Origin: an uncultured Eubacteriales bacterium
GTDB lineage: Bacteria; Bacillota; Clostridia; Oscillospirales; Oscillospiraceae
Direction: 5' to 3'
NCBI GenBank assembly: GCA_900316745.1
Contig: ONEB01000014.1
Coordinates: 416-63,481, forward strand
DNA: 63,066 bases
Position numbers and translations under genes: made by a program. Each line of letters begins with the position of its first letter. Position 1 is the stretch's first letter. The notes beneath the pieces were generated by a model. That model did no database searches and was not told the origin of the DNA. It saw only the letters and a list, made by a program, of their open reading frames with translations. Below are positions 1-63,066 of this stretch, in pieces.

Positions 1-59
1 AATTAAGCGATGCTCTGATAAAAGGATTGAAGAAACAGAGAAAAGACAAATAGCAAAAA

Positions 60-97
60 AGGTCTTGCCGACTGGTGAAAGTCAGCAAGACCTTTTT
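60..97. terminator. bidirectional terminator left of guaA
   Basis: A 9-bp stem (60-68 with 85-93), extended by GACT/AGTC after a C/A mismatch, has a 6-base loop. It is followed by a T-run on the + strand and preceded by an A-run, so it could stop transcripts from either side. On the - strand it is the first strong hairpin after guaA, about 150 bases past the stop codon. Confidence 0.75.
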
Positions 98-99
98 CT

Positions 100-248
100 T
101 AGGATATGGAGGATTTACCCGCAAACCACCCGCTATACAGGAGTGAGCAAAGTAAATCCGGTTTTGGTATCTGCTATCAATTTGCTATCAAATGCCCCGT
201 TTCCGCTTCAAAAACCCAGTGTTTTCAAGGCTTTGCGGGTTTTGTCAG
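100..248. other. possible integration-site flank past the guaA stop
   Basis: No gene is evident here. The motif TGCTATCAA occurs twice in 11-base register (172-180 and 183-191), the layout of arm-type binding sites for tyrosine recombinases. The 3' end of guaA is a documented integration hotspot for genomic islands. The inference is that this strip is the inner end of an element lying to the left of the window, or a scar of one. No att duplicate can be seen because the other end is outside. Confidence 0.35.
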
Positions 249-1235
249 TTATTCCCACTCAATGGTCGCGGTCGGCTTCGGGGTGCAGTCATACAAAACG
301 CGGTTGACGCCCTTCACCTCGTGGGTGATGCGGTCGGTGATGCGGTCCATGAGCTCCCAGTCGAGATGCTCGACCGTTGCGGTCATAGCGTCTTTCGTGT
401 TCACGGCGCGAACAATGACAGGCCATGCGTCCGTGCGCTTGCCGTCCGTAATACCGGTGGAGGTGAAATCGGGAACGACGGTGAAATACTGCCAGACCTT
501 ACCGGCAAGACCGGCTTTCGCAAACTCCTCGCGCAGGATCGCGTCGGATTCGCGGACTGCTTCGAGACGATCACGCGTGATCGCGCCGACGCAGCGTACG
601 CCCAAACCGGGGCCCGGGAAGGGCTGACGATAGACCATCTCATCGGGCAGACCGAGCGCCTTGCCGACGACGCGGACCTCGTCCTTGAAGAGAAGCTTCA
701 CGGGCTCTACGAGCTCAAACTGCACATCCTCCGGCAGACCGCCGACATTGTGGTGCGCCTTGACGCCGTCAGACTCCAGAATATCTGGATAAATGGTGCC
801 CTGACCGAGGAACTTGATGCCGGTAAGCTTTGCCGCCTCCTCATCGAACACGCGGATGAATTCGCCGCCGATGATCTTGCGCTTCGTCTCGGGGTCGGAA
901 ACGCCGGCCAGCTTGTCGAGGAAGCGATCCGTGGCGTCAATATAAATGAGGTTCGCGCCCAGCTCGCCGCAGAACACGTCGATGACCTGCTGGCTCTCAC
1001 CCTTGCGCATGAGACCGTGATTCACATGGATGCATGTGAGCTGTTTTCCCACCGCCTTAATCAGCAGCGCGGCAACAACAGAAGAGTCCACACCGCCGGA
1101 GAGGGCGAGAAGCACCTTGCCGTCACCGATCTGCGCGCGCAGCGCAGAGACCTGCTCGTCGATAAACGCATTTGCAAGCGCTTCGGTCGTGATGCGCTCC
1201 ATATCCGCAGGGCGGACGTTGGAAGTAAGATTCAT
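249..1235 (-). CDS. guaA: GMP synthase, ATP-pyrophosphatase subunit only
   Basis: This protein amidates XMP to GMP using ATP, the last step of guanine nucleotide synthesis. The PP-loop SGGVDSS is at residues 46-52, and the C-terminal dimerisation and XMP-binding segment, including PFPGPGLGVRC, is complete to the typical TIEWE end. At 328 residues it lacks the roughly 190-residue N-terminal class I glutamine amidotransferase domain that normal bacterial GuaA carries. The start is convincing: it has an AAAGGGG ribosome site and its own promoter, so it does not look like a simple truncation. It may work as a two-subunit enzyme, as in archaea, with an amidotransferase encoded elsewhere, or use free ammonia. 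No candidate partner is in this window. Confidence 0.9.
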   Translation of the reverse strand: MNLTSNVRPADMERITTEALANAFIDEQVSALRAQIGDGKVLLALSGGVDSSVVAALLIKAVGKQLTCIHVNHGLMRKGESQQVIDVFCGELGANLIYIDATDRFLDKLAGVSDPETKRKIIGGEFIRVFDEEAAKLTGIKFLGQGTIYPDILESDGVKAHHNVGGLPEDVQFELVEPVKLLFKDEVRVVGKALGLPDEMVYRQPFPGPGLGVRCVGAITRDRLEAVRESDAILREEFAKAGLAGKVWQYFTVVPDFTSTGITDGKRTDAWPVIVRAVNTKDAMTATVEHLDWELMDRITDRITHEVKGVNRVLYDCTPKPTATIEWE

Positions 1236-1273
1236 TGGAATCGACCCCTTTCAACTTTCAGAAAATATGGTAT

Positions 1274-1302
1274 ATTATAGCGCTTTTTGACAGAATCGTA
1301 AA
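1274..1302 (-). promoter_or_regulatory. guaA promoter
   Basis: On the - strand there is a -35 TTTACG (1297-1302) and a -10 TATAAT (1274-1279) separated by 17 bases, about 40 bases ahead of the guaA start. It is SigA type. No purine riboswitch is recognisable in the short leader. Confidence 0.7.
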
Positions 1303-1343
1303 GATAAAAAATGATCAAAAAAATACGTCCCTGCAAACCGAAG

Positions 1344-1455
1344 TTAGCGGATAAATAAGTCAAGATTGTTCTTATAGCTCCGAATCGTTTTCTGCGTGTA
1401 TTTCCGAATCTCAATCTCGGTCAAATATTCACGTTCTGCTGCGGTAATTGTCATA
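1344..1455 (-). pseudogene. tyrosine recombinase N-terminal stub
   Basis: A 36-residue reading frame starts at ATG 1455 behind a good GGAGGT ribosome site and ends at TAA 1344. Its sequence (TAAEREYLTEIEIRKYTQKT, then IRSYKNNLDLFIR) resembles the start of the N-terminal core-binding (SAM-like) domain of XerC/phage-type integrases. The rest of the domain and the whole catalytic domain are absent. It is read as a remnant of an integrase or insertion element next to guaA. The match is by eye over a short stretch; a small unrelated peptide gene is the alternative. Confidence 0.5.
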
Positions 1456-1470
1456 CAGATACCTCCATTG

Positions 1471-1546
1471 TATGTCACAACTATTGGTATCATGTATGTC
1501 ACAACAGAAAAGCGGTATGTCACAACTGGCATGACATACCGCGTTT
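1471..1546. repeat. triple TATGTCACAAC repeat with palindrome
   Basis: TATGTCACAAC occurs three times, at 1471-1481, 1495-1505 and 1516-1526. The last copy forms the left arm of an inverted repeat, GCGGTATGTCA with TGACATACCGC, spanning about 1513-1542, followed by a T-run on the + strand. It lies directly upstream of the integrase stub. It could be recombinase or transposase binding sites, an operator, or a terminator for + strand transcripts. Confidence 0.6.
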
Positions 1547-1586
1547 TTCTTGCTTATAAACAGTTGATTTTCAAGGGCTTTTGGAC

Positions 1587-2324
1587 TTATTCGTCCTCTT
1601 CCCAGTTGTGCCAGACGTTCTGGACATCGTCGTTGTCCTCGAACATGTCGAGCATCTTGCGCATGTTTTTGATGTTGTCCTCGCCGGTGACGGTGACATA
1701 GTTCTGGGGAACCATTTCGACCTGGGCGGAGAGCAGCTCATAGCCTGCACCGGTAAGGTACTCCGCGACCTCGGTGACAGCGTCGGGAGCGGTGTAGATC
1801 GTAAAGACATCGCCGTCTGCGACGAGATCGTCGGCGCCGCCCTCGAGAGCAGCTTCCATGACGGTGTCTTCATCAAATTCCTCATCCTCGTTATTCACGA
1901 CGATGACGCCTTTTTTATCAAACGACCAGGAGACACAGCCCGTTGCGCCGAGATTTCCGCCGTACTTATCGAAATAATGGCGAACCTCGGAAGCGGTGCG
2001 GTTGCGGTTATCGGTCATAGTCTCAACAATGACGGCGACGCCGCAGGGGCCGTAGCCCTCATAGACGGCAGACTCGAAGTTATCCGTATTGCCGGCGCCG
2101 AGCGCTTTTTCGATGGTGCGCTTGATGTTGTCGTTCGGCATGTTCGCCGCCTTGGCCTTGGTGATAACAGCCGCAAGACGGGAATTGTTCGCGGGATCGC
2201 CGCTGCCGCCTTCCTTAACGGCAACGATCATTTCACGGGCGATCTTGGTGAACGCCTGCGCGCGCTTGGCGTCCTGCGCGCCTTTCGTCTTTTGTATATT
2301 ATGCCACTTGGAATGTCCGGACAT
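1587..2324 (-). CDS. yebC: YebC/PmpR family protein
   Basis: This 245-residue protein has the family signature MSGHSKWHNIQ at its N-terminus and the usual full length. YebC proteins were annotated as transcriptional regulators. Newer work treats several members as translation factors that relieve ribosome stalling at proline runs. The sequence cannot say which role applies here. The C-terminus is very acidic. The gene stands alone with its own promoter. Its ribosome site (AGAGGAG) is well placed before ATG 2324. Confidence 0.95.
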   Translation of the reverse strand: MSGHSKWHNIQKTKGAQDAKRAQAFTKIAREMIVAVKEGGSGDPANNSRLAAVITKAKAANMPNDNIKRTIEKALGAGNTDNFESAVYEGYGPCGVAVIVETMTDNRNRTASEVRHYFDKYGGNLGATGCVSWSFDKKGVIVVNNEDEEFDEDTVMEAALEGGADDLVADGDVFTIYTAPDAVTEVAEYLTGAGYELLSAQVEMVPQNYVTVTGEDNIKNMRKMLDMFEDNDDVQNVWHNWEEDE

Positions 2325-2356
2325 GGTTCCAACTCCTCTTGTAAAAATGCGTAAAA

Positions 2357-2385
2357 ATTATAGCATAATCTCTGCATTGTGGCAA
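2357..2385 (-). promoter_or_regulatory. yebC promoter
   Basis: On the - strand, a -35 TTGCCA (2380-2385), a 17-base spacer and a consensus -10 TATAAT (2357-2362) lie about 35 bases before the start codon. It is SigA type. Confidence 0.8.
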
Positions 2386-2420
2386 GAGGGCGCGCGCTTA
2401 AAAACGTAAAAAAACCGGGA

Positions 2421-3914
2421 TTATCCCACGCGAACACGCGGAATGATGCAATACTCCGGCACTTTTTCTCCGTCTTTGACGATATTTGCTGCGCGGATCG
2501 CTTCGATGGAAGAGCCGTAATGCTTTGCCGTCTCCCAGAGATCCATGGTCTCCGATCGGGGAATCAGCGTCAGCGAGGGCATCCCGGCGCATCTGCCGTC
2601 TCCCTCAAGGTGTTTGACTGCGGTGATCTGCTGCGCCTGGCACTGTCTCATTTCTGCGCAGTCGATCTGCACCGGAACATAAACCCGGTATTCACCTGAG
2701 GCTTTCGACACATCCGGCTGGCAAAGACGCAGCTCTGAAACCATGGTGTTTTCCGGCAGCGCCTGCTCAAATTGCGCTTCCGCTTCGCAGGACTGGAGCG
2801 AACCATCCGAATCAGAAAATAGAACTGTGAACGCCGCTGTGCCGGAAACGGAAGCTTGTGTCATTCGAACAGAGCCCAGATGCGTCATTACGGAAAACAT
2901 CGAAGCCCCGTCCGGCAATTGTTTCAGTGTGGCATCCGCATTCGCGGTCACTGTATTTATGTTGCCGCAGGAGGCAGACTTGATCGGCGCGGTCTGAAGT
3001 TCCAAGTGATCTGACACGCTGTAAGCATCCGAAAGATAATGGAGCTCTGTTTCCTGGCTGCAAAGCGTCTGGGCAACGATATGGAAGTCTGTTTCCAGAT
3101 CCGTTCCCTCATGGAGGATCAGATCGGCAGACGTAAGCTGCAGGCGACACCGAAGCGTGTCGTTTTCCGACATGTTCTCCAGATCCAAAAGCTGCGAGAA
3201 TGCAGTCTCGATCGTCTCGCAAATCGGCGCTTTGGATTCCTGACCCTGATAGAAAACCGTCGAGCGCACGACGCCGTGCAGGATCGCGCGAGCGCCGGAT
3301 CTCTGCGGCTGGTCGGCCGCGATCTCGGAATGACACGCGATGAGGCTTCTCCCCTCCGGCGCTTCCCGCAGCGTGATCCGCTCCCCGGCTGTAAACACCT
3401 GCTCCGAAACATCCGTCACCATGGACGCGGTCATCTGCTCCGTTTTGAAATACAGATCGGCAGGCGATTCTTCCACGCCGCTCGTGAGCTCCGTTGTTTG
3501 CAAAACGTAACCCTGAAGCGACAAGCACGCGCGCACCTTAAAGCGCAGCTTTCGCGTGTTCATGATCTGCACGCTGCACTCCGTCACGCGGCAGGCGGCA
3601 AAGGGTCTCAGATCCGGTTCAATCGCATCATCATGCATGCGCAGCCGCACACCGACCTTCACCGGGAAATGCTGAAGCGATCCGTCGTTCTCCGCGCGAT
3701 AGCATACGCTTCCGCTCCACTCTCCCTCAGCCTCTGCCGAGCCGGAGCCGAGGTCAAGCCGCCACAGGCAGAAATCACCGTCCGTAAACAGAATTTCTCC
3801 TACATCCTCCAACGCATCCGGGACAATCACATCGGAGGTAAACACATCTTCAACCGTGCGGTCCAGCACGCATGCATACGATTCCAATCGCTCTTGTTTC
3901 AGGCGCAGATCCAT
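2421..3914 (-). CDS. SipL-like DUF3794/LysM spore morphogenesis protein
   Basis: The 497-residue product is mostly beta-rich, of DUF3794 (SipL/SPOCS) type, with a LysM module at about residues 445-497 (ETMDLWETAKHYGSSIEAI). In Clostridioides difficile, SipL combines these domains and binds SpoIVA to build the spore coat around the forespore; the same job is inferred here. The start was set at ATG 3914 because an AAAGGGAG ribosome site lies 8 bases upstream. An in-frame TTG seven codons earlier would bury that site. A SigE-like promoter precedes the gene, which fits mother-cell expression. No spoIVA is in the window. Confidence 0.75.
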   Translation of the reverse strand: MDLRLKQERLESYACVLDRTVEDVFTSDVIVPDALEDVGEILFTDGDFCLWRLDLGSGSAEAEGEWSGSVCYRAENDGSLQHFPVKVGVRLRMHDDAIEPDLRPFAACRVTECSVQIMNTRKLRFKVRACLSLQGYVLQTTELTSGVEESPADLYFKTEQMTASMVTDVSEQVFTAGERITLREAPEGRSLIACHSEIAADQPQRSGARAILHGVVRSTVFYQGQESKAPICETIETAFSQLLDLENMSENDTLRCRLQLTSADLILHEGTDLETDFHIVAQTLCSQETELHYLSDAYSVSDHLELQTAPIKSASCGNINTVTANADATLKQLPDGASMFSVMTHLGSVRMTQASVSGTAAFTVLFSDSDGSLQSCEAEAQFEQALPENTMVSELRLCQPDVSKASGEYRVYVPVQIDCAEMRQCQAQQITAVKHLEGDGRCAGMPSLTLIPRSETMDLWETAKHYGSSIEAIRAANIVKDGEKVPEYCIIPRVRVG

Positions 3915-3951
3915 GGCAAACGCTCCCTTTCGCAAACTGTTATTTCAGTCC

Positions 3952-3980
3952 ATGGTATGCACTTGAAAACCATATTATGC
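3952..3980 (-). promoter_or_regulatory. SigE-like (mother-cell) promoter
   Basis: On the - strand, GCATAAT (3974-3980), a 14-base spacer and CATACCAT (3952-3959) approximate the SigE consensus (-35 KMATATT, -10 CATACAHT) with few mismatches. It sits just before the SipL-like gene. A SigK promoter would look similar, so the exact sigma factor is uncertain. Confidence 0.5.
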
Positions 3981-3982
3981 CG

Positions 3983-4138
3983 TTAACAGCGCATGAGGTA
4001 AAGTCCCAGTCCGATCAAAGCCATTCCGAGAACAAACCACCAGAATTTTACGGGCAGGATCATGCTGAGAATGATCACAAGTCCCACGCCAACGCAGATT
4101 AACCCTGGCAGCAGCCGGGGACGACGTCTGCGTCTCAT
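3983..4138 (-). CDS. 51-residue membrane protein
   Basis: ATG 4138 follows a strong GGAGGTGAT ribosome site and the frame ends at TAA 3983. The peptide starts with an arginine-rich stretch (MRRRRRPRLL) and then has two hydrophobic segments, at about residues 11-28 and 33-49, separated by a PVKFWW turn. This suggests a two-pass hairpin with its basic N-terminus in the cytoplasm. No family was recognised. It lies immediately upstream of the SipL-like gene on the same strand, so a sporulation link is possible but unproven. Confidence 0.65.
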   Translation of the reverse strand: MRRRRRPRLLPGLICVGVGLVIILSMILPVKFWWFVLGMALIGLGLYLMRC

Positions 4139-4237
4139 TGTCATCACCTCCAGGACAGACCTGTTTTAAAACGATCTGTGGAAACGTCTTTGGGTCTAGT
4201 GTACTCTATGCTGAAAAACAGCATAATGTGATAACAA

Positions 4238-4264
4238 AGCCCTGAGACGAATTGTCTCAGGGCT
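4238..4264 (-). terminator. terminator after rsgA
   Basis: A perfect 11-bp stem (4238-4248 with 4254-4264) has a 5-base loop. On the - strand it is followed by CTTTGTTA. It lies 10 bases past the rsgA stop and ends the long leftward housekeeping run. Confidence 0.8.
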
Positions 4265-4274
4265 GAAGCATGTA

Positions 4275-5156
4275 TTATTTTTTTTGCCATTCCGGAATGC
4301 TTTTGGCGTTGGCATACAGCCGCGCATAGCTTTGATGCCGGGTCTGCGCGATCTTCCCGGTGGCGACTGCGTCCAGCACAGCGCAGCCGGGCTCCTTGAG
4401 ATGCGCGCAATCCTGAAACCGGCATTGGCCGATATACGGCTGAAACTCCCGGAACGCATATTGCAGCGCTTCGCACCGGATCGGCTCGATGAGATCTACC
4501 TCAAACGAAGCAAAGCCGGGCGTATCCGCGACATAGGTGTCATTTCCGAGGTCATACAGCTCAACATGACGCGTCGTATGACGGCCGCGCCCAAGCTTAT
4601 CGCTTACCGCCCCGGTTGCAAGACCGAGCTCAGGGCAGAGCTTGTTGAGGATGCTGGATTTTCCAACACCGGAGTTTCCGGTAAACGCATTCACTTTGCT
4701 GGAAATGACGGCTCTGAGCTCGTCCAGTCCCTCCCCTGTCTCCGCACTCGTTCGCACGACCTGAAATCCGGCGCCGGAATAAATCTGCATCAGGTCATCC
4801 GCCGAATCCAGATCACACTTGTTCACGCAAACAATCGGCTCACAGTCGCTGAGCTCCGCGATTGCGCATACACGGTCGATCAAAAACGGGTCCGTCACGG
4901 GATTGACCGCGGAAGCAAACATCACTAGCTGCTCGATATTCGCAACAGCCGGACGAATAAAGCGGTTTCTTCTGGGCAGGATCTCATCTACGCGGGCATT
5001 TCCCTTTTCATCGATCGACAGTGTCACGCGGTCACCGACCAAAGGCGTCATGCCGTCATGACGAAAGCGCCCGCGAGCCTTGCACATCACCTGTTCACCG
5101 GAAGCGCTGACTGTATAGAATCCGCTGAGTGAGCGGATAATCACTCCTTGTGCCAT
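4275..5156 (-). CDS. rsgA: ribosome small-subunit GTPase RsgA
   Basis: This circularly permuted GTPase helps late maturation of the 30S subunit. The 293 residues show an N-terminal OB-fold (about 1-65), G4 NKCD at 112-115, the P-loop GNSGVGKSS at 160-168, G3 DTPG at 211-214, and a zinc knuckle from C245, C250, H252 and C258. Length and order match the family. It is the last gene of the prkC-stp run, as in Bacillus subtilis (cpgA after prkC), where PrkC phosphorylates it. A GAGG site lies 5 bases before ATG 5156. Confidence 0.96.
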   Translation of the reverse strand: MAQGVIIRSLSGFYTVSASGEQVMCKARGRFRHDGMTPLVGDRVTLSIDEKGNARVDEILPRRNRFIRPAVANIEQLVMFASAVNPVTDPFLIDRVCAIAELSDCEPIVCVNKCDLDSADDLMQIYSGAGFQVVRTSAETGEGLDELRAVISSKVNAFTGNSGVGKSSILNKLCPELGLATGAVSDKLGRGRHTTRHVELYDLGNDTYVADTPGFASFEVDLIEPIRCEALQYAFREFQPYIGQCRFQDCAHLKEPGCAVLDAVATGKIAQTRHQSYARLYANAKSIPEWQKK

Positions 5157-5165
5157 AGAAACCTC

Positions 5166-6887
5166 TTATTCACCGGCAGGGGCTTCATCAGTGGGCGCAG
5201 GTCCCGTAGAAACCCAGATATAGATCTTGGAAAACTGCGCAATATCCGTGCCTGCAGCCGTGCTCTGTCTGAAAACCGTGCCGGCAGGCGCGTCGTTCGC
5301 CTCGCGATACACCGAGCCAAGCGTAAGACCATTGCTCTCAATGCGGGCGATGGCAGCAGATTCAGACAGATTCGTGAGATCCGGCATCGGAACCGTGCGC
5401 AGCTCCGTGCCGCCGCTGATCACAAGCTTCACGACGCTGCCGGAAACAACGCTCTGGCCCGGTTCCGGGTCCATCCGAATGACATAGTCTTTTGTGACGG
5501 AATCGGATTGTTCAAGCTCCTGCTGGACGATGAATCCGGCTTCCTGAAGCTTCTCCGTTGCCTCCTGATAGTTCCAGTTGATGACATAGGGTACATCCGT
5601 CATGATCACGCCGGCGCTGACGGTAAGCGTCACATCAATCCCGCTGGAGAGACGCATCACGCTCTTCTTCGCTTCGGGACTTTGCGCCAGGATGATGCCG
5701 TCTTCTACGCTCTGGTCTGATTTCAGTACGACCGTGAAATTATATTCTTTATTATCCGCGCTGTTGATTACGTCTTCATAGTTCTGACCGACGAAATTCG
5801 GAAGCTCGATGCGCTCGGCAGGGCTGAACATGTCCCGCAGCATAAAGGTCCAGAGAAACAGCGCCAGACCGATTGCGACGACACCCATGGCAAACATTGC
5901 CGTGAAGTAGGATACACGGCGAGCGCGCTTTTTTCTGCGGGCATACTGCGCATCCGGAAGCTCTTTTCCCAGTCCCAGAACAGATTCGCGCTCTTTTTTT
6001 CTGGGCTTTGCTTTTCGCTTCGGCGCGCTCTCTCCGTTCTTGCGGGAATATTCCTTTTTGAACTGATCCAGATCTGCAAGCATCTCTTTTGCAGACTGAT
6101 AGCGATTATCCAGCACTGCATTCATTGCCTTGCAGGTGATGCGCTCCATCTCGGGCGGAATGTCGTCTGCAAGCTCGTGCGGCGCCGTCGCCGTTCCGGA
6201 GATGTGCTTGAGCGCGATCTCTTCAGGCGTATCGGCATCGTACGGAAGCGTATGCGTAAGCATTTCATACATCATCACGCCGAGCGAATAGAGATCGCTT
6301 CTGGCGTCAGCTTCCAGACCGCGCGCCTGCTCCGGCGCAATATAGTGCACAGAGCCGACCGCAGTATCGGAACGTCTGGAGCTGTTGCGGTTTTCAAGAG
6401 CGGCAATGCCGAAATCAGCGACCTTGACGACGCCGTCTTTATCGATCATGATGTTCTGGGGCTTAATGTCCCGGTGCACAATTCCGTGGGCATGCGCGTG
6501 CTGGAGCGCTCTGCAGATCTGCGCGGCAAAAAAGGCCGTCTCCTGCGCGGAGAGCTTCCCCTTTTCAGCGAGGTACTGCTTCATGGTGACGCCCTCGATG
6601 AGCTCCATGACGATATAATCCATCTGCTTGCTGTGGCTCACATCATAGACCGCGACGATATTGGGGTGCGCCAGCATCGCGACTGCCTGCGCCTCCGCCT
6701 GAAAGCGGGCGCGCAGCTCAACGTCCGTTGCGATCTCGTCGCGCAGAACCTTGACCGCGACATAGCGGTTGAGTCTGCTGTCCAGAGCCTTATAGACAAC
6801 AGACATGCCGCCGCTGCCGATGACCTCCAGAATCTCATAGCGGTTTTCCAGCAGCATTCCGATATATTTTTGCATAGATTGCTCCAT
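5166..6887 (-). CDS. prkC: Ser/Thr protein kinase with three PASTA repeats
   Basis: This is a membrane kinase that senses muropeptides and controls growth, cell-wall and germination responses. Numbered from ATG 6887, the catalytic lysine is K46, HRD is at 138-140, DFG at 158-160, a basic juxtamembrane stretch at about 285-325 and one membrane span at about 330-355. Three extracellular PASTA repeats (about 370-573) start at ELPNFVGQ, DVPYVINW and PMPDLTNL. The start at 6887 is chosen over an upstream in-frame ATG because GGAGG lies 6 bases before it. The gene follows its cognate phosphatase with a 26-base gap. The activation segment is Ser/Thr-rich, as expected for autophosphorylation. Confidence 0.95.
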   Translation of the reverse strand: MEQSMQKYIGMLLENRYEILEVIGSGGMSVVYKALDSRLNRYVAVKVLRDEIATDVELRARFQAEAQAVAMLAHPNIVAVYDVSHSKQMDYIVMELIEGVTMKQYLAEKGKLSAQETAFFAAQICRALQHAHAHGIVHRDIKPQNIMIDKDGVVKVADFGIAALENRNSSRRSDTAVGSVHYIAPEQARGLEADARSDLYSLGVMMYEMLTHTLPYDADTPEEIALKHISGTATAPHELADDIPPEMERITCKAMNAVLDNRYQSAKEMLADLDQFKKEYSRKNGESAPKRKAKPRKKERESVLGLGKELPDAQYARRKKRARRVSYFTAMFAMGVVAIGLALFLWTFMLRDMFSPAERIELPNFVGQNYEDVINSADNKEYNFTVVLKSDQSVEDGIILAQSPEAKKSVMRLSSGIDVTLTVSAGVIMTDVPYVINWNYQEATEKLQEAGFIVQQELEQSDSVTKDYVIRMDPEPGQSVVSGSVVKLVISGGTELRTVPMPDLTNLSESAAIARIESNGLTLGSVYREANDAPAGTVFRQSTAAGTDIAQFSKIYIWVSTGPAPTDEAPAGE

Positions 6888-6913
6888 GTTTATCCTCCAG
6901 CCTTTCGTTGGAT

Positions 6914-7651
6914 TCAAGCCTGAATCACTGCGGCGGTGATATTATCACCGGCACCGCGCTCCAGCGCGGAACTGATCAGGCGGCGGCAAATGCGATCCGG
7001 GTGCCGCGATTCCAAACACAGCGCAAGGAGCTCCTGCTCATTCAGCGTATTGGAAAGCCCGTCGGAGCAAAGCAGAAGCTTGCTCCCCATACGAAGTGTA
7101 ACAGAAAAGTGATCCGCCTCAACCTCGGGATCGACGCCCACAGCGCGGGTGATCAGGTGCTTTTGCGGATGGTGCTCCGCCTCTTCCGGCGTGAGCTCTC
7201 CGCGCTCGACCATAGCCGAGACAACAGAATGATCGCGCGTAATACGGCGGATCGTCTTATGCTCAATCAAATATGCACGGCTGTCACCAACGTTGATGAT
7301 CTCTGCGCTTCTGCCTCTGAGCGTGACAGCCACAAGCGTCGTGCCCATGCCGGAGCTCTCGGTATTCGCAATGGAATAACCATACACAACGGCATTGGCT
7401 TTTTTGCACGCCGCGTCCATAATCGGCGCAAGCGCAGGCTTTTTCTCGGAACTGGCGATCAGAGTTCTGCGCAGCTCAGCCATGTAGGCAGAAACAGCGA
7501 GCTCGCTTGCAAGCCTCCCGCCGTGCGCGCCGCCCATGCCGTCACAGACGACAGCGGCAAGACAGGATTTGCTGCGCACCTGAGTCACGAAGGCACAGTC
7601 CTGATTTTCAGCGCGGACAGAGCCGCGGTCTGACATGGAAAAGAACTTCAA
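6914..7651 (-). CDS. stp: PP2C-type protein phosphatase
   Basis: This metal-dependent Ser/Thr phosphatase reverses PrkC phosphorylation. The PP2C motif RGSVRAENQD lies near the N-terminus, the metal-binding motif CDGMGG is at residues 36-41, and GDSRAYL and CSDGLSN follow in order. The 245-residue length is typical. The start is probably TTG 7651, since GGAGG is 7 bases upstream and the frame begins (M)KFFSMSDRG, the usual family start. It is directly followed by prkC. The gene is called prpC in Bacillus. Confidence 0.95.
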   Translation of the reverse strand: MKFFSMSDRGSVRAENQDCAFVTQVRSKSCLAAVVCDGMGGAHGGRLASELAVSAYMAELRRTLIASSEKKPALAPIMDAACKKANAVVYGYSIANTESSGMGTTLVAVTLRGRSAEIINVGDSRAYLIEHKTIRRITRDHSVVSAMVERGELTPEEAEHHPQKHLITRAVGVDPEVEADHFSVTLRMGSKLLLCSDGLSNTLNEQELLALCLESRHPDRICRRLISSALERGAGDNITAAVIQA

Positions 7652-7686
7652 CAGATCACCTCCACGGTGAAGCCTCAGGGGATGCG

Positions 7687-8718
7687 TTATCCCCTGCCCT
7701 CAGCTACTTTCTTTCGCAGCTGCCCGCACGACGCATCCACATCGCTGCCGAGACGACGACGCACGGTAACATTCACGCCTTCCCGCTCCAAAATGTGAAT
7801 GAACTGCTGCAAATGCTCAGGCGTCGAGGGCTGAAACGCGCGTTCCTCCACATGGTTGAGCGGAATGAGATTGACATGGGCGCTGATGCGCTTTGCATGG
7901 CGCGCCAGCAGCTTTGCGTGCTTCGGCGTATCATTCACGCCGTCGATCATTGCGTATTCAAACGAGATTCGTCTGCCCGTGCGGCGGTAATACCGCTCAC
8001 AGGCGTCGATCAGCGCTTCCACGCCGCGTCCTCTGTTCGCAGGCATGATCCTGGAGCGTGTTTCGTCATCAGGCGCATGCAGCGAAACAGACAGCGTAAG
8101 CTGCAGATCGAGAGCGGCAAGATCATCAAACCGTTCGATCAGGCCGCAGGTGGAAAGGCTGATATGCCGCATCCCGATGTTCGCGCCGTCCGGGTGATTG
8201 ACCAGCCGCAGAAAACGCACCACGGAATCGAAGTTATCAAGCGGCTCTCCGATGCCCATAAGGACAATGTTGGAGATTTTCAGGCCGGATTCGCGCTCGG
8301 ATGAGAGAACCTCTTCGAGCATCTCAGAGCTCTCCAGACCGCGGATCAGGCCGCCGATCGTGCTGGCACAGAAAGCGCAGCCCTGTCGGCATCCGACCTG
8401 CGACGAGATGCAGACAGTGTTTCCATGATGATAGCGCATGACAACGGTCTCGACCGCATTTCCGTCCGGCAGCTCCCACAGATACTTGATTGTTCCGTCA
8501 TGCGCGGAGACCTGCTTTCTGAGCATCTTGAGGCTCGTAATGGAAAAAGAAGACTGCAGCTTCTCGCGGAGCGGCTTTGAGAGGTTGGTCATTTCATCAA
8601 AGGAGGCCACGCCGCGCGTGAGCCATTGGAAAATCTGCTTTGCACGGTACGCGGGCTCCCCCATCTCTTTGAGCGCTGCCGCCAGCTCATCCGGCAGCAT
8701 CGCTTTGATATCTTTCAT
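7687..8718 (-). CDS. rlmN: dual-specificity rRNA/tRNA methyltransferase RlmN
   Basis: This radical SAM enzyme methylates C2 of A2503 in 23S rRNA and A37 of some tRNAs. The [4Fe-4S] cysteines are C110, C114 and C117 (CRQGCAFC), and the resolving cysteine that carries the methyl adduct is in DASCGQL near residue 331. The 343-residue length is standard. The start ATG overlaps the rsmB stop (ATGA), so the two are translationally coupled. No Cfr-specific feature was noted, and the housekeeping context favours RlmN over the resistance enzyme Cfr. Confidence 0.95.
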   Translation of the reverse strand: MKDIKAMLPDELAAALKEMGEPAYRAKQIFQWLTRGVASFDEMTNLSKPLREKLQSSFSITSLKMLRKQVSAHDGTIKYLWELPDGNAVETVVMRYHHGNTVCISSQVGCRQGCAFCASTIGGLIRGLESSEMLEEVLSSERESGLKISNIVLMGIGEPLDNFDSVVRFLRLVNHPDGANIGMRHISLSTCGLIERFDDLAALDLQLTLSVSLHAPDDETRSRIMPANRGRGVEALIDACERYYRRTGRRISFEYAMIDGVNDTPKHAKLLARHAKRISAHVNLIPLNHVEERAFQPSTPEHLQQFIHILEREGVNVTVRRRLGSDVDASCGQLRKKVAEGRG

Positions 8719-10031
8719 ATATGCTTCCTCAATTTTGCAACAAAGAATCCGTCGGTTCCGTCGATATGCGGCCAGAACGTATGCATACCGTCAGCCTCGT
8801 TGAGCCACGGAAGTTTGATTTCTTCGCAGGAATATTCCCCATGTGACGCTAAAAATGCTTCCACAACGGCTTCGTTTTCAGCGCGCTGAACCGTACAGGT
8901 CGAATACAAAAGCACGCCGCCCGATGAAACCAAGGGCGCGAGTCCGTTGAGAATATCCAGTTGAATCGCCGGAAGCGACGCCAAGGCATCGGGATCTTTA
9001 TAGCGGATCTCAGGCTTTTTGCGGATCACGCCCAGACCGGAGCACGGCACATCCGCAAGAACTACATCAAATGAAGCGGGATCAAGATCCGGCTGCCTGG
9101 CATCCATCGAACGGGTGCGGATGCAGGTGAATCCCAGGCGTTCAGATCCGTCAAGCAGACGCTTGAGCTTATTCTCATGGATATCGCATGAGACAATCTC
9201 ACCCTGATCGCGCATCTGGATCGCCGCAGCAAAGCTTTTGCCGCCGGGAGCGGCGCAGGCATCCAGAACACGCATTCCGGGCTGCGGGTCCGCAATCAGA
9301 ACGGCGGTCTTTGCCGCCGCATCCTGCACATAGAACCATCCGTCGGCGTAGGGCTGAGACGCAGCCAGATCGCCGCCGGAGCAGACAATTGCATCCGGCA
9401 AAAAGGCGTGCATTTCAACCGAAAAACCAAGCGCTTTCAGCTCGGCATAAAGTTTCGACGCATCGACGCGAAGTTGGTTGCATTGCAGACAGGACGGCGC
9501 GTCGGCGTTGTTCGCCGAAAGAGCAGCTTCCGTAAATGCATAACCATGTGTTTCGATCCACTGCTCGCACAGCCACAGCGGATGACTGTACCGAATAGAG
9601 AGATATTCCGCAGTTCCGGCATTCGGAAGATTCGGTATCGCACCATTCATCGCAGAGACGCGGCGAAGAACGGCGTTTACAAGACCGGAAGCGCGTCCCG
9701 TACCGGATGCTTTACAAAGCTCGACCGCCTCGCTGACAGCCGCATGGTTCGGGATTCGATCCATGAGCAGGATCTGATACGCAGAAAGGCGCAGAATATC
9801 CAGAACCTGAGGCTCCAATTTGGAGAGCGAACGGTCACAGCATTGCATCAGCGCATGATCGATCAGCGCCAGATTCTGGAGCGTTCCGTAACAGATGCGG
9901 CTTGCCAGAGCAGCGTCACGCGTATCCAGTCCGAATCGTGAAATCGCGGCGTTCAAAGCGGCATCCGACCACGCGCCGCTCTTTCTCCATTTTTGCAGCG
10001 CCGTCAACGCAGCGCGGCGCGCCCCGTTCAT
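8715..10031 (-). CDS. rsmB: 16S rRNA m5C967 methyltransferase
   Basis: The enzyme methylates C967 of 16S rRNA. A NusB-like RNA-binding domain fills about residues 1-140, followed by a Rossmann methyltransferase domain. The SAM loop is around LDACAAPGGK, and the two cysteines of the m5C mechanism appear in DVPCSGLG and YSTCTV. At 438 residues it is full length. The start ATG overlaps the fmt stop (TGATG), with GGAGG 4 bases upstream. The gene sits between fmt and rlmN, the common Firmicutes order. Confidence 0.95.
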   Translation of the reverse strand: MNGARRAALTALQKWRKSGAWSDAALNAAISRFGLDTRDAALASRICYGTLQNLALIDHALMQCCDRSLSKLEPQVLDILRLSAYQILLMDRIPNHAAVSEAVELCKASGTGRASGLVNAVLRRVSAMNGAIPNLPNAGTAEYLSIRYSHPLWLCEQWIETHGYAFTEAALSANNADAPSCLQCNQLRVDASKLYAELKALGFSVEMHAFLPDAIVCSGGDLAASQPYADGWFYVQDAAAKTAVLIADPQPGMRVLDACAAPGGKSFAAAIQMRDQGEIVSCDIHENKLKRLLDGSERLGFTCIRTRSMDARQPDLDPASFDVVLADVPCSGLGVIRKKPEIRYKDPDALASLPAIQLDILNGLAPLVSSGGVLLYSTCTVQRAENEAVVEAFLASHGEYSCEEIKLPWLNEADGMHTFWPHIDGTDGFFVAKLRKHI

Positions 10032-10951
10032 CAGTCCTCCACGCGCATCGGATGACCCAAGAGGTAATCCGCGGCGCGCATTCTCTTCTTGCCGGGAGCC
10101 TGCAGCTCGATGATCCGAACGCTTTCACCCTGTCCGCAAGCGACACGAATGCCGCGCTTGTCGGCAGCGAGGATCGTGCCGGGCGCAGCAGAGCAGGCAT
10201 CGTCCGCCTCTACGCGAAAGATCTTGAATGTCACGTCCTGCAAAACAGCGGTTGCAACCGGCCACGGGTTGAGACCGCAGACGTGCTTGATGATCTCAAA
10301 AGAGGACTTTCCCCAGTCGATCGGGGACATCTCTTTCGTAAGTTGCTTGGTATAGGTGGCGGCGCTGTGATCCTGCGGGGTGCGGGGCGCCTCTCCCCGC
10401 TCAATCGCGCGCAACGTCTTCACAAGGAGTGCCGCGCCCATATCGGCAAGGCGGTCAAACAGCTCCCCGGCAGTCTCCTGTTCACTGATCTCAGTGGAAT
10501 CGGTGAAGATGATATCACCCGCGTCCATATCATGGCTCAGATACATCGTGGAAACACCGGTCACAGCATCTCCGTTCAGCACGGCCCACTGGATCGGCGC
10601 AGCGCCGCGGTACTTCGGCAGCAGCGACCCATGCACATTGATTGCGCCGTATCTCGGAAGCTCAAGCATCGCATCCGGAAGCAGTTTTCCATAGGCAACC
10701 ACCGCCAGAATATCCGGCTTCAGAGACCGAAGCAGTTCCAGAGACGCAGGATCGCGCATGGATTCCGGCTGATAAACAGGAAGCCCTGCTTCGAGCGCGG
10801 CGATTTTCACCTCGCTCGGCTGCATCTTCATGCCGCGATTTCTGGGCTTGTCCGGCTGGGTAAAGACGCCGACGACGTCAAACTGCTCCTCTATGAGCTT
10901 CTTGAGCGAGCACGCGGCAAAATCCGGCGTACCCATAAATACAATGCGCAT
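10031..10951 (-). CDS. fmt: methionyl-tRNA formyltransferase
   Basis: Fmt formylates initiator Met-tRNA using 10-formyl-tetrahydrofolate. The sequence starts MRIVFMGTPDF and contains the folate-site block HGSLLPKYRGAAPIQ and the HDMDAGDI motif, followed by the C-terminal OB-like tRNA-binding domain. It has 306 residues, typical for the family. It is one base from the deformylase gene upstream and overlaps rsmB downstream, so def-fmt-rsmB form one translational unit. Confidence 0.97.
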   Translation of the reverse strand: MRIVFMGTPDFAACSLKKLIEEQFDVVGVFTQPDKPRNRGMKMQPSEVKIAALEAGLPVYQPESMRDPASLELLRSLKPDILAVVAYGKLLPDAMLELPRYGAINVHGSLLPKYRGAAPIQWAVLNGDAVTGVSTMYLSHDMDAGDIIFTDSTEISEQETAGELFDRLADMGAALLVKTLRAIERGEAPRTPQDHSAATYTKQLTKEMSPIDWGKSSFEIIKHVCGLNPWPVATAVLQDVTFKIFRVEADDACSAAPGTILAADKRGIRVACGQGESVRIIELQAPGKKRMRAADYLLGHPMRVED

Positions 10952-10952
10952 A

Positions 10953-11453
10953 TTACGACTCCTCTGCTCCCTGCAGTTCCTCAGGCGTCAGCATACGTGT
11001 GGCTTTCGTGGTAAAGAGCGTACCCTCCAGATGATCCAGCTCATGGCAAAAAGCGCGAGCCGTGAGACCATCGCCCTCGACCTCGAAGAAATTGCCGTTG
11101 CGATCCTGCGCGCGGACCTTTACATGTTCCGGACGCTTCACGATACCAAATTCACCGGGAACGCTCAGGCAGCCCTCAGCGCCCACTTGCTCGCCGTCCG
11201 CCTCAATGATGACGGGGTTCACAAGCTCGATCATATATTCCTCTTCATCTTCGGCGACGTTCGTCTCCAGAACAATCACGGCTCTGCGAAGCACACCGAC
11301 CTGCGGCGCGGCAAGACCGACGCCATTGGCCTGCGCAAGCGTCTCGCGCATATCGTCCAGAAGCGTATGGAGACGCGGGTTAAAATCGGTGACCTCACGG
11401 CAATGCTTCGTCAAAGTCGGATCACCCTGCTTGAGAATATGTCTCTGTGCCAT
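10953..11453 (-). CDS. def: peptide deformylase
   Basis: This metalloenzyme removes the N-formyl group from new proteins, pairing with Fmt next door. All three motifs are present: GVGLAAPQVG, EGCLSVPG (metal-binding cysteine) and HELDHLEG (HExxH-type metal site). At 166 residues it has the usual length for type I enzymes. An AAGGAG site precedes ATG 11453. Confidence 0.97.
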   Translation of the reverse strand: MAQRHILKQGDPTLTKHCREVTDFNPRLHTLLDDMRETLAQANGVGLAAPQVGVLRRAVIVLETNVAEDEEEYMIELVNPVIIEADGEQVGAEGCLSVPGEFGIVKRPEHVKVRAQDRNGNFFEVEGDGLTARAFCHELDHLEGTLFTTKATRMLTPEELQGAEES

Positions 11454-11490
11454 TTGATAGCTCCTTTATATCTTTCAAATACAATGAATT

Positions 11491-13938
11491 TCAATCATAA
11501 GGATCGACATCGGCAAAAACCGAAACATCCTTGAAGCGGCGTTCTTTCGCGCAATGCATCACGATATCCGTAACGGCGCGGCGCGTCTCGCTGGTGTTGC
11601 CGGAATACACCGTAACACGGTAACGAAACCGATTGTTCACGCGGACGACCGGGAGCGGCGCCGGACCGAGAATTTCATCCCGCCCTTTGCTGGCGTCACG
11701 CAAGAATTCGCGGATGTAAAAGCAGCAGTCCAAAACCGCATCCTCGTTGGTGCCGGTCACCGTCACCGTCATCAGCTCCGAAAACGGCGGCGTATGATGC
11801 AGCCGCCTGAGCGCGATCTCAGACCGGTAAAACGCGGGATAATCCTGTCTCGCAGCCTGCAGAATCGTCTGGTTTTCAGGCGTAAACGTCTGGATCACGG
11901 CGCGGCCGGGCCGGATGCCTCTGCCGCTTCTGCCGACGACCTGCGTCACAAGTGAGAATGTGCGCTCTCCTGCTCGAAAATCGCTGGCATACAGGCTCTG
12001 ATCCGCGAGCAAAACGCCGACCAGCGTCACCTGCTCGAAGTTCAGGCCCTTGGCAATCATTTGCGTGCCGATCAGGATCGGCACACGTTCATCCCGAAAA
12101 CGCGAAAGGAGCGCATCGTGCGAGCCCGCCATTGCGATGGAGTCCGCGTCCATGCGCATGACCTCAACGCCCGGGAAACGAGTGTGAAGCTCCTGCTCCA
12201 CCTGCTCTGTTCCGTCTCCGACATAGGCAAGCGTACCGCCGCAGGACGGGCATTGCGCATCGGGTTTTCTGCGATATCCGCAATGGTGACACCGCAGCGT
12301 ATGATTGGCGCGATGATATGTCAGACTCACGCTGCAGCGCGGGCATTCATAAATATATCCGCACTCGCCGCAGGTGACAAGCTTACTGGTTCCGCGGCGA
12401 TTCAGAAACAGGATCGTCTGTTCACCGCAGGCAAGATTTGCTTCGATCTCTTCACAGAGAAACGAGCTGAGCGAGCCGGTATTCCCCTGCTTCAGCTCCT
12501 GTTTCAAATCAACGATCGATACACGCGGCATTGTCCGCGCATTGTAGCGGCCGGTGATCTCAAAATAATGGTAGGTCCCCTGCTCGGCATGGTATCGGCT
12601 CGAAATATCCGGCGTTGCCGATCCGAGCAAAAGGAGCGCGTTGTGCTGTGCGCATCGAAATTTTGCGACATCACGAGCGTGGTAGCGGGGCGACTGTTCG
12701 GACTTATAGGTCTCTTCCTGCTCTTCGTCAATGATCAACAGTCCGAGCTCTGATACAGGCGCAAACACGGCGCTTCGCGTCCCGATGATGATCCTGGCTT
12801 TCCCCGCGCGAATGCGCTTCCACTCGTCATAGCGTTCCGCCATTGTGAGTTTGCTGTGCAAAACGGCTACGGTGTCGCCGAAATGCATGGAGAATGTTTC
12901 GATCATCTGCGGCGTGAGCGAGATCTCGGGCACAAGCAGGATCGAGGACTGTCCTCGACGCAAAACCGCATCCATCAGATGCAGATAGACAGTGGTCTTG
13001 CCGCTGCCGGTAACGCCAAATAACAGCGCAGCCGCAGCTTTGCGCGCATCCAAAAGCGCGCGCAGCCCGTCGAACGGTTCCTTTTGCGCAGGCGTCAGCA
13101 TCGGAAGCGGGATCGTCTCACCGTCGAATCTCACAGGTCGGCGATAGGACGGCTCTGCTTCAATGGTCAGAAAGCCCTTTTTCACCAAAGCCTGCAGGCT
13201 CTGGGTGGACGCACCGGTAAAATAACAGATCTCGCGTGTCGGCGCTCTCCCGACCGAGCAGAGCAGATCCAGTATCGCCGCCTGCTGCGGCGCGCGACGG
13301 CGCAGCGTCTGAGCCTCGGCAAGCATCTGGTCTGCCGGCTGCGACAACCTTGCAAACTTTGTCACACGGTCATTCACACGGCGCTTTTCCGTTCCCGTCA
13401 GCTGCAAAATGCCGTCTGAAACAAGCTTTTTCAGGACCGGTTCGGGATCAGCCTCACAGAAAGCAATCTGCAAATCCGACAACGAGCATTCACCATGTGC
13501 ATGCACGGTCTCAACCGCAAGACGGGCTTTCGAATCCTCGGCGCACTGTTCAAGCGCCTGTTCATAGGAAACGCCCTTTTTCAGCCGATAAAAGCAGCTA
13601 ACGCTGTACCACACGCCGACCGGCAGAATCGCTTTGACCGCATCATAGACCGTGCAGAAAAAGCGGTTGTGCATCCACACGGCAAGGCGGAGCTGCTCCG
13701 TTGAAAGGATCGGCTCCGCGTCTGTGACTTTCAGGATCTGTTTGAGGTCTTCTGCCGACGAAGATTTGCACGCGAGAACGATCCCCTCGCTCGGACGGTT
13801 TCCGCGTCCGAAGGGGACGATCACTCTGCAGCCGGGCTGCACCGCATGCATTGAGGAAGGAATGAGATAGGAGTATGGACGGTCAAAGCCGTAGTTCGCC
13901 GCGGCGACCGCGACCACAGCCACATTCGGCATATCCAA
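11491..13938 (-). CDS. priA: primosomal protein PriA (replication-restart helicase)
   Basis: PriA reloads the replicative helicase at stalled forks. The 815 residues contain the N-terminal DNA 3'-end-binding domain, Walker A GVTGSGKTTV, Walker B IDEEQEE (DEEH in many homologues, Q here), and a zinc-binding insert with paired cysteines (CGECGYIYECPRC, CHHCGYRR, CPSCGG). Helicase motifs IV-VI follow (LFLNRRG, VGRSGRG). The likely start is TTG 13938, 8 bases after GGGAGG; the next ATG two codons later is too far from that site. The gene lies between rpoZ and def. Confidence 0.95.
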   Translation of the reverse strand: MDMPNVAVVAVAAANYGFDRPYSYLIPSSMHAVQPGCRVIVPFGRGNRPSEGIVLACKSSSAEDLKQILKVTDAEPILSTEQLRLAVWMHNRFFCTVYDAVKAILPVGVWYSVSCFYRLKKGVSYEQALEQCAEDSKARLAVETVHAHGECSLSDLQIAFCEADPEPVLKKLVSDGILQLTGTEKRRVNDRVTKFARLSQPADQMLAEAQTLRRRAPQQAAILDLLCSVGRAPTREICYFTGASTQSLQALVKKGFLTIEAEPSYRRPVRFDGETIPLPMLTPAQKEPFDGLRALLDARKAAAALLFGVTGSGKTTVYLHLMDAVLRRGQSSILLVPEISLTPQMIETFSMHFGDTVAVLHSKLTMAERYDEWKRIRAGKARIIIGTRSAVFAPVSELGLLIIDEEQEETYKSEQSPRYHARDVAKFRCAQHNALLLLGSATPDISSRYHAEQGTYHYFEITGRYNARTMPRVSIVDLKQELKQGNTGSLSSFLCEEIEANLACGEQTILFLNRRGTSKLVTCGECGYIYECPRCSVSLTYHRANHTLRCHHCGYRRKPDAQCPSCGGTLAYVGDGTEQVEQELHTRFPGVEVMRMDADSIAMAGSHDALLSRFRDERVPILIGTQMIAKGLNFEQVTLVGVLLADQSLYASDFRAGERTFSLVTQVVGRSGRGIRPGRAVIQTFTPENQTILQAARQDYPAFYRSEIALRRLHHTPPFSELMTVTVTGTNEDAVLDCCFYIREFLRDASKGRDEILGPAPLPVVRVNNRFRYRVTVYSGNTSETRRAVTDIVMHCAKERRFKDVSVFADVDPYD

Positions 13939-13978
13939 GCATCATACCTCCCTTAAGGGCTGCCATCCGCAGCAGAAC

Positions 13979-14170
13979 TTACTTGCGGATGGAAAGCTCT
14001 CCTTCATAAACTTCGTCGATCGCGATGGAAACAGGCTTGTCATTCAGAATATCGCCGGTTTCCTGTGCGTTGGAGGCGATGTTGCGCGCTCTGCGGGCAA
14101 CAAGATTTACAAGCTGGTAACGGCTGCCGGTCTTATCGACCAGATCGCCCATAGGGGGATAAAGCATCAT
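13979..14170 (-). CDS. rpoZ: RNA polymerase omega subunit
   Basis: This small subunit assists assembly of RNA polymerase. The 63 residues carry the omega pattern RYQLVNLVARRARNIA. An in-frame GTG at 14179 would start inside the ribosome site GAGG that ends gmk, so ATG 14170 (10 bases downstream of GAGG) or the adjacent ATG 14167 is preferred. It follows gmk, as in most Firmicutes. Confidence 0.92.
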   Translation of the reverse strand: MMLYPPMGDLVDKTGSRYQLVNLVARRARNIASNAQETGDILNDKPVSIAIDEVYEGELSIRK

Positions 14171-14175
14171 GGTTC

Positions 14176-14787
14176 TCACACCTCAGATAGAATAGATTTG
14201 CGCTCCGAAAAGCGGCACTGCTCCGCTGTCAGGATCGCGTCCATTTCCAGCGCTGCCACCTCAGGATCGTCATTGATGATAATGTATTGATAAAAGCCGG
14301 CATTCTGCGCTTCAGAATACTCGGCGAGCGCACGCTCCAGTCGTCCGCGGATCTTCTCCTCAGAGTCTGTGCCGCGGCCGCAGAGTCTGTTTTTCAGCTC
14401 ACGCAGACTCGGCGGAACGAGGAAGATCATAATCGCGTCCGGCATCTTTGCATAAACCTGTTTTGCCCCCTGCACTTCGATATCGAGCAGCACGTGCATA
14501 CCCTCCTCCATCCGCTGCAGGACATAGTCGCGCGGCGTCCCGTAGCAGTTGCCGACATATTCGGCATGCTCCAGAAGCGCATCGGTTTCGACCATACGGT
14601 CAAATGCTTCACGCGTAACATAGAAATAGTCCTTGCCGTCCACTTCGCCCGGGCGCGGGTCTCGCGTCGTGGCAGAAACGGAAAAGCAGAGATTCTGCCG
14701 ACGCTGCATCAGCCGCGCGATCACCGTGCTCTTCCCGGCTCCGGACGGTCCGGAAATCACGACCAGTCTTCCGCGTTGTTCAGTCAA
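14176..14787 (-). CDS. gmk: guanylate kinase
   Basis: Gmk phosphorylates GMP to GDP. The P-loop GPSGAGKST is at about residues 11-19, and the GMP-binding part (SATTRDPRPGEVDGKDYFYV) follows. The first ATG frames would add an unlikely tail overlapping remA by 29 or more bases. An AGGAGG ribosome site 8 bases before TTG 14787 points to that codon as the start, giving 203 residues, the normal length, and an 8-base overlap with the remA stop. Confidence 0.95.
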   Translation of the reverse strand: MTEQRGRLVVISGPSGAGKSTVIARLMQRRQNLCFSVSATTRDPRPGEVDGKDYFYVTREAFDRMVETDALLEHAEYVGNCYGTPRDYVLQRMEEGMHVLLDIEVQGAKQVYAKMPDAIMIFLVPPSLRELKNRLCGRGTDSEEKIRGRLERALAEYSEAQNAGFYQYIIINDDPEVAALEMDAILTAEQCRFSERKSILSEV

Positions 14788-15043
14788 AGCTCGTCCCTCC
14801 TGATTCATTCTCTGTCTCTGCGCGCAGGCCGAGCGCATCGGGCGTCAGCGCGGAAAGAATGGTGTGCCCCGTATCCATGATCAAAACGGATTTTGTCTTT
14901 CTGCCGTAGGTTGCATCGATCAGCATGCCGATCTCCCGGCTGTCCTGAACAATGCGCTTGATCGGCGCAGACTCAGGGCTCACAGCGGCAAGGAGGCGAT
15001 CCGCGGCAATCAGATTACCGTAACCGATATTCAAAAGCTTCAT
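14780..15043 (-). CDS. remA: RemA/DUF370 family regulator
   Basis: This 87-residue protein begins MKLLNIGYGNLIAADR and contains the conserved ATYGRKTKSVLIMDTGH stretch of the RemA family. In Bacillus subtilis RemA is a DNA-binding activator of biofilm-matrix and osmoprotection genes. In Clostridia the gene mostly appears, as here, between yicC and gmk, and its role is not settled. It overlaps gmk by 8 bases, which suggests coupled translation. Confidence 0.92.
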   Translation of the reverse strand: MKLLNIGYGNLIAADRLLAAVSPESAPIKRIVQDSREIGMLIDATYGRKTKSVLIMDTGHTILSALTPDALGLRAETENESGGTSFD

Positions 15044-15067
15044 GGCACAACCTCCCCGCCGGATTCG

Positions 15068-15949
15068 TTATTCGATATTCTGGATCTGCTCGCGGATCTT
15101 CTCAATCTCCGATTTCAGATCGACAACGACTTTGGCGATGTCCGCATTCTGGCACTTGGAGCCGATCGTATTGGATTCGCGGTTAAACTCCTGAATGAGA
15201 AAATCCGCTTTTCGGCCGAACGGTGATCCGGCTTTGAGCATCGAGCGCATCTGCGCGATGTGGCTGCGGAGACGAACTGTCTCCTCATCAACAGCGATAT
15301 GATCGGCAAATATCGCGGCTTCGGCGATGATGCGGCTCTCGTCCACATCCTTGCCCTCCAGCACAGCCTCCATTTTCTGACGCAGGCGCGTCTCATACTG
15401 AAGCGCGGTCTCGGGAGCGCGTTCTTCCACAACGGACACAAGCTGTTCAATCGTATCGAGTCGACCGGAAATATCATTCAGAAGACGCCCGCCCTCTTTA
15501 GCGCGCATTGCGTCATAGTCGCAAAGCGCCTGCTCCAGAAGCGACACAAGCCCGGCAGAAAGTTCCTCCTGATCTGCTTCCGCTTTCTCGACGGACAGAA
15601 CATCCGGGAAGCGGGAGACGGTTGAAATCGTGAGGTCATTTTCAAGCCCATATCGCTCTGCGATGTCGTTCAAAGCGTCCAGATAAGCGCGCAGCAGCGG
15701 TTCATTGACGCGAACGACCGTATCGTCGGCGCCGGCGCTGTTTACGGTAAGAAACACGTCCACCTTGCCGCGGCTGATATGCTTGCCGACAGCAGACTTC
15801 ATGGCCTCCTCGGCAAACAGGAAGCCGCGCGGCATGCGCACATTCACGTCCAGATAGCGATTGTTGACACTTTTCAGCTCAGCTGTGAGCTCCATACCGG
15901 CGACAGTGCCTTTGGCGCTGCCGTAGCCGGTCATGCTTTTGATTTCCAT
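15068..15949 (-). CDS. yicC: YicC/YloC family endoribonuclease
   Basis: The 293-residue protein has the family start IKSMTGYGSAKG, the central YLDVNVRMP block, and the C-terminal DUF1732 part (GRKADFLIQEFNRESNTIGSK). Family members are endoribonucleases; in Escherichia coli YicC affects degradation of the small RNA RyhB. Its targets here are unknown. A CAGGAG site, which straddles the stop of the preceding gene, serves ATG 15949. It starts the conserved yicC-remA-gmk-rpoZ-priA order. Confidence 0.93.
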   Translation of the reverse strand: MEIKSMTGYGSAKGTVAGMELTAELKSVNNRYLDVNVRMPRGFLFAEEAMKSAVGKHISRGKVDVFLTVNSAGADDTVVRVNEPLLRAYLDALNDIAERYGLENDLTISTVSRFPDVLSVEKAEADQEELSAGLVSLLEQALCDYDAMRAKEGGRLLNDISGRLDTIEQLVSVVEERAPETALQYETRLRQKMEAVLEGKDVDESRIIAEAAIFADHIAVDEETVRLRSHIAQMRSMLKAGSPFGRKADFLIQEFNRESNTIGSKCQNADIAKVVVDLKSEIEKIREQIQNIE

Positions 15950-15955
15950 TGCAGC

Positions 15956-16363
15956 TTACTCCTGTACGGCGATAATATCAAATGTGATGGCGGCCTTTTT
16001 CCGATTGCGCTGAAACACAACGTTCAATGCAATACCGATGGCAAAAAACACCGCAGCGCCGAGGATGCACAGTCCCTCGGACAAATGCATCGCCGCCGCG
16101 ATCCCGTATCCGATAAAAAACAGGATAAACGGAACGATATACAGCAGCGCGGCCGCGCCAAGAACGTCGGACGTCTTGCTCTCGATCGTCACGCGCTGTC
16201 CGGGAAGCGCCGAGACGCGATTGGTCGCAACAGTGCGGATCGTGTTTTGAAAAACACAGGCCTCGCAGCTGCCGCAGTTGCCGCCGCAGGCGGTTCCGCG
16301 CTCAACCTCAACCTCAGCATTATGCCGGTCGATCAAGCGGGTCACTGTTCCTGTCGTTGTCAT
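15956..16363 (-). CDS. RseC/MucC-like membrane protein
   Basis: From ATG 16363, which has AAAGGAG upstream, the product is 135 residues. An N-terminal soluble part carries a cysteine cluster (ACGGNCGSCEAC) followed by two hydrophobic segments, at about 78-97 and 100-120. This matches the SoxR-reducing system protein RseC family, in which the Rnf-associated RsxC/RseC proteins handle electrons or iron-sulfur clusters. No rnf genes are in the window, so its role here is open. Longer ATG starts up to 16567 lie inside the cdaR reading region and were rejected. Confidence 0.75.
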   Translation of the reverse strand: MTTTGTVTRLIDRHNAEVEVERGTACGGNCGSCEACVFQNTIRTVATNRVSALPGQRVTIESKTSDVLGAAALLYIVPFILFFIGYGIAAAMHLSEGLCILGAAVFFAIGIALNVVFQRNRKKAAITFDIIAVQE

Positions 16364-16388
16364 ATTCTTGCTCCTTTGAAGATCAAAA

Positions 16389-17548
16389 TCAGCGCGATAT
16401 TGTAATCGAAATGGAATATACGCCAACGGCGCCGGCATTGTCAAATCCATCAATATAGATCTTTGCCGGAACCGAAACCGTTCCGATCGTATCGGCATAG
16501 TCAGTGAGATCCACCACAACTCGGACGTTATCCGCTTCAATGTTCTGGAGGACATCACTTTTGGCACGGACTGTCACGGCGAGCGACGTTGTCCAGTGGC
16601 TTCCGAGACGCCGGACTGGTTGCGCAGGGCATTGTCCAGCGGGATGGTAAATGTGTTTTCATAGCTGTTGGCAAATTCACTGAGATTCACGGTGCCGACA
16701 ACGAGCTGATTGAGCTGCTGCAGAGCAGCCGTATCGCCGATGACCTGGATCTTCTCCGGTTCAACTGTCACAACGCAGTCGTCCGCCGTCGCGCCGCCGC
16801 CCTCAATGAGGTTCACCGTCAGTTTGAGCTCTTTCTGCATGAGAATCGGGAGCGTCACGCTCACGGCTTTCGTATCGCTTACGACATTGGCAGGCGTGAT
16901 CTCCTCGCCATTGGCGTTGAGCAGCACATAATCCGTCTTCAGAGGACCGACTGTCGCGCTCACATTCTCACGATCAAGATAGACGCAGGCTTCGTTGATA
17001 TCGCTGAGCTCGCTCTCAGGACCATAGAGCGTAATCGTGGAGGGCTCGACCACCACAGCATCCGCCATATAGCCATCCGCGATGCTGCCGGTAAAGACGC
17101 CTTTCACTTCAACCGTCTTGGTGCTCTCAGCCGCGACCGTAAAGCTGATGGTCTCCGGCGTTCGTCTCACAACGCTGATATCACTCCGGTTGATGCGATC
17201 CGGAAACGCGATGCTGTAAGTCAGCTCCGTCTCACGCGCCTGTGAAATACCGCTGACATCAACGATCGCCTGAAGCTCAGACGCGTGCAGGCTGCCGATG
17301 CTCGCGCGGGATCCGCGCACCTGAACGGTTACACTGTCGACTTCCGGATCGGTAATGATAAGTCCCTTGGTCGTGCGCAGCGCATCTGCGCCCTGAAACA
17401 CCACGGGGACATTATAAAACGTCTGATTGAATGTCGTCGTATCAGACTCCGCCAGATAAGCCCAGACGAAAAACGAGATCAGTAGCGAAACGATGATCCA
17501 GGTGACGCGGTTATTTAAAAGCTTGTTAAGTGTTTCCGTTCTTTTCAT
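16389..17548 (-). pseudogene. cdaR: CdaR-like YbbR-domain protein, frameshifted near its C-terminus
   Basis: CdaR binds and modulates the diadenylate cyclase CdaA from outside the membrane. From ATG 17548 (GGAGAG 5 bases upstream, overlapping the cdaA end by 23 bases) the protein has one membrane span (about residues 15-35) and successive YbbR repeats. The frame ends early at 16574. The reading frame that follows immediately (from about 16592 down to 16389) continues a good YbbR repeat (TSLAVTVRAKSD and onward). A single missing base between 16590 and 16598 would join them into about 386 residues. Either the gene lost its last half-domain, or this is a sequence error. No slippery heptamer is visible. 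Confidence 0.8.
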
Positions 17549-18404
17549 GCTGTCTCTCCAAACGGCGCTCATTGAGCCATGTCAGGATCGTACGTTTCTT
17601 CTGCTTTTCCTGGGGCATAATCTCATTGCGGAGAATGGCCTCGAAGGTCTCGGCAGTCAGGCGGCGCTTGAGCATGCCGTCCACTGCGACCGAAATGCTT
17701 CCGGTCTCCTCCGAAACAATCACGACCACCGCGTCAGACTGCTCGCTCATGCCGATACCGGCGCGATGCCGCGTGCCGAGATCGGGAGAGAGATTGATGT
17801 TGCCGGTAAGTGGCAGCACGCAGCCGGCGGCACGGATGCGGCCGGAGCGAATGATCACAGCGCCGTCATGCAGAGGCGCTTTGTTGAAAAAGAGGTTTTT
17901 CAGCAGTTCAGCCGTGACGGCAGAGTCGATCACTGTACCGCTTCGGATCTGCTCTTCCAAAACATTCTTGCGCTCAAAGACGATCAGCGCGCCGGTACGC
18001 GACGCGGAAAGATCCTGACAGGCTTTGAGCGTTTGCGAAATGACGGATTCGGCTTCAAAGTTGTCGATCTTTCGATTTCCAAACAGCCCCGGCAGATTGC
18101 TGCCGACGCGCTCGAGCAGTCTGCGAAGCTCAGGCTGGAACAGGATGACAAGAGCAATCAAACCCAGTTCGACCGTGCGCTGGAGCAGACGGTATACCAT
18201 ATTCAGTTCCAATACGCCGGAGAGCCAAAGTGCGATAAGGATGACAAGGATGCCGCGCGCAAGCCGAAAAGAGTTTGTGCGGCGAATCAGCATAATCAGC
18301 TTATAGATCACATAAGCGACGATCAGAATATCAGCGATGTCTGATACACGGATTGTCGAGATCAGGTTCCCCAAGCGCAGCCAGAATGTAGTAAATTGGG
18401 TCAT
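17526..18404 (-). CDS. cdaA: diadenylate cyclase CdaA
   Basis: CdaA makes the essential messenger c-di-AMP, which controls potassium and osmolyte balance and wall integrity. Three membrane spans fill about residues 10-90, followed by a coiled linker and the DisA_N catalytic domain with DGA at 180-182 and RHR at 212-214. The 292-residue length from ATG 18404 is normal; GTGAGG lies 8 bases upstream. An ATG at 18479 sits inside the promoter and was rejected. The gene begins the leftward run with cdaR. The glmM gene that often follows is absent here. Confidence 0.96.
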   Translation of the reverse strand: MTQFTTFWLRLGNLISTIRVSDIADILIVAYVIYKLIMLIRRTNSFRLARGILVILIALWLSGVLELNMVYRLLQRTVELGLIALVILFQPELRRLLERVGSNLPGLFGNRKIDNFEAESVISQTLKACQDLSASRTGALIVFERKNVLEEQIRSGTVIDSAVTAELLKNLFFNKAPLHDGAVIIRSGRIRAAGCVLPLTGNINLSPDLGTRHRAGIGMSEQSDAVVVIVSEETGSISVAVDGMLKRRLTAETFEAILRNEIMPQEKQKKRTILTWLNERRLERQHEKNGNT

Positions 18405-18467
18405 AAATGAGTCCTCACATCCCGTTAACGCCGAAATAACAAAACTTGTCCTATTTTCAGATATAAT

Positions 18468-18496
18468 ATTATAACGCAAGAGGCGAAAAATAGCAA
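18468..18496 (-). promoter_or_regulatory. cdaA promoter
   Basis: On the - strand, a -35 TTGCTA (18491-18496), a 17-base spacer and a -10 TATAAT (18468-18473) give a SigA-type promoter about 60 bases before the cdaA start. Confidence 0.75.
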
Positions 18497-18523
18497 CCGT
18501 TTCTTTGTCTCAAATTATCTGCC

Positions 18524-18577
18524 ATGACTGGATGAAATTACATGTCTCATGCGTTTTTTTCTGTGCAAATTGTGGCT
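18524..18577 (+). repeat. intergenic element, copy A
   Basis: About 53 bases here closely match 28588-28640. The shared parts are ATGRCTGGATGAAWTTACATG, then GCG, then TTTTCTGYGCAAAYTGTGG. In one frame both copies read VF(F)CANCG, and the differences inside that stretch fall at third codon positions. Copy A then hits a stop codon. No known element was recognised. The other copy precedes the SASP gene. Confidence 0.6.
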
Positions 18578-18611
18578 AAAATAAACTTCATCGCCGAGCC
18601 CAAAGATAAAA

Positions 18612-18636
18612 ATGCCCTGCTGCTTGAGCAGGGCAT
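18612..18636 (-). terminator. terminator after the cytidylate-kinase-like gene
   Basis: A perfect 10-bp stem (18612-18621 with 18627-18636) has a 5-base loop, followed on the - strand by TTTTATCTTT. It lies about 55 bases past the stop of the gene at 18692. Confidence 0.85.
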
Positions 18637-18691
18637 AATCTCGTATGCATTTAGATGAACACACAGTACGCCCTGATTTGGGCGCTGCCGC

Positions 18692-19291
18692 TCAATTCTG
18701 AAACGCCTCGGCTTTGCGCGCTGCGTCACAGATGAGCTGGATGCAGGTATCGTAGCCAAGAACGCCGGTGTCCAGCGAGAGTGTATAATTTCGGGTATCC
18801 CCCCAGCGCTTGCCGGTGAACTGTTCATAGAACGTGCGGCGCGCAGCATCGGTCTTCTGCATTTTCTTCTGGATCTCGGTAGGATTGTCGCTGCCGATCA
18901 GCTCTCTGACCCGCGCCGCGCGATGGATGTCGCTGGCGTAGAGAAACACATTCAGGCTGGGGATGTTCGCCTTCTCCATGATGTCATCCGCGCAGCGGCC
19001 CAGAATGACACACGTGCCCTTCGAGGCGAGGTCAAGAATGATGCTGTGCTCAATCGAGTGGATGTTGTCGCTCAGGTCGCGGTAGGCACTGGGCGCAATG
19101 ATGCGCATGAACACGCCCGCGCGGGTGAGCTCCTCCTCCACGCGTTCGACGTCCGGCATTTTCTCGCCGCTTTCCTCTGCCGCGGCCTTGATGATGTCGC
19201 GGTCATAAAACTCCACGCCGAGCTCCTTGGCAACGCCCTTGCCGATGGTGTGCCCGCCGGCGCCGTATTCTCTGCTGATGGTAATGATCAC
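18692..19291 (-). CDS. cytidylate kinase-like family protein
   Basis: The 199-residue product begins with a nucleotide-binding segment (TISREYGAGGHTIGKGVAKEL), which matches the cytidylate-kinase-like (Cytidylate_kin2) family of P-loop proteins. It differs from the main Cmk, and no specific substrate is known. GTG 19291 is preferred because AAAGGAG lies 9 bases upstream; the ATG at 19300 directly abuts that site. The gene stands alone with its own terminator. Confidence 0.8.
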   Translation of the reverse strand: MIITISREYGAGGHTIGKGVAKELGVEFYDRDIIKAAAEESGEKMPDVERVEEELTRAGVFMRIIAPSAYRDLSDNIHSIEHSIILDLASKGTCVILGRCADDIMEKANIPSLNVFLYASDIHRAARVRELIGSDNPTEIQKKMQKTDAARRTFYEQFTGKRWGDTRNYTLSLDTGVLGYDTCIQLICDAARKAEAFQN

Positions 19292-19398
19292 AGCTGACAT
19301 CTCCTTTTTGAAATCGGATGCTTATGCCGGTATTTTATCACAAGAACGACCGGATGCCAAGAACTATGCAGGAAAAACGAACTGTTTTTTTGCTCTGG

Positions 19399-19475
19399 TC
19401 TTTGGAGTTCACTGGGACGTCATGCGTGACGACCGCACCGGCGGCAATCGCGGAGGTATACAATACTTCACAATA
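19399..19475 (-). pseudogene. remnant of a hexapeptide-repeat acetyltransferase
   Basis: On the - strand a short open stretch reads SAIAAGAVVTHDVPVNS. This is the typical last left-handed beta-helix turn of maltose/galactoside O-acetyltransferases (compare IGAGSVVTKDVP). The sequence before it breaks frame and lacks the rest of the protein. The sequence after it drifts into unrelated residues. It sits between the kinase-like gene and the flavodoxin terminator, and suggests a lost gene and past rearrangement. Confidence 0.45.
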
Positions 19476-19501
19476 TCAGTTTATTTCAAACAAACAAGAA
19501 G

Positions 19502-19539
19502 ACACTCCAAGGTACACATTCAAGTGAACCTTGGAGTGT
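19502..19539 (-). terminator. terminator of the redox cassette
   Basis: A perfect 12-bp stem (19502-19513 with 19528-19539) has a 14-base loop and is followed on the - strand by a U-rich TCTTCTTGTTTG. It lies 20 bases past the last gene of the cassette. Confidence 0.8.
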
Positions 19540-19559
19540 TAATTGATTTTATGAAAAGA

Positions 19560-20042
19560 TTACACTAAATCCAGTCCTACGATCCAGTCTTTGAGCTCCT
19601 TCTCGGAGGTACGGCCGGAAAAGCGTTTGCCGGAAAGCACCGTTGCGCCCTTGGCGAGCATGGCGATCCTGCTCTGCCCCTCACCCAGCGGGCTGCCGCC
19701 GGAGGTGAAGAACGGGACGATCGTCTTGCCGCTGAAGTCATAGGCTTCGAGGAACGTGTCGATGATTGCGGGCTCGCGGTACCACCAGATCGGGAAACCG
19801 AGGAAAATGACGTCCGCATCCGCCACGGGAGCGTCGGCGTCCGCCATCTCGGGGCGGCAGTTGGGATCCGCCATCTCGACGGTGCTGCGGGCCTTCTTAT
19901 CCATCCAGTTTAAATCCCCGCGCTTGTACGGCACGGCGGGACGGATCTCATAGGCCTCAGCTTCCGCCGCCGCGGCGAGGGTCTGCGCCAGACGGGACGT
20001 GCTGCCGCTGGCAGAAAAATACGCGACTAATTTCTTACTCAT
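19560..20042 (-). CDS. flavodoxin (cassette gene 8)
   Basis: This is a 160-residue cytoplasmic flavodoxin. The FMN phosphate loop SASGSTSRLA is at the N-terminus, and the flavodoxin_4-type block LGFPIWWYREP precedes YDFSGKTIVPFFTSGGSP. It would carry electrons or act as an FMN-dependent reductase. It is the last gene of the cassette, 15 bases after the DUF362 gene, with AAAGGAG before ATG. It resembles the lipoprotein flavodoxin at 24058, so the cassette encodes one flavodoxin for each side of the membrane. Confidence 0.88.
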   Translation of the reverse strand: MSKKLVAYFSASGSTSRLAQTLAAAAEAEAYEIRPAVPYKRGDLNWMDKKARSTVEMADPNCRPEMADADAPVADADVIFLGFPIWWYREPAIIDTFLEAYDFSGKTIVPFFTSGGSPLGEGQSRIAMLAKGATVLSGKRFSGRTSEKELKDWIVGLDLV

Positions 20043-20057
20043 ATTCTAACTCCTTTA

Positions 20058-21095
20058 TTATCCGCGTTTGTTGCGGCCCCAGAAGACGTTGTAGCGGTCG
20101 GGCTTCCAGCCGGGCTTGACATCCTTCACAGCTTCAGCGGCGGTAATGACGGCGTCATCGTTGTCGATGTCGATCAGCGTGTAGCGGTCGTTGCCCATTC
20201 CGAGCTCCTTCATATAGCTCAGCTGACGCAGGCCGTGACGGGTCTCCACGCGCTCGATAAGCGCCTTTCCCGCACCCTCCGGCAGATTGTAGATCAGATC
20301 CACGCAGGCGTTGTCGACTGCCAGAATATCGAGCGAGGCAAGAATGCCCACGTCCGGCGTCACGACGGGCTCGGCCTCGGGGCCTTCGCAGTCGCAGGAG
20401 ACGGACATATTGCGCATGGTATTGATATAGCAGACGTGCGGCGCGAAGTGGTCGATGGTCGCCTTTGTGCTCTCGGAAATACGCTCCATCAGCTCTTCTT
20501 CTGAAATGCTCCACATGCCCGCGCCGGGATAGCTGTGGATATCGCGCTTGCCGATTCTGCCGTCGGCGCAGCCGATGCCGATGTTCTTGTTCGAGCCGCC
20601 GAAGCCGCCCATCATGTGGCCCTTGAAGTGCGTCAGCACCAGCAGAGATTCATAGTTCAGCATGGACTTGCCGACATGCATCTCAGTAAACCACTTGCCG
20701 CCCTTGACCGGCAGTGCAGCGACGCCCTCGGCGTCCGTGATGTCCACCGGGCAGAACGTCCAGCCGTTGATCTCCAGGGTCTTGCGGTGCTCCTCGGTGG
20801 TGTAGCGACTGCCCTCATAATAGGTGTTCGTCTCGATGATTATCGCGTCCGGCAGACGGGACTCAATCAGCTCACGCACCCAGGGTCTGGGGATGATGTT
20901 GGGGCCCTCGGCCTCACCGGTGTGCAGCTTGATCGCCACCTTGCCGGTCAGCACGGAGGAAACCTTGTCGTAGATCTTCTGCAGACCTGCTTCGGACAGG
21001 TCGCGGGTGAAAAACACCACGGAGCTCTCGCCCGTGCGCTCCTCATAAGGAACGTACTTGTTGCCGTCCTTGCCGGGGACCGGTTTGTTACTCAT
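20058..21095 (-). CDS. DUF362 domain protein (cassette gene 7)
   Basis: The 345-residue protein matches the DUF362 family (VAIKLHTGE, LLVLTHFKGHMMGGFGGSNKNIGIGC, SCDCE). Many DUF362 proteins end in a 2[4Fe-4S] ferredoxin domain. That domain is absent here, but conserved cysteines remain (IGCADG, CDCEG). The biochemical role of the family is not established; its neighbours are usually redox enzymes. AAGGAGG precedes the ATG. The 56-base gap to the upstream aldo-keto reductase is the largest in the cassette, but no promoter or terminator was seen in it. Confidence 0.85.
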   Translation of the reverse strand: MSNKPVPGKDGNKYVPYEERTGESSVVFFTRDLSEAGLQKIYDKVSSVLTGKVAIKLHTGEAEGPNIIPRPWVRELIESRLPDAIIIETNTYYEGSRYTTEEHRKTLEINGWTFCPVDITDAEGVAALPVKGGKWFTEMHVGKSMLNYESLLVLTHFKGHMMGGFGGSNKNIGIGCADGRIGKRDIHSYPGAGMWSISEEELMERISESTKATIDHFAPHVCYINTMRNMSVSCDCEGPEAEPVVTPDVGILASLDILAVDNACVDLIYNLPEGAGKALIERVETRHGLRQLSYMKELGMGNDRYTLIDIDNDDAVITAAEAVKDVKPGWKPDRYNVFWGRNKRG

Positions 21096-21151
21096 GTTGT
21101 GCCCTCCTTATAAAGATGTGTGAATACTTATCGCCACTCGAATGAAGTCTT

Positions 21152-22291
21152 TTAGAAGCTGTTCTCCGTCAGCCATGCCACAGCCTTTTCGACCGACTCT
21201 GTGATATCCTTGCCGTCTGCGGTGCTCACGGTCTGCTTTTCAAGCCCGTTGTGGAAGTCCACATGCTCAGCTTCCGCGATGGCATTCTTCAGATAATTGT
21301 TGTCATCCGAGAAACCGGGATTCGGCTGGATCTGGCAGATGCTGTACGCCTGCAGGATCGCGCTGACAGGAACCCCGTGATACACGAGGTCTTTATACTG
21401 CTCAATCTCACTCTGCTTGATCGGAGCGCTCTCCCGATAGATGCGCATGGCCTCTGCCAGCACCTTGTGGTCTTCCTCCGTGAGCCGCTCGGCCTTGTTG
21501 CTGGTCGCAGTATTGTCCTGAACCTGCTCGAGCGTGCTCATGCCGGAGAGGACCGCGATCACGTCTTCCTTTTCGAGGCAGAAGCGCACCGACCATGAAG
21601 CGATGCTCCAATCCGGATGCGCAGCCTTCATAAGCGCCTCCGCTTCCTCCGGGAGCTTTGCCAGACCGCCGCCCTTGACCGCCTCCATGATCACGACTTT
21701 TCTGCCGTGCCTGCGGATCACGTCATAGCAGGGGCCGGCCTGCACCAGTTCGCTGTCCCAGTCAATCGGGTTCAGCGCGATCTGCACGAATTCGATCTCC
21801 GGGTGCTCCGCCAGCACGCGGTCCAGCAGCTTAGCCGAGGAATGGAACGAGATGCCGAGATGGCGGATCTTCCCGTCTTCCTTCCACTTCTTCGCATGAT
21901 CGAACAGATGCGTCGTCTTTACGATCCCGCCCTTGCCGTCGTAGCCGTCATAGTAGACATTCTGGATGTTGTGCAGCAGATAATAGTCGACATACTCCAC
22001 GCCCAGCTTGTCCAACTGGCTCTGGAACACGTCCTCGATCTCATTTTCCGGAACAAGATTGAAGGTCGGGAATTTTGTCGCCACAGTGAAGCTGTCTCTC
22101 GGGTGGCGTTCGATCAGAGCCTTGCGCACAGCCGTTTCGCTCTCGCCGTTGTGATAGACGAAGCTGGTATCGAAATAAGTATAGCCTGCTTCCAGAAAAG
22201 CGTCAACCATCGCATTGAGCTGGTCATAGTCAAAATCGGTCGGGCCGGACTTCACCGGCAGTCTCATCATACCAAAGCCAAGGTTTTTCAT
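21152..22291 (-). CDS. aldo-keto reductase (cassette gene 6)
   Basis: This NADPH-dependent carbonyl reductase has a TIM-barrel fold. The tetrad is visible as D in YFDTSFVYH (with Y), K in VATKFP and H in YLLHN. The motif GISFHSS follows. The 379-residue length matches the larger bacterial group often annotated as an oxidoreductase of the aldo/keto reductase family. Its C-terminal extension has no CxxCxxC iron-sulfur motif. ATG 22291, with AAGGAG 6 bases upstream, is preferred to an in-frame TTG at 22309. It probably reduces an aldehyde or ketone; the substrate is unknown. Confidence 0.9.
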   Translation of the reverse strand: MKNLGFGMMRLPVKSGPTDFDYDQLNAMVDAFLEAGYTYFDTSFVYHNGESETAVRKALIERHPRDSFTVATKFPTFNLVPENEIEDVFQSQLDKLGVEYVDYYLLHNIQNVYYDGYDGKGGIVKTTHLFDHAKKWKEDGKIRHLGISFHSSAKLLDRVLAEHPEIEFVQIALNPIDWDSELVQAGPCYDVIRRHGRKVVIMEAVKGGGLAKLPEEAEALMKAAHPDWSIASWSVRFCLEKEDVIAVLSGMSTLEQVQDNTATSNKAERLTEEDHKVLAEAMRIYRESAPIKQSEIEQYKDLVYHGVPVSAILQAYSICQIQPNPGFSDDNNYLKNAIAEAEHVDFHNGLEKQTVSTADGKDITESVEKAVAWLTENSF

Positions 22292-22301
22292 AGCAGTCTC
22301 C

Positions 22302-23057
22302 TTATCCAAGCGCGTTATAGTCTTCTTCCGAAACGGGCTCCATCCACTCTGCCTTGCCGTCCTCGCCGGGGATCTCCAGAGCCAGATGCGAGAACCAGGA
22401 ATCGGCAGCGGCGCCGTGCCAGTGCTTCACGCCTGCCGGGATATTGATAACCGTACCCGGGGTCAGCTCAACAGGCTCCTTGCCCCACTCCTGATACCAG
22501 CCGCGTCCGCCGACGCAGATCAGCATCTGTCCGCCGCCGCAGGCCGCGTGATGGATGTGCCAGTTGTTGCGGCAGCCCGGCTCGAACGTCACATTGTACA
22601 CAGGAACCTGCTCAGTAGTGAGCGGCGCGAGATAGCTGCGGCCAACAAAGAACTGACCGTAGGGGTTCTCCTCGCCAATCGGGAAAAAGATCGTGTTCTG
22701 GTAGGCGTCCTTCTCGCTCTGCGCGGGCGCTTCCTCGTTCCAGATCTCCTTGGCCTGACGGAACACCGCCCAGCCCTTCGGCCAGCCGACATACATGGTG
22801 GCGTGGGTGATGATGGCGGCGATCTCTTCCTTTGTCACGCCGTTGTTCTTCGCGTTTTGCAGATGATAGCCCAGCGAAGAATCCGTGATGCCCGACGCCA
22901 TGAGAGATACCACCGTGATGATGCACTTGGTCTTGACGTCGATGGCTTCCTCGTTCCAGACCTCACCGAACAGCACATCGTCGTTCAGATGCGCAAACAT
23001 CGGCGCAAATTTGCCGAGCTGCTGCCGACCGGCCGTCTGGGTGATCTTCTTGCTCAT
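22302..23057 (-). CDS. carboxymuconolactone decarboxylase-cupin fusion (cassette gene 5)
   Basis: The 251-residue protein has two parts. Residues about 1-110 form a CMD/AhpD-like domain (CIITVVSLMASGITDSSLGY, GVTKEEIAAIITHATMYVGW). It has a single cysteine in place of the CxxC pair of peroxidase-active AhpD. Residues about 135-250 form a cupin with metal-ligand histidines in NNWHIHHA and GVKHWHGAA. Such fusions are usually found next to flavodoxins and aldo-keto reductases. The chemistry is unproven. GGAGG lies 8 bases before ATG 23057. Confidence 0.88.
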   Translation of the reverse strand: MSKKITQTAGRQQLGKFAPMFAHLNDDVLFGEVWNEEAIDVKTKCIITVVSLMASGITDSSLGYHLQNAKNNGVTKEEIAAIITHATMYVGWPKGWAVFRQAKEIWNEEAPAQSEKDAYQNTIFFPIGEENPYGQFFVGRSYLAPLTTEQVPVYNVTFEPGCRNNWHIHHAACGGGQMLICVGGRGWYQEWGKEPVELTPGTVINIPAGVKHWHGAAADSWFSHLALEIPGEDGKAEWMEPVSEEDYNALG

Positions 23058-23071
23058 ATCAGGTTCCTCCT

Positions 23072-23401
23072 TCAACGTTTGATAAATTTCATGTCTTTTT
23101 CCGGCAGACCGGAATCATCGGAGACGAAGCGCTCCGCCTTCATGTGCAGGTCATACTTATCCCGCAGCGCCGCAATCTCAGCCATCATGGGCGAGGCGTG
23201 GTGCGCATCGATTGCCGCCTGATCGCGCCACTGGTCAATGAGCAGCACGGTCTCGGGATCGTCCATCGGGTAAAAGTATTCGTAGCGCAGATTGCCGTCC
23301 TCGGCGCGGATGGCGTCCACGACGCCTGCGCGAACCATTTCCTCGGCAAAGGCGCGGGCGGAGCCGTTCTCGCCGGTATAATAGAGATTCACGGTAATCA
23401 T
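23072..23401 (-). CDS. putative quinol monooxygenase, ABM family (cassette gene 4)
   Basis: This 109-residue protein is an antibiotic-biosynthesis-monooxygenase (ABM) ferredoxin-like barrel: LRYEYFYPMDDPETVLLIDQW, then HHASPMM. Relatives such as YgiN oxidise or bind quinols without cofactors; others only bind small aromatics. The start ATG overlaps the TetR stop by 4 bases, so translation is coupled to the regulator. Confidence 0.85.
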   Translation of the reverse strand: MITVNLYYTGENGSARAFAEEMVRAGVVDAIRAEDGNLRYEYFYPMDDPETVLLIDQWRDQAAIDAHHASPMMAEIAALRDKYDLHMKAERFVSDDSGLPEKDMKFIKR

Positions 23402-24027
23402 TGCAGGCCTCCCAGCAGCGTACGGATAAAGGTATACGCCATATCATAAGTGCTCATATACACATAATGGATTCCGGCCTCCTGCATCGCCTCACGCTGC
23501 TTGTCCGTCACGACCGTGTAGGGATAGAGTCCGAACACGAACGGCAGGAAGGCATACAGGAAGAACTTGCGCTTCTCCACCGCGAGTGCGGGAACGAACT
23601 GCTGCAGGCAGCGATCCACCGCGTCGAGGGATTTCTTATAGGACTTCTTGAATTCCACAAGGCGCTCCATGCGCGAGTTTGCCTCCATGTCATAGAGGTT
23701 CATACTCAGAAGTTTGAGCATCAATGGGCGGCGCTCCAGAGCGTGCGCAAGCTCAGAAGACAGCGCGTCCAGAGAGAGCGTCTCCTCCCGCTCGCAGAGT
23801 CCGTCGAGGTCTGCGGCGAAGCTCTCATACTCCTGTCCAAAAAGCGCAAGGAAGATCTCTTCCTTCGTCTCAAAATAATTATAGATCGATGTTCGGGTGA
23901 AGGAGGTCAAAGCGCCTATCTCCTTGAGCGTGATCTCTTTGAAGCCCATGGTCTCATACAGTTTCCGGCAAGCGGCGATGATCTCGTCCTTCCGCGCCTT
24001 CGTCAGTTCTGCAGATCCTTTCGGCAT
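23398..24027 (-). CDS. TetR-family regulator (cassette gene 3)
   Basis: The 209-residue protein has an N-terminal TetR helix-turn-helix (about residues 10-55: ITLKEIGALTSFTRTSIYNYF) and an alpha-helical ligand domain with a long C-terminal region (FLYAFLPFVFGLYPYTVV). It lies inside the cassette, between the lipoprotein flavodoxin and the ABM gene, on the same strand. It is the obvious candidate to bind the paired palindromes at 25278-25324 and to repress its own operon. The ligand is unknown. Confidence 0.92.
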   Translation of the reverse strand: MPKGSAELTKARKDEIIAACRKLYETMGFKEITLKEIGALTSFTRTSIYNYFETKEEIFLALFGQEYESFAADLDGLCEREETLSLDALSSELAHALERRPLMLKLLSMNLYDMEANSRMERLVEFKKSYKKSLDAVDRCLQQFVPALAVEKRKFFLYAFLPFVFGLYPYTVVTDKQREAMQEAGIHYVYMSTYDMAYTFIRTLLGGLQ

Positions 24028-24057
24028 GTTTTTCTTCCTCTCTGTTCTAAATGTTTC

Positions 24058-24693
24058 TCATGCAAAAAGTTCATCCAGCTCCGGAATGTCCTTCAGCCAG
24101 TCTTCCATTTCCTCAATGGCACCGGCAGGAAAACGTTTCCCCTCTACCCAGACAGCCGTATCAGAGCAAAGCGCCTGCAGATCCTCCGCGCTGCGGCCGA
24201 TGTCGCTGGAGCCGGAGTTGCAAAACGGGATGATGGTCTTTCCGGAGAAATCATAGCTCTCGATAAAGGTGCTGATGATGCGCGGCGCCTGTCCCCACCA
24301 GATGGGATATGCCAAAACGACGATATCATACTGCTCCATGTTCTCGACAGAGCCTGCAATCGCAGGACGCGCGTCGGGGTCATTCTGCTCCTTGGAGGTG
24401 CGGGAATCGGAGTCGCCATAGTTGATATCCGCGTCCGTGTAAGGGTCGGAGGCCTGGATCTCATAGAGATCCGCGTCGAGCAGCTCCGCCGCATGTTCGG
24501 CAAGCGGGCGTGTGTTTCCGGTGCAGGAGAAATAAGCGACCAGCACCTTTGCGTCGTCCGAGCGCTTCGTCATTGCGGCCTCGCCGCTGTTTGGTTCCGT
24601 GCTTTCGGCTGCCGGCTCAGTGCTGCTCTGTCCGCAGGCGGAAAATGCAAGGATAAGCGAGAGCACCAGAAGCAAGGTGATCCATCTTTTCAT
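24058..24693 (-). CDS. exported flavodoxin lipoprotein (cassette gene 2)
   Basis: This 211-residue protein starts with a lipoprotein signal peptide: two positive residues, a hydrophobic core and the lipobox FSAC with C20 as the lipid site. A Ser/Thr/Glu-rich linker (about 21-45) follows. The rest is a flavodoxin: FMN loop SCTGNTRPLA, then YPIWWGQAPRI and YDFSGKTIIPFCNSGSS. It should sit on the outer face of the membrane. Flavodoxins are normally cytoplasmic, so its electron donor and target are of interest. A 17-base gap separates it from the flavin-reductase-like gene. Confidence 0.88.
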   Translation of the reverse strand: MKRWITLLLVLSLILAFSACGQSSTEPAAESTEPNSGEAAMTKRSDDAKVLVAYFSCTGNTRPLAEHAAELLDADLYEIQASDPYTDADINYGDSDSRTSKEQNDPDARPAIAGSVENMEQYDIVVLAYPIWWGQAPRIISTFIESYDFSGKTIIPFCNSGSSDIGRSAEDLQALCSDTAVWVEGKRFPAGAIEEMEDWLKDIPELDELFA

Positions 24694-24710
24694 GGCTGTA
24701 CCCCGCGTAG

Positions 24711-25250
24711 TCAGTTCATCTTCATGCAGCCGCCGAGGATGTCGCCGGTCTCGAGATACTCATAGGTCGGGAACTGGAACAGGGCGGGCTTGAACTTGCG
24801 GTAGTCGACCTTCCCTTTTTCGGTGAGGATCTCCTCGTCCACATAGGTGCCGACGATCTTGCAGATGAAGTTGTCGAAGCCCGCGAGATCATAGATATCC
24901 TCGACCTCACACTCGATGGAGACCTTGGCAGCGTCAATCATCGGCGCACCCTTCTCACCTACCGTATATGCAAATGCTTCGGACTTATCCTCTTTATTGC
25001 CGCTGACACAGCCCATACGGTCTGCGTCCTTCAGCCAGGAAGCGTCCACGATGTTCACCGAGACGACCTTGTTTTCCCGAATGCCCTTGTTGGTATAGTG
25101 GGCCTTGACCATGGAGAGCATCAGATGGCTGTGCGCCATGACGCCTGCGTGCGCGACCAGCGTCCAGTTCGGTTTTCCGTCTACCATAGCGCCGACGACC
25201 GTCACCGGAGCCGGATACAGAGCCAGCTGCGCACCTGTGTTCTTCTTCAT
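24711..25250 (-). CDS. flavin reductase-like (flavoredoxin) protein (cassette gene 1)
   Basis: The 179-residue protein has the FMN-binding split-barrel pattern of the flavin reductase/flavoredoxin family (YPAPVTVVGAMVDGKPN, LVAHAG, VVSVNIVDASWLKD). Members reduce or bind FMN and pass electrons on. It is the first gene after the regulated promoter, about 25 bases past the right palindrome. It could supply reduced FMN to the flavodoxins or act alone. Confidence 0.88.
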   Translation of the reverse strand: MKKNTGAQLALYPAPVTVVGAMVDGKPNWTLVAHAGVMAHSHLMLSMVKAHYTNKGIRENKVVSVNIVDASWLKDADRMGCVSGNKEDKSEAFAYTVGEKGAPMIDAAKVSIECEVEDIYDLAGFDNFICKIVGTYVDEEILTEKGKVDYRKFKPALFQFPTYEYLETGDILGGCMKMN

Positions 25251-25277
25251 CGCAAGACTTCCCTTCAGATATTATAA

Positions 25278-25325
25278 TGACACGATGTCAGAACATAGTA
25301 TAACACCATTCTGACATCGTGTCAA
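25278..25325 (-). promoter_or_regulatory. operator-promoter of the redox cassette
   Basis: On the - strand there is a consensus -35 TTGACA (25320-25325), a 17-base spacer and a -10 TATACT (25297-25302). Two 16-base arms, TGACACGATGTCAGAA (25278-25293) and its exact inverse (25309-25324), flank the -10. Each arm contains the palindrome GACA-CGA-TGTC. One overlaps the -35 and the other the start region. This is a classic arrangement for repression, most likely by the TetR protein encoded at 23398. Confidence 0.8.
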
Positions 25326-25383
25326 CAACAGCATGAAGCATGCAACACATAATTATATTAGCGCAATTTTTTTGAAAAAGGCG

Positions 25384-26403
25384 CTATCTGTTTCCATACA
25401 TCTTCTCATAATAATGCACATATTCGCCGGAAATGATGGTCTCCCACCAAGGCTTGTTATCCAAGTACCACTTGATGGTTTTCTGGATCCCGTCAGCAAA
25501 CTTTGTTTCCGGAAGCCAGCCGAGTTCATTGTGGATCTTAGTAGGATCGATGGCATAGCGCATATCATGACCCTTACGGTCAGTCACAAACGTGATAAGC
25601 GACTGCGGCTTTCCGAGCGCGTCGCAGATGAGCTTCACGATATCGAGGTTCTTCATCTCGTTGTGGCCGCCGACGTTGTACACCTCGCCCTCGGTACCCT
25701 TGCGGATGATGAGGTCGATGGCGCGGCAGTGGTCCTCGACGTACAGCCAGTCGCGCACGTTCTCGCCCGTGCCGTAGACCGGGAGGGGCTTGTCGTTGAG
25801 GGCGTTCGCGATCATGAGCGGGATGAGCTTCTCCGGGAAGTGGTAGGGGCCGTAGTTGTTCGAGCAGCGCGAGATGGTGACAGGAAGACCATAGGTGCGG
25901 TGATACGCGCCGACGAGCAGGTCGGCCGAGGCCTTGGACGCGCTGTAGGGGCTGGAGGTGTGCAGCGGCGTCTTCTCGGTGAAGAAGAGATCGGGCCGGT
26001 CGAGCGGCAGGTCGCCGTAGACCTCGTCCGTGGAGACCTGATGGTAGCGCTGGATGCCGTACTTGCGGCAGGCGTCCATGAGGACCTGCGTGCCGAGGAT
26101 GTTCGTCTGCAGGAAGATCTCCGGCGTCTCGATGCTGCGGTCAACATGAGATTCGGCTGCGAAGTTCACGACGATATCGGGCTTCTCCGCCTCGAAGATC
26201 TCATAGACGCCCTCGCGGTCGCAGATGTTGGTCTTGAAGAAGCGGAAGTTCGGCTTCTCAAGGGCTTCCTTCAGCGTGGAGAGATTGCCCGCGTAAGTCA
26301 GGCAGTCCACGCACAGGACGCGGTCCTCGGGGTGCTCCTTGAGCAAATAGTAAATGAAGTTGGAGCCGATGAATCCGGCACCGCCGGTGACAAGAATGGT
26401 CAT
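25384..26403 (-). CDS. rfbB: dTDP-glucose 4,6-dehydratase
   Basis: This second enzyme of dTDP-L-rhamnose synthesis is a short-chain-dehydrogenase type. The NAD loop TGGAGFIGSNF is at residues 6-16 and the catalytic YxxxK is in SPYSASKASAD. T in VSTDEVYGD precedes it. At 339 residues it is full length. It follows rfbA by one base; rfbC and rfbD are not in the window. Confidence 0.96.
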   Translation of the reverse strand: MTILVTGGAGFIGSNFIYYLLKEHPEDRVLCVDCLTYAGNLSTLKEALEKPNFRFFKTNICDREGVYEIFEAEKPDIVVNFAAESHVDRSIETPEIFLQTNILGTQVLMDACRKYGIQRYHQVSTDEVYGDLPLDRPDLFFTEKTPLHTSSPYSASKASADLLVGAYHRTYGLPVTISRCSNNYGPYHFPEKLIPLMIANALNDKPLPVYGTGENVRDWLYVEDHCRAIDLIIRKGTEGEVYNVGGHNEMKNLDIVKLICDALGKPQSLITFVTDRKGHDMRYAIDPTKIHNELGWLPETKFADGIQKTIKWYLDNKPWWETIISGEYVHYYEKMYGNR

Positions 26404-26404
26404 G

Positions 26405-27304
26405 TTACTTTCTCCTCCATCCGAGCAGTTTGCCCTCGGCGACGTGCTTGAGGTGCTCGCCGTAGGGGGATTTTCCGTAGAGCCGCGCCGCCTCGAGCAG
26501 CTGCTCCTGCGTCAGCCAGCCTTTGCGGAAGGCAATCTCTTCTGGCGCGGAAATCTCAATGCCCTGGCGCTTTTGCATGACGCGGACAAAATCCGTCGCC
26601 TCCGCGAGAGATTCCATCGTGCCGGTGTCGAGCCAGGCAAAGCCGCGGCCGAGGATGCTCACATCGAGCAGTTCATCATTTAAGTACATTTCGTTGAGTG
26701 TGGTAATCTCAAGTTCGCCGCGTGCGCTGGGCTTGACCTCCGCTGCGCGCTTGCTCACGCCGGCAGGATAAAAATACAGACCCGTGACGGCGTAATTGCT
26801 CTTCGGGTTTTCAGGCTTCTCTTCAATGGAGAGCGCCTTGCCGTTTTCATCGAACTCCACAACTCCGAAGCGCTCGGGGTCGTTCACATAGTAGCCGAAG
26901 ACCGTGGCGCGCTTGTCCTCCTCGGCCTTCTGCGCCGCCGCCATGAGGACGTGGCTGAAGCCGTTGCCAAAAAAGATGTTGTCGCCCAGAATCATGGCGC
27001 AAGCGTCGTCTCCGATGAACTCTTCGCCAATCAAGAATGCCTGCGCAAGGCCGTCCGGGCTCGGCTGCTCGGAGTAGCTGAGGCTCAGCCCGTACTGGCT
27101 GCCGTCGCCCAGCAGGCGCTTGAAGTTCGGCAGATCCACCGGCGTGGAAATGATGAGAATCTCCCGGATGCCCGCGAGCATGAGCGTGGACAGAGGGTAG
27201 AAAATCATTGGCTTGTCATAAACCGGGAGGAGTTGCTTGCTTGTCACCATGGTCAGCGGATAAAGCCGCGTGCCGGCGCCGCCGGCGAGGATGATACCTT
27301 TCAT
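26405..27304 (-). CDS. rfbA: glucose-1-phosphate thymidylyltransferase
   Basis: RfbA makes dTDP-glucose from glucose-1-phosphate and dTTP, feeding RfbB. The nucleotide loop [13 protein letters not shown] is at the N-terminus, followed by [12 protein letters not shown] and the sugar-site EEKPENPKS. The 299-residue length is typical. It is co-directional with rfbB and the glycosyltransferase remnant upstream. Confidence 0.96.
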
Positions 27305-27315
27305 ATCTGCTACCT

Positions 27316-28297
27316 CTATCTGTTGAAATTGTGATGAATGGTCTCGTACATATTCAAAAGGTCTTTGCGGTTTTGCTCTTTGCTATAGGTTCTGGCGGCG
27401 TGGGCGTGTCCTTTTTGAGAGATCGTTTTTGCCAGCTCATCGCTGCCGAAGATCTGACAGACATAATCCGCCATCATATAGGTCTCGTTGAACGGGTACA
27501 GGAACCCGTCCTTCCCGTGGTCGATCATCTCCTGCAGACCGCCGACGCAGGACGCCACGCTGGGCACGCCGGAGATCATCGCTTCTCCCAACGCGGTAGA
27601 ATGGTTCTCAATCGCCGAGGCAGAGACGAAAACATGCGATCTCAGGAGCCGCTCGTGCATCTGCTCCTCGTCGAGGAAGCCCATAAACGTGATATGATCC
27701 TTCAAGCCAAATTTCTCGATCAGCCCCTGCACATACCAGTCGTAGTCAGGTGCACGATCCATGATCTTCTTTTTCAGTCCAGTGTAGCGTCGATATTTGC
27801 AGCGGTTTCCGGCAACATAAACATGGGTGTCCGGATAGTGCTGCACGATCCATTTGAGGCCATGCAGGAACATATCAAAGCCCTTGATGGGATAGGTAAT
27901 AGATCATCCAGTCCTTTTTACTCGACCCGTTGAAGAACTGAAAACCATGCGCAGTATAGATTACTTTGGCGCCGTGTTTGCGTGCGTCCCGAGCTGCAAG
28001 CCGTGTCAGAACACTTGCGATCGGCGTGTTGCAATGAATAGCCACATAATCATCGCTGTAGATCACTCGCTTGATTGTTTTATATGCGGCAACATTCTTT
28101 GGGTCCTTTACGCTTCTGACAAAAGGCACCTCGATGAACTTATCGATAAAATCAAGCTTCAGTCCCGGCTTCAGCTCCATATTGTTATGGGCTGCAGCGT
28201 GAATCTCAAAGCCATACTGGTGAAGCATATCCACAAGCGGCCTGTGAAACTGCGCAATATGACTTGCCACGGAGGCGACCAGTAAGATTTTTTTCAT
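27316..28297 (-). pseudogene. hybrid, broken family-4 glycosyltransferase
   Basis: Two frames that do not connect lie here. From ATG 28297, 140 residues give the N-terminal half of an EpsF-like glycosyltransferase (MKKILLVASVASHIAQFHRP, later KVIYTAHGFQFF). They end at TGA 27875. Overlapping that junction in another frame begins the C-terminal half of a GT-4 enzyme (KGFDMFLHGLKWIV, later SASAIENHSTALGEAMISG), which runs to 27316. The middle (acceptor/linker region) is missing. The simplest reading is a deletion that fused the start of one transferase gene to the end of another, out of frame. Function is probably lost. Confidence 0.8.
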
Positions 28298-28587
28298 GGA
28301 GGATTCATCCTTGTCCTTCCTGTTGATCTGTATAGTGTGTTATGAATTGAACCGTTTCCTCAGAACTATTATCGCAACATAACATAGGAAACAGAACTGT
28401 AAACTGCAAATTTATCCATAATTAAACAGAGTAATTATACTACAAATTGCATGAAAGCACAACATGAACCGCGCTAAAAATATCGTACAATTTAAATTGC
28501 CATCTTTCATCTATCTCGTATATAACCAACAATCTGAATATATTTGTGCAAATAAATACTGCATTTTTCAACACATGGTCTCTGAAA

Positions 28588-28640
28588 TGGCTGGATGAAT
28601 TTACATGGTTATAGCGCACGTTTTCTGCGCAAACTGTGGT
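28588..28640 (+). repeat. intergenic element, copy B
   Basis: This is the partner of 18524-18577, about 80% identical. Here the frame stays open longer and reads AHVFCANCGRCRKTRYAG, with cysteines spaced like a zinc ribbon. It has no ribosome site. It could be a decayed gene end, a repeat family or a regulatory site ahead of the SASP gene. Confidence 0.6.
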
Positions 28641-28670
28641 CGATGCAGAAAAACGAGGTATGCAGGAAAC

Positions 28671-28700
28671 AGATGTGAGAATCTTGTTTTCCGCATAATT
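28671..28700 (+). promoter_or_regulatory. weak SigG-like promoter for the SASP gene
   Basis: AGATG (28671-28675), 18 bases, then CATAATT (28694-28700) partly fit the forespore SigG pattern (GHATR - 18 - CATNHTA). SASP genes are SigG-dependent in studied spore formers. The match is imperfect. Confidence 0.3.
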
Positions 28701-28762
28701 CGTTTAAAACTGCAAAAGCTAAAAATGGGACAATTCCCACAACAGAAAAGGAGTGAAACACA

Positions 28763-28960
28763 ATGTCCAAGTCCAGCAACAATCTCGTGAACCCCAACGC
28801 TCGTGAAGCGATGAACCGTTTCAAGATGGAGGCTACTTCCGAGGTCGGCGTCAACCTGAAGCAGGGCTACAACGGCGATCTGACCTCTCGTCAGGCCGGC
28901 AGCGTCGGCGGCCAGATGGTCAAGAAGATGATCCAGGCCTACGAAAACGGCATGCAGTAA
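28763..28960 (+). CDS. alpha/beta-type small acid-soluble spore protein
   Basis: The 65-residue protein coats DNA in the spore and protects it from UV and heat; on germination it is cut by the GPR protease. The pattern fits the family: NPNAREAMNRFKMEATSEVGV, with the GPR-type site around TSEVG, then the second block LTSRQAGSVGGQMVKKMI. AAAGGAG lies 9 bases before the ATG. A strong terminator follows. It is direct evidence that this organism can sporulate. Confidence 0.95.
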   Translation: MSKSSNNLVNPNAREAMNRFKMEATSEVGVNLKQGYNGDLTSRQAGSVGGQMVKKMIQAYENGMQ

Positions 28961-28980
28961 CTTTGACAATGTCAAAGAAA

Positions 28981-29013
28981 ATTGGAGTGCACCCGGTGCA
29001 CTCCAATTTTTTA
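28981..29013. terminator. terminator shared by the SASP and AlaX-like genes
   Basis: A near-perfect palindrome, ATTGGAGTGCACC with its inverse, is followed by TTTTTT on the + strand and TTTTCTTTG on the - strand. It separates two converging genes. Confidence 0.85.
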
Positions 29014-30168
29014 TGCTCCAAACGTTTCAAAGTACGCATCGATCTCGGTGCGTTTTGCGCTGCACGAACCCTGAATCATGGTGGGTCTGCCGCCGCCGCG
29101 CCCGCAGAGCGCTGCATTGATTTCTTTCGCGCTGGCGCGCAGATCCATGGTTTTGCTGCCGATGATATACCGGTACCCCTCGCTGTCACTGCCGGAAAAA
29201 GCGGCGCAGACACCCGTGGCGCGCTCCATGCCGATATTGACAAGCTCGCGCATTGCATCCGGATCATCAAAATCATCCACGATCACGATGTTTCTCCCCT
29301 GCGCGGGCATGGATTTCACACGCAGCGCATTGAGCTTTTCCTCTCTGGCGGAAAGCGCACGCTCCAGCTCGGCACGCTCCGAAAACAGCCGCTCTACCGC
29401 GCCTACGAGCTGATCCTTCGGGACATTCAAAAGGTTTGATAGCGTCGCCGCCTCCTGAAACAGCATCTGATACTGCTTCAGCGCGTCCGAGCCGCAGAGG
29501 ATCGTCAGACGAACGCCGCCGCGATGGCGCATGCTGTCGATGATCTTGATTGCGCCGATCTCGCCGGTATAAGAGACGTGCGGCGCGCAGCACGCGCAGA
29601 CATCGTAACCCTCAATCGTCACAATGCGCACATTCTCTGTCAGGTCCAGCTTGCTGCGGTATTCCAGCTTTGCCAGCACATCCTCCGGCGGATACTCTGC
29701 CGTGATCGGAACATTCTTCCAGACCGCTTCATTCGAGCGTCTCTCCAGCTCAGCGATCTGCTCAGGCGAAAGCTCGCCGTCATAATCCATCGTGACGACT
29801 TCATCTCCGAGATGAAAGCCGACGTTGTTGTAGCCATAGAGCGTGTGAACCAGGCCGGAAATGATGTGCTCTCCGCTGTGCTCCTGCATGCGCCGAAAGC
29901 GTTTGTCCCAGTCCAGAATTCCGTGGACAGTATCACCGCATTTGAGCGGCGAGTCTGCGATATGGACGATCTCCCCGTTTATCTCCTGCACATCCGATAC
30001 ATGCGCATGATTCAGCATTCCGGTATCGGCAGCCTGTCCGCCGCCCTCCGGGAAAAAAGCCGTCTGATCCAGGACGATCTGCCAGTGCCCGTCTCTTTCT
30101 TCGCAGGAAAGAACGGCGGCGTCAAAGCTCGAGATATGGCTGTTTTCATCATACAGTTTTCTTGTCAT
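29011..30168 (-). CDS. AlaX-like alanyl-tRNA editing protein with DHHA1 domain
   Basis: This is a free-standing relative of the AlaRS editing domain that removes Ser or Gly from mischarged tRNA(Ala). Residues about 1-230 form the editing module, with zinc-site histidines H97 and H101 in HSGEH and the CACCAPH motif near residue 190. A coiled linker and a C-terminal DHHA1 domain (GRGGGRPTMIQGS) follow. The 385 residues correspond to the long AlaX form. The start is ATG 30168, with CGGAG 8 bases upstream; two earlier in-frame ATGs lack spacing. Confidence 0.9.
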   Translation of the reverse strand: MTRKLYDENSHISSFDAAVLSCEERDGHWQIVLDQTAFFPEGGGQAADTGMLNHAHVSDVQEINGEIVHIADSPLKCGDTVHGILDWDKRFRRMQEHSGEHIISGLVHTLYGYNNVGFHLGDEVVTMDYDGELSPEQIAELERRSNEAVWKNVPITAEYPPEDVLAKLEYRSKLDLTENVRIVTIEGYDVCACCAPHVSYTGEIGAIKIIDSMRHRGGVRLTILCGSDALKQYQMLFQEAATLSNLLNVPKDQLVGAVERLFSERAELERALSAREEKLNALRVKSMPAQGRNIVIVDDFDDPDAMRELVNIGMERATGVCAAFSGSDSEGYRYIIGSKTMDLRASAKEINAALCGRGGGRPTMIQGSCSAKRTEIDAYFETFGA

Positions 30169-30234
30169 GGTCATACTCCGAATATCATTCATTTGTTTTG
30201 TAAATCATATCAGAAATTCGATTGGATTACAATA

Positions 30235-30263
30235 TTGACACGCCAATTTCATAGTGGTATAGT
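30235..30263 (+). promoter_or_regulatory. promoter of the ECF S-component gene
   Basis: TTGACA (30235-30240), a 17-base spacer and TATAGT (30258-30263) form a near-consensus SigA promoter. The leader is only about 25 bases, too short for a vitamin riboswitch. Confidence 0.8.
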
Positions 30264-30293
30264 AGGCTCAAAAGCAGAAAGGATGTGATTGCC

Positions 30294-30815
30294 GTGGATC
30301 GAAATGTAAAACTCCTTGTACATCTGGCGCTCCTGACCGCGCTCTGTACGGTCGCGACCATGGCGATCCCGATCCCGACGCTGACCGGAGGATATCTGAA
30401 CGCAGGCGACATTGTCGTGGTGCTTGCCGGATTGCTGGCAGGACCGATCTGCGGCGGGATCGTCAGCGGCCTTGGCTCCGCGCTGGCGGATCTATTCACC
30501 GGTTATGCGATCTACGCACCCGGAAGCTTTCTGGTAAAAGGTCTGGCGGCAGTCGTGATCGGGCTTCTCTTTTCATCCGCAAAGCGTAAGCGCCCTCCTG
30601 CTGCGGTGGCTGCTGCTGTCTGCGGAGAGCTCATCATGACGCTCGGGTATTTTGCATACACTTCCCTCGCGCTCGGTTTCGGCATGGGCGCGGCGGTCGA
30701 GATCCCCGGGAACCTCATGCAGGGAGCAGTCGGCGTTGCGGGCGGTACGCTGCTGTATCATGCGCTGATGCGCATACCGGAAATCCGGGATTTTTCAGAA
30801 AATACGAGGCTGTGA
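30294..30815 (+). CDS. ECF transporter S-component (substrate unknown)
   Basis: This is a small membrane protein (173 residues) with about six hydrophobic segments. Its N-terminal LALLTALCTVATMAIP resembles the AxxxA helix that contacts the ECF T-subunit; GGYLNAGDIVVVLAGLLAGP is typical of S-components that bind vitamins or other micronutrients. Shared energising subunits (EcfA, EcfA', EcfT) would be encoded elsewhere. The start is probably GTG 30294, 10 bases after AAAGGA; GTG 30285 is too close to that site. The substrate cannot be told from sequence or neighbours. Confidence 0.85.
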   Translation: MDRNVKLLVHLALLTALCTVATMAIPIPTLTGGYLNAGDIVVVLAGLLAGPICGGIVSGLGSALADLFTGYAIYAPGSFLVKGLAAVVIGLLFSSAKRKRPPAAVAAAVCGELIMTLGYFAYTSLALGFGMGAAVEIPGNLMQGAVGVAGGTLLYHALMRIPEIRDFSENTRL

Positions 30816-30836
30816 ATCATCACAGCCTCGTTTCAT
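30804..30836. terminator. terminator between the ECF gene and serA
   Basis: A perfect 12-bp stem (30804-30815 with 30820-30831) has loop ATCA, followed by TTCATTT on the + strand. The A-rich left flank could serve serA on the - strand. Confidence 0.85.
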
Positions 30837-30839
30837 TTA

Positions 30840-32012
30840 TCAGACAACGCGGACACGGATCACTTCCGGGATTGCCCGCAGACGTGTGATCTGATCCGGC
30901 GTAAGGTTGCCGCTCAGATCAATCAGCGCATAGGCATAGGCTCCATACGCCTTGTTGATCATGTTATCGACGTTCAGCCCCGTGGAGCATGCGATATCCA
31001 GAAACCGATTGAGCATCTTCGGCTTGTTCTCGTGGAGGATGCACAGGCGGCTGACGCCGACGCGCTCGAGCGTGGCGTCCGGGAAGTTGACGGAGTTTTT
31101 GATATTGCCGTTGACGAGATAATCATACAGCTCATGCGCCGCCATGACAGAGGATTTTTCCTCGCTCTCGGGCGTGCAGGCGCCGAGGTGCGGCATGCAG
31201 ATGACGTTCTCCACGCCGATGAGGCGCTTATTCGGAAAGTCCGTGACATATTTCCCGACCTTGCCGGAGGCAAGCGCATCGAGCATGGCGTCGTCATCTA
31301 CGATCTCCGCGCGGGACTCATTGATGATGCGCACACCCTGCTTCATTTTGGAGAACGCGGTCTTGCCGAGCATTTTCTTTGTCGCATCGGTATACGGCAC
31401 ATTCACGCTGATGTAATCGGATTTATAATAGATCTCATCCACATCGACCGCATGCTGAACGCTGCGGGACAGGCGCCACGCGGCGTCAACGGAAAGATAG
31501 GGATCGAAGCCGATGACGTTCATGCCGAGCTTCACGGCGATGTTCGCAATCAGGGAGCCGACCGCGCCGAGACCGATCACGCCGAGGGTCTTCCCCATCA
31601 GCTCAGGACCGGCAAACGCCGCCTTGCCCTGCTCAACGAGCGCAGGGATTTTATCGCCCTCGGGCTTCAGACTTTTGACCCACTCAATGCTGCCCAGGAC
31701 ATTGCGGGACGACATGACGAGCGAGCAAAGGATCAGCTCTTTCACAGCCTCGGCATTCGCACCGGGAGAATTGAAGACAACGATGCCCTGCTCACAGCAT
31801 TTTTCGAGCGGAATATTATTGGTGCCGGCGCCGGAGCGACCGATGGCGATCAGGGATTCGCCGAACCGGTAACTGTGCAGATCCGCGCTTCTGAGCAGAA
31901 TCGCGTGCGGATCCGGCACGTCCTCGCCGACCGTGCAGCCGCGCTCACACAAAAGATCGATGCCGCGCTCTGCAATGTGGTTCATTGTTTGGATGCGAAA
32001 GTTTTCAGCCAT
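30840..32012 (-). CDS. serA: D-3-phosphoglycerate dehydrogenase
   Basis: SerA oxidises 3-phosphoglycerate, the first step of serine synthesis. The NAD loop GVIGLGAVGS is at about residues 140-149, the substrate arginine is in NESRAEIVDD, and the catalytic histidine is in MPHLGACTPESEE. A C-terminal ACT-like domain (about 320-390) may give feedback control. At 390 residues it is of the short type. ATG 32012, 9 bases after GAGG, overlaps the serC end, so the two are coupled although serC comes first. Confidence 0.95.
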   Translation of the reverse strand: MAENFRIQTMNHIAERGIDLLCERGCTVGEDVPDPHAILLRSADLHSYRFGESLIAIGRSGAGTNNIPLEKCCEQGIVVFNSPGANAEAVKELILCSLVMSSRNVLGSIEWVKSLKPEGDKIPALVEQGKAAFAGPELMGKTLGVIGLGAVGSLIANIAVKLGMNVIGFDPYLSVDAAWRLSRSVQHAVDVDEIYYKSDYISVNVPYTDATKKMLGKTAFSKMKQGVRIINESRAEIVDDDAMLDALASGKVGKYVTDFPNKRLIGVENVICMPHLGACTPESEEKSSVMAAHELYDYLVNGNIKNSVNFPDATLERVGVSRLCILHENKPKMLNRFLDIACSTGLNVDNMINKAYGAYAYALIDLSGNLTPDQITRLRAIPEVIRVRVV

Positions 32013-33093
32013 GGTGTGCAACCTCAAATCGTTTCATATAGTCTAACAGCGCGTCCACGCCCTCCATCGGCATGGCATTGTAGATTGACGCGCGCATACC
32101 GCCCGTTACGCGGTGTCCCTTGAGATTCAAAAGTCCCTCTTCGGCGGCGCCTTTCACGAAGGCGGCGTCGAGCGCTTCGCTTCCGGTGCGGAAGGTCACA
32201 TTCATGTCGGAACGTGAGCCGGGCTGGGCATTCGCCTGGAAAACCTGACTGTTATCTAGATAATCATAAAGCTTCTTTGCGCGCTCGGCTTTGAGCCGCT
32301 CCATTCCGGCGACGCCTCCCTGCTCTTCCAGCCAGTCCAGCACCAGACCCAGCATATAGATGCACCAGCAAGGCGGCGTATTGAACATGGAGTCTTTTTC
32401 GATCATACGCTGATAGCTCAGCATCAGCGGCGTTTCAGCGCGCTCCTTGCCGGCAAGGCGCTTATCCACGATCACAACGGTGAGTCCGGCGGGCGCCATG
32501 TTCTTCTGTGCTCCGGCATAGATCAAACCGTAGTCGGAAACGTTGACCGGACGGGACAGGATATCGGAGGACATGTCACAAACCAGCGGCGCGTCGGTGC
32601 GCGGCACATACTGCCATTCCGTTCCGTAAATCGTGTTGTTGGCGCAATAATGAAAATAGGCAGCGTGATCGGAAAAACAAAGCTCCTCCTGCCGGGGAAT
32701 GCGCGTGTGATGATCCGCCGCGGTATCCGCCGCAAGATGAACCGATCCGTACTTTGCCGCCTCTTTCGCGGCATTGCCGGAAAAATGACCCGTGACCGCA
32801 TAATCCGCGCAGCCGTTTTCCGGCAGCAGATTCAATGGAACCATCGAAAACTGTGTAGACGCGCCGCCCTGCAAAAACAGCACGGCATGTGTGTCCGGCA
32901 CGCCAAGAGCGCGGATCAGCTTCTCTTTTGTCTGCGCAAAGATCGCCGCATACTGTGCGCTGCGATGGCTCATCTCCATAACGGACATGCCGGAGCCGCC
33001 GAAATTCATCAGCTCCGCCTGCGCACGCCGCAATACCGGTTCCGCCATCACCGACGGACCGGCGGAAAAATTATAGACCTGATTTCTTTCCAT
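32005..33093 (-). CDS. serC: phosphoserine aminotransferase
   Basis: SerC converts 3-phosphohydroxypyruvate to phosphoserine with PLP. The 362 residues start QVYNFSAGPSVM, and the PLP lysine is in YAGAQKNMAPAG. The C-terminal HRVTGGMRASIYNAMP block is intact. It precedes and overlaps serA. No serB phosphatase is in the window. Confidence 0.97.
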   Translation of the reverse strand: MERNQVYNFSAGPSVMAEPVLRRAQAELMNFGGSGMSVMEMSHRSAQYAAIFAQTKEKLIRALGVPDTHAVLFLQGGASTQFSMVPLNLLPENGCADYAVTGHFSGNAAKEAAKYGSVHLAADTAADHHTRIPRQEELCFSDHAAYFHYCANNTIYGTEWQYVPRTDAPLVCDMSSDILSRPVNVSDYGLIYAGAQKNMAPAGLTVVIVDKRLAGKERAETPLMLSYQRMIEKDSMFNTPPCWCIYMLGLVLDWLEEQGGVAGMERLKAERAKKLYDYLDNSQVFQANAQPGSRSDMNVTFRTGSEALDAAFVKGAAEEGLLNLKGHRVTGGMRASIYNAMPMEGVDALLDYMKRFEVAHHG

Positions 33094-33163
33094 CGGTCAA
33101 AACCTCCGTCATCGCGCTTACATCATCACATTATCACAGAAAAGCGCGAAAACATACGTCAGA

Positions 33164-33192
33164 ATCTTAGCACGAATTTGAAATTTCGTCAA
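33164..33192 (-). promoter_or_regulatory. serC-serA promoter
   Basis: On the - strand, TTGACG (33187-33192), a 17-base spacer and TAAGAT (33164-33169) lie about 70 bases before serC. The -35 overlaps the mtaB stop region. No T-box or riboswitch structure was recognised. Confidence 0.65.
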
Positions 33193-34475
33193 ATTATATT
33201 CCCGACAAGCGTTTCACCGTCGACACCGGTAATTAGGACATTTCGCACAACCCCGTGCAGATCCTTACCCGAAGCGGAAACCATGCAATAGTTTTCCGCG
33301 TGCCCGATCCAGCTGCCGTCGTGCTCTGTCTCAAAGAGGACGGAGAGCGTGCGTCCGATCTGCCGCCGGAGATACGCCTTCCGCGTCTCGTTTGCAGCTG
33401 TCTGCGCCTCATGGGCGCGGGCGTTTTTCACCTTGTGAGAAAGCTGCTCCGGCAGGGCGTCCGCTTTTGTGCCGGGGCGGCGCGAGTACGGAAACACATG
33501 TACCTGCGAAAAGCCGATCTCCTTCAAAAACGCGAGCGTCGCTGCCTGATCCGCTTCGGTCTCTCCGGGAAAGCCCGTGATCAGATCCGCGGTCAGTGCG
33601 CAGTCCGGAAAGGCCGTGCGCAGGCGCGAGCAGACCGTTTTGAAAAAGGCGGTGTCATACTTCCGGTTCATCCGCTTCAGGGTGCGGTCACAGCCGCTCT
33701 GGAGGGAGAGATGGAAATGATCGCAAACCGCGCCGCAGGCTGCAAGGCGCGTGCAGAATTCTTCCGTGACAACCGTCGGCTCAAGTGAGCCGAGACGAAG
33801 ACGCAGAGTATTGCCGCCCGCATGCGCTGCGAGGACGGCGTCCGCCAGATTCGGCTTTCCGGGCAGATCCTGCCCGTAAGACGCGATCTCAATGCCGGTG
33901 AGCACCAGCTCGCAAAAACCGGCGTCGGCAAGCTTTTTCGCCTCAGCCGTGATCTGATCAAGCGGAAGGCTGCGGATGCGTCCGCGCGTGAACGGGATCA
34001 CGCAATACGTACAGAAGTTCGTGCATCCGTCCTGGATCTTGAGCATGGCGCGCGTTCTGCCGTCCACGGCGCCGGACGGCAGCGATTCAAAGGTGAAGCG
34101 GTGAAACGGATCATCCACATACCGCAGCCGCTCACGCTCACGCAGCGCTTTCACAATATCCTCCACGAAGGCATGCTTATCGCCGCTGCCGTGGATGACG
34201 TCCGCGCCGATCTCGGCAGCGTCGTCCGGCGAGAGCTGTGACCAGCAGCCGCAGACGGCAGTCAGCGCATCCGGATATTTCTGCTGCAGCTTGCGGATCG
34301 TCTGGCGGGACTTGCGCCCGCCCTCCGCGGTAACGGCGCAGGTATTCACGATGACAAGATCCACAGGGTCGTCCTCCCGCGCGGCGGTAAGGCCCTGCTC
34401 GTGCAGCAAAGTTTCAACTGCCTGCGCTTCATATTGGTTGACCTTGCAGCCAAGGGCGGTTATAATGTAATGCAT
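33189..34475 (-). CDS. mtaB: tRNA t6A37 methylthiotransferase
   Basis: This radical SAM enzyme adds a methylthio group to t6A37 in tRNAs reading ANN codons. The N-terminal cluster cysteines are C10, C46 and C75 (or C77), and the radical SAM motif is in DGCTNFCTYC. A TRAM-type RNA-binding region forms the C-terminus. The start YIITALGCKVNQYE and the 428-residue length favour MtaB over MiaB or RimO. It diverges from nifS with only 32 bases between the starts. Confidence 0.93.
   Translation of the reverse strand: MHYIITALGCKVNQYEAQAVETLLHEQGLTAAREDDPVDLVIVNTCAVTAEGGRKSRQTIRKLQQKYPDALTAVCGCWSQLSPDDAAEIGADVIHGSGDKHAFVEDIVKALRERERLRYVDDPFHRFTFESLPSGAVDGRTRAMLKIQDGCTNFCTYCVIPFTRGRIRSLPLDQITAEAKKLADAGFCELVLTGIEIASYGQDLPGKPNLADAVLAAHAGGNTLRLRLGSLEPTVVTEEFCTRLAACGAVCDHFHLSLQSGCDRTLKRMNRKYDTAFFKTVCSRLRTAFPDCALTADLITGFPGETEADQAATLAFLKEIGFSQVHVFPYSRRPGTKADALPEQLSHKVKNARAHEAQTAANETRKAYLRRQIGRTLSVLFETEHDGSWIGHAENYCMVSASGKDLHGVVRNVLITGVDGETLVGNII
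34438..34466 (+). promoter_or_regulatory. nifS promoter inside mtaB
   Basis: TTGACC (34438-34443), a 17-base spacer and a consensus TATAAT (34461-34466) lie within the first codons of the divergent mtaB gene, about 42 bases before the nifS start. Confidence 0.75.
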
Positions 34476-34507
34476 GGTAACAACTCCGATTTCAGAAAGG
34501 TATCTCT

Positions 34508-35641
34508 ATGGAATGCTATTTTGACAACGCCGCGACAACGCGTGTATGTCCCGAAGCGGCGCAGGCCGCGATGCAGATGATGACAGAGAATTACGGCAAC
34601 CCGAGCGCCACCTATACGCTCGGGCGCAATGCCAAAGCGGCTGTCGATCAGGCGCGGAAACAGGTCGCGGACGCGCTCGGCTGCAAGCCGGAAAACCTCT
34701 ATTACACATCCTGCGGCTCTGAGGGCGACAACTGGGCGATCCTCTCCGGCGCGCACATGATGCATCGTCACGGCAAGCATATCATCAGCTCTCAGGTTGA
34801 GCACGATGCCGTTCGCCGTTCTCTCGACGCGCTGGAAAAAGAGGGCTATACGGTCACGCGTCTGGCGCCGAACGCGCTGGGCGGCATTGACGCCGAGCAG
34901 GTGGCCGAGGCGCTGCGACCTGACACGGTGCTCGTCTCTCTGATGATGGTGAACAACGAGACCGGCGCGATCACAGACATCGCCGCCGTGGCGCGCGCAC
35001 TCAAAAAAGCGGGAAGCGAGGCGCTGCTGCACACCGACGCTGTTCAGGGATTTTTGAAAGTCCCATTTCGCGCGGACAAGCTGGGTGCCGATCTCATCAC
35101 AATCAGCGGTCACAAGATCCACGCCCCGAAGGGCATCGGCGCGCTCTATATCCGCAGCGGTCTGAAGCTGCCGCCCTATATCCTCGGCGGCGGACAGGAG
35201 CGCGGGATGCGCGCCGGAACCGAGGCCACACCGCAGATCGCCGCTTTCGGCGCGGCGGCGGAGCTCGGGAAAAAGCAAATGCCGCAGGCTCTGGAGCACA
35301 TGACGCAGCTGCGCGACCACATCAGAAGCACGCTCTCGGCAGAGCTTGCCGATGTGCAGTTCATCGGCGGCGGCGCGCCGCATATTCTCAGTCTCTCGCT
35401 GCCGGGATACCGCAGTGAGGTGCTCATGAATTATCTCGAAGCACAGAACATTTATACATCAAAAAGCTCCGCCTGCAAAAAGGGCGGACGGAGCCATGTT
35501 TTGGAGGCAATGGGGCTTCCTGCGCGTGTAATCGACGGCGCCCTGCGCATCAGCTTTTCGCGCTATACGACGCTCGAGGAGGCTGACATGCTGTGTCAGA
35601 CTCTGATCCGGGCGCACGACTCACTCTTTCCCGCTCTTTGA
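34508..35641 (+). CDS. cysteine desulfurase (NifS/IscS type)
   Basis: This PLP enzyme frees sulfur from cysteine for iron-sulfur clusters or tRNA thiolation. It starts CYFDNAATTRV. The PLP lysine is in SGHKIHAPKG (about residue 202), and the active cysteine is in SKSSACKKGG (about residue 322) on the mobile loop. The 377-residue length fits the NifS-like group. Its divergence from mtaB, an iron-sulfur enzyme, fits a supply role. No iscU or mnmA lies next to it. Its last 21 bases overlap the end of the convergent permease gene. Confidence 0.93.
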   Translation: MECYFDNAATTRVCPEAAQAAMQMMTENYGNPSATYTLGRNAKAAVDQARKQVADALGCKPENLYYTSCGSEGDNWAILSGAHMMHRHGKHIISSQVEHDAVRRSLDALEKEGYTVTRLAPNALGGIDAEQVAEALRPDTVLVSLMMVNNETGAITDIAAVARALKKAGSEALLHTDAVQGFLKVPFRADKLGADLITISGHKIHAPKGIGALYIRSGLKLPPYILGGGQERGMRAGTEATPQIAAFGAAAELGKKQMPQALEHMTQLRDHIRSTLSAELADVQFIGGGAPHILSLSLPGYRSEVLMNYLEAQNIYTSKSSACKKGGRSHVLEAMGLPARVIDGALRISFSRYTTLEEADMLCQTLIRAHDSLFPAL

Positions 35642-36910
35642 CGGCGGCGCGGCGTTTTCCGCCGCAACAGGATTCGACGGGATGGGTTTGAGCGTATCCG
35701 GATCGATCCCGACAATATCGACATAGGCTGCGGTCTCGGTTGCGAGGCCGCGGTTTTTTAGTCTCTTATCGACGAGAATCTCAAGGCCGGAATACAGCAC
35801 CGCAAACAGCGGAACCGCGAGGATCATGCCGACGACGCCGAACAGACCGCCGCCGAGCAGAATCGCAAACATGATCCAGAAGCCGTTGATGCCGATCGAG
35901 CTGCCGAGGATCTTCGGCCCGATGATATTGCCGTCGATCTGCTGCAGGACGATGATGAAGATGACATAGATCAGCGCTTTGGTGGGTGATACAAGCAGAA
36001 TGATCAGCGCGGTCGGAATGCCGCCGATGAACGGGCCGAAAACCGGAATGATATTCGTCACACCGACGACCACGCTCACAAGGACGATATACGGCATTTT
36101 TAGAATGCTGCAAACGATATAGCAGATGATGCCGATGATCGCGGAATCGATGATCTTGCCGTTGATAAAGCCGTTGAACGCGCGGTCCGTGAAGCGTACG
36201 GCAGAGAGAATGGTGTCCGTATTCTTCACGGAGAAGCAGCTGTACAGGAGCTTCTTGCATTTTGCGGAAAACGTCTCCACATTTCCGAGCACATAGCAGG
36301 CCACGACAAAGCCGATCAGGATATTCAGCACCGTGCGCAGAACGGAATACAGGCCGGTGGAGAGGTTCGTGATGATCTTGCTCAGATACGGCAGAACCGC
36401 GCTGCGCGCCCAGTCCACGAGCGTCTGGGACGCATGCCCGGTCGTTTCCAGCAGGATCTGCTCCGCCTGCGGATAGTCCTTCAGGAAATTCGTGATCCAG
36501 GCGCTGATCGTGTCGTAGTATTCCGGTGCGCTTGTGACGATGCTCTCAATGCTCACATAGAGCTGCGGGACGACGAGATACAGCAGCATGGCGATCAAAA
36601 ACAGCGCCACCACGACCGAGATCAAAATCGAAAGCGCGCGTGCAAGCTTCCGGTTGTTCTTTTTCGGGAACGCTTTTTTCAGGAGCGGAAAGATCGTGTT
36701 CTGCTCCAGAAACTTCACGATCGGCCAGAGCAGATAGGAGATCACAAGGCCCCAGATGATCGGGCTCAGAATGCTGGTGACCGTGTTGATGTTCCTGAAA
36801 AAGCCCTTGCTGTTCGTCAGGAGCATATAGAAAGCGAGTTCCGCCGCTATCACGAGAAACGCGGTTACGCCCCACTTGAAATATTCACTTCTTGCAAGAA
36901 AACGCTTCAT
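35621..36910 (-). CDS. AI-2E family transporter
   Basis: This integral membrane protein of 429 residues has about seven or eight hydrophobic segments and the family block ITNIIPVFGPFIGGIPTALI. Members export or pass varied small solutes; some were linked to autoinducer-2, others to sodium/proton antiport. The substrate cannot be inferred. The C-terminal tail is proline- and alanine-rich. It is convergent with nifS and divergent from the carboxypeptidase gene. Confidence 0.88.
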   Translation of the reverse strand: MKRFLARSEYFKWGVTAFLVIAAELAFYMLLTNSKGFFRNINTVTSILSPIIWGLVISYLLWPIVKFLEQNTIFPLLKKAFPKKNNRKLARALSILISVVVALFLIAMLLYLVVPQLYVSIESIVTSAPEYYDTISAWITNFLKDYPQAEQILLETTGHASQTLVDWARSAVLPYLSKIITNLSTGLYSVLRTVLNILIGFVVACYVLGNVETFSAKCKKLLYSCFSVKNTDTILSAVRFTDRAFNGFINGKIIDSAIIGIICYIVCSILKMPYIVLVSVVVGVTNIIPVFGPFIGGIPTALIILLVSPTKALIYVIFIIVLQQIDGNIIGPKILGSSIGINGFWIMFAILLGGGLFGVVGMILAVPLFAVLYSGLEILVDKRLKNRGLATETAAYVDIVGIDPDTLKPIPSNPVAAENAAPPSKSGKE

Positions 36911-37097
36911 AATTCAGCCTTCATTTCAACGTGATTTGTCTGCAAGATCATTATTTACATATTGTACTATTTTCAACCATGCCGCGTCAACCGCAATCGA
37001 CAATTTTTTTGGCAATCAGCCGGTGCTGCGCGCATGCTATTTCCTCTTCCTTTCGCATATCATGGCAGTAACCCCGATTGGAAAGGATGGCAAAGGG

Positions 37098-38225
37098 ATG
37101 AAACGAGCTTTGATCTGGATTCTGGCGTTTGTGCTTCTCACCTCTCCGGTGCTGGCCGCGCCTGACGCGCAGAGCGACAGCATGCAACTCTCAGCGGATG
37201 CAGCCGTACTGATGGAGCAGCAAACCGGACAGATCCTCTACGAAAAGAACGCTCACGAGCATCTGGCTCCGGCAAGCGTGACAAAGGTCATGACGATTCT
37301 GCTCATTGCAGAGATGATCGACAGCGGCGCAATGCAGCTGACAGATCCCGTGACAGCAAGCGCGACAGCGGCGGCAATGGGCGGCAGTCAGGTCTATCTG
37401 GAGGCCGGCGAAAGCATGACTGTGGACGAGATGCTCAAATGCATCGTCGTCGCTTCAGCGAACGACTGCGCCGTTGCGATGGCAGAGCACATCTCCGGCA
37501 CCGAGACAGCCTTCGCCGACCGCATGAATCAGCGCGCAGCCGAGCTGGGACTGCAGGACACGCATTTTGTAAACTGCACCGGCTTGACCGATGACGACGC
37601 ACACTACACCTCAGCCTATGATATCGCCGTTATGAGCCGTGAAGTCATGCGTCATGCGTGGCTGCGGGACTACACGACCATCTGGATGGACAATATCCGC
37701 GGCGGTGAATTCGGTCTGAGCAACACCAACAAGCTGGTTCGAAACTATCAGGGCGCGACGGGACTGAAAACCGGCTTTACAAACAAGGCGATGTATTGTC
37801 TGTCTGCAACCGCGCAGCGCGACAATGACGCGTTTATTGCCGTTGTGCTGCACGCGCCGAGTTCGGCAGAGCGATTTGAGGATGCGCAGGCATTATTAAA
37901 CTATGCATTTGCAAACTTTACGGTTTACTCCCCCGCCGCAAACACGGTTCTGCCGCCGGTCCGCATTCAGCTCGGAACCTGCCAGAGCATTCAGCCGGTC
38001 TTTCCGGACGGCTCAGAGATCGTGACGGCAAAGGGATCGGAGCTCAGCTGCCGATGCGAGCTGCCCGAGTCTCTTCCCGCTCCCGTAAAGGCAGGCGACG
38101 AGATCGGAACTGTTTCGGTCCTGAACGGCGAGCAGGTCGTGCAGCAAATCTCCGTGACCGCGCCGGAAGACGTGCCGAGAATCACAGTCAAAGAGCTGTG
38201 GAAAACGATCCTGGGCGCGCTCTGA
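37098..38225 (+). CDS. D-alanyl-D-alanine carboxypeptidase (PBP5/DacF type)
   Basis: This exported penicillin-binding protein trims the terminal D-Ala of peptidoglycan stem peptides. It has a signal peptide at residues 1-20 (cleavage near VLAAP) and the three active-site motifs SVTK (S60, K63), SAN (S120) and KTG (224-226). A C-terminal PBP5-like beta domain (about 280-370) follows. The 375 residues from ATG 37098 give a proper signal peptide; earlier in-frame ATGs would not. Relatives of DacF act in spore cortex formation, but a vegetative role is equally possible. Confidence 0.93.
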   Translation: MKRALIWILAFVLLTSPVLAAPDAQSDSMQLSADAAVLMEQQTGQILYEKNAHEHLAPASVTKVMTILLIAEMIDSGAMQLTDPVTASATAAAMGGSQVYLEAGESMTVDEMLKCIVVASANDCAVAMAEHISGTETAFADRMNQRAAELGLQDTHFVNCTGLTDDDAHYTSAYDIAVMSREVMRHAWLRDYTTIWMDNIRGGEFGLSNTNKLVRNYQGATGLKTGFTNKAMYCLSATAQRDNDAFIAVVLHAPSSAERFEDAQALLNYAFANFTVYSPAANTVLPPVRIQLGTCQSIQPVFPDGSEIVTAKGSELSCRCELPESLPAPVKAGDEIGTVSVLNGEQVVQQISVTAPEDVPRITVKELWKTILGAL

Positions 38226-38258
38226 GGCTTGAAACAAAGTCCGGTATGCAAAATATGG

Positions 38259-38286
38259 TTGCGAAAATCCGGGATTGATGTATACT
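38259..38286 (+). promoter_or_regulatory. pgi promoter
   Basis: TTGCGA (38259-38264), a 16-base spacer and TATACT (38281-38286) lie about 67 bases before the pgi start. Confidence 0.55.
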
Positions 38287-38353
38287 GTATTCAGAATGAT
38301 ATCCGGATCTGTCCGATCCATCATTGATTCTACACAGAAGAGAGGTAAAAACA

Positions 38354-39634
38354 ATGCTGAAGGTTGATCTTTCCGGTGCTTCCTCATTTTTTGACGCAGC
38401 CGGTCCCGATTTTGCGGCTGCCGCCGCTGCCCACCGCACGCTGGCGGAGCGCTCCGGCGCCGGGTCTGACTTTACCGGGTGGCTGGATCTGCCGCAGAAG
38501 GTGAAAGCCGGCGAGCTGCGTCAGGTTCTGGCAGCAGCGTCTCACATCCGCGGTCGTTCCGAAACGCTTGTCGTCGTCGGAATCGGCGGATCCTATCTCG
38601 GCGCCAAGGGCGCGATCGAGCTGCTGCGTCCTCGTCCGCAGAGCGGCGATCCCAAAATCATTTTTGCCGGCAACTCCATGTCGCCCGACGCGCTGATGGG
38701 GCTGCTTGAGGAGCTGGGCGAGACGGATTTTGATATCAACGTCATCTCCAAATCCGGCACCACGCTCGAGCCCGCGCTCGCCTTCCGCATGTTCCGGGGT
38801 CTGCTGGAAGCAAAATACGGTCCTGACAGGGCGAAAAAGCGCATCATCGCCACGACCGACGCCAAGCGCGGCGTTCTGAAAACGATGGCGAATGAAGAGG
38901 GCTGGGAGACGTTCATCGTTCCCGATGACGTCGGCGGCCGTTACAGCGTGCTCTCCCCCGTCGGTCTTCTGCCGATGGCAGCAGCCGGCATCGACGTCAG
39001 CACCGTGATCGACGCCGCCATCGAAGCCTTTGCCGCGATGGATCAGCGTTCTCCCGAAAACCCCGCATGGCAATATGCCGCCGCCCGACAGCATCTGTAT
39101 CGTCTCGGCAAGTCCATTGAGATCCTTGCCTGCTACGAGCCCTCTTTCCGCTTCATGGCGGAGTGGTGGAAGCAGCTCTACGGCGAGAGCGAGGGCAAAA
39201 ACGGCATCGGCATCTATCCGGCGTCTGTGGAATACAACGCCGACCTGCACTCCATGGGACAGTATGTGCAGGATGGTCCGCGTACGCTGATGGAGACGGT
39301 CGTGAGCTTTGAAAAGCCGCAGAACGAATTTACCGTTCCCTTTGCCATGGGCGATCCCGATCAGCTGAACTATCTCGCGGGCCGCAAGCTCAGCGACATC
39401 AGCCGTGTCGCCCAGGAGGCCGTCAAGGCAGCGCACATTGCCGGCGGCGTTCCGAATATGGAAGTCCGCGTCGAGAAGCGCGACGAGGTCGGCTTTGCGC
39501 AGCTGGTCGCGTTCTTCGAGCTGGCATGCGGCATCTCCGGCTATATGTCCGGCGTCAATCCGTTCGATCAGCCCGGCGTAGAGGCTTACAAGAAGAACAT
39601 GTTCCGTCTGCTGGAAAAGCCGGGCGCGGTCTGA
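38354..39634 (+). CDS. pgi: glucose-6-phosphate isomerase
   Basis: This enzyme interconverts glucose-6-phosphate and fructose-6-phosphate. The sugar-phosphate loop GIGGSYLGAKG, the VISKSGTTLEPALAFR block and the C-terminal NPFDQPGVEAYKKNMF signature are all present. The 426 residues from ATG 38354 (GAGAGG 8 bases upstream) are slightly shorter than many homologues but complete. It is monocistronic by context. A 635-codon open frame on the opposite strand is an artefact of codon bias. Confidence 0.96.
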   Translation: MLKVDLSGASSFFDAAGPDFAAAAAAHRTLAERSGAGSDFTGWLDLPQKVKAGELRQVLAAASHIRGRSETLVVVGIGGSYLGAKGAIELLRPRPQSGDPKIIFAGNSMSPDALMGLLEELGETDFDINVISKSGTTLEPALAFRMFRGLLEAKYGPDRAKKRIIATTDAKRGVLKTMANEEGWETFIVPDDVGGRYSVLSPVGLLPMAAAGIDVSTVIDAAIEAFAAMDQRSPENPAWQYAAARQHLYRLGKSIEILACYEPSFRFMAEWWKQLYGESEGKNGIGIYPASVEYNADLHSMGQYVQDGPRTLMETVVSFEKPQNEFTVPFAMGDPDQLNYLAGRKLSDISRVAQEAVKAAHIAGGVPNMEVRVEKRDEVGFAQLVAFFELACGISGYMSGVNPFDQPGVEAYKKNMFRLLEKPGAV

Positions 39635-39760
39635 TCCCGTCCCTATAAAATCATCAAAATAACGTTTTGAAGTTGCACTGCGGCAAAAAACGTGGTAAGC
39701 TAGGAATGGGCATACGCCCGAGGCAAAGCTCAACCATTTACCAAGGAGTGTGAACAACAA

Positions 39761-40174
39761 ATGGTTCAAGTCATCATGGGTCTCAAAGGTTCCGGCAAGA
39801 CCAAGCGTCTTGTTGAAATGGTCTCCACCGCACTCGAAACCGAGTCCGGTTCCATTGTCTGCATCGAAAAGGATAAGAAGCTCACTTATGATATCCCCTA
39901 TCAGGCGCGTTTGATCTTCGCCAGCGATTATTCCATCGGTACAGTTGAATTCTTCAAGGGTCTGCTCAGCGGACTTCACGCCGGAAACTATGACATCACC
40001 CATGTTTTTATTGACAATTTTGTCAAGATGGTCAAGAATGTTTCCGAAGCTGAGATCGCGGATTTCCTTGCCTGGCTGAATGCGTTTTCCGAAAAAGAGA
40101 ACGTCAGCTTCACGGTGAGCATGACGCTTGATCCGGAAACGGTCTCCGAAGAGATCAAGAAATACGTAATCTGA
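39761..40174 (+). CDS. small P-loop protein of unknown function
   Basis: The 137-residue protein starts with a Walker A motif, IMGLKGSGKTK (residues 5-15). A hydrophobic strand ending in acid (YDITHVFIDNF, about 80-90) may serve as Walker B. The order then continues with strand VSFTVSMT. It looks like a minimal P-loop NTPase core without extra domains. AAGGAG lies 10 bases before ATG, and a strong terminator follows, so it is a one-gene unit. No function was recognised. Confidence 0.85.
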   Translation: MVQVIMGLKGSGKTKRLVEMVSTALETESGSIVCIEKDKKLTYDIPYQARLIFASDYSIGTVEFFKGLLSGLHAGNYDITHVFIDNFVKMVKNVSEAEIADFLAWLNAFSEKENVSFTVSMTLDPETVSEEIKKYVI

Positions 40175-40194
40175 CACATCCGACAATACGCTGA

Positions 40195-40228
40195 AGCAGC
40201 CATCTGTTGTTACAGATGGCTGCTTTTT
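40195..40228 (+). terminator. terminator after the P-loop gene
   Basis: A perfect 13-bp stem (40195-40207 with 40212-40224) has loop TGTT, followed by TTTT. Confidence 0.9.
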
Positions 40229-40363
40229 GTAAGTTTTGTACAAATCACTTGCTGAATTTTCTATAAACTGTTGTCTGATTTTAAAACACATTCACGAATA
40301 ACTGTTGTATAATACAAAATAGAGGGTCAAAGCCCCCACTATTCTACTAAATGGAGGGATATC

Positions 40364-42781
40364 ATGAAGCACACGAAAAAACTGCTGGCAATTCTGTTGG
40401 TACTGTGCATGGTCTTCACACTGACCTGCACCGCTCTTGCAGAAGACGGGAAAGACATGGCCGGCAAGATCGTGATCCTGCATTCCAACGACGTTCACGG
40501 CGCGCTGGAAGGCTATGCAAAGATTGCAGGACTGCGGGATGACTATGCCGACAGAGGCGCAGAGGTCATTTTGGCGGACGCAGGCGATTTCAGTCAGGGT
40601 GATCCCTATGTAAGCGTCTCGAAGGGCGCCACGGCGATCCAGCTGATGAACGCAGCGGGCTATGACGTCGCGACGCTCGGCAACCATGAGTTCGACTTCG
40701 GCTATGATCAGCTCATGGCAAACCTCAAGGACGCAAAATTCAAGGTTCTTTGCAGCGATGTGATGAAAGACGGCAAGGCCATTCTGGACGGATACACCAT
40801 TTTGGAAAAGGGCGGCGTGAAGATCGGCTTCTTCGGTCTGGAAACGCCCGAGACCTACACGAAGGTCAATCCCGGTTTGATCCAGGGCGTCACTTTCACG
40901 CAGGGCGATGAACTCTATGCCAATGCGCAGACGCAAATCGACAAGCTGAAAGCGGACGGCGCTGATATCATCGTCTGCCTGAGCCATCTCGGCGTAGACG
41001 CGGAGAGCGAGCCCAACCGCTCTGTTGACGTGTTTGCAAAAACGACCGGCATCGACATCATGCTTGACGGTCACTCTCACACGGTCATGACCGAAGGTGA
41101 GAATAAAGAGCCCATCCAGTCCACCGGCACGAAGTTTGCCAACGTCGGCGTCGTCGTGATCGACGGCTCCACCAAGAAGATCGTGGAGAACAAGCTTGTT
41201 CCCGCCGCGGACATCAAGGATAACGAAGCAGTCCTCGCGGAAGCAAAGAAGATCAAAGCCGAAGTGGATGAACAGTACGGCGCAGTCTTCGCCAAGAGCG
41301 AAGTTGAGCTCAACGGCGACAAGGCGCCCGGCAACCGCAATATGGAGACCAACAATGGCGACCTTATCACCGACGCCATGCTGTGGAGCGTCTTAAATGC
41401 AGGCAGCATCAATGTCCCCGATGAAAACGTTGTCGCCATTACGAACGGCGGCGGCATCCGCGCCTGGATCCACAAAGGCGATGTCTCCATGAAGGATCTC
41501 AACACCGTTCTCCCGTTCGGCAACACGATCGCTGTTGTCTATGTCAAGGGTGCAGAGCTCCTTGAAGCACTTGAGGCTTCCACCTACTGCACACCTACCG
41601 CAGTCGGCGGCTTCCCGCAGATTGCCGGTATGAAGATCACAATCAACACAGACAACGAATATGACAAAGGTGATCAGTATCCCGGCTCCACGTATTTTGG
41701 ACCGAAGAGTATTTCCCGCGTGACCATTGATGAAATCAACGGTCTGCCGTTTGATGAAAGCGCTACCTATGCGGTTGTGACGAACAACTTCTGTGCTGCC
41801 GGCGGCGACACCTATTATGCGTTCAAGGCCGCCAGCGATCAGTTTGACACCAGCATTCCCCTGGATGAAGCGCTGATTCAGTACGTAAAGGAAGAGCTTA
41901 ACGGTGTGATCGGTGAAGAATATGCAGAGCCGCAGGGACGCATCTTCATCGGCAGTGCGGAAGAAATTGCTGCGCGCGACGCTGACGCGCTCTATGAGGC
42001 AGTCAAGGATATCCGTGAGGACAAGGACGCCCTGACCGAAGAATCCTACAAGGCGATCGATGACGCGCTGAAAGCCTATGAAGCTGCCAAAACGCCCGCT
42101 GAGAAAATCAAGGCGATCGAGGGCGTCAAGGATGCGCTTCGTGACATTGAATTCGTTCCCAACGATTTTAAGGACGTAAAGAAAGACGCATGGTATGCGC
42201 CGGCGGTCGACTACGCGGAAGCCACCGGTCTGATGAACGGTGTCGCCGATAACATGTTTGCTCCCGATGGCAAAATGACCCGCGGCATGGTCGTCACTGT
42301 TCTCTATCGTATGGAGGGTGAACCGGACGTCACCGGTGTAAAGACCCCCTTCACCGATGTTTCTGCTGATGCTTACTATGCCGATGCTGTCGCATGGGCG
42401 TTTGACAACGGCATTGTCGATGGCATGAGCGATACGACTTTTGTTCCCAATGATCCTGTGACCCGCGAACAGATGTCCGCGATCCTCATGCGTTACTATG
42501 GCGTGGACACGAAAGTTACGGATGAGATGCAGCCTGATCTGAAGAAGGCGCTTGCAGAAATGTACACCGACGCTGCCAAGATCAGCAATTGGGCAACGCT
42601 CGCCGTCGCTTGCTGCGCCGATACCGGTCTGATGACGGGTGACGTCGCAGGTACATTCCGTCCGGCCGACGGCATGTCTCGCGCTGAGTGCGCGCAGATC
42701 CTGCTGAACATGTTCCAGCTTGGACTTGACAATCTGATTGGCCCCGCGCCGGAAGCCTCTGCTGAAGCCCCCGCAGCATAA
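40364..42781 (+). CDS. surface-anchored 5'-nucleotidase with three SLH domains
   Basis: This 805-residue secreted enzyme begins with a signal peptide (residues 1-26, cleavage near ALAED). A calcineurin-like metallophosphatase domain follows (HSNDVHG, GDFSQGD, GNHEFDFG, GHSHTVM). Next is a 5'-nucleotidase C-terminal domain (NGGGIRAWIHKG) and a helical linker (about 535-595). Three S-layer-homology domains fill about 600-785, before an Ala/Pro-rich end. It should be bound to secondary wall polymers and release phosphate and nucleosides from external nucleotides. TGGAGGG precedes the ATG by 5 bases. A UDP-sugar hydrolase activity is an alternative. Confidence 0.92.
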   Translation: MKHTKKLLAILLVLCMVFTLTCTALAEDGKDMAGKIVILHSNDVHGALEGYAKIAGLRDDYADRGAEVILADAGDFSQGDPYVSVSKGATAIQLMNAAGYDVATLGNHEFDFGYDQLMANLKDAKFKVLCSDVMKDGKAILDGYTILEKGGVKIGFFGLETPETYTKVNPGLIQGVTFTQGDELYANAQTQIDKLKADGADIIVCLSHLGVDAESEPNRSVDVFAKTTGIDIMLDGHSHTVMTEGENKEPIQSTGTKFANVGVVVIDGSTKKIVENKLVPAADIKDNEAVLAEAKKIKAEVDEQYGAVFAKSEVELNGDKAPGNRNMETNNGDLITDAMLWSVLNAGSINVPDENVVAITNGGGIRAWIHKGDVSMKDLNTVLPFGNTIAVVYVKGAELLEALEASTYCTPTAVGGFPQIAGMKITINTDNEYDKGDQYPGSTYFGPKSISRVTIDEINGLPFDESATYAVVTNNFCAAGGDTYYAFKAASDQFDTSIPLDEALIQYVKEELNGVIGEEYAEPQGRIFIGSAEEIAARDADALYEAVKDIREDKDALTEESYKAIDDALKAYEAAKTPAEKIKAIEGVKDALRDIEFVPNDFKDVKKDAWYAPAVDYAEATGLMNGVADNMFAPDGKMTRGMVVTVLYRMEGEPDVTGVKTPFTDVSADAYYADAVAWAFDNGIVDGMSDTTFVPNDPVTREQMSAILMRYYGVDTKVTDEMQPDLKKALAEMYTDAAKISNWATLAVACCADTGLMTGDVAGTFRPADGMSRAECAQILLNMFQLGLDNLIGPAPEASAEAPAA

Positions 42782-42802
42782 AGCAAATCAAATTATTACA
42801 AA

Positions 42803-42833
42803 ACAAGAGACCGCTCAGCGGTCTCTTGTTTTT
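42803..42833. terminator. bidirectional terminator
   Basis: Arms ACAAGAGACCGCT (42803-42815) and its exact inverse (42817-42829) are flanked by TTTTTC on the + strand and by U-rich sequence on the - strand. It separates the nucleotidase gene from the convergent S4 gene. Confidence 0.85.
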
Positions 42834-42834
42834 C

Positions 42835-43074
42835 TTAAAGCTCTTTATACAAGGCTGTGGCAGCATCTTTCTTTACCGTCTCTTCCACTGCCAGCACCTG
42901 CACGCGGACGGTTCTCTGTCCGAACGCGATCGCAATCTCATCGCCGACCTTGACGTCGTAAGAGGCTTTTGCGGTCTTGCCGTTGACACTGATGCGTCCG
43001 CCGTCGCACGCCTCGTTGGCGACCGTGCGGCGCTTGATGAGTCTGGAGACTTTCAGATATTTATCGAGTCGCAT
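42835..43074 (-). CDS. rqcP: S4-domain RNA-binding protein, RqcP-like
   Basis: The 79 residues are almost entirely an S4 domain (MRLDKYLKVSRLIKRRTVAN, then ISVNGKTAKASYDVKVGDEI). The family includes RqcP (YabO), which works with RqcH to add alanine tails to stalled nascent chains in Firmicutes. It lies downstream of HU, a common arrangement that also includes mazG and a SpoVB-like gene, as seen here. Confidence 0.88.
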   Translation of the reverse strand: MRLDKYLKVSRLIKRRTVANEACDGGRISVNGKTAKASYDVKVGDEIAIAFGQRTVRVQVLAVEETVKKDAATALYKEL

Positions 43075-43090
43075 GGAAACATCCTCTCAA

Positions 43091-43122
43091 AAAAAGCCGG
43101 GCGAACATGCACCCGGCTTTTT
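43091..43122 (-). terminator. terminator after hup
   Basis: An 11-bp stem (43091-43101 with 43112-43122) of the AAGCCGGG type has A/T runs on both sides. It ends the HU transcript before rqcP, or acts as a partial attenuator. Confidence 0.85.
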
Positions 43123-43135
43123 TCTATGATCGTGA

Positions 43136-43411
43136 TTACTTCGCGACGGTGTCCTTCAGAGCCTTGCCGGCCTTGAACAGGGGAACGCGGGTCGCGGGGA
43201 TCTCAACCTCTTCCTTGGTGCGGGGATTGCGGCCCATGCGGGCAGCGCGCTCTTTGACATCAAAAGCACCAAAGCCAACCAGGGAGACCTTCTCGCCGGC
43301 TTCGAGAGCGGCGGTGATGGCGTCGAACGTAGCGTTGACAGCCTTCTCGGCGTCCTTCTTGGACAGTTCGGCGACCTCAGCGACAGTCGCGATGAGTTCA
43401 GTTTTATTCAT
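43136..43411 (-). CDS. hup: HU family DNA-binding protein
   Basis: This 91-residue nucleoid protein bends DNA non-specifically. It starts [20 protein letters not shown] and carries the HU signature [18 protein letters not shown] in its beta arm. CCTCC on the + strand marks its ribosome site. Strong codon bias suggests high expression. Confidence 0.96.
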
Positions 43412-43493
43412 GTTGTTTTCCTCCTAAGTGTTTGGTATTTGCTGCAAATATATAGAATCCATGCGAATGATGCCGCACGGATGTCCATGCTGA

Positions 43494-44309
43494 TTATGAT
43501 GTGTGTGCCGTTTTCTTCTTGGCGGACTGATAAAGCGCATCCATCTCTTCAAACGAGAGCTCCGAAATCTCATGTCCCGCGTCCAGAGCGGCTCCCTCCA
43601 CCATCGAAAAACGGCGGATGAATTTCTCGCATGCGCGGTGAACGGCTTTTTCGGGATCGATCCCCTGAAAGCGGGCAACTTTCACAACGGCAAACAAAAG
43701 ATCGCCAAGCTCTTCTTCGATCGCATCGGCGTCGCCGGATCGAATCGCCTCGTGCAGTTCCTCGGTTTCCTCGGGAAGCTTCCTGAATGCCTCTTCCCCG
43801 CTGCGCCAGTCAAAGCCGGCCTTTGCAGCCTTGGACTGGATTTTTTCCGCGCGCCAGAGAGAGGGCAGCGCCCTGCAGACGCCCTGCATCGTTTCCGTGG
43901 TCGTCGTCTGCCCGCGCTCCTTGCGTTTTTCAGCCTCCCAGTCAGCTCCGGCGGCGCGCTGCTCGGGCGTGCCGAACACATGCGGATGACGGTTTACCAG
44001 CTTTTTGCACGCGGCGTCAGCCACATCGTCGATATCGAAAAAGCCCGCCTGCCGTTCGATGTCCACATGGAACAGGACCTGCATCAGCACATCGCCGAGC
44101 TCCTCGCGCATGTGGAGCTTGTCATCGGCGTCCAGCGCTTCGCACGCTTCATAGACTTCCTCGATGAAATTGCGGCGAATGCTCTGATGTGTCTGAGCCC
44201 GATCCCAAGGGCAGCCTTGCTCGGAACGAAGGAACGCAATGAGGCGCACAAAATCTTCCAAGCGATATTGATCTTGGCATTGAAAATCTAACATATTTTC
44301 ACCATTCAT
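43494..44309 (-). CDS. mazG: nucleoside triphosphate pyrophosphohydrolase MazG
   Basis: MazG hydrolyses NTPs and dNTPs to the monophosphate and pyrophosphate, cleaning the pool. Two MazG folds are visible: the first around CPWDRAQTHQS and EEVYEACEALDADDKLHMREELGD, the second around EETEELHEAIRSGDADAIEEELGD. The 271-residue length matches the two-domain form. The start at 44309 has no strong ribosome site; the next ATG, five codons in, is an alternative. Confidence 0.94.
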   Translation of the reverse strand: MNGENMLDFQCQDQYRLEDFVRLIAFLRSEQGCPWDRAQTHQSIRRNFIEEVYEACEALDADDKLHMREELGDVLMQVLFHVDIERQAGFFDIDDVADAACKKLVNRHPHVFGTPEQRAAGADWEAEKRKERGQTTTTETMQGVCRALPSLWRAEKIQSKAAKAGFDWRSGEEAFRKLPEETEELHEAIRSGDADAIEEELGDLLFAVVKVARFQGIDPEKAVHRACEKFIRRFSMVEGAALDAGHEISELSFEEMDALYQSAKKKTAHTS

Positions 44310-44392
44310 TCAAGTGGTTTTTCAAAAAAACTTTGAAAAATCAATATTTTTTGGCAATATTAACAGGTGACCGAAAAACCATCTGATGTTTC

Positions 44393-46000
44393 TTATTGAA
44401 TATGAAGCAGGACCGCCAATCGATCGCCGTGCGGGATCCTGCCGAGGTCCGCCGCGGTAATCGCACGCGTCTTCACAATCGCTGCAAGATAGGTCGCAAC
44501 GCCGACCGCAACAGAGAGCAGCGTGATGACCGACAGCAGCTTCCACCCGGGGTTCCCGCCCAGCAGCGCGGTGCAGCCATGATACACGCACCAGACCGCT
44601 GCGCCCATAATGACGGCGCTGATGGCAGGCCGGATCAGCACGCTCCCCACACGCGGAGACGCCTGCAAATGGCGGCGAATGAAGTACCGGTTCATCAGGC
44701 ACATCACGATGTAGCAGACGAGCGTTCCGATCGGCGCGCCATAGATATTCACGCGGGGATCCCCGACAAGGAGCCAGTTCACCACGATCTTGACCACGCC
44801 TCCGACCAGCATGGAAAGCACCGGATAGAGCTCCCGCTGTGACGCCTGCAGGACTGCCGTGGTGATGGACGCAAGGCACACAAAGAATGCGGCGCCTCCC
44901 AGAAGCGTCAGCAGCATTGCGCCGGAGGCATGGCCGGTCGGATATAAAATCCCCATGATAGGCGCGGAGAGCACAGCCATCCCGATCCCCATCGGAAGCG
45001 CGATCACGCCCGAAATGCGAATTGCGGATTCCGCGACCTCTGCCGCCTCGCCGTATTTCTTCCGGACCACAAAGGCCGTGATCGCCGGAATGATGCTGAT
45101 CGTAAGCGGGACAACGAACGCGGCAGGAAGATTATAGAGCGTCTGCGCCTTGCCATAGATCCCGTAGAGGATCTTGGCATCGTGATAGCTGAAGCCGGCT
45201 GCCGTCTGCAGCCGATTCAGAACCAGCTTCGCGTCGATCAGATTGATGAGGCTCAGCACAGATGATCCCAGTGTGATCGGGATGCCGATGCGAAGAAGCT
45301 CTTTCACGATCCGTCCGGCGCTCGTCGGCGCGTCCGGCTCTGCCACAGAACGATCCGGATAATGGCGGCGCTTGTAGACAAACAGATACAGCAGCGCAAT
45401 GACGCTGCCCGCCGTGACGCCGAAGATCGCGCCGCCGGCGGCAATCGGAAGCCCTTTTCCGAGCTTCGCCAGATACCACGCCAGAACGAGCCCCACGATG
45501 GTTTTCACGAGCATTTCGAGGACCTGCGCCACCGTTGTGGGCTTCATGTTGCTCTGCCCCTGCGCATAGCCCTTATAGGCCGCCGCAAGGCAGACGAACA
45601 GCATGGAGGGCGCGATCGCCCAGATGCACTGCGCCGCCTCCACATCATCCATCAAAACGGCAAGCTCTGTCGGGAAGAGGTACATGATCAGGCTCGACAA
45701 AAGCCCGATGCACGCAAACGCCACCAGAGCCACATGGAACGTGCGGCGCATCTGCATCGGTTTATGCAGCGTATCCGCCTCGCTGATCATGCGCGAGAGC
45801 GCAACCGGGAATCCGGCAGTCGCGAGCGTGAAAAAGACATTATAGAGATTGTACGCGACCATGAAGTGGGCATAGCCCTCATCGCCGAGAATGTTTCCCA
45901 GCGGGATCTTATAGATCGCGCCGAGGATCTTGGTGATGATGACGCCCGCCGCCAGGATCGCGGCGCCGTGCAGATAGTTTTGCTTGCTTGTTTCCCGCAA
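44393..46000 (-). CDS. SpoVB/MurJ-like lipid flippase (MOP superfamily)
   Basis: This 535-residue integral membrane protein has about 14 spans and an N-terminal block (GAAILAAGVIITKILGAIYK, then VAYNLYNVFFTLATAGFPVA) typical of the SpoVB/polysaccharide-biosynthesis family. Members flip lipid-linked wall precursors; SpoVB itself is needed for spore cortex. The start appears to be TTG 46000 with TAGGAG 9 bases upstream. It precedes mazG-hup-rqcP, matching the Bacillus spoVB/yabN/yabO-type neighbourhood, which supports the SpoVB reading. Confidence 0.85.
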   Translation of the reverse strand: MRETSKQNYLHGAAILAAGVIITKILGAIYKIPLGNILGDEGYAHFMVAYNLYNVFFTLATAGFPVALSRMISEADTLHKPMQMRRTFHVALVAFACIGLLSSLIMYLFPTELAVLMDDVEAAQCIWAIAPSMLFVCLAAAYKGYAQGQSNMKPTTVAQVLEMLVKTIVGLVLAWYLAKLGKGLPIAAGGAIFGVTAGSVIALLYLFVYKRRHYPDRSVAEPDAPTSAGRIVKELLRIGIPITLGSSVLSLINLIDAKLVLNRLQTAAGFSYHDAKILYGIYGKAQTLYNLPAAFVVPLTISIIPAITAFVVRKKYGEAAEVAESAIRISGVIALPMGIGMAVLSAPIMGILYPTGHASGAMLLTLLGGAAFFVCLASITTAVLQASQRELYPVLSMLVGGVVKIVVNWLLVGDPRVNIYGAPIGTLVCYIVMCLMNRYFIRRHLQASPRVGSVLIRPAISAVIMGAAVWCVYHGCTALLGGNPGWKLLSVITLLSVAVGVATYLAAIVKTRAITAADLGRIPHGDRLAVLLHIQ

Positions 46001-46123
46001 ACGTCTTCACTCCTAAAAGCAATCAACAGCAATACGACTGGCACTCCGGAAAAAGAAGTGTCTACAAGTGCACACTTTACACCAAAAACACGGAAAAATC
46101 AAGGGAATGGCGGCGCAGAACAT

Positions 46124-46147
46124 CGGCGACAGGAAAACTCCTGTCGC
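46124..46147. other. hairpin past engB without a U-tract
   Basis: A perfect 10-bp stem, GGCGACAGGA with TCCTGTCGCC, has loop AAAC and lies 10 bases after the engB stop. No T-run follows on either strand. It may stabilise the mRNA end or act as a weak terminator. Confidence 0.6.
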
Positions 46148-46157
46148 CGTGAATTGC

Positions 46158-46754
46158 TTATTCGGAAACCGCCGAGAGGATCTGGCGCACGAGCACATCG
46201 CGTCCCGTTCCCTTTTCAGCGGAAAACGGAAGCACGAGCGTATCCTCAGAAAGCCGGAGCGTCTCGCGGATGCGCTGCAGGTTGGGCTCGATCTCAGACT
46301 TTTTCAGCTTGTCGATCTTATTGGCCACAACGATCAGCGGACAGCCTGTGGAGTGGAACCAGTCAGCCATCGTCTCATCGTCTTTTGTGGGCTTGTGGCG
46401 GGAATCAACGATCATCACGCCGAGAGAAACGCGGCCCGGATCGGCAAAGAAGCGCTCCATCATCTTTCCCCATCGCTCGCGCTCGCTCTTCGCGACGCTG
46501 GCGTAACCATAGCCGGGAAGATCGATAAAGTAGATCTGCCGATCGATGCGGAAATAGTTGATGTGAATGGTCTTGCCGGGATGCGCGCCGACGCGGGCAA
46601 AATTCTTTCGGTTCAGGATGCGGTTGATGACCGACGACTTGCCGACATTGGATTTGCCCGAAAAGATCACGCATGGCTCCTGCAGATTCAAAAAACCGGC
46701 AGGCGTCGCCGCAGACTTGATAAACTCGGCGTTGTTCAGGTTGATCGTTTTCAT
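46158..46754 (-). CDS. engB: ribosome biogenesis GTPase EngB/YsxC
   Basis: This GTPase is needed for 50S subunit assembly. G1 is FSGKSNVGKSS, G3 is DLPGYGYA and G4 is VANKIDKL; the family's conserved GKTIHINYF switch region is present. From ATG 46754, with GAGG 5 bases upstream, it has 198 residues. It starts 7 bases after the lon stop, the usual lon-engB order of Firmicutes. Confidence 0.95.
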   Translation of the reverse strand: MKTINLNNAEFIKSAATPAGFLNLQEPCVIFSGKSNVGKSSVINRILNRKNFARVGAHPGKTIHINYFRIDRQIYFIDLPGYGYASVAKSERERWGKMMERFFADPGRVSLGVMIVDSRHKPTKDDETMADWFHSTGCPLIVVANKIDKLKKSEIEPNLQRIRETLRLSEDTLVLPFSAEKGTGRDVLVRQILSAVSE

Positions 46755-46761
46755 AAACACC

Positions 46762-49164
<2,403 letters not shown>

Positions 49165-49201
49165 TTCATACTCCTTTCGCTAAAAACAGCGCAGGAAAGA
49201 G

Positions 49202-50458
49202 TCAATTTGCCTTTTCCAAACGGCGGAAGATCGTAGGCTCCGCCTCACCGGCGACACACTCAGGCGTGATCACGACCTTTTCGATCGTGGGATCCGACGG
49301 GACGGAGTACATGATATCCGTCATCACGCGCTCCATCACGCTGCGCAGACCGCGCGCGCCGATCTCCATTTCGATCGCCTTATCCGCAATCGCTGCAAGC
49401 GCCTCGGGCTGGAATTCAAGCGTAACATGGTCAAAGCCCAAAAGCGCCTGATACTGCTTCGTCATCGCGTTCTTCGGCTCGGTGAGGATGCGGATCAGAT
49501 CCTCGCGGCTCAGAGAAGCGAGGCTCGTGAGCACCGGCATACGACCGATGAGCTCCGGAATGATGCCGAACTTCAGCAGGTCGTGCTGCTCCACATTCGA
49601 CATGATCTCTGAGAGGTCGCGCTCCTTGGCGCTCTGGATCTCGGCGCCGAAGCCCATGGAGCGTTTATCCATGCGGCGCTCGATGATCTTGTCAATGCCG
49701 TCAAACGCACCGCCGCAGATGAACAGAATGTTCGTGGTATCCACATGGATAAACTCCTGATGCGGGTGCTTGCGTCCGCCCTGCGGCGGGACATTCGCGA
49801 CCGTGCCCTCAAGGAGCTTCAGCAGCGCCTGCTGCACGCCCTCGCCGGAGACATCGCGCGTGATGGAGGTATTCTCGCTCTTGCGGGCGATCTTGTCGAT
49901 CTCGTCAACATAGATGATGCCGCGCTGCGCGCGCTCCACGTCAAAGTCCGCCGCCTGCAGGAGCTTGAGCAGGATGTTTTCAACATCCTCGCCCACATAG
50001 CCCGCCTCTGTCAGCGTCGTGGCGTCGGCAATGGCAAAGGGCACATCGAGCATCTTCGCGAGCGTCTGCGCAAAGAGCGTTTTGCCGCTGCCGGTGGGGC
50101 CGATGAGCAGGATGTTGCTCTTTTGCAGCTCCACATCGGAGGCGTCGCCGTGCAGGATGCGCTTATAGTGGTTATACACCGCGACAGAGAGCGCAATCTT
50201 TGCGCGCTCCTGCCCGATGATATACTGATCCAGCTTCGCGCGGATCTCCGCCGGCTTCGGAACGTCTGCGGCCTTGATGCCGATGCTGGTCTTGCTCTTT
50301 CCGTCATTCAGATAATCCTCATCCAGGATATTCATGCACAGACGGATGCATTCATCACAAATATAGGAACCGTTGCCTGCGATCAGCCGTTCGACGAGGG
50401 ACTGCGGCTTACCGCAAAAAGAGCAGCGGACATTTTTCTTGTCGTCATTTCGCGCCAT
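49202..50458 (-). CDS. clpX: ClpX ATPase specificity subunit
   Basis: ClpX unfolds substrates for ClpP. The N-terminal zinc-binding domain has CSFCGK and CDECI (about residues 12-39). Walker A is [12 protein letters not shown] and Walker [12 protein letters not shown]. The ClpP-docking loop appears as MGFGAE, in place of the common IGF. RPDLIGR-like sensor elements ([14 protein letters not shown]) follow. Length is 418. Order tig-clpP-clpX-lon is conserved. Confidence 0.97.
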
Positions 50459-50531
50459 AAATCAAGCCTCTTTCACCTGTGGTTTAAAATCGAAAACCGG
50501 GGAGGGAGCTTTTGCCCCCTCCCCTCTGCGT

Positions 50532-51113
50532 TCAGCGTTTGTAGATGACCTTATCGATCAGACCATATTCCTGAGCTTCCTCAGCGGACATGAAATAGTC
50601 ACGCTCGCAGTCAGCAGCAATGGTCTCCAGAGGTTTTCCGGTATTTTCCGAAAGAATGCGATTCAATTTTTCCTTGATACGCAGGATATGCGCCGCCTGG
50701 ATCTGAATATCCGTGGCCTGGCCCTGGCTGCCGCCGGAGGGCTGGTGGATCATGATCTCGGCGTTCGGCAGAGCGATGCGCTTGCCTTTCGTACCGGAGG
50801 AGAGCAGGAACGCGCCCATAGACGCAGCCATGCCGATGCAGATGGTGGAGACATCGGCCTTGATATACTGCATCGTATCATAGATGGCGAGGCCGGCAGA
50901 AACGCTGCCGCCGGGGCTGTTGATATAGAACTGGATGTCCTTATCCGGGTCCTGCGCCTCCAGATACAGAAGCTGCGCCACGACGAGGCTCGCCGACGTG
51001 TCGTTCACTTCTTCGCACAGCATCACGATGCGGTCGTTCAGAAGACGGGAGAAAATGTCATACGAACGCTCGCCGCGCGAGGTCTGCTCAACTACGTATG
51101 GAACCAAACTCAT
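50532..51113 (-). CDS. clpP: ClpP protease subunit
   Basis: This serine peptidase forms the tetradecamer partnering ClpX. The catalytic serine is in [11 protein letters not shown] and the histidine in MIHQPSGG. The family start [20 protein letters not shown] supports ATG 51113, giving 193 residues. AAAGGAG lies 12 bases upstream, rather far. An upstream non-ATG extension would add 12 residues not seen in the family. Confidence 0.96.
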
Positions 51114-51194
51114 AATTCTATTATGCTCCTTTCTCGATTGCTTACCCAAGAGAGCATATCCGAAATTGTTTTAGTCTAAACCGATGGAATCGGA

Positions 51195-52526
51195 TTACTC
51201 GGCAGCGGGAGCTTCCTCAGCTGCGGGAGCTTCCTCTTTGACCTCGGGCTCCTTATCGACGGCGGTGTTGCGGATGATCTCACCGGCCTTGCGGCGAGCG
51301 AGGTCAAGACGCATGTTGGTCTCGTTGAGATAGCCCTTGATCTTGTCGACTTCCATGCCATACTCTTCCGCCATGTCGGCGACGGCCTTCTCGAACTCCT
51401 CGTCGGAGATCTCGATGCCCTCGGCCTTCACGATGGCGTCGAGCAGCAGCTCGGTGTTGATCTCGAACTCGGCCTGCGGACGCATGACTCTCTGGAAGGT
51501 CTTCTCGTCGATGCCCATCGCGTCGAGAAGCTCGTCGCGGGAGGCGTTCTGGTTCATGCCCATCGTGCGGGCATAGTTGTCAAGCTGCTCTTCGAGCTTC
51601 GCCTGCACCATGGCCTCGGGAACGTCAACGGTCATATTGCCGATGGCCTTCTGCATGAGCTGGGTGGCGTAAGCGGAATCCTGCTCCTCATCGAACTTCT
51701 TCTTCAGATCCTCTCGGACATGGGCAACGTACTCGTCCATGGTGTCGAAGTCGGAGATGTCCTTGGCGAGCTCATCATCCAGCTCGGGGAGCTCGGGCTC
51801 ACGGACAGCCTTGACGGTGCACTTGAACACGGCATCCTTGCCGGCGAGCTCGGGGACATAGTCATCGGGGAACGTGACGTTGACATCGCGGCTCTCACCG
51901 GCGACGGCGCCGACGAGCTGATCTTCAAAGCCGGGGATGAAGCTGCCGGAGCCAAGCTCGAGGTCATAGTTGTCGGCTCTGCCGCCGTCAAAGCGCTCGC
52001 CATCGACAAAGCCGTCGAAGTCCAGCGTGATCTGGTCGCCGTTCTGCGCGGGACGCTCAACATCGAGCAGGCGGGCATTACGCTTGCGGACCTCCTGAAG
52101 CTCCTTCTCAACGGCAGACTCGTCAAACTCGGAGTGATCCATCGGAACCTCGAGCTCCTTGTACTGACCGAGCTCAACCTCAGGATACATGCCGACCTCG
52201 AACGTGTAGGTCAGCTCTTTGTTCTCGTCAACGTTGTAGTTCTTCAGAGACGGACGGCCGACAATGCGGAAATCGACGTTCTCAACGCCGAACGCGTAAG
52301 CGGTATCGGCATAGCTCTCGATCGCCTCTTCATAGAAGATGTCCTTGCCATACATACCCTCGATCACGGCGCGGGGCGCTTTGCCCTTGCGGAAGCCGGG
52401 GATATAGAGCTGCTTTTTATTGCGAAGATAGACCTTGTTGACCTCAGCGTCGAACGCGGCGGCGTCAACAAGCACCTCGAAGGTAGCAACATTGTGTTCT
52501 TTTTTCTCGATGTTCTGGACATTCAT
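51195..52526 (-). CDS. tig: trigger factor
   Basis: This ribosome-bound chaperone and prolyl isomerase takes nascent chains. The N-terminal ribosome-binding domain contains the signature GFRKGKAPRAVIE, close to the GFRxGKxP tip. An FKBP-type domain lies at about 155-245 (GDQITLDFDGFVDGERFDGG). The helical C-terminal arms end in an acidic Ala/Glu/Pro-rich tail. ATG 52526 has AGGAGG 9 bases upstream. The 443-residue length is normal. It leads the tig-clpP-clpX-lon-engB block. Confidence 0.96.
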   Translation of the reverse strand: MNVQNIEKKEHNVATFEVLVDAAAFDAEVNKVYLRNKKQLYIPGFRKGKAPRAVIEGMYGKDIFYEEAIESYADTAYAFGVENVDFRIVGRPSLKNYNVDENKELTYTFEVGMYPEVELGQYKELEVPMDHSEFDESAVEKELQEVRKRNARLLDVERPAQNGDQITLDFDGFVDGERFDGGRADNYDLELGSGSFIPGFEDQLVGAVAGESRDVNVTFPDDYVPELAGKDAVFKCTVKAVREPELPELDDELAKDISDFDTMDEYVAHVREDLKKKFDEEQDSAYATQLMQKAIGNMTVDVPEAMVQAKLEEQLDNYARTMGMNQNASRDELLDAMGIDEKTFQRVMRPQAEFEINTELLLDAIVKAEGIEISDEEFEKAVADMAEEYGMEVDKIKGYLNETNMRLDLARRKAGEIIRNTAVDKEPEVKEEAPAAEEAPAAE

Positions 52527-52613
52527 TGACTGGTTCCTCCTAATCATTTATCGCCAATGTATAAAGGTACAAATTTACATGCTGATATACTATAACAGAT
52601 TGCTTCGACAAAA

Positions 52614-53303
52614 TCAACACATTATTTTTAACGGAACGAAATCCAGATAGTCTGCGGATACCATTTTGAACAGCGTTTCCCCGAATTGTCCCTGAAACGC
52701 GCTCGTGCAGCCTTTCCCGTGGATGTGACCGTAGCAGCAGAGCGGGACATGATAGTCGCGCAGGAGCGTCAGGATCTCTTTGCACGCATAGCCCTGATAC
52801 TTCGGCGGATAGTGGAGAAAGACGAGCTTTTCGCGCTCCCCCGCCGCCTTGAGCGAGGTTTCGAGCCGCCCGATCTCGCGCAGCATGATCTTTTTGTCAT
52901 GCTCGCCGCCGCGCTCTTCCTCATAAAACCACCCTCTTGTGCCGCACAGTGCGTAGTCTCCGTAGAGGATGCAGTTGTTATTCAGGATCTCAAAGCCGGT
53001 GAGATCGTGCGCTTCAAAAAAGCGGTAAGCCTTCGCAGCCGTGGACCACCAATAGTCATGGTTCCCTTTGAGGATGATCTTTTTTCCCGGAAGCCGCGCG
53101 AGAAAGCGAAAATCCTCCAGCGCATCGTCCAGACTCATGCCCCATGTCAAGTCGCCGCAGAGTACACAGACGTCATCGTCCGTCAGCATGGAAAAGCCGC
53201 GTTCTATTTTATTGACATAGTCCGTCCAGCGCCCGCCGAAGACCTCCATGGATTTCTTGCCGTCCATGGACAGATGCAGATCGCCGATTGCATATAGTGC
53301 CAT
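52614..53303 (-). CDS. metallophosphoesterase
   Basis: The 229-residue calcineurin-like phosphoesterase has all metal motifs: GDLHLS (residues 6-11), GDLTWG, KGNHDYWW, and late GHIHG. A distinct group of such proteins occurs in Firmicutes with unknown substrates. ATG 53303, 5 bases after GAGAGG, is the likely start. It is adjacent to and divergent from the DUF1540 gene. Confidence 0.88.
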   Translation of the reverse strand: MALYAIGDLHLSMDGKKSMEVFGGRWTDYVNKIERGFSMLTDDDVCVLCGDLTWGMSLDDALEDFRFLARLPGKKIILKGNHDYWWSTAAKAYRFFEAHDLTGFEILNNNCILYGDYALCGTRGWFYEEERGGEHDKKIMLREIGRLETSLKAAGEREKLVFLHYPPKYQGYACKEILTLLRDYHVPLCCYGHIHGKGCTSAFQGQFGETLFKMVSADYLDFVPLKIMC

Positions 53304-53321
53304 AGGCACCTCTCATTCCCT

Positions 53322-53351
53322 TTCATATTCCCTTACGCCGCTGTCATACTA
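53322..53351 (+). promoter_or_regulatory. SigG/SigF-like (forespore) promoter of the DUF1540 gene
   Basis: TTCATA (53322-53327), a 17-base spacer and CATACTA (53345-53351) resemble forespore promoters. The -10 is a perfect match to CATNHTA and the -35 is one off GHATR. No SigA-type promoter was seen in the 85-base gap. Confidence 0.5.
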
Positions 53352-53394
53352 ACATCACCGGGAAAACCGGAATCACGGCTGGGAGGCAAACAAC

Positions 53395-53568
53395 ATGCGA
53401 GATCAGAATTGTGAAAAACTCGATCACGTCGGATGCAGCGTGGAGAGCTGCACCTACAACAGTGAGGGCAAGCATTGCACCGCCGATCACATCCATGTCC
53501 TGAACGATCAGGCGCACAAGATGGATGAGACATTCTGCGGAACGTTCACCAAACGCGGAATGTGCTGA
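53395..53568 (+). CDS. DUF1540 cysteine-rich small protein
   Basis: The 57-residue protein has the DUF1540 pattern: VGCSVESCTYNSEGKHCTAD, IHV, then TFCGTF, with six cysteines in total. The spacing suggests a metal-binding or disulfide-rich knuckle. GGGAGG precedes the ATG by 8 bases. DUF1540 genes are common in spore formers and the promoter here looks forespore-specific, but no function is established. It was found by reading the strand directly; it is short but has all the gene signals. Confidence 0.9.
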   Translation: MRDQNCEKLDHVGCSVESCTYNSEGKHCTADHIHVLNDQAHKMDETFCGTFTKRGMC

Positions 53569-53574
53569 AACACA

Positions 53575-53602
53575 GGGGTGTGCAGGGAAAGCTGCACACC
53601 CC
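53575..53602. terminator. terminator between DUF1540 and thrC genes
   Basis: A perfect 11-bp stem (53575-53585 with 53592-53602) has a 6-base loop between converging genes. The U-tracts are weak on both sides. Confidence 0.65.
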
Positions 53603-53615
53603 GATTTCAGCGTAT

Positions 53616-55091
53616 TCAGCGCAGAAACGCGTCGACAGCAGCGCGCATCTCCTGCTTTTCCACACAGTCGGCAAACCGGACTTCGCGTTCGCCGAGACCC
53701 GCCAGAGGCTTCGGAGCCGGAACACCGGTCTCCGCCTGCAGGCGATCGATGAGCTGCACGCCCGGCGCGTCGGCGCTGCCGCCGATGGCACGGAGCACAT
53801 GGTCGCAGAATTTATAGGGGCTCGCCGTCGAGACGACCACGGCGGGCGTATGGTCGCCGCTCTCAGCGCGGTAGCTTTGCAGCACATGGTATGCAACGGC
53901 CGTGTGGGTGTCCATGAGATAGTGATGCCTGCTCCAGACCGCACCGATCGCGGCGCGTGTCTGCCCGTCATCACAAAAGCCGCAGGAAAACTCTGCCTGA
54001 AGCTTTTCCAGAAGCGCGGACGACACGGTATACTGTCCGTCCTCGCGCAGGGCGCGCATGTATTCCGCCGTCTCCTCCCCGCTGCCCGAAAGCGAGCGAA
54101 GCAGGCGCTCCAGATTGCTGGATACGAGGATATCCATCGACGGCGACGCCGTGAGATAAAACGGACGATTTTTATTATAGATGCCCGTGCGGATAAAATC
54201 CGTGAGGACATTGTTTTCGTTCGAGGCGCAGATCAGTCTGCCGACAGGCAGTCCCATCTGCTTTGCGTACCACCCGGCGAGGATGTTGCCGAAGTTTCCG
54301 GTCGGAACGACGAAGTTCAGCTTTTCGCCGAGCCTGATCCGTCCGGCGCCGACCTCATCCAGATATGCAGAGATATAATAGACGATCTGCGGCAGCAGGC
54401 GGCCCCAGTTGATCGAGTTTGCCGAGGACAGGAACCAACCGCGCTCCGAGAGCGTTTCGGCAAGCGCGCTGTCGCCGAAGATCTTCTTGACGCCGGTCTG
54501 CGCATCGTCAAAATTTCCCTTTACGGCGCACACGCCGACGTTATCGCCCGTCTGCGTGACCATTTGCAGGCGCTGGACGTCGGATACGCCGCCATCGGGA
54601 TAAAACACCAGAATCTTCGTGTCCGGCACATCCGCAAAGCCCTGAAGCGCCGCTTTGCCCGTATCGCCGGAGGTGGCGACGAGGATGCAGACCTTTCGCT
54701 GCTCGCCGCATTTTTTCAGAGAGGCGGTCAGCAGATGCGGCAGCATCTGAAGCGCCATATCCTTGAACGCGCAGGTCGGCCCGTGCCAGAGCTCCAGAAA
54801 GCTGGTATTCTCATCGAGTACATGAACGGGCGCAATCTTCGCATCGTCAAAGTTCTCACCGTAAGCGGACTCGGCAAAGCGCTCCAGCTCCTCCGCCGTG
54901 AACTCCGGCAGGAACATGCCCATGATCTCGGACGCTCTGCCGCGGTAGTCCATCTGCTCCAGAGCGATCAGTTTATCCTCGGTCAGTCCGGGAAGCGTAT
55001 TGGGAACATAGAGTCCGCCGTTCGGCGCAAGACCTCTGACGATTGCCTCGGAGGCGGTGGCCTCAAAGCCGGATCGTGTGCTGAAATACTT
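53616..55091 (-). CDS. thrC: threonine synthase
   Basis: ThrC converts O-phosphohomoserine to threonine with PLP. The PLP lysine is in PTCAFKDMALQ, the N-terminal motif FSTRSGFEATASEAI is typical of the longer (yeast/E. coli-like) class, and the phosphate-binding VATSGDTGKAALQGF is present. From ATG 55091 (GAGGG 8 bases upstream) it has 491 residues. It closes the lepB-ylqF-rnhB-yraN run; other threonine genes are absent. Confidence 0.95.
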   Translation of the reverse strand, partial: KYFSTRSGFEATASEAIVRGLAPNGGLYVPNTLPGLTEDKLIALEQMDYRGRASEIMGMFLPEFTAEELERFAESAYGENFDDAKIAPVHVLDENTSFLELWHGPTCAFKDMALQMLPHLLTASLKKCGEQRKVCILVATSGDTGKAALQGFADVPDTKILVFYPDGGVSDVQRLQMVTQTGDNVGVCAVKGNFDDAQTGVKKIFGDSALAETLSERGWFLSSANSINWGRLLPQIVYYISAYLDEVGAGRIRLGEKLNFVVPTGNFGNILAGWYAKQMGLPVGRLICASNENNVLTDFIRTGIYNKNRPFYLTASPSMDILVSSNLERLLRSLSGSGEETAEYMRALREDGQYTVSSALLEKLQAEFSCGFCDDGQTRAAIGAVWSRHHYLMDTHTAVAYHVLQSYRAESGDHTPAVVVSTASPYKFCDHVLRAIGGSADAPGVQLIDRLQAETGVPAPKPLAGLGEREVRFADCVEKQEMRAAVDAFLR

Positions 55092-55105
55092 CATTGCTGC
55101 ATCCC

Positions 55106-55483
55106 TCATTCAAACGCATTTTCATAATGTCGGATCCTCAGGCTCCGAAACGGCATGCCCGGTTCTCCGTAAACCTCAATCACATCAAAGCGCGGCTGCA
55201 GCAACGTCTCATTTTCCGCAAGCCAAAGCGACGCCGCGCTGCGCAGCCGCGCCTGCTTGCGCTCGTCTACATACTCGCGCGCCTCGGCAAAAGCATCGCT
55301 GCGGCGGAGCTTGACTTCCACAAAGGTCAGGAAGCCCCGTTTCGCGGCGATCACATCGATCTCACCGAACCGGCAGGAATAATTCCGTCCGATGATGCGG
55401 TACCCGTGCCGGCGCAGATACTCACAAGCCTGATCTTCGCCCCACTGGCCGATGAGCTTTTTGGATTCAGAGAGTTTTGCCAT
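55106..55483 (-). CDS. yraN: YraN/UPF0102 nuclease-like protein
   Basis: The 125-residue protein has the Holliday-resolvase-like fold: GEDQACEYLRRHGYRIIGRN, then GEIDVIAAKRGFLTFVEVKL, which holds the D and ExK residues of PD-(D/E)xK nucleases. Its cellular substrate is unproven. It follows rnhB by one base, a very common pairing. Confidence 0.92.
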   Translation of the reverse strand: MAKLSESKKLIGQWGEDQACEYLRRHGYRIIGRNYSCRFGEIDVIAAKRGFLTFVEVKLRRSDAFAEAREYVDERKQARLRSAASLWLAENETLLQPRFDVIEVYGEPGMPFRSLRIRHYENAFE

Positions 55484-55484
55484 G

Positions 55485-56090
55485 TCAGTGCATCTTCTTC
55501 AAAAATGACGGCCTGTGGATCTGGCACGGTCCGTACTCCCGGAGCGCGGCATAGTGCGCCGCCGTGCCGTAGCCCTTATGCTTTTCAAAGCCGTACATCG
55601 GATAGCGCTCCGCCATTTCGAGCATGTAACGGTCACGCGTGACCTTTGCCAGAATCGACGCCGCCGCTATGTCCGCGCAGGTCGCGTCGCCTTTGACAAC
55701 GCAGCGCGTCGGCACGTCCAGACCGGGATCGCGGTTTCCGTCCACAAGCGCAAGATCCGGCGTCACGCCGAGCTGCGCGTATGCTCTGCGCATGGCGAGA
55801 AACGTCGCGCCCAGAATGTTAAGCTCCTCAATTTCCTCGACTGCAGCAAAGGCAATGCCATAGTGCAGCGCCGAGGAGACGATCTCGTCATAGAGCGCTT
55901 CGCGCTTTTTCTCCGTGAGCTTCTTGGAATCGTTCAGTCCCGGAAGCACCAGTCCCGGCGGCAGCATCACGGCTGCGGCGCACACAGGGCCTGCCAGCGG
56001 GCCGCGTCCGGCCTCGTCGATGCCGCAGAGCGACGCAAATCCGGACGCCATCAGGTCGGATTCCATGCTCCAAAGATCCACTGTGTTCAT
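55485..56090 (-). CDS. rnhB: ribonuclease HII
   Basis: RNase HII removes ribonucleotides from DNA. The catalytic aspartate/glutamate pair is in [14 protein letters not shown], with further acids in LALVDGNRD and [13 protein letters not shown]. It has 201 residues and overlaps the ylqF stop (ATGA). GGAAGG is 3 bases before the ATG; a later in-frame ATG at residue 9 is a possible alternative. Confidence 0.95.
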
Positions 56091-56965
56091 GCGCCTTCCT
56101 CCGGAAGCTCAAGCGTAAGTCTGCCGAGCTTGCCGCTGCGGTACTCATCCAGCAGCACCGCCGCCATGCGCTCTGTATCATATTCACCGCCGGAGATCAG
56201 AAAACCGCGTTTTTTCGCAGCCTGCTCCAGAAGAGCGAACCCGCCGAGCGCGGGGTCCGGCAGGAACTTGTAACGCTGGTTGACGGCCTCCGGCGCAACC
56301 CGCGCCAGACGGAGCAGGAAATTTGCGCCGAGCGTCTCTCGGTCGAGCACCTCGGCTTTGATCGCGCCCGTGATGGCGAGCAGCTCCCCGACCTCCTGAC
56401 TGTCGAAGCGCGGCCACAGGATGCCCGGCGTATCGAGAAGCTCCAGCCCCTTGTCCACCGTAATCCACTGCTTGCCGCGCGTGACGCCGGGGCGGTCGCC
56501 GGCAGCGGCGGCCTTGCGGCGGGCGACCTGATTGATAAACGTGGATTTGCCGACGTTCGGGATGCCGACGACCATGACGCGCATGGGTCTGCCGACCTGT
56601 CCCTTCGCGGCATAGGCCTCGATCGTATCTTTCAAAACGCTGCGCACAGCGCCGGCAAAGCCTTTCACGCCCTTGCCGCTGCGGCTGTCCGTTTCCAGAA
56701 CGGCCATATTGCGGGCCTTAAACCAGGCACGCCAGCGCGCCGTCGCGTTCGGATCGGCAAGATCCGTGCGGTTGAGCACCACGATGCGGGGCTTACTCCC
56801 GGCGAGACGGTCCACATCCGGATTGCGGCTCGCCATCGGGATGCGGGCGTCCAGGATCTCGCAGACGGCGTCCACCTGCTTCATCTGATCCTCGATCATC
56901 CGCTGCGCCTTGGTCATGTGCCCCGGGAACCATTGAATATTCAGTTTTTCAAAATCCTGTGTCAT
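56087..56965 (-). CDS. ylqF: ribosome biogenesis GTPase YlqF/RbgA
   Basis: This circularly permuted GTPase is required for late 50S assembly, including uL16 incorporation. G4 is VLNRTDLAD (NRTD in place of NKxD), then P-loop [12 protein letters not shown], then G3 LDTPGILWP. The N-terminal [15 protein letters not shown] is the family signature. Length is 292. It lies between lepB and rnhB, overlapping both by 4 bases. Confidence 0.96.
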
Positions 56966-57534
56966 GCAAATGATCCTTCATGCTTTGCTTCCCAGCCGAA
57001 GTTTTTCAGCGGGAAGACCGTGAGATAGACGCGCCCCTGAATGAGGCGGGTATCAATGCAGCCGAGCACGCTGTATCGGCTGTCCGTGGAGCCGTTGCGG
57101 TTATCGCCCATGACGAAAACGCAGCCCTCCGGCACTGTGACGGGACCTGAGAAATCGAGCTGCTTATACGTCGGCTCATAGATATACGGCTCGTCCAGCG
57201 CGACGCCGTCCACATAGACGACGCCTTTGTCGAAATCAATGTCGATCGTCTGCCCCTCGACCGCGATCACACGCTTGACGATGGGCTCATACATGAACGA
57301 CTCCTTGCGCAGTACGACGATGTCACCCTGCCTTGGCGTGTAGAACAGCCTGGAGATGATGACGCGGTCGCCATTCTCCAGCGTCGGCAGCATGGACTCG
57401 CCGTCAACATTCACCATGCGCACACCGAACACAAACAGCAGCACACACACAACGAGCGCCAGCAGAATGCTCTGGATCCAGTCGTATACTTCGACTCTTG
57501 TTTTTACTTTCGGCTCTTTTGCCTGATTATCCAT
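56962..57534 (-). CDS. lepB: signal peptidase I
   Basis: LepB cleaves signal peptides at the outer membrane face. One span (about residues 20-42) is followed by the catalytic serine in GESMLPTL and lysine in IVKRVIAVEG; GDNRNGSTDSR is the conserved late box. ATG 57534 has GAGG 9 bases upstream and gives 190 residues; earlier starts run into the promoter. It begins a tight run lepB-ylqF-rnhB-yraN-thrC. Confidence 0.95.
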   Translation of the reverse strand: MDNQAKEPKVKTRVEVYDWIQSILLALVVCVLLFVFGVRMVNVDGESMLPTLENGDRVIISRLFYTPRQGDIVVLRKESFMYEPIVKRVIAVEGQTIDIDFDKGVVYVDGVALDEPYIYEPTYKQLDFSGPVTVPEGCVFVMGDNRNGSTDSRYSVLGCIDTRLIQGRVYLTVFPLKNFGWEAKHEGSFA

Positions 57535-57609
57535 ATCACATAACCTCGAGATCCGGGAATCTTTTATCGTTGTGCCGCATGCACGAATCATGCAGCAGGA
57601 CATTGTATT

Positions 57610-57639
57610 ATTATACACGATAAACCGCACCGGACGCAA
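57610..57639 (-). promoter_or_regulatory. lepB operon promoter
   Basis: On the - strand, TTGCGT (57634-57639), an 18-base spacer and TATAAT (57610-57615). One arm of a long inverted repeat lies within its spacer. Confidence 0.65.
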
Positions 57640-57667
57640 CTAAAAATTGCAAAAAACCGGTGCGGTT
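57623..57667. repeat. inverted repeat over the lepB promoter
   Basis: AACCGCACCGG (57623-57633) is inverted exactly at 57657-57667, 23 bases away. The inner arm fills most of the promoter spacer. It may be an operator, or a hairpin formed by readthrough transcripts from rplS. Confidence 0.6.
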
Positions 57668-57686
57668 CAAACACTTTTTTCCATGC

Positions 57687-57714
57687 AAAAAGGAGACCCT
57701 GCGGTCTCCTTTTT
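57687..57714 (-). terminator. rplS terminator
   Basis: A perfect 12-bp stem, AAAAAGGAGACC (57687-57698) with its inverse (57703-57714), has loop CTGC and lies 7 bases past the rplS stop; the T-run is part of the stem end. Confidence 0.85.
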
Positions 57715-57720
57715 ACAGCA

Positions 57721-58062
57721 TCAGATGAGCTCCTTGACCTTAGCCTTCTTACCAACGCGGTCACGCAGGTAATACAGCTTCGCACGGCGAACCTTGCCGC
57801 GGCGAACCGTCTCGACGGAGACGATGGTGGGAGAGTGCACGGGGAAAACCTTCTCGCAGCCGACACCATAGGAGATGCGGCGAACGGTGATGGTCTCGTT
57901 GATGCCACCGTGCTTCTTGGCGATGATCGTACCCTCGAACGCCTGATTACGCTCGCGGTTGCCCTCTTTGACGCGGACAGTGACACGGACGGTGTCGCCG
58001 ACGCGCATGGCCGGCAGCTCGGGCTTCATGTACTGCTCGGTCAGGGTTTTGATGAGATCCAT
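57721..58062 (-). CDS. rplS: 50S ribosomal protein L19
   Basis: L19 sits at the subunit interface of the ribosome. The 113 residues from ATG 58062 include [19 protein letters not shown] and the signature [28 protein letters not shown] lies 7 bases upstream. A longer frame to 58155 is just the leader. It is followed by lepB and ylqF as in many Firmicutes. Confidence 0.97.
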
Positions 58063-58194
58063 AGTAAAACCTTCCTTAAAACCGACGTTCTTACCGGAGG
58101 ACTTCGCCAAATCGCGGCAGCGGACCGTCGTATAATCTAACTGTGCATCCTGCACAAGCCATGATATTTTAGCATAGAGAAATCAATTATGCAA
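58063..58194 (-). promoter_or_regulatory. rplS promoter and leader
   Basis: On the - strand, TTGCAT (58189-58194), a 17-base spacer and TAAAAT (58166-58171) form the promoter. The leader of about 95 bases contains a small hairpin, TGTGCA-GGA-TGCACA (58142-58156). An autoregulatory L19 leader is possible but was not matched to a known structure. Confidence 0.6.
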
Positions 58195-58211
58195 GTACTT
58201 TTTTTGTTTTT

Positions 58212-60101
58212 TTATCCGCGGGAGACGATGGCTTCGCCCACGTTCTCGAGCGTGTTGAGATCCAGCACGTTCACGCGGTCAGAGCCGCAAACGTAGAAAT
58301 AGTCTCCGATCACGACGCCGCGGTTATGCCAGTCCCATTCACTCACGGAGATCTCCGCTCTAAGCGCGAAGCCCTCCTCCGGCGTATAGCCGTAGACGAG
58401 ATAACTTCCCTCGACCGGGAACGCGATCAGATTGCGGGCCGGGTCCACGAGGATCGCCTTGTGGTTCGTCAGCGCCTCGCTGTAATCGGCGTTCACGCTC
58501 ATCACGCCCGCTTCGGACAGATGCGCGGGATCGGTCTTGTTGATCATGACCATCTTCATGCCGTCGAGCTTCGCGGTCGTGCCGTTTTCATCCGTGACCT
58601 CCTGCGTCTCCATGCCGAGGCCGAAGAGCAGGTCGTCGTTCCAGACGTGCAGATAATCGGAATAACCGGAGAGCTTCACTTCCCCGACGACCTCGGGCGC
58701 GGCGGGATCCGTGAGATCCACGGCGAAGATCGGGTCGGTTGTGCGGTAGGTGCAAAGATAACCGTAATCGCCCTGGAAGCGCACAGAATAGACCTGCTCC
58801 CCATCCGCAATGCCGGTCACGCTGCCGACGGGCTTGAGATCAGCGTTGAGGACATAGAGGTCATTGGATTTTTCATCGCTGTCATGCTTGTAGTTTTCGA
58901 AGTCGTTTGCCTCATCCACATAAACGCGATAGTTGCTGCGCTCCTCCGTCGTGACGACGCGCAGATTGCCGTCTTTTTCATCGAGAGAGAACTGATTGAG
59001 CAAGCCGCCCGCAACCGTGCCGGACGCGCAGTAGGAAAGCTGATTGTCGTTCACCGCGTAGCGCGAGATCACTGTGTCCACGGAATCGGTATGCGAAGTC
59101 ACAACGTACGGATCTTCGTTTTTGGTCTCGGTGACCGTGTCGGAAAAGGCCAGACGACAGAGATAAAGATTGTTTGCGTTCATGTACACGGTGTCGCCGC
59201 CGCCGAGGATCGACTGCGTGCCGATGACGCCGGCATCCGGAACGCTGTAAGAGCCGAGCACGGAGAACGTCATCGTGTCGTCGTTCGGCAGCATCGCGAT
59301 CGAGCTGCACTCCAGAGGTGTGCGCTCGCCGTCCCGATAGGTGCACGGCGCAAATGTTTCCACGCGTCCGGGGTCCGGCGAATCGGGGTAATAAGACGTC
59401 ACAAGGAAGAGCGTATCGCCGATCATGCGCGAAGCAATGCTGTAACCGTCCTGTCCGAGCGATGCGACAGCGGCAGGCGCCTCCCGGTTCGTCAGATCAT
59501 AGATATCGACGTCAGTGCAGGTCTTGGACTCGCTCGATCCGTCCGGCAGATCATAATACTCATAATCGGACGAGATGATCACCGCGCGGTCGCCGCAGAG
59601 GTACAGCTCCTGCGGCAGCTTCTCGCTGTTGAGGATCGCGCCGCTTTCCTGCTCCTCATTATCCACGGCAGCGCCGACCATCGTGTGCGAGACCTCTGTG
59701 ACCTCCTGCCCGTTTACCTGCATGATGATGAGCTCGTATTCGCGGATGATATAGAGATAGGTACCGTCCGTCTTGACGATATCGCCCTCATCCACGCCTT
59801 CCACCTGAATATTGGTGCCGGAATAATAAAGCGAACCCTCAGCGCCGTCGGCTGGGGCAGGCTCGTTCGCGGCGTCCTCGCTCGATCCGTAGGTGCGGAC
59901 AGCGCCCATTTTCTCCTTTGAGGTCTCCAGCGCCTGATAGACTTCCTCATAGGACGCGGCAAAGCGCGCCTCGAGCGAATCGGCGGACACGTTATCTGCA
60001 CCGTCCTGCACATTGGAAGACGAATCCCCCGGTTTTGCGCATGCGGACAGGACGCCGAAGAGTATCATCAGGCAAAGCAGGATTGCAATCGTTCGTCTCA
60101 T
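58212..60101 (-). CDS. beta-propeller lipoprotein (PF09826 type)
   Basis: This 629-residue exported protein has a signal peptide with lipobox LSAC (lipid site C21). A Ser/Asp-rich linker is followed by the hallmark TNIQVEGVDEGDIVKTDGTYLYI of the secreted C-terminal beta-propeller family. Repeated blade-like strands (VDIYDLTNREAP, IFAVDLTDPAAP, VMINKTDPAHL) fill the rest. The biochemical role of the family is unknown; anchoring outside the membrane and protein or glycan binding are inferred. It is monocistronic. Confidence 0.88.
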   Translation of the reverse strand: MRRTIAILLCLMILFGVLSACAKPGDSSSNVQDGADNVSADSLEARFAASYEEVYQALETSKEKMGAVRTYGSSEDAANEPAPADGAEGSLYYSGTNIQVEGVDEGDIVKTDGTYLYIIREYELIIMQVNGQEVTEVSHTMVGAAVDNEEQESGAILNSEKLPQELYLCGDRAVIISSDYEYYDLPDGSSESKTCTDVDIYDLTNREAPAAVASLGQDGYSIASRMIGDTLFLVTSYYPDSPDPGRVETFAPCTYRDGERTPLECSSIAMLPNDDTMTFSVLGSYSVPDAGVIGTQSILGGGDTVYMNANNLYLCRLAFSDTVTETKNEDPYVVTSHTDSVDTVISRYAVNDNQLSYCASGTVAGGLLNQFSLDEKDGNLRVVTTEERSNYRVYVDEANDFENYKHDSDEKSNDLYVLNADLKPVGSVTGIADGEQVYSVRFQGDYGYLCTYRTTDPIFAVDLTDPAAPEVVGEVKLSGYSDYLHVWNDDLLFGLGMETQEVTDENGTTAKLDGMKMVMINKTDPAHLSEAGVMSVNADYSEALTNHKAILVDPARNLIAFPVEGSYLVYGYTPEEGFALRAEISVSEWDWHNRGVVIGDYFYVCGSDRVNVLDLNTLENVGEAIVSRG

Positions 60102-60191
60102 AAAGCACCTCTGTTTCTGTGGTTTAAATCAAAAACGCATCTGATTGTCTCTGACGCGAGATGGGTAAAAAATGTTCCTGGAACGAAAAAA

Positions 60192-60213
60192 AGCCTGTCC
60201 ATTTGGACAGGCT
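60192..60213 (-). terminator. tRNA-Gln terminator
   Basis: A perfect 9-bp stem, AGCCTGTCC (60192-60200) with GGACAGGCT (60205-60213), is followed on the - strand by a run of seven T. It lies 2 bases past the tRNA CCA. Confidence 0.92.
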
Positions 60214-60215
60214 CG

Positions 60216-60289
60216 TGGCAGCGGAAGAAGGATTCGAACCCTCACAAACGGAGTCAGAGTCCGGTGTGCTACCATTACACAATTCCGCT
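60216..60289 (-). tRNA. tRNA-Gln (anticodon CUG)
   Basis: The cloverleaf folds cleanly: the acceptor AGCGGAA pairs with TTCCGCT, discriminator G73 is followed by an encoded CCA, and the anticodon loop CTCTGAC gives CUG, reading CAG. The T-arm GAGGGTTCGAATCCTTC is canonical apart from one weak pair. Gln with CUG usually accompanies a UUG isoacceptor elsewhere. It has its own promoter and terminator. Confidence 0.95.
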
Positions 60290-60302
60290 ACGCGCAAAAG
60301 CT

Positions 60303-60330
60303 ATTATATCCAAAATTACAGATTTGTCAA
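60303..60330 (-). promoter_or_regulatory. tRNA-Gln promoter
   Basis: On the - strand, consensus TTGACA (60325-60330), a 16-base spacer and consensus TATAAT (60303-60308) lie just before the tRNA. Confidence 0.88.
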
Positions 60331-60383
60331 GTGGTAATTTTTAAAAATCAAAAACTTTTCAAAATCACTCTGTTTTTGAAAGA

Positions 60384-60416
60384 TTCCCTCACCCGCATGG
60401 TAAGCGGGTGAGGGAA
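60384..60416 (-). terminator. ackA terminator
   Basis: A perfect 13-bp stem (60384-60396 with 60404-60416) has a 7-base loop and is followed by TCTTTC on the - strand, 13 bases past the ackA stop. Confidence 0.85.
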
Positions 60417-60429
60417 TAAAGCAATCGGA

Positions 60430-61629
60430 TCAGCAGCAGATTTCCTTGGTGTCGCGGGCAATGACGAGCTCTTCGTTCGTCGGGATCACGAAGACCTTGA
60501 CCTTGGAATCGGGCGTGGAGATCATGATATCCTCGCCGCGCTTGCTGTTGGCCTCTTCGTCGATCTTCACGCCGAGGTAGCCGAAGTACTCGGCGATGGC
60601 GGCGCGGGAGCTCTTGGAGTTCTCGCCGACGCCGGCGGTGAAGATGATGGCGTCGACGCCGTTCATCGCGGCGACATAAGAGCCGGCGACCTTGGCGACC
60701 CAGTAATGGAACATGTCGAGTGCGAGCTGCGCGCGGTCGTTGCCCTCGGAAGCGGCAGCGTCCAGATCACGGAAGTCGGAGCTGACGCCGGAGACGCCCA
60801 GCACGCCGGACTTCTTGTTGAGGATATTGAGCATCTCGTCGATGTTCAGGCCGTACTTGTTCATGATGAACTGCAGAACGCCGCTGTCGAGATCGCCGCA
60901 GCGGGTGCCCATCGGCAGGCCGACCAGAGGCGTGAAGCCCATGGAGGTATCGACGCACTTGCCGCCGTCGATCGCAGCGATGGAGCTGCCGTTGCCCATG
61001 TGGCAGGAGATGATCTTCAGATCCTCGATGGGCTTGCCCATGAGCTCTGCGCAGCGGGCGGAGACATAGCGATGGCTCGTGCCGTGGAAGCCGTAGCGGC
61101 GGATGCCGTCGTTCTCGTAATATTCATAAGGAATCGCGTACATATAGGCCTTGCCGGGCATGGTCTGGTGGAAAGCGGTATCGAACACGGCGACCATCGG
61201 CACGTCGTCGCCCATGACCTTGCGGCAGGCGTTGATGCCGGTGATGTTCGCGGGGTTGTGCAGAGGCGCAAACGGGATGCACTCCTCGAGCGCCGCCATA
61301 ACGTCGTCGTCGATCTTCACGGAGCAGGCAAACTTCTCGCCGCCGTGGACGACGCGGTGACCGACAGCGTCGATCTCGCTCATGGAAGCGACAACGCCGT
61401 ACTCGGGGCTGGTGAGCTTCTCGATGACGGCTGCGATCGCCTCGGAGTGCGTGGGCATGGCGACGTCTTCGTTAAAGACGGGCTTGCCGCCGCAGAGCGG
61501 GGTGTGCTTCAGATGGCCGTCGATGCCGATACGCTCGCAAAGGCCTTTGGCGAGAACGTCTTCCGTATCCATATCGATGAGCTGATACTTCAGAGAAGAG
61601 CTGCCCGCATTGATAACAAGAATTTTCAT
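60430..61629 (-). CDS. ackA: acetate kinase
   Basis: AckA converts acetyl phosphate and ADP to acetate and ATP, the main energy-yielding end step in fermenters. It starts [17 protein letters not shown], with the second signature HHTMPGKAY-like segment ([20 protein letters not shown]) and [10 protein letters not shown]. From ATG 61629 (AAAGGA 9 bases upstream) it has 399 residues. A pta gene is not in the window. It diverges from tmcAL. Confidence 0.97.
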
Positions 61630-61758
61630 GATGCAGATTCCTTTCCATATTGTAAAATACACAAATCAGCGTTATGATAGGGTTAAACCTCCATAACGAT
61701 TCTATTTTAATCGCTTTTTACAAAAAGGCAAGGCTTTTTTCAGAAAGAGAGGGTAAAT

Positions 61759-62958
61759 ATGCAAAATATCGTTGGTGTCGTAGCGGAATACAACCCTTTC
61801 CACAACGGTCACGCGCTGCATCTGGCTCAGACGCGCGCGCGGCTGAGCGGGGAAACCGGGATCGTCGCAGTCATGTCAGGCGACTTCGTGCAGCGCGGTG
61901 AAGGCGCGATCTATTCCAAATTCGCCCGCGCGGAAGCCGCAGTCAAATGCGGCTGCGATCTGGTCATTGAGCTGCCCCTCCCCTGGTCGCTGTCGTCGGC
62001 AGAAGGATTTGCGCACGGCGCAGTCGGACTGCTCGGCGCGCTCGGCGTTGTGACCCACCTGAGCTTCGGCAGCGAAAGCGGCGATCTTCCTCCGCTCGAG
62101 GCGCTGGCACAGACGGTACTTGCGCCGGGGTTTTCTCAGGATCTGAAGGATGCGCTGCAAACCGGCTGCTCCTTTGCCGCGGCAAGACAGATCGCCGCGG
62201 AAAAGCGCGTCGGGCCGCTGGCAAAGCTTCTGGAGTCTCCGAACAACATCCTCGCGATTGAATATCTCAAAGCCATTTATAATCTGGATCTGTCGATCCG
62301 TCCCATAACGGTTCGCCGCGAGGGCGCGCAGCACGACGGAACCGGCAGCGAGACGATCCGCTCCGCCTCAGAGCTGCGAACCAGGATCAATGCCGGTCAG
62401 GACATCTCGGTGTGGATCCCGGAGGCGGCCGCCGCCGTTTTCGCCGAAGAGGAGGCGCTCGGACGCGGTCCGATCACGCTCTCCGCGCTGGAGCCCGCCA
62501 TTCTCTCCCGTCTGCGCATGATGGGGCCGAGCGTATTCAACGCGCTCCCCGGCGCGCAGGAGGGGCTCGGCAACGCTCTCTGCAAAGCCGCGAATGAAGA
62601 GCCTACGTTCTCCAGCGTCTGCGCCGCAGCCAAGTCCAAGCGCTACGCCCTTTCGCGCATTCGCCGCATGGCCATGTGCGCCGCACTCGGCGTGAAGCAG
62701 GGCATGGCAGACGGCACGCCGCCTTATATCCGCGTGCTCGCGGCGAACGAGTGCGGCCGTGAGATCCTCCGCCTTGCAGAAGAAAAAGCAAGCGTCCCGA
62801 TCATCACAAAGCCCGCCGCCGGGCGCAGCGCCTCGCAGGAGATCGAGCGTCTGATGGCGCTGACAGCCGAGGCGCACGACCTCTATGTGCTCGGAAGCCC
62901 TGTCACCGAGGAGCGCCGGGCCGGAAACGACTGGCGTCACAGCCCGATCATGCTGTAA
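61759..62958 (+). CDS. tmcAL: tRNA(Met) cytidine acetate ligase
   Basis: TmcAL makes N4-acetylcytidine at the wobble base of elongator tRNA(Met) from acetate and ATP. The nucleotidyltransferase start GVVAEYNPFHNGH has HNGH at residues 15-18; SGDFVQRGEGAIYSKFARAEAA and SPNNILAIEYLKA follow. Length is 399. GAGAGGG lies 5 bases before the ATG. The protein uses acetate, the product of the AckA enzyme encoded back to back with it. Confidence 0.94.
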   Translation: MQNIVGVVAEYNPFHNGHALHLAQTRARLSGETGIVAVMSGDFVQRGEGAIYSKFARAEAAVKCGCDLVIELPLPWSLSSAEGFAHGAVGLLGALGVVTHLSFGSESGDLPPLEALAQTVLAPGFSQDLKDALQTGCSFAAARQIAAEKRVGPLAKLLESPNNILAIEYLKAIYNLDLSIRPITVRREGAQHDGTGSETIRSASELRTRINAGQDISVWIPEAAAAVFAEEEALGRGPITLSALEPAILSRLRMMGPSVFNALPGAQEGLGNALCKAANEEPTFSSVCAAAKSKRYALSRIRRMAMCAALGVKQGMADGTPPYIRVLAANECGREILRLAEEKASVPIITKPAAGRSASQEIERLMALTAEAHDLYVLGSPVTEERRAGNDWRHSPIML

Positions 62959-63001
62959 AAATGATAGAAAGGGCGCGTTGCAAAATAGCGCGCAAAAGAA
63001 A

Positions 63002-63042
63002 AGCACCAGTTAGGTCCAAAAGGACTTGGCTGGTGCTCCTTT
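63002..63042 (+). terminator. tmcAL terminator
   Basis: Outer stem AGCACCAG (63002-63009) pairs with CTGGTGCT (63030-63037); an inner stem GTCC/GGAC lies within. CCTTTTT follows. It lies about 43 bases past the tmcAL stop. Confidence 0.8.
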
Positions 63043-63066
63043 TTGCGTTAAGCTGTAAGTGTCATG

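Follow-up and report, generated by a model that had tools for sequence, protein, structure and literature searches.

The window, by which we mean the whole stretch of DNA that was analysed (63,066 nucleotides), contains in its list of open reading frames eight minus-strand genes running from 25250 to 19560, and all eight products gave Pfam matches above the cut-off (Flavin_Reduct, Flavodoxin_4 twice, TetR_N with TetR_C_34, ABM, CMD with Cupin_2, Aldo_ket_red, and DUF362). In order, they encode a flavoredoxin-like FMN protein (24711..25250), a lipoprotein-type and hence exported Flavodoxin_4 protein with an N-terminal signal (24058..24693), a TetR-family regulator (23398..24027), an ABM-domain protein (23072..23401), a CMD-cupin fusion protein (22302..23057), an aldo-keto reductase (AKR) without ferredoxin cysteines (21152..22291), a DUF362 protein of cytoplasmic form without the ferredoxin insert (20058..21095), and a cytoplasmic Flavodoxin_4 protein (19560..20042; NF005501, 198.3 bits relative to a cut-off of 198). 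Order, strand and families were as an earlier note on this DNA had named them. With the starts that we prefer, the intergenic gaps are 17, 30, −4, 14, 10, 56, and 15 bases, in keeping with the short gaps or overlaps described in that note. These starts include ATG codons at 23057 for the CMD-cupin protein and 22291 for the AKR, each located 3' of an AAGGAG-type ribosome site; the mechanical open reading frames begin instead with TTG at 23075 and 22309, which gives gaps of −4 and −8. A terminator hairpin, as had been claimed, closes the unit at 19502..19539 on the minus strand; it was absent from the list of a simple scanner, and the 79-nt region containing it folded at −27.9 kcal/mol relative to a shuffled mean of −10.5 (z −6.3), with none of 200 shuffles as stable.

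The predicted promoter, TTGACA-N17-TATACT (25297..25325, minus strand), has TG 5' of the −10 hexamer, matches at 11 of 12 bases, and was the best promoter match in the 8 kb scanned. On the same strand are two TGACA-N3-TGTCA palindromes, both predicted operators: O1 (TGACACGATGTCA, 25312..25324) overlaps the −35 hexamer and forms the −35 region, and O2 (TGACATCGTGTCA, 25278..25290) covers the predicted transcription start, a position which we infer. The −10 hexamer is bracketed by a perfect 16-bp inverted repeat (25278-25293 and 25309-25324). No further operator with one mismatch or fewer was found elsewhere in the window. Within the window by itself, finding two such matches is not unusual, as 12 of 100 shuffles contained at least two; the weight of the pair comes from its exact paired copies and their conservation. 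The promoter-like matches internal to the unit, counted on both strands, were weak (7, with 3.5 expected), as were the terminator-like ones (13, with 6.0 expected); a promoter inside the operon may exist, and the single strong promoter with its two operators is in accord with the proposal that one regulated promoter serves the unit. Note that tetR lies inside the unit which its product would control and that palindromic operators lie over the promoter, the arrangement of an autoregulated operon.

Distribution of the operator pair

We searched 394 genomes of the order with the operator pair alone and found it at 19 other places, 18 of which precede genes of the same families; at 15 of the 19 the first operon contained the same TetR. 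The pair at L145 lies before unrelated genes, and that at L140 before an 87-residue flavodoxin fragment. Neighbours of CMD-cupin loci supplied the seeds for the family models, a bias from which only this operator-first set is free. The same −35/−10 layout with the dual operator preceded family genes in 57 of the 58 listed pairs (56 by script and L131 by eye). Among 65 CMD-cupin loci, uncorrected for relatedness, operator and TetR were both present at 33, both absent at 28, and present one without the other at 4. Operator spacing clustered on the TetR tree, requiring 4 changes relative to a shuffled mean of 14, with none of 500 shuffles as low; near-copies inflate both this test and the TetR-operator co-occurrence. 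Downstream background and backward controls were used for the operator scans, the simple scan being without a shuffle control; the 321,438 bases of downstream background contained no operator. With one mismatch allowed, 11 sites were found in this genome relative to 3 in the backward control, and most of the one-mismatch sites may be due to chance. In the phylum sample the only other match was in genome G843, and it may be unrelated. The genome set may overlap the named records, which were merged only where operator stretches were identical. The view that unrelated genes came together here by chance, each serving a purpose of its own and belonging to a family common by itself, is almost certainly wrong, as neighbourhoods and operators are conserved across many genomes.

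The operator-pair places, taken together with the TetR-operator co-occurrence, indicate that the window unit belongs, as one operon, to a modular TetR regulon. Proteins commonly found in this regulon are TetR, flavodoxin, CMD-cupin, and ABM; flavoredoxin, AKRs, DUF362, DUF4405, a permease, and other genes vary. Reductases and FMN proteins make up most of the recurring partners, and rarer ones include a nitroreductase, iron-dependent alcohol dehydrogenases (Fe-ADHs), lipoprotein esterases, and permeases. The gene set is patchy, with the TetR found in 13 of 119 relatives at E 1e-25. The expectation that the eight families would co-occur in other genomes held in part: neighbourhoods were partly conserved, and a subset (TetR, ABM, CMD-cupin, flavodoxin, often flavoredoxin and DUF362) recurred as a unit, but none of the loci examined had all eight. 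Two of the window genes are extras relative to the recurring subset: that for the lipoprotein flavodoxin, which follows flavoredoxin and precedes TetR, and that for the AKR, which lies between those for CMD-cupin and DUF362. As members are swapped between genomes, we rejected a fixed eight-gene pathway. An inducible redox unit, on the other hand, is well supported by the one dual-operator promoter and the co-occurrence of TetR and operator. We found no description of this operator or regulon in the literature searched, which consisted of open-licence papers.

Properties of the encoded proteins

The first gene product aligned over nearly its full length with the flavoredoxins 3bnk and 2d5m, its closest solved relatives (E 1.4e-24 and 4.5e-17), and scored 30.9 bits with the RutF flavin reductase model TIGR03615, relative to a cut-off of 254.75. 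The domains of the CMD-cupin protein resemble PcaC decarboxylase and mandelonitrile-lyase-type cupins (4bif, 4uxa), but are fused in one chain and fall under both NCBIfam cut-offs (PcaC, TIGR02425, 51.4 versus 155.7 bits; (R)-mandelonitrile lyase, NF049940, 107.9 versus 140 bits). An AhpD-type thiol peroxidase, whose motif is a cysteine pair, was considered for the CMD domain and rejected: S61, L62, and Y64 precede the conserved His65, and there is no cysteine pair. Aromatic metabolism is one setting in which CMD and ABM domains are known, and ruminant or rabbit gut is the source of many of the named relatives; such samples are rich in plant phenolics and also heavily sequenced. Together with the conserved TetR ligand domain, these features would suit a catabolic or biotransformation set for one plant- or diet-derived aromatic, which would be its substrate or electron sink and the compound sensed by TetR. 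We regard this explanation as a serious but doubtful one; gene content is too variable for one fixed pathway, the labelled families include no recurring ring-opening, CoA-ligase, or decarboxylase core, and the CMD-cupin protein is far under the PcaC cut-off.

The first flavodoxin begins with a sequence ending LILAFSAC, which we take, by the lipobox rule, to be a lipoprotein signal, and resembles 3klb, 4ici, and 4j8p by sequence. The lipoprotein rule applied across the relatives is rough, as it also flagged 5 of 44 AKR, AKR17, ArsP, and DLH proteins, although none of 88 CMD-cupin and none of 42 TetR proteins, and its duplicate filter dropped the window's own lipoprotein flavodoxin, which the count by operon does flag. 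By that count, exported and cytoplasmic flavodoxins recur together in 12 of 56 operons, bearing out the idea of flavodoxins on both sides of the membrane. DUF4405, according to PMC11334425, is a heme b cytochrome found in clusters with Flavodoxin_4. A lipoprotein flavodoxin and DUF4405 were both present in 9 of the 56 regulon operons, which would fit an extracytoplasmic electron transfer or respiration module in which the two pass electrons outward. However, 37 operons had neither (7 had the flavodoxin only and 3 DUF4405 only), and in this genome (92.5% complete assembly) DUF4405 (PF14358) had no match at E 0.001. The window flavodoxin resembles those of the published clusters in being an exported Flavodoxin_4 protein; theirs, according to the same paper, are flavinylated by ApbE, whereas by reading the window protein has no obvious insert of that kind, and apbE is not among the genes of the window operon. 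Such a module is thus distinctly unlikely.

In the window AKR the cluster cysteines present in its relatives are missing. It is not unique to the window, as was at first supposed: AKRs 85-86% identical to it occur at L044 and L134, and one 64% identical, a 329-residue fragment at a contig end, lies about 0.5 kb downstream of DUF362 at L007 in a genome of the same genus. A second target is predicted in this genome, on another contig: an AKR that does have ferredoxin domains and whose gene shares the promoter layout. This target weakens the theme of a strictly Fe-S-free set. The DUF362 protein is without the ferredoxin insert, in line with the earlier note; the CxxCxxC motif is missing from it and likewise from all 28 distinct relatives listed. 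Flavodoxins in place of ferredoxin, together with this AKR and DUF362, might suggest an iron-sparing or oxidative/nitrosative stress set in which such proteins replace Fe-S proteins at times of cluster damage or iron shortage; we consider it unlikely, in view of the ferredoxin-domain target and of the Fe-ADHs and the heme cytochrome family DUF4405 in the regulon elsewhere.

DUF362 and LarA (lactate racemase) are different Pfam families of the same clan (PMC11770544). The best Foldseek matches of a DUF362 structure model were LarA proteins (E 3.4e-6, TM only 0.37), so that the fold may be LarA-like, and hhalign gave a probability of 48.5% with E 1.8e-4. In that alignment H160, K170, and H187 are opposite H169, K179, and H195 of the LarA set, which probably correspond to cofactor-site residues H174, K184, and H200 of LarA1. 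K170 and H187 were present in 29 of 29 rows and H160 in all 28 with a letter there; near the place of the first catalytic histidine (LarA1 His108), however, DUF362 has Arg97. This genome has larB, larC, and larE, and despite this cofactor operon LarA was not detectable in it. The DUF362 protein of this regulon might be conceived as a nickel-pincer-nucleotide enzyme, a client of the larBCE operon, which would give it a function and place nickel-pincer hydride chemistry inside an inducible detoxification set. We keep this only as a very improbable case, because genome G045 (98% complete, with a DUF362 69% identical) had no larC match and no larE above the cut-off, and DUF362 is exported in some relatives, as judged by the lipoprotein rule.

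Proposed role and mechanism

Positions in the TetR ligand domain were strongly conserved among 63 relatives. Cys20 was found in all 60 aligned rows that have a letter at its position; C140 was found in 40 of 64 rows and C78 in 21 of 60. One of the closest parallels is NemR-NemA-GloA of E. coli; according to PMC7464077, NemR is a TetR-family repressor beside reductases which senses quinones, glyoxals, and other electrophiles via cysteines, those listed being 21, 98, 106, 116, 149, and 153. The likeness is that of a TetR-family repressor next to reductases; the genes and operator in the window are distinct.

We propose that the window unit is an autoregulated TetR operon belonging to a modular regulon, with neutralisation of reactive compounds as the probable role of the set, and give this reading about an even chance of being correct. 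TetR dimers bound to the two 13-bp palindromes, O1 at −35 and O2 at the start, would bracket the −10 hexamer and block RNA polymerase. Repression would be lifted by an inducer in the conserved ligand domain or by reaction at the invariant Cys20, and release would allow both the operon and the ferredoxin-domain AKR gene on the second contig to be expressed. The flavoredoxin and flavodoxins would then carry electrons on FMN, the lipoprotein flavodoxin working outside the membrane; the AKRs would reduce carbonyls, and the ABM and CMD-cupin proteins would act on quinone-like or enol/lactone-like intermediates. The set is thus probably one for reductive detoxification, and its substrate might be a quinone, aldehyde, or other aromatic electrophile.

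What is new here is the double TGACA-N3-TGTCA promoter signature of the regulon. In many uncultured gut Clostridia, two such sites around a −10 box predict a set of jointly responding genes, among them those for CMD-cupin, DUF362, DUF4405, and AKR proteins, and the signature connects flavodoxins of the exported and the cytoplasmic kind with a single control system. It also makes the question of the inducer directly testable with a reporter.

The operon and its operators

The eight genes proposed in the earlier note were borne out in order, strand, and family by ORF and Pfam checks; one strong promoter was found upstream of them and a stable hairpin 3′ of them, in agreement with the single promoter and the terminator it had described. 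The closest relatives of the flavin-reductase-like protein were flavoredoxins, and structures 3klb, 4ici, and 4j8p resembled the exported flavodoxin. In the CMD-cupin protein the CMD part matched structure 4g9q and the cupin matched 2f4p, 4bif, 4uxa, and 8oz8; the protein scored under the PcaC and mandelonitrile lyase cut-offs. Downstream of the operon lie a gene for a CdaA-type diadenylate cyclase (17526-18479) and a cytidylate-kinase-like gene (18692-19300); RNA gene searches of the window yielded a single gene, for tRNA-Gln (CTG), at 60216-60289.

The −10 box of the operon promoter is enclosed by a perfect 16-bp inverted repeat, present as two TGACA-N3-TGTCA copies with starts 34 bp apart; the upstream copy, O1, overlaps the −35 hexamer and the downstream copy, O2, covers the predicted start. 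This 13-mer occurred 79 times in 1,153,617 bases (fetched loci plus the window), where about 1 occurrence is expected by an arithmetic estimate from ten fixed bases at even composition. With one mismatch allowed, two operator matches in the window alone were not rare (12 of 100 shuffles), and the source genome contained 11 sites, 3 of them exact; the backward control gave 3. On contig C30 the third exact site has a TTGACA-N17-TATAAT layout and an upstream partner with two mismatches, forming a second dual-operator promoter (L149:6568-6616, in the region of G000:C30:91067) before a ferredoxin-domain aldo-keto reductase (AKR) gene, a predicted second target.

Operator pairs in other genomes

Of 394 genomes from the order, 19 carried the exact paired pattern, at 20 places in all, and its backward control gave 0 matches in the 394; in a phylum sample the pattern occurred in 2 of 398, the source genome and one other. 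We fetched 4.7 to 13.5 kb around each of the 19 places outside the window. Genes of the same families lay downstream of the pair at 18, including L140, where the gene is a fragment, and L131, where it was evident from only one of the locus checks; the TetR gene was within the first operon at 15 of the 19, and a CMD-cupin gene was nearby at 9. The one clear exception was L145, without family genes, where a pair at 1787-1832 without −35/−10 layout precedes unrelated genes.

Pooling these places with loci found by CMD-cupin and the second site of the source genome gave 58 distinct pairs (one site exact, at most two mismatches in total, starts 32-38 bp apart), spaced 36 bp in 33, 34 bp in 21, and otherwise in 4. 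In almost every pair O1 starts with TTGACA and the two sites flank a TATAAT-like box; L145 and L077 depart clearly from this layout. With L131 excluded, the first operons behind the 58 pairs encoded TetR (44), Flavodoxin_4 (36), CMD-cupin (35), ABM (19), AKR6-type (15), flavoredoxin (14), DUF4405 (12), DUF362 (10), FMN_red (6), window-type or ferredoxin-type AKR (5), ArsP_1 permease (4), esterase (3), LtrA (2), Fe-ADH (2), MATE (1), and nitroreductase (1). Pairs at L042:2812-2860 and L045:4388-4436 precede lipoprotein esterase genes, in each case a second regulon operon on the contig carrying the TetR operon.

The co-occurrence of all eight families held in part: ABM, CMD-cupin, DUF362, and flavodoxin are consecutive in close relatives (L002, L004, L005), and the window's lipoprotein flavodoxin and AKR are additions at the positions they occupy. 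TetR had homologs in 13 of 119 relatives (E 1e-25) and DUF362 in 27 of 60 (E 0.001, weak matches counted). In records titled Elusimicrobium, Elusimicrobia, or Melainabacteria (L079, L091, L094, L097, L099) the CMD-cupin is 65-69% identical to that of the window, possibly by transfer or from mislabelled bins.

Upstream sequence of 2.5 kb or more was available for 65 of 80 CMD-cupin loci. Operator and TetR occurred together in 33 of these, the operator alone in 3 (L027, L043, L050), TetR alone in 1 (L061, where the flavoredoxin begins at the contig edge), and neither of them in 28 (Fisher p 6e-14, with no correction for relatedness). A single operator sufficed for this count; pairs were present in 26 of the 65, and the downstream background gave 0 operator matches in 321,438 bases. 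On a tree of 44 TetRs, 43 of them labelled 34 or 36, operator spacing was clustered: it changed 4 times against a shuffled mean of 14, and 0 of 500 shuffles were as low, a result that near-copies favour. We consider the TetR regulon itself highly likely. In an alignment of 63 relatives, Cys20 stands in each of the 60 rows with a residue at that position, and conservation reaches 95% or more at many positions of the ligand domain, which suggests a shared inducer.

Exported forms and the LarA comparison

In the fetched loci a rough rule assigned lipoprotein signals to 26 of 92 flavodoxins, to 9 of 32 DUF362 proteins, and to all 4 esterases; it also flagged 5 of 44 proteins from four further families. 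Lipoprotein and cytoplasmic flavodoxins stood together in 12 of 56 operons; a lipoprotein flavodoxin accompanied DUF4405 in 9, occurred without it in 7, and was absent beside it in 3. A DUF4405 profile search of the source genome gave no match; ApbE had two, elsewhere than the operon. Judged by its signals, DUF362 seems to come in both an exported and a cytoplasmic form. Relatives with the signal include L028, L061, L062, L063, L065, L066, L142, and L148, and several such genes adjoin an ArsP_1-type permease gene.

A search by sequence at E 0.1 found no solved structure for DUF362. Its model, built from 10 sequences (mean pLDDT 75.7, pTM 0.82; 63.6-66.6 pLDDT for the other four models), best matched LarA-family structures (E 3.4e-6, TM only 0.37), and aligning the profiles (probability 48.5%, E 1.8e-4) placed H160, K170, and H187 on a His, Lys, and His of LarA. 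Equating the numberings ourselves, we infer that these correspond to His174, Lys184, and His200 of LarA1, listed as catalytic or cofactor-binding in PMC11770544, which also gives DUF362 and DUF2088 a common Pfam clan. DUF362 might then be a nickel-pincer-nucleotide enzyme served by larB-, larC-, and larE-like genes that adjoin one another in the source genome (G000:C24, L192:4735-7470, minus strand). A Lar_N search for LarA in the 92.5% complete source assembly gave no match, and genomes G379 and G002 have larC and no Lar_N match. Against this assignment, in G045, a genome 98% complete whose DUF362 is close, larC gave no match and larE none above cut-off; larC gave none either in G117 and G410, with DUF362 in operator-linked loci, or in G005; and a cytoplasmic cofactor could hardly reach exported DUF362 forms. 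We therefore consider it very improbable.

Role of the regulon

Because reductases and FMN proteins dominate the regulon, its likeliest role would be an inducible response to reactive compounds of the carbonyl, quinone-like, or nitro type, to which we give roughly an even chance. NemR of E. coli, as PMC7464077 describes it, works in a similar way; the likeness is one of mode of working, not of membership. The explanation as a whole, a TetR regulon that would serve as an inducible reductive detoxification set, we hold to be evenly balanced between right and wrong.
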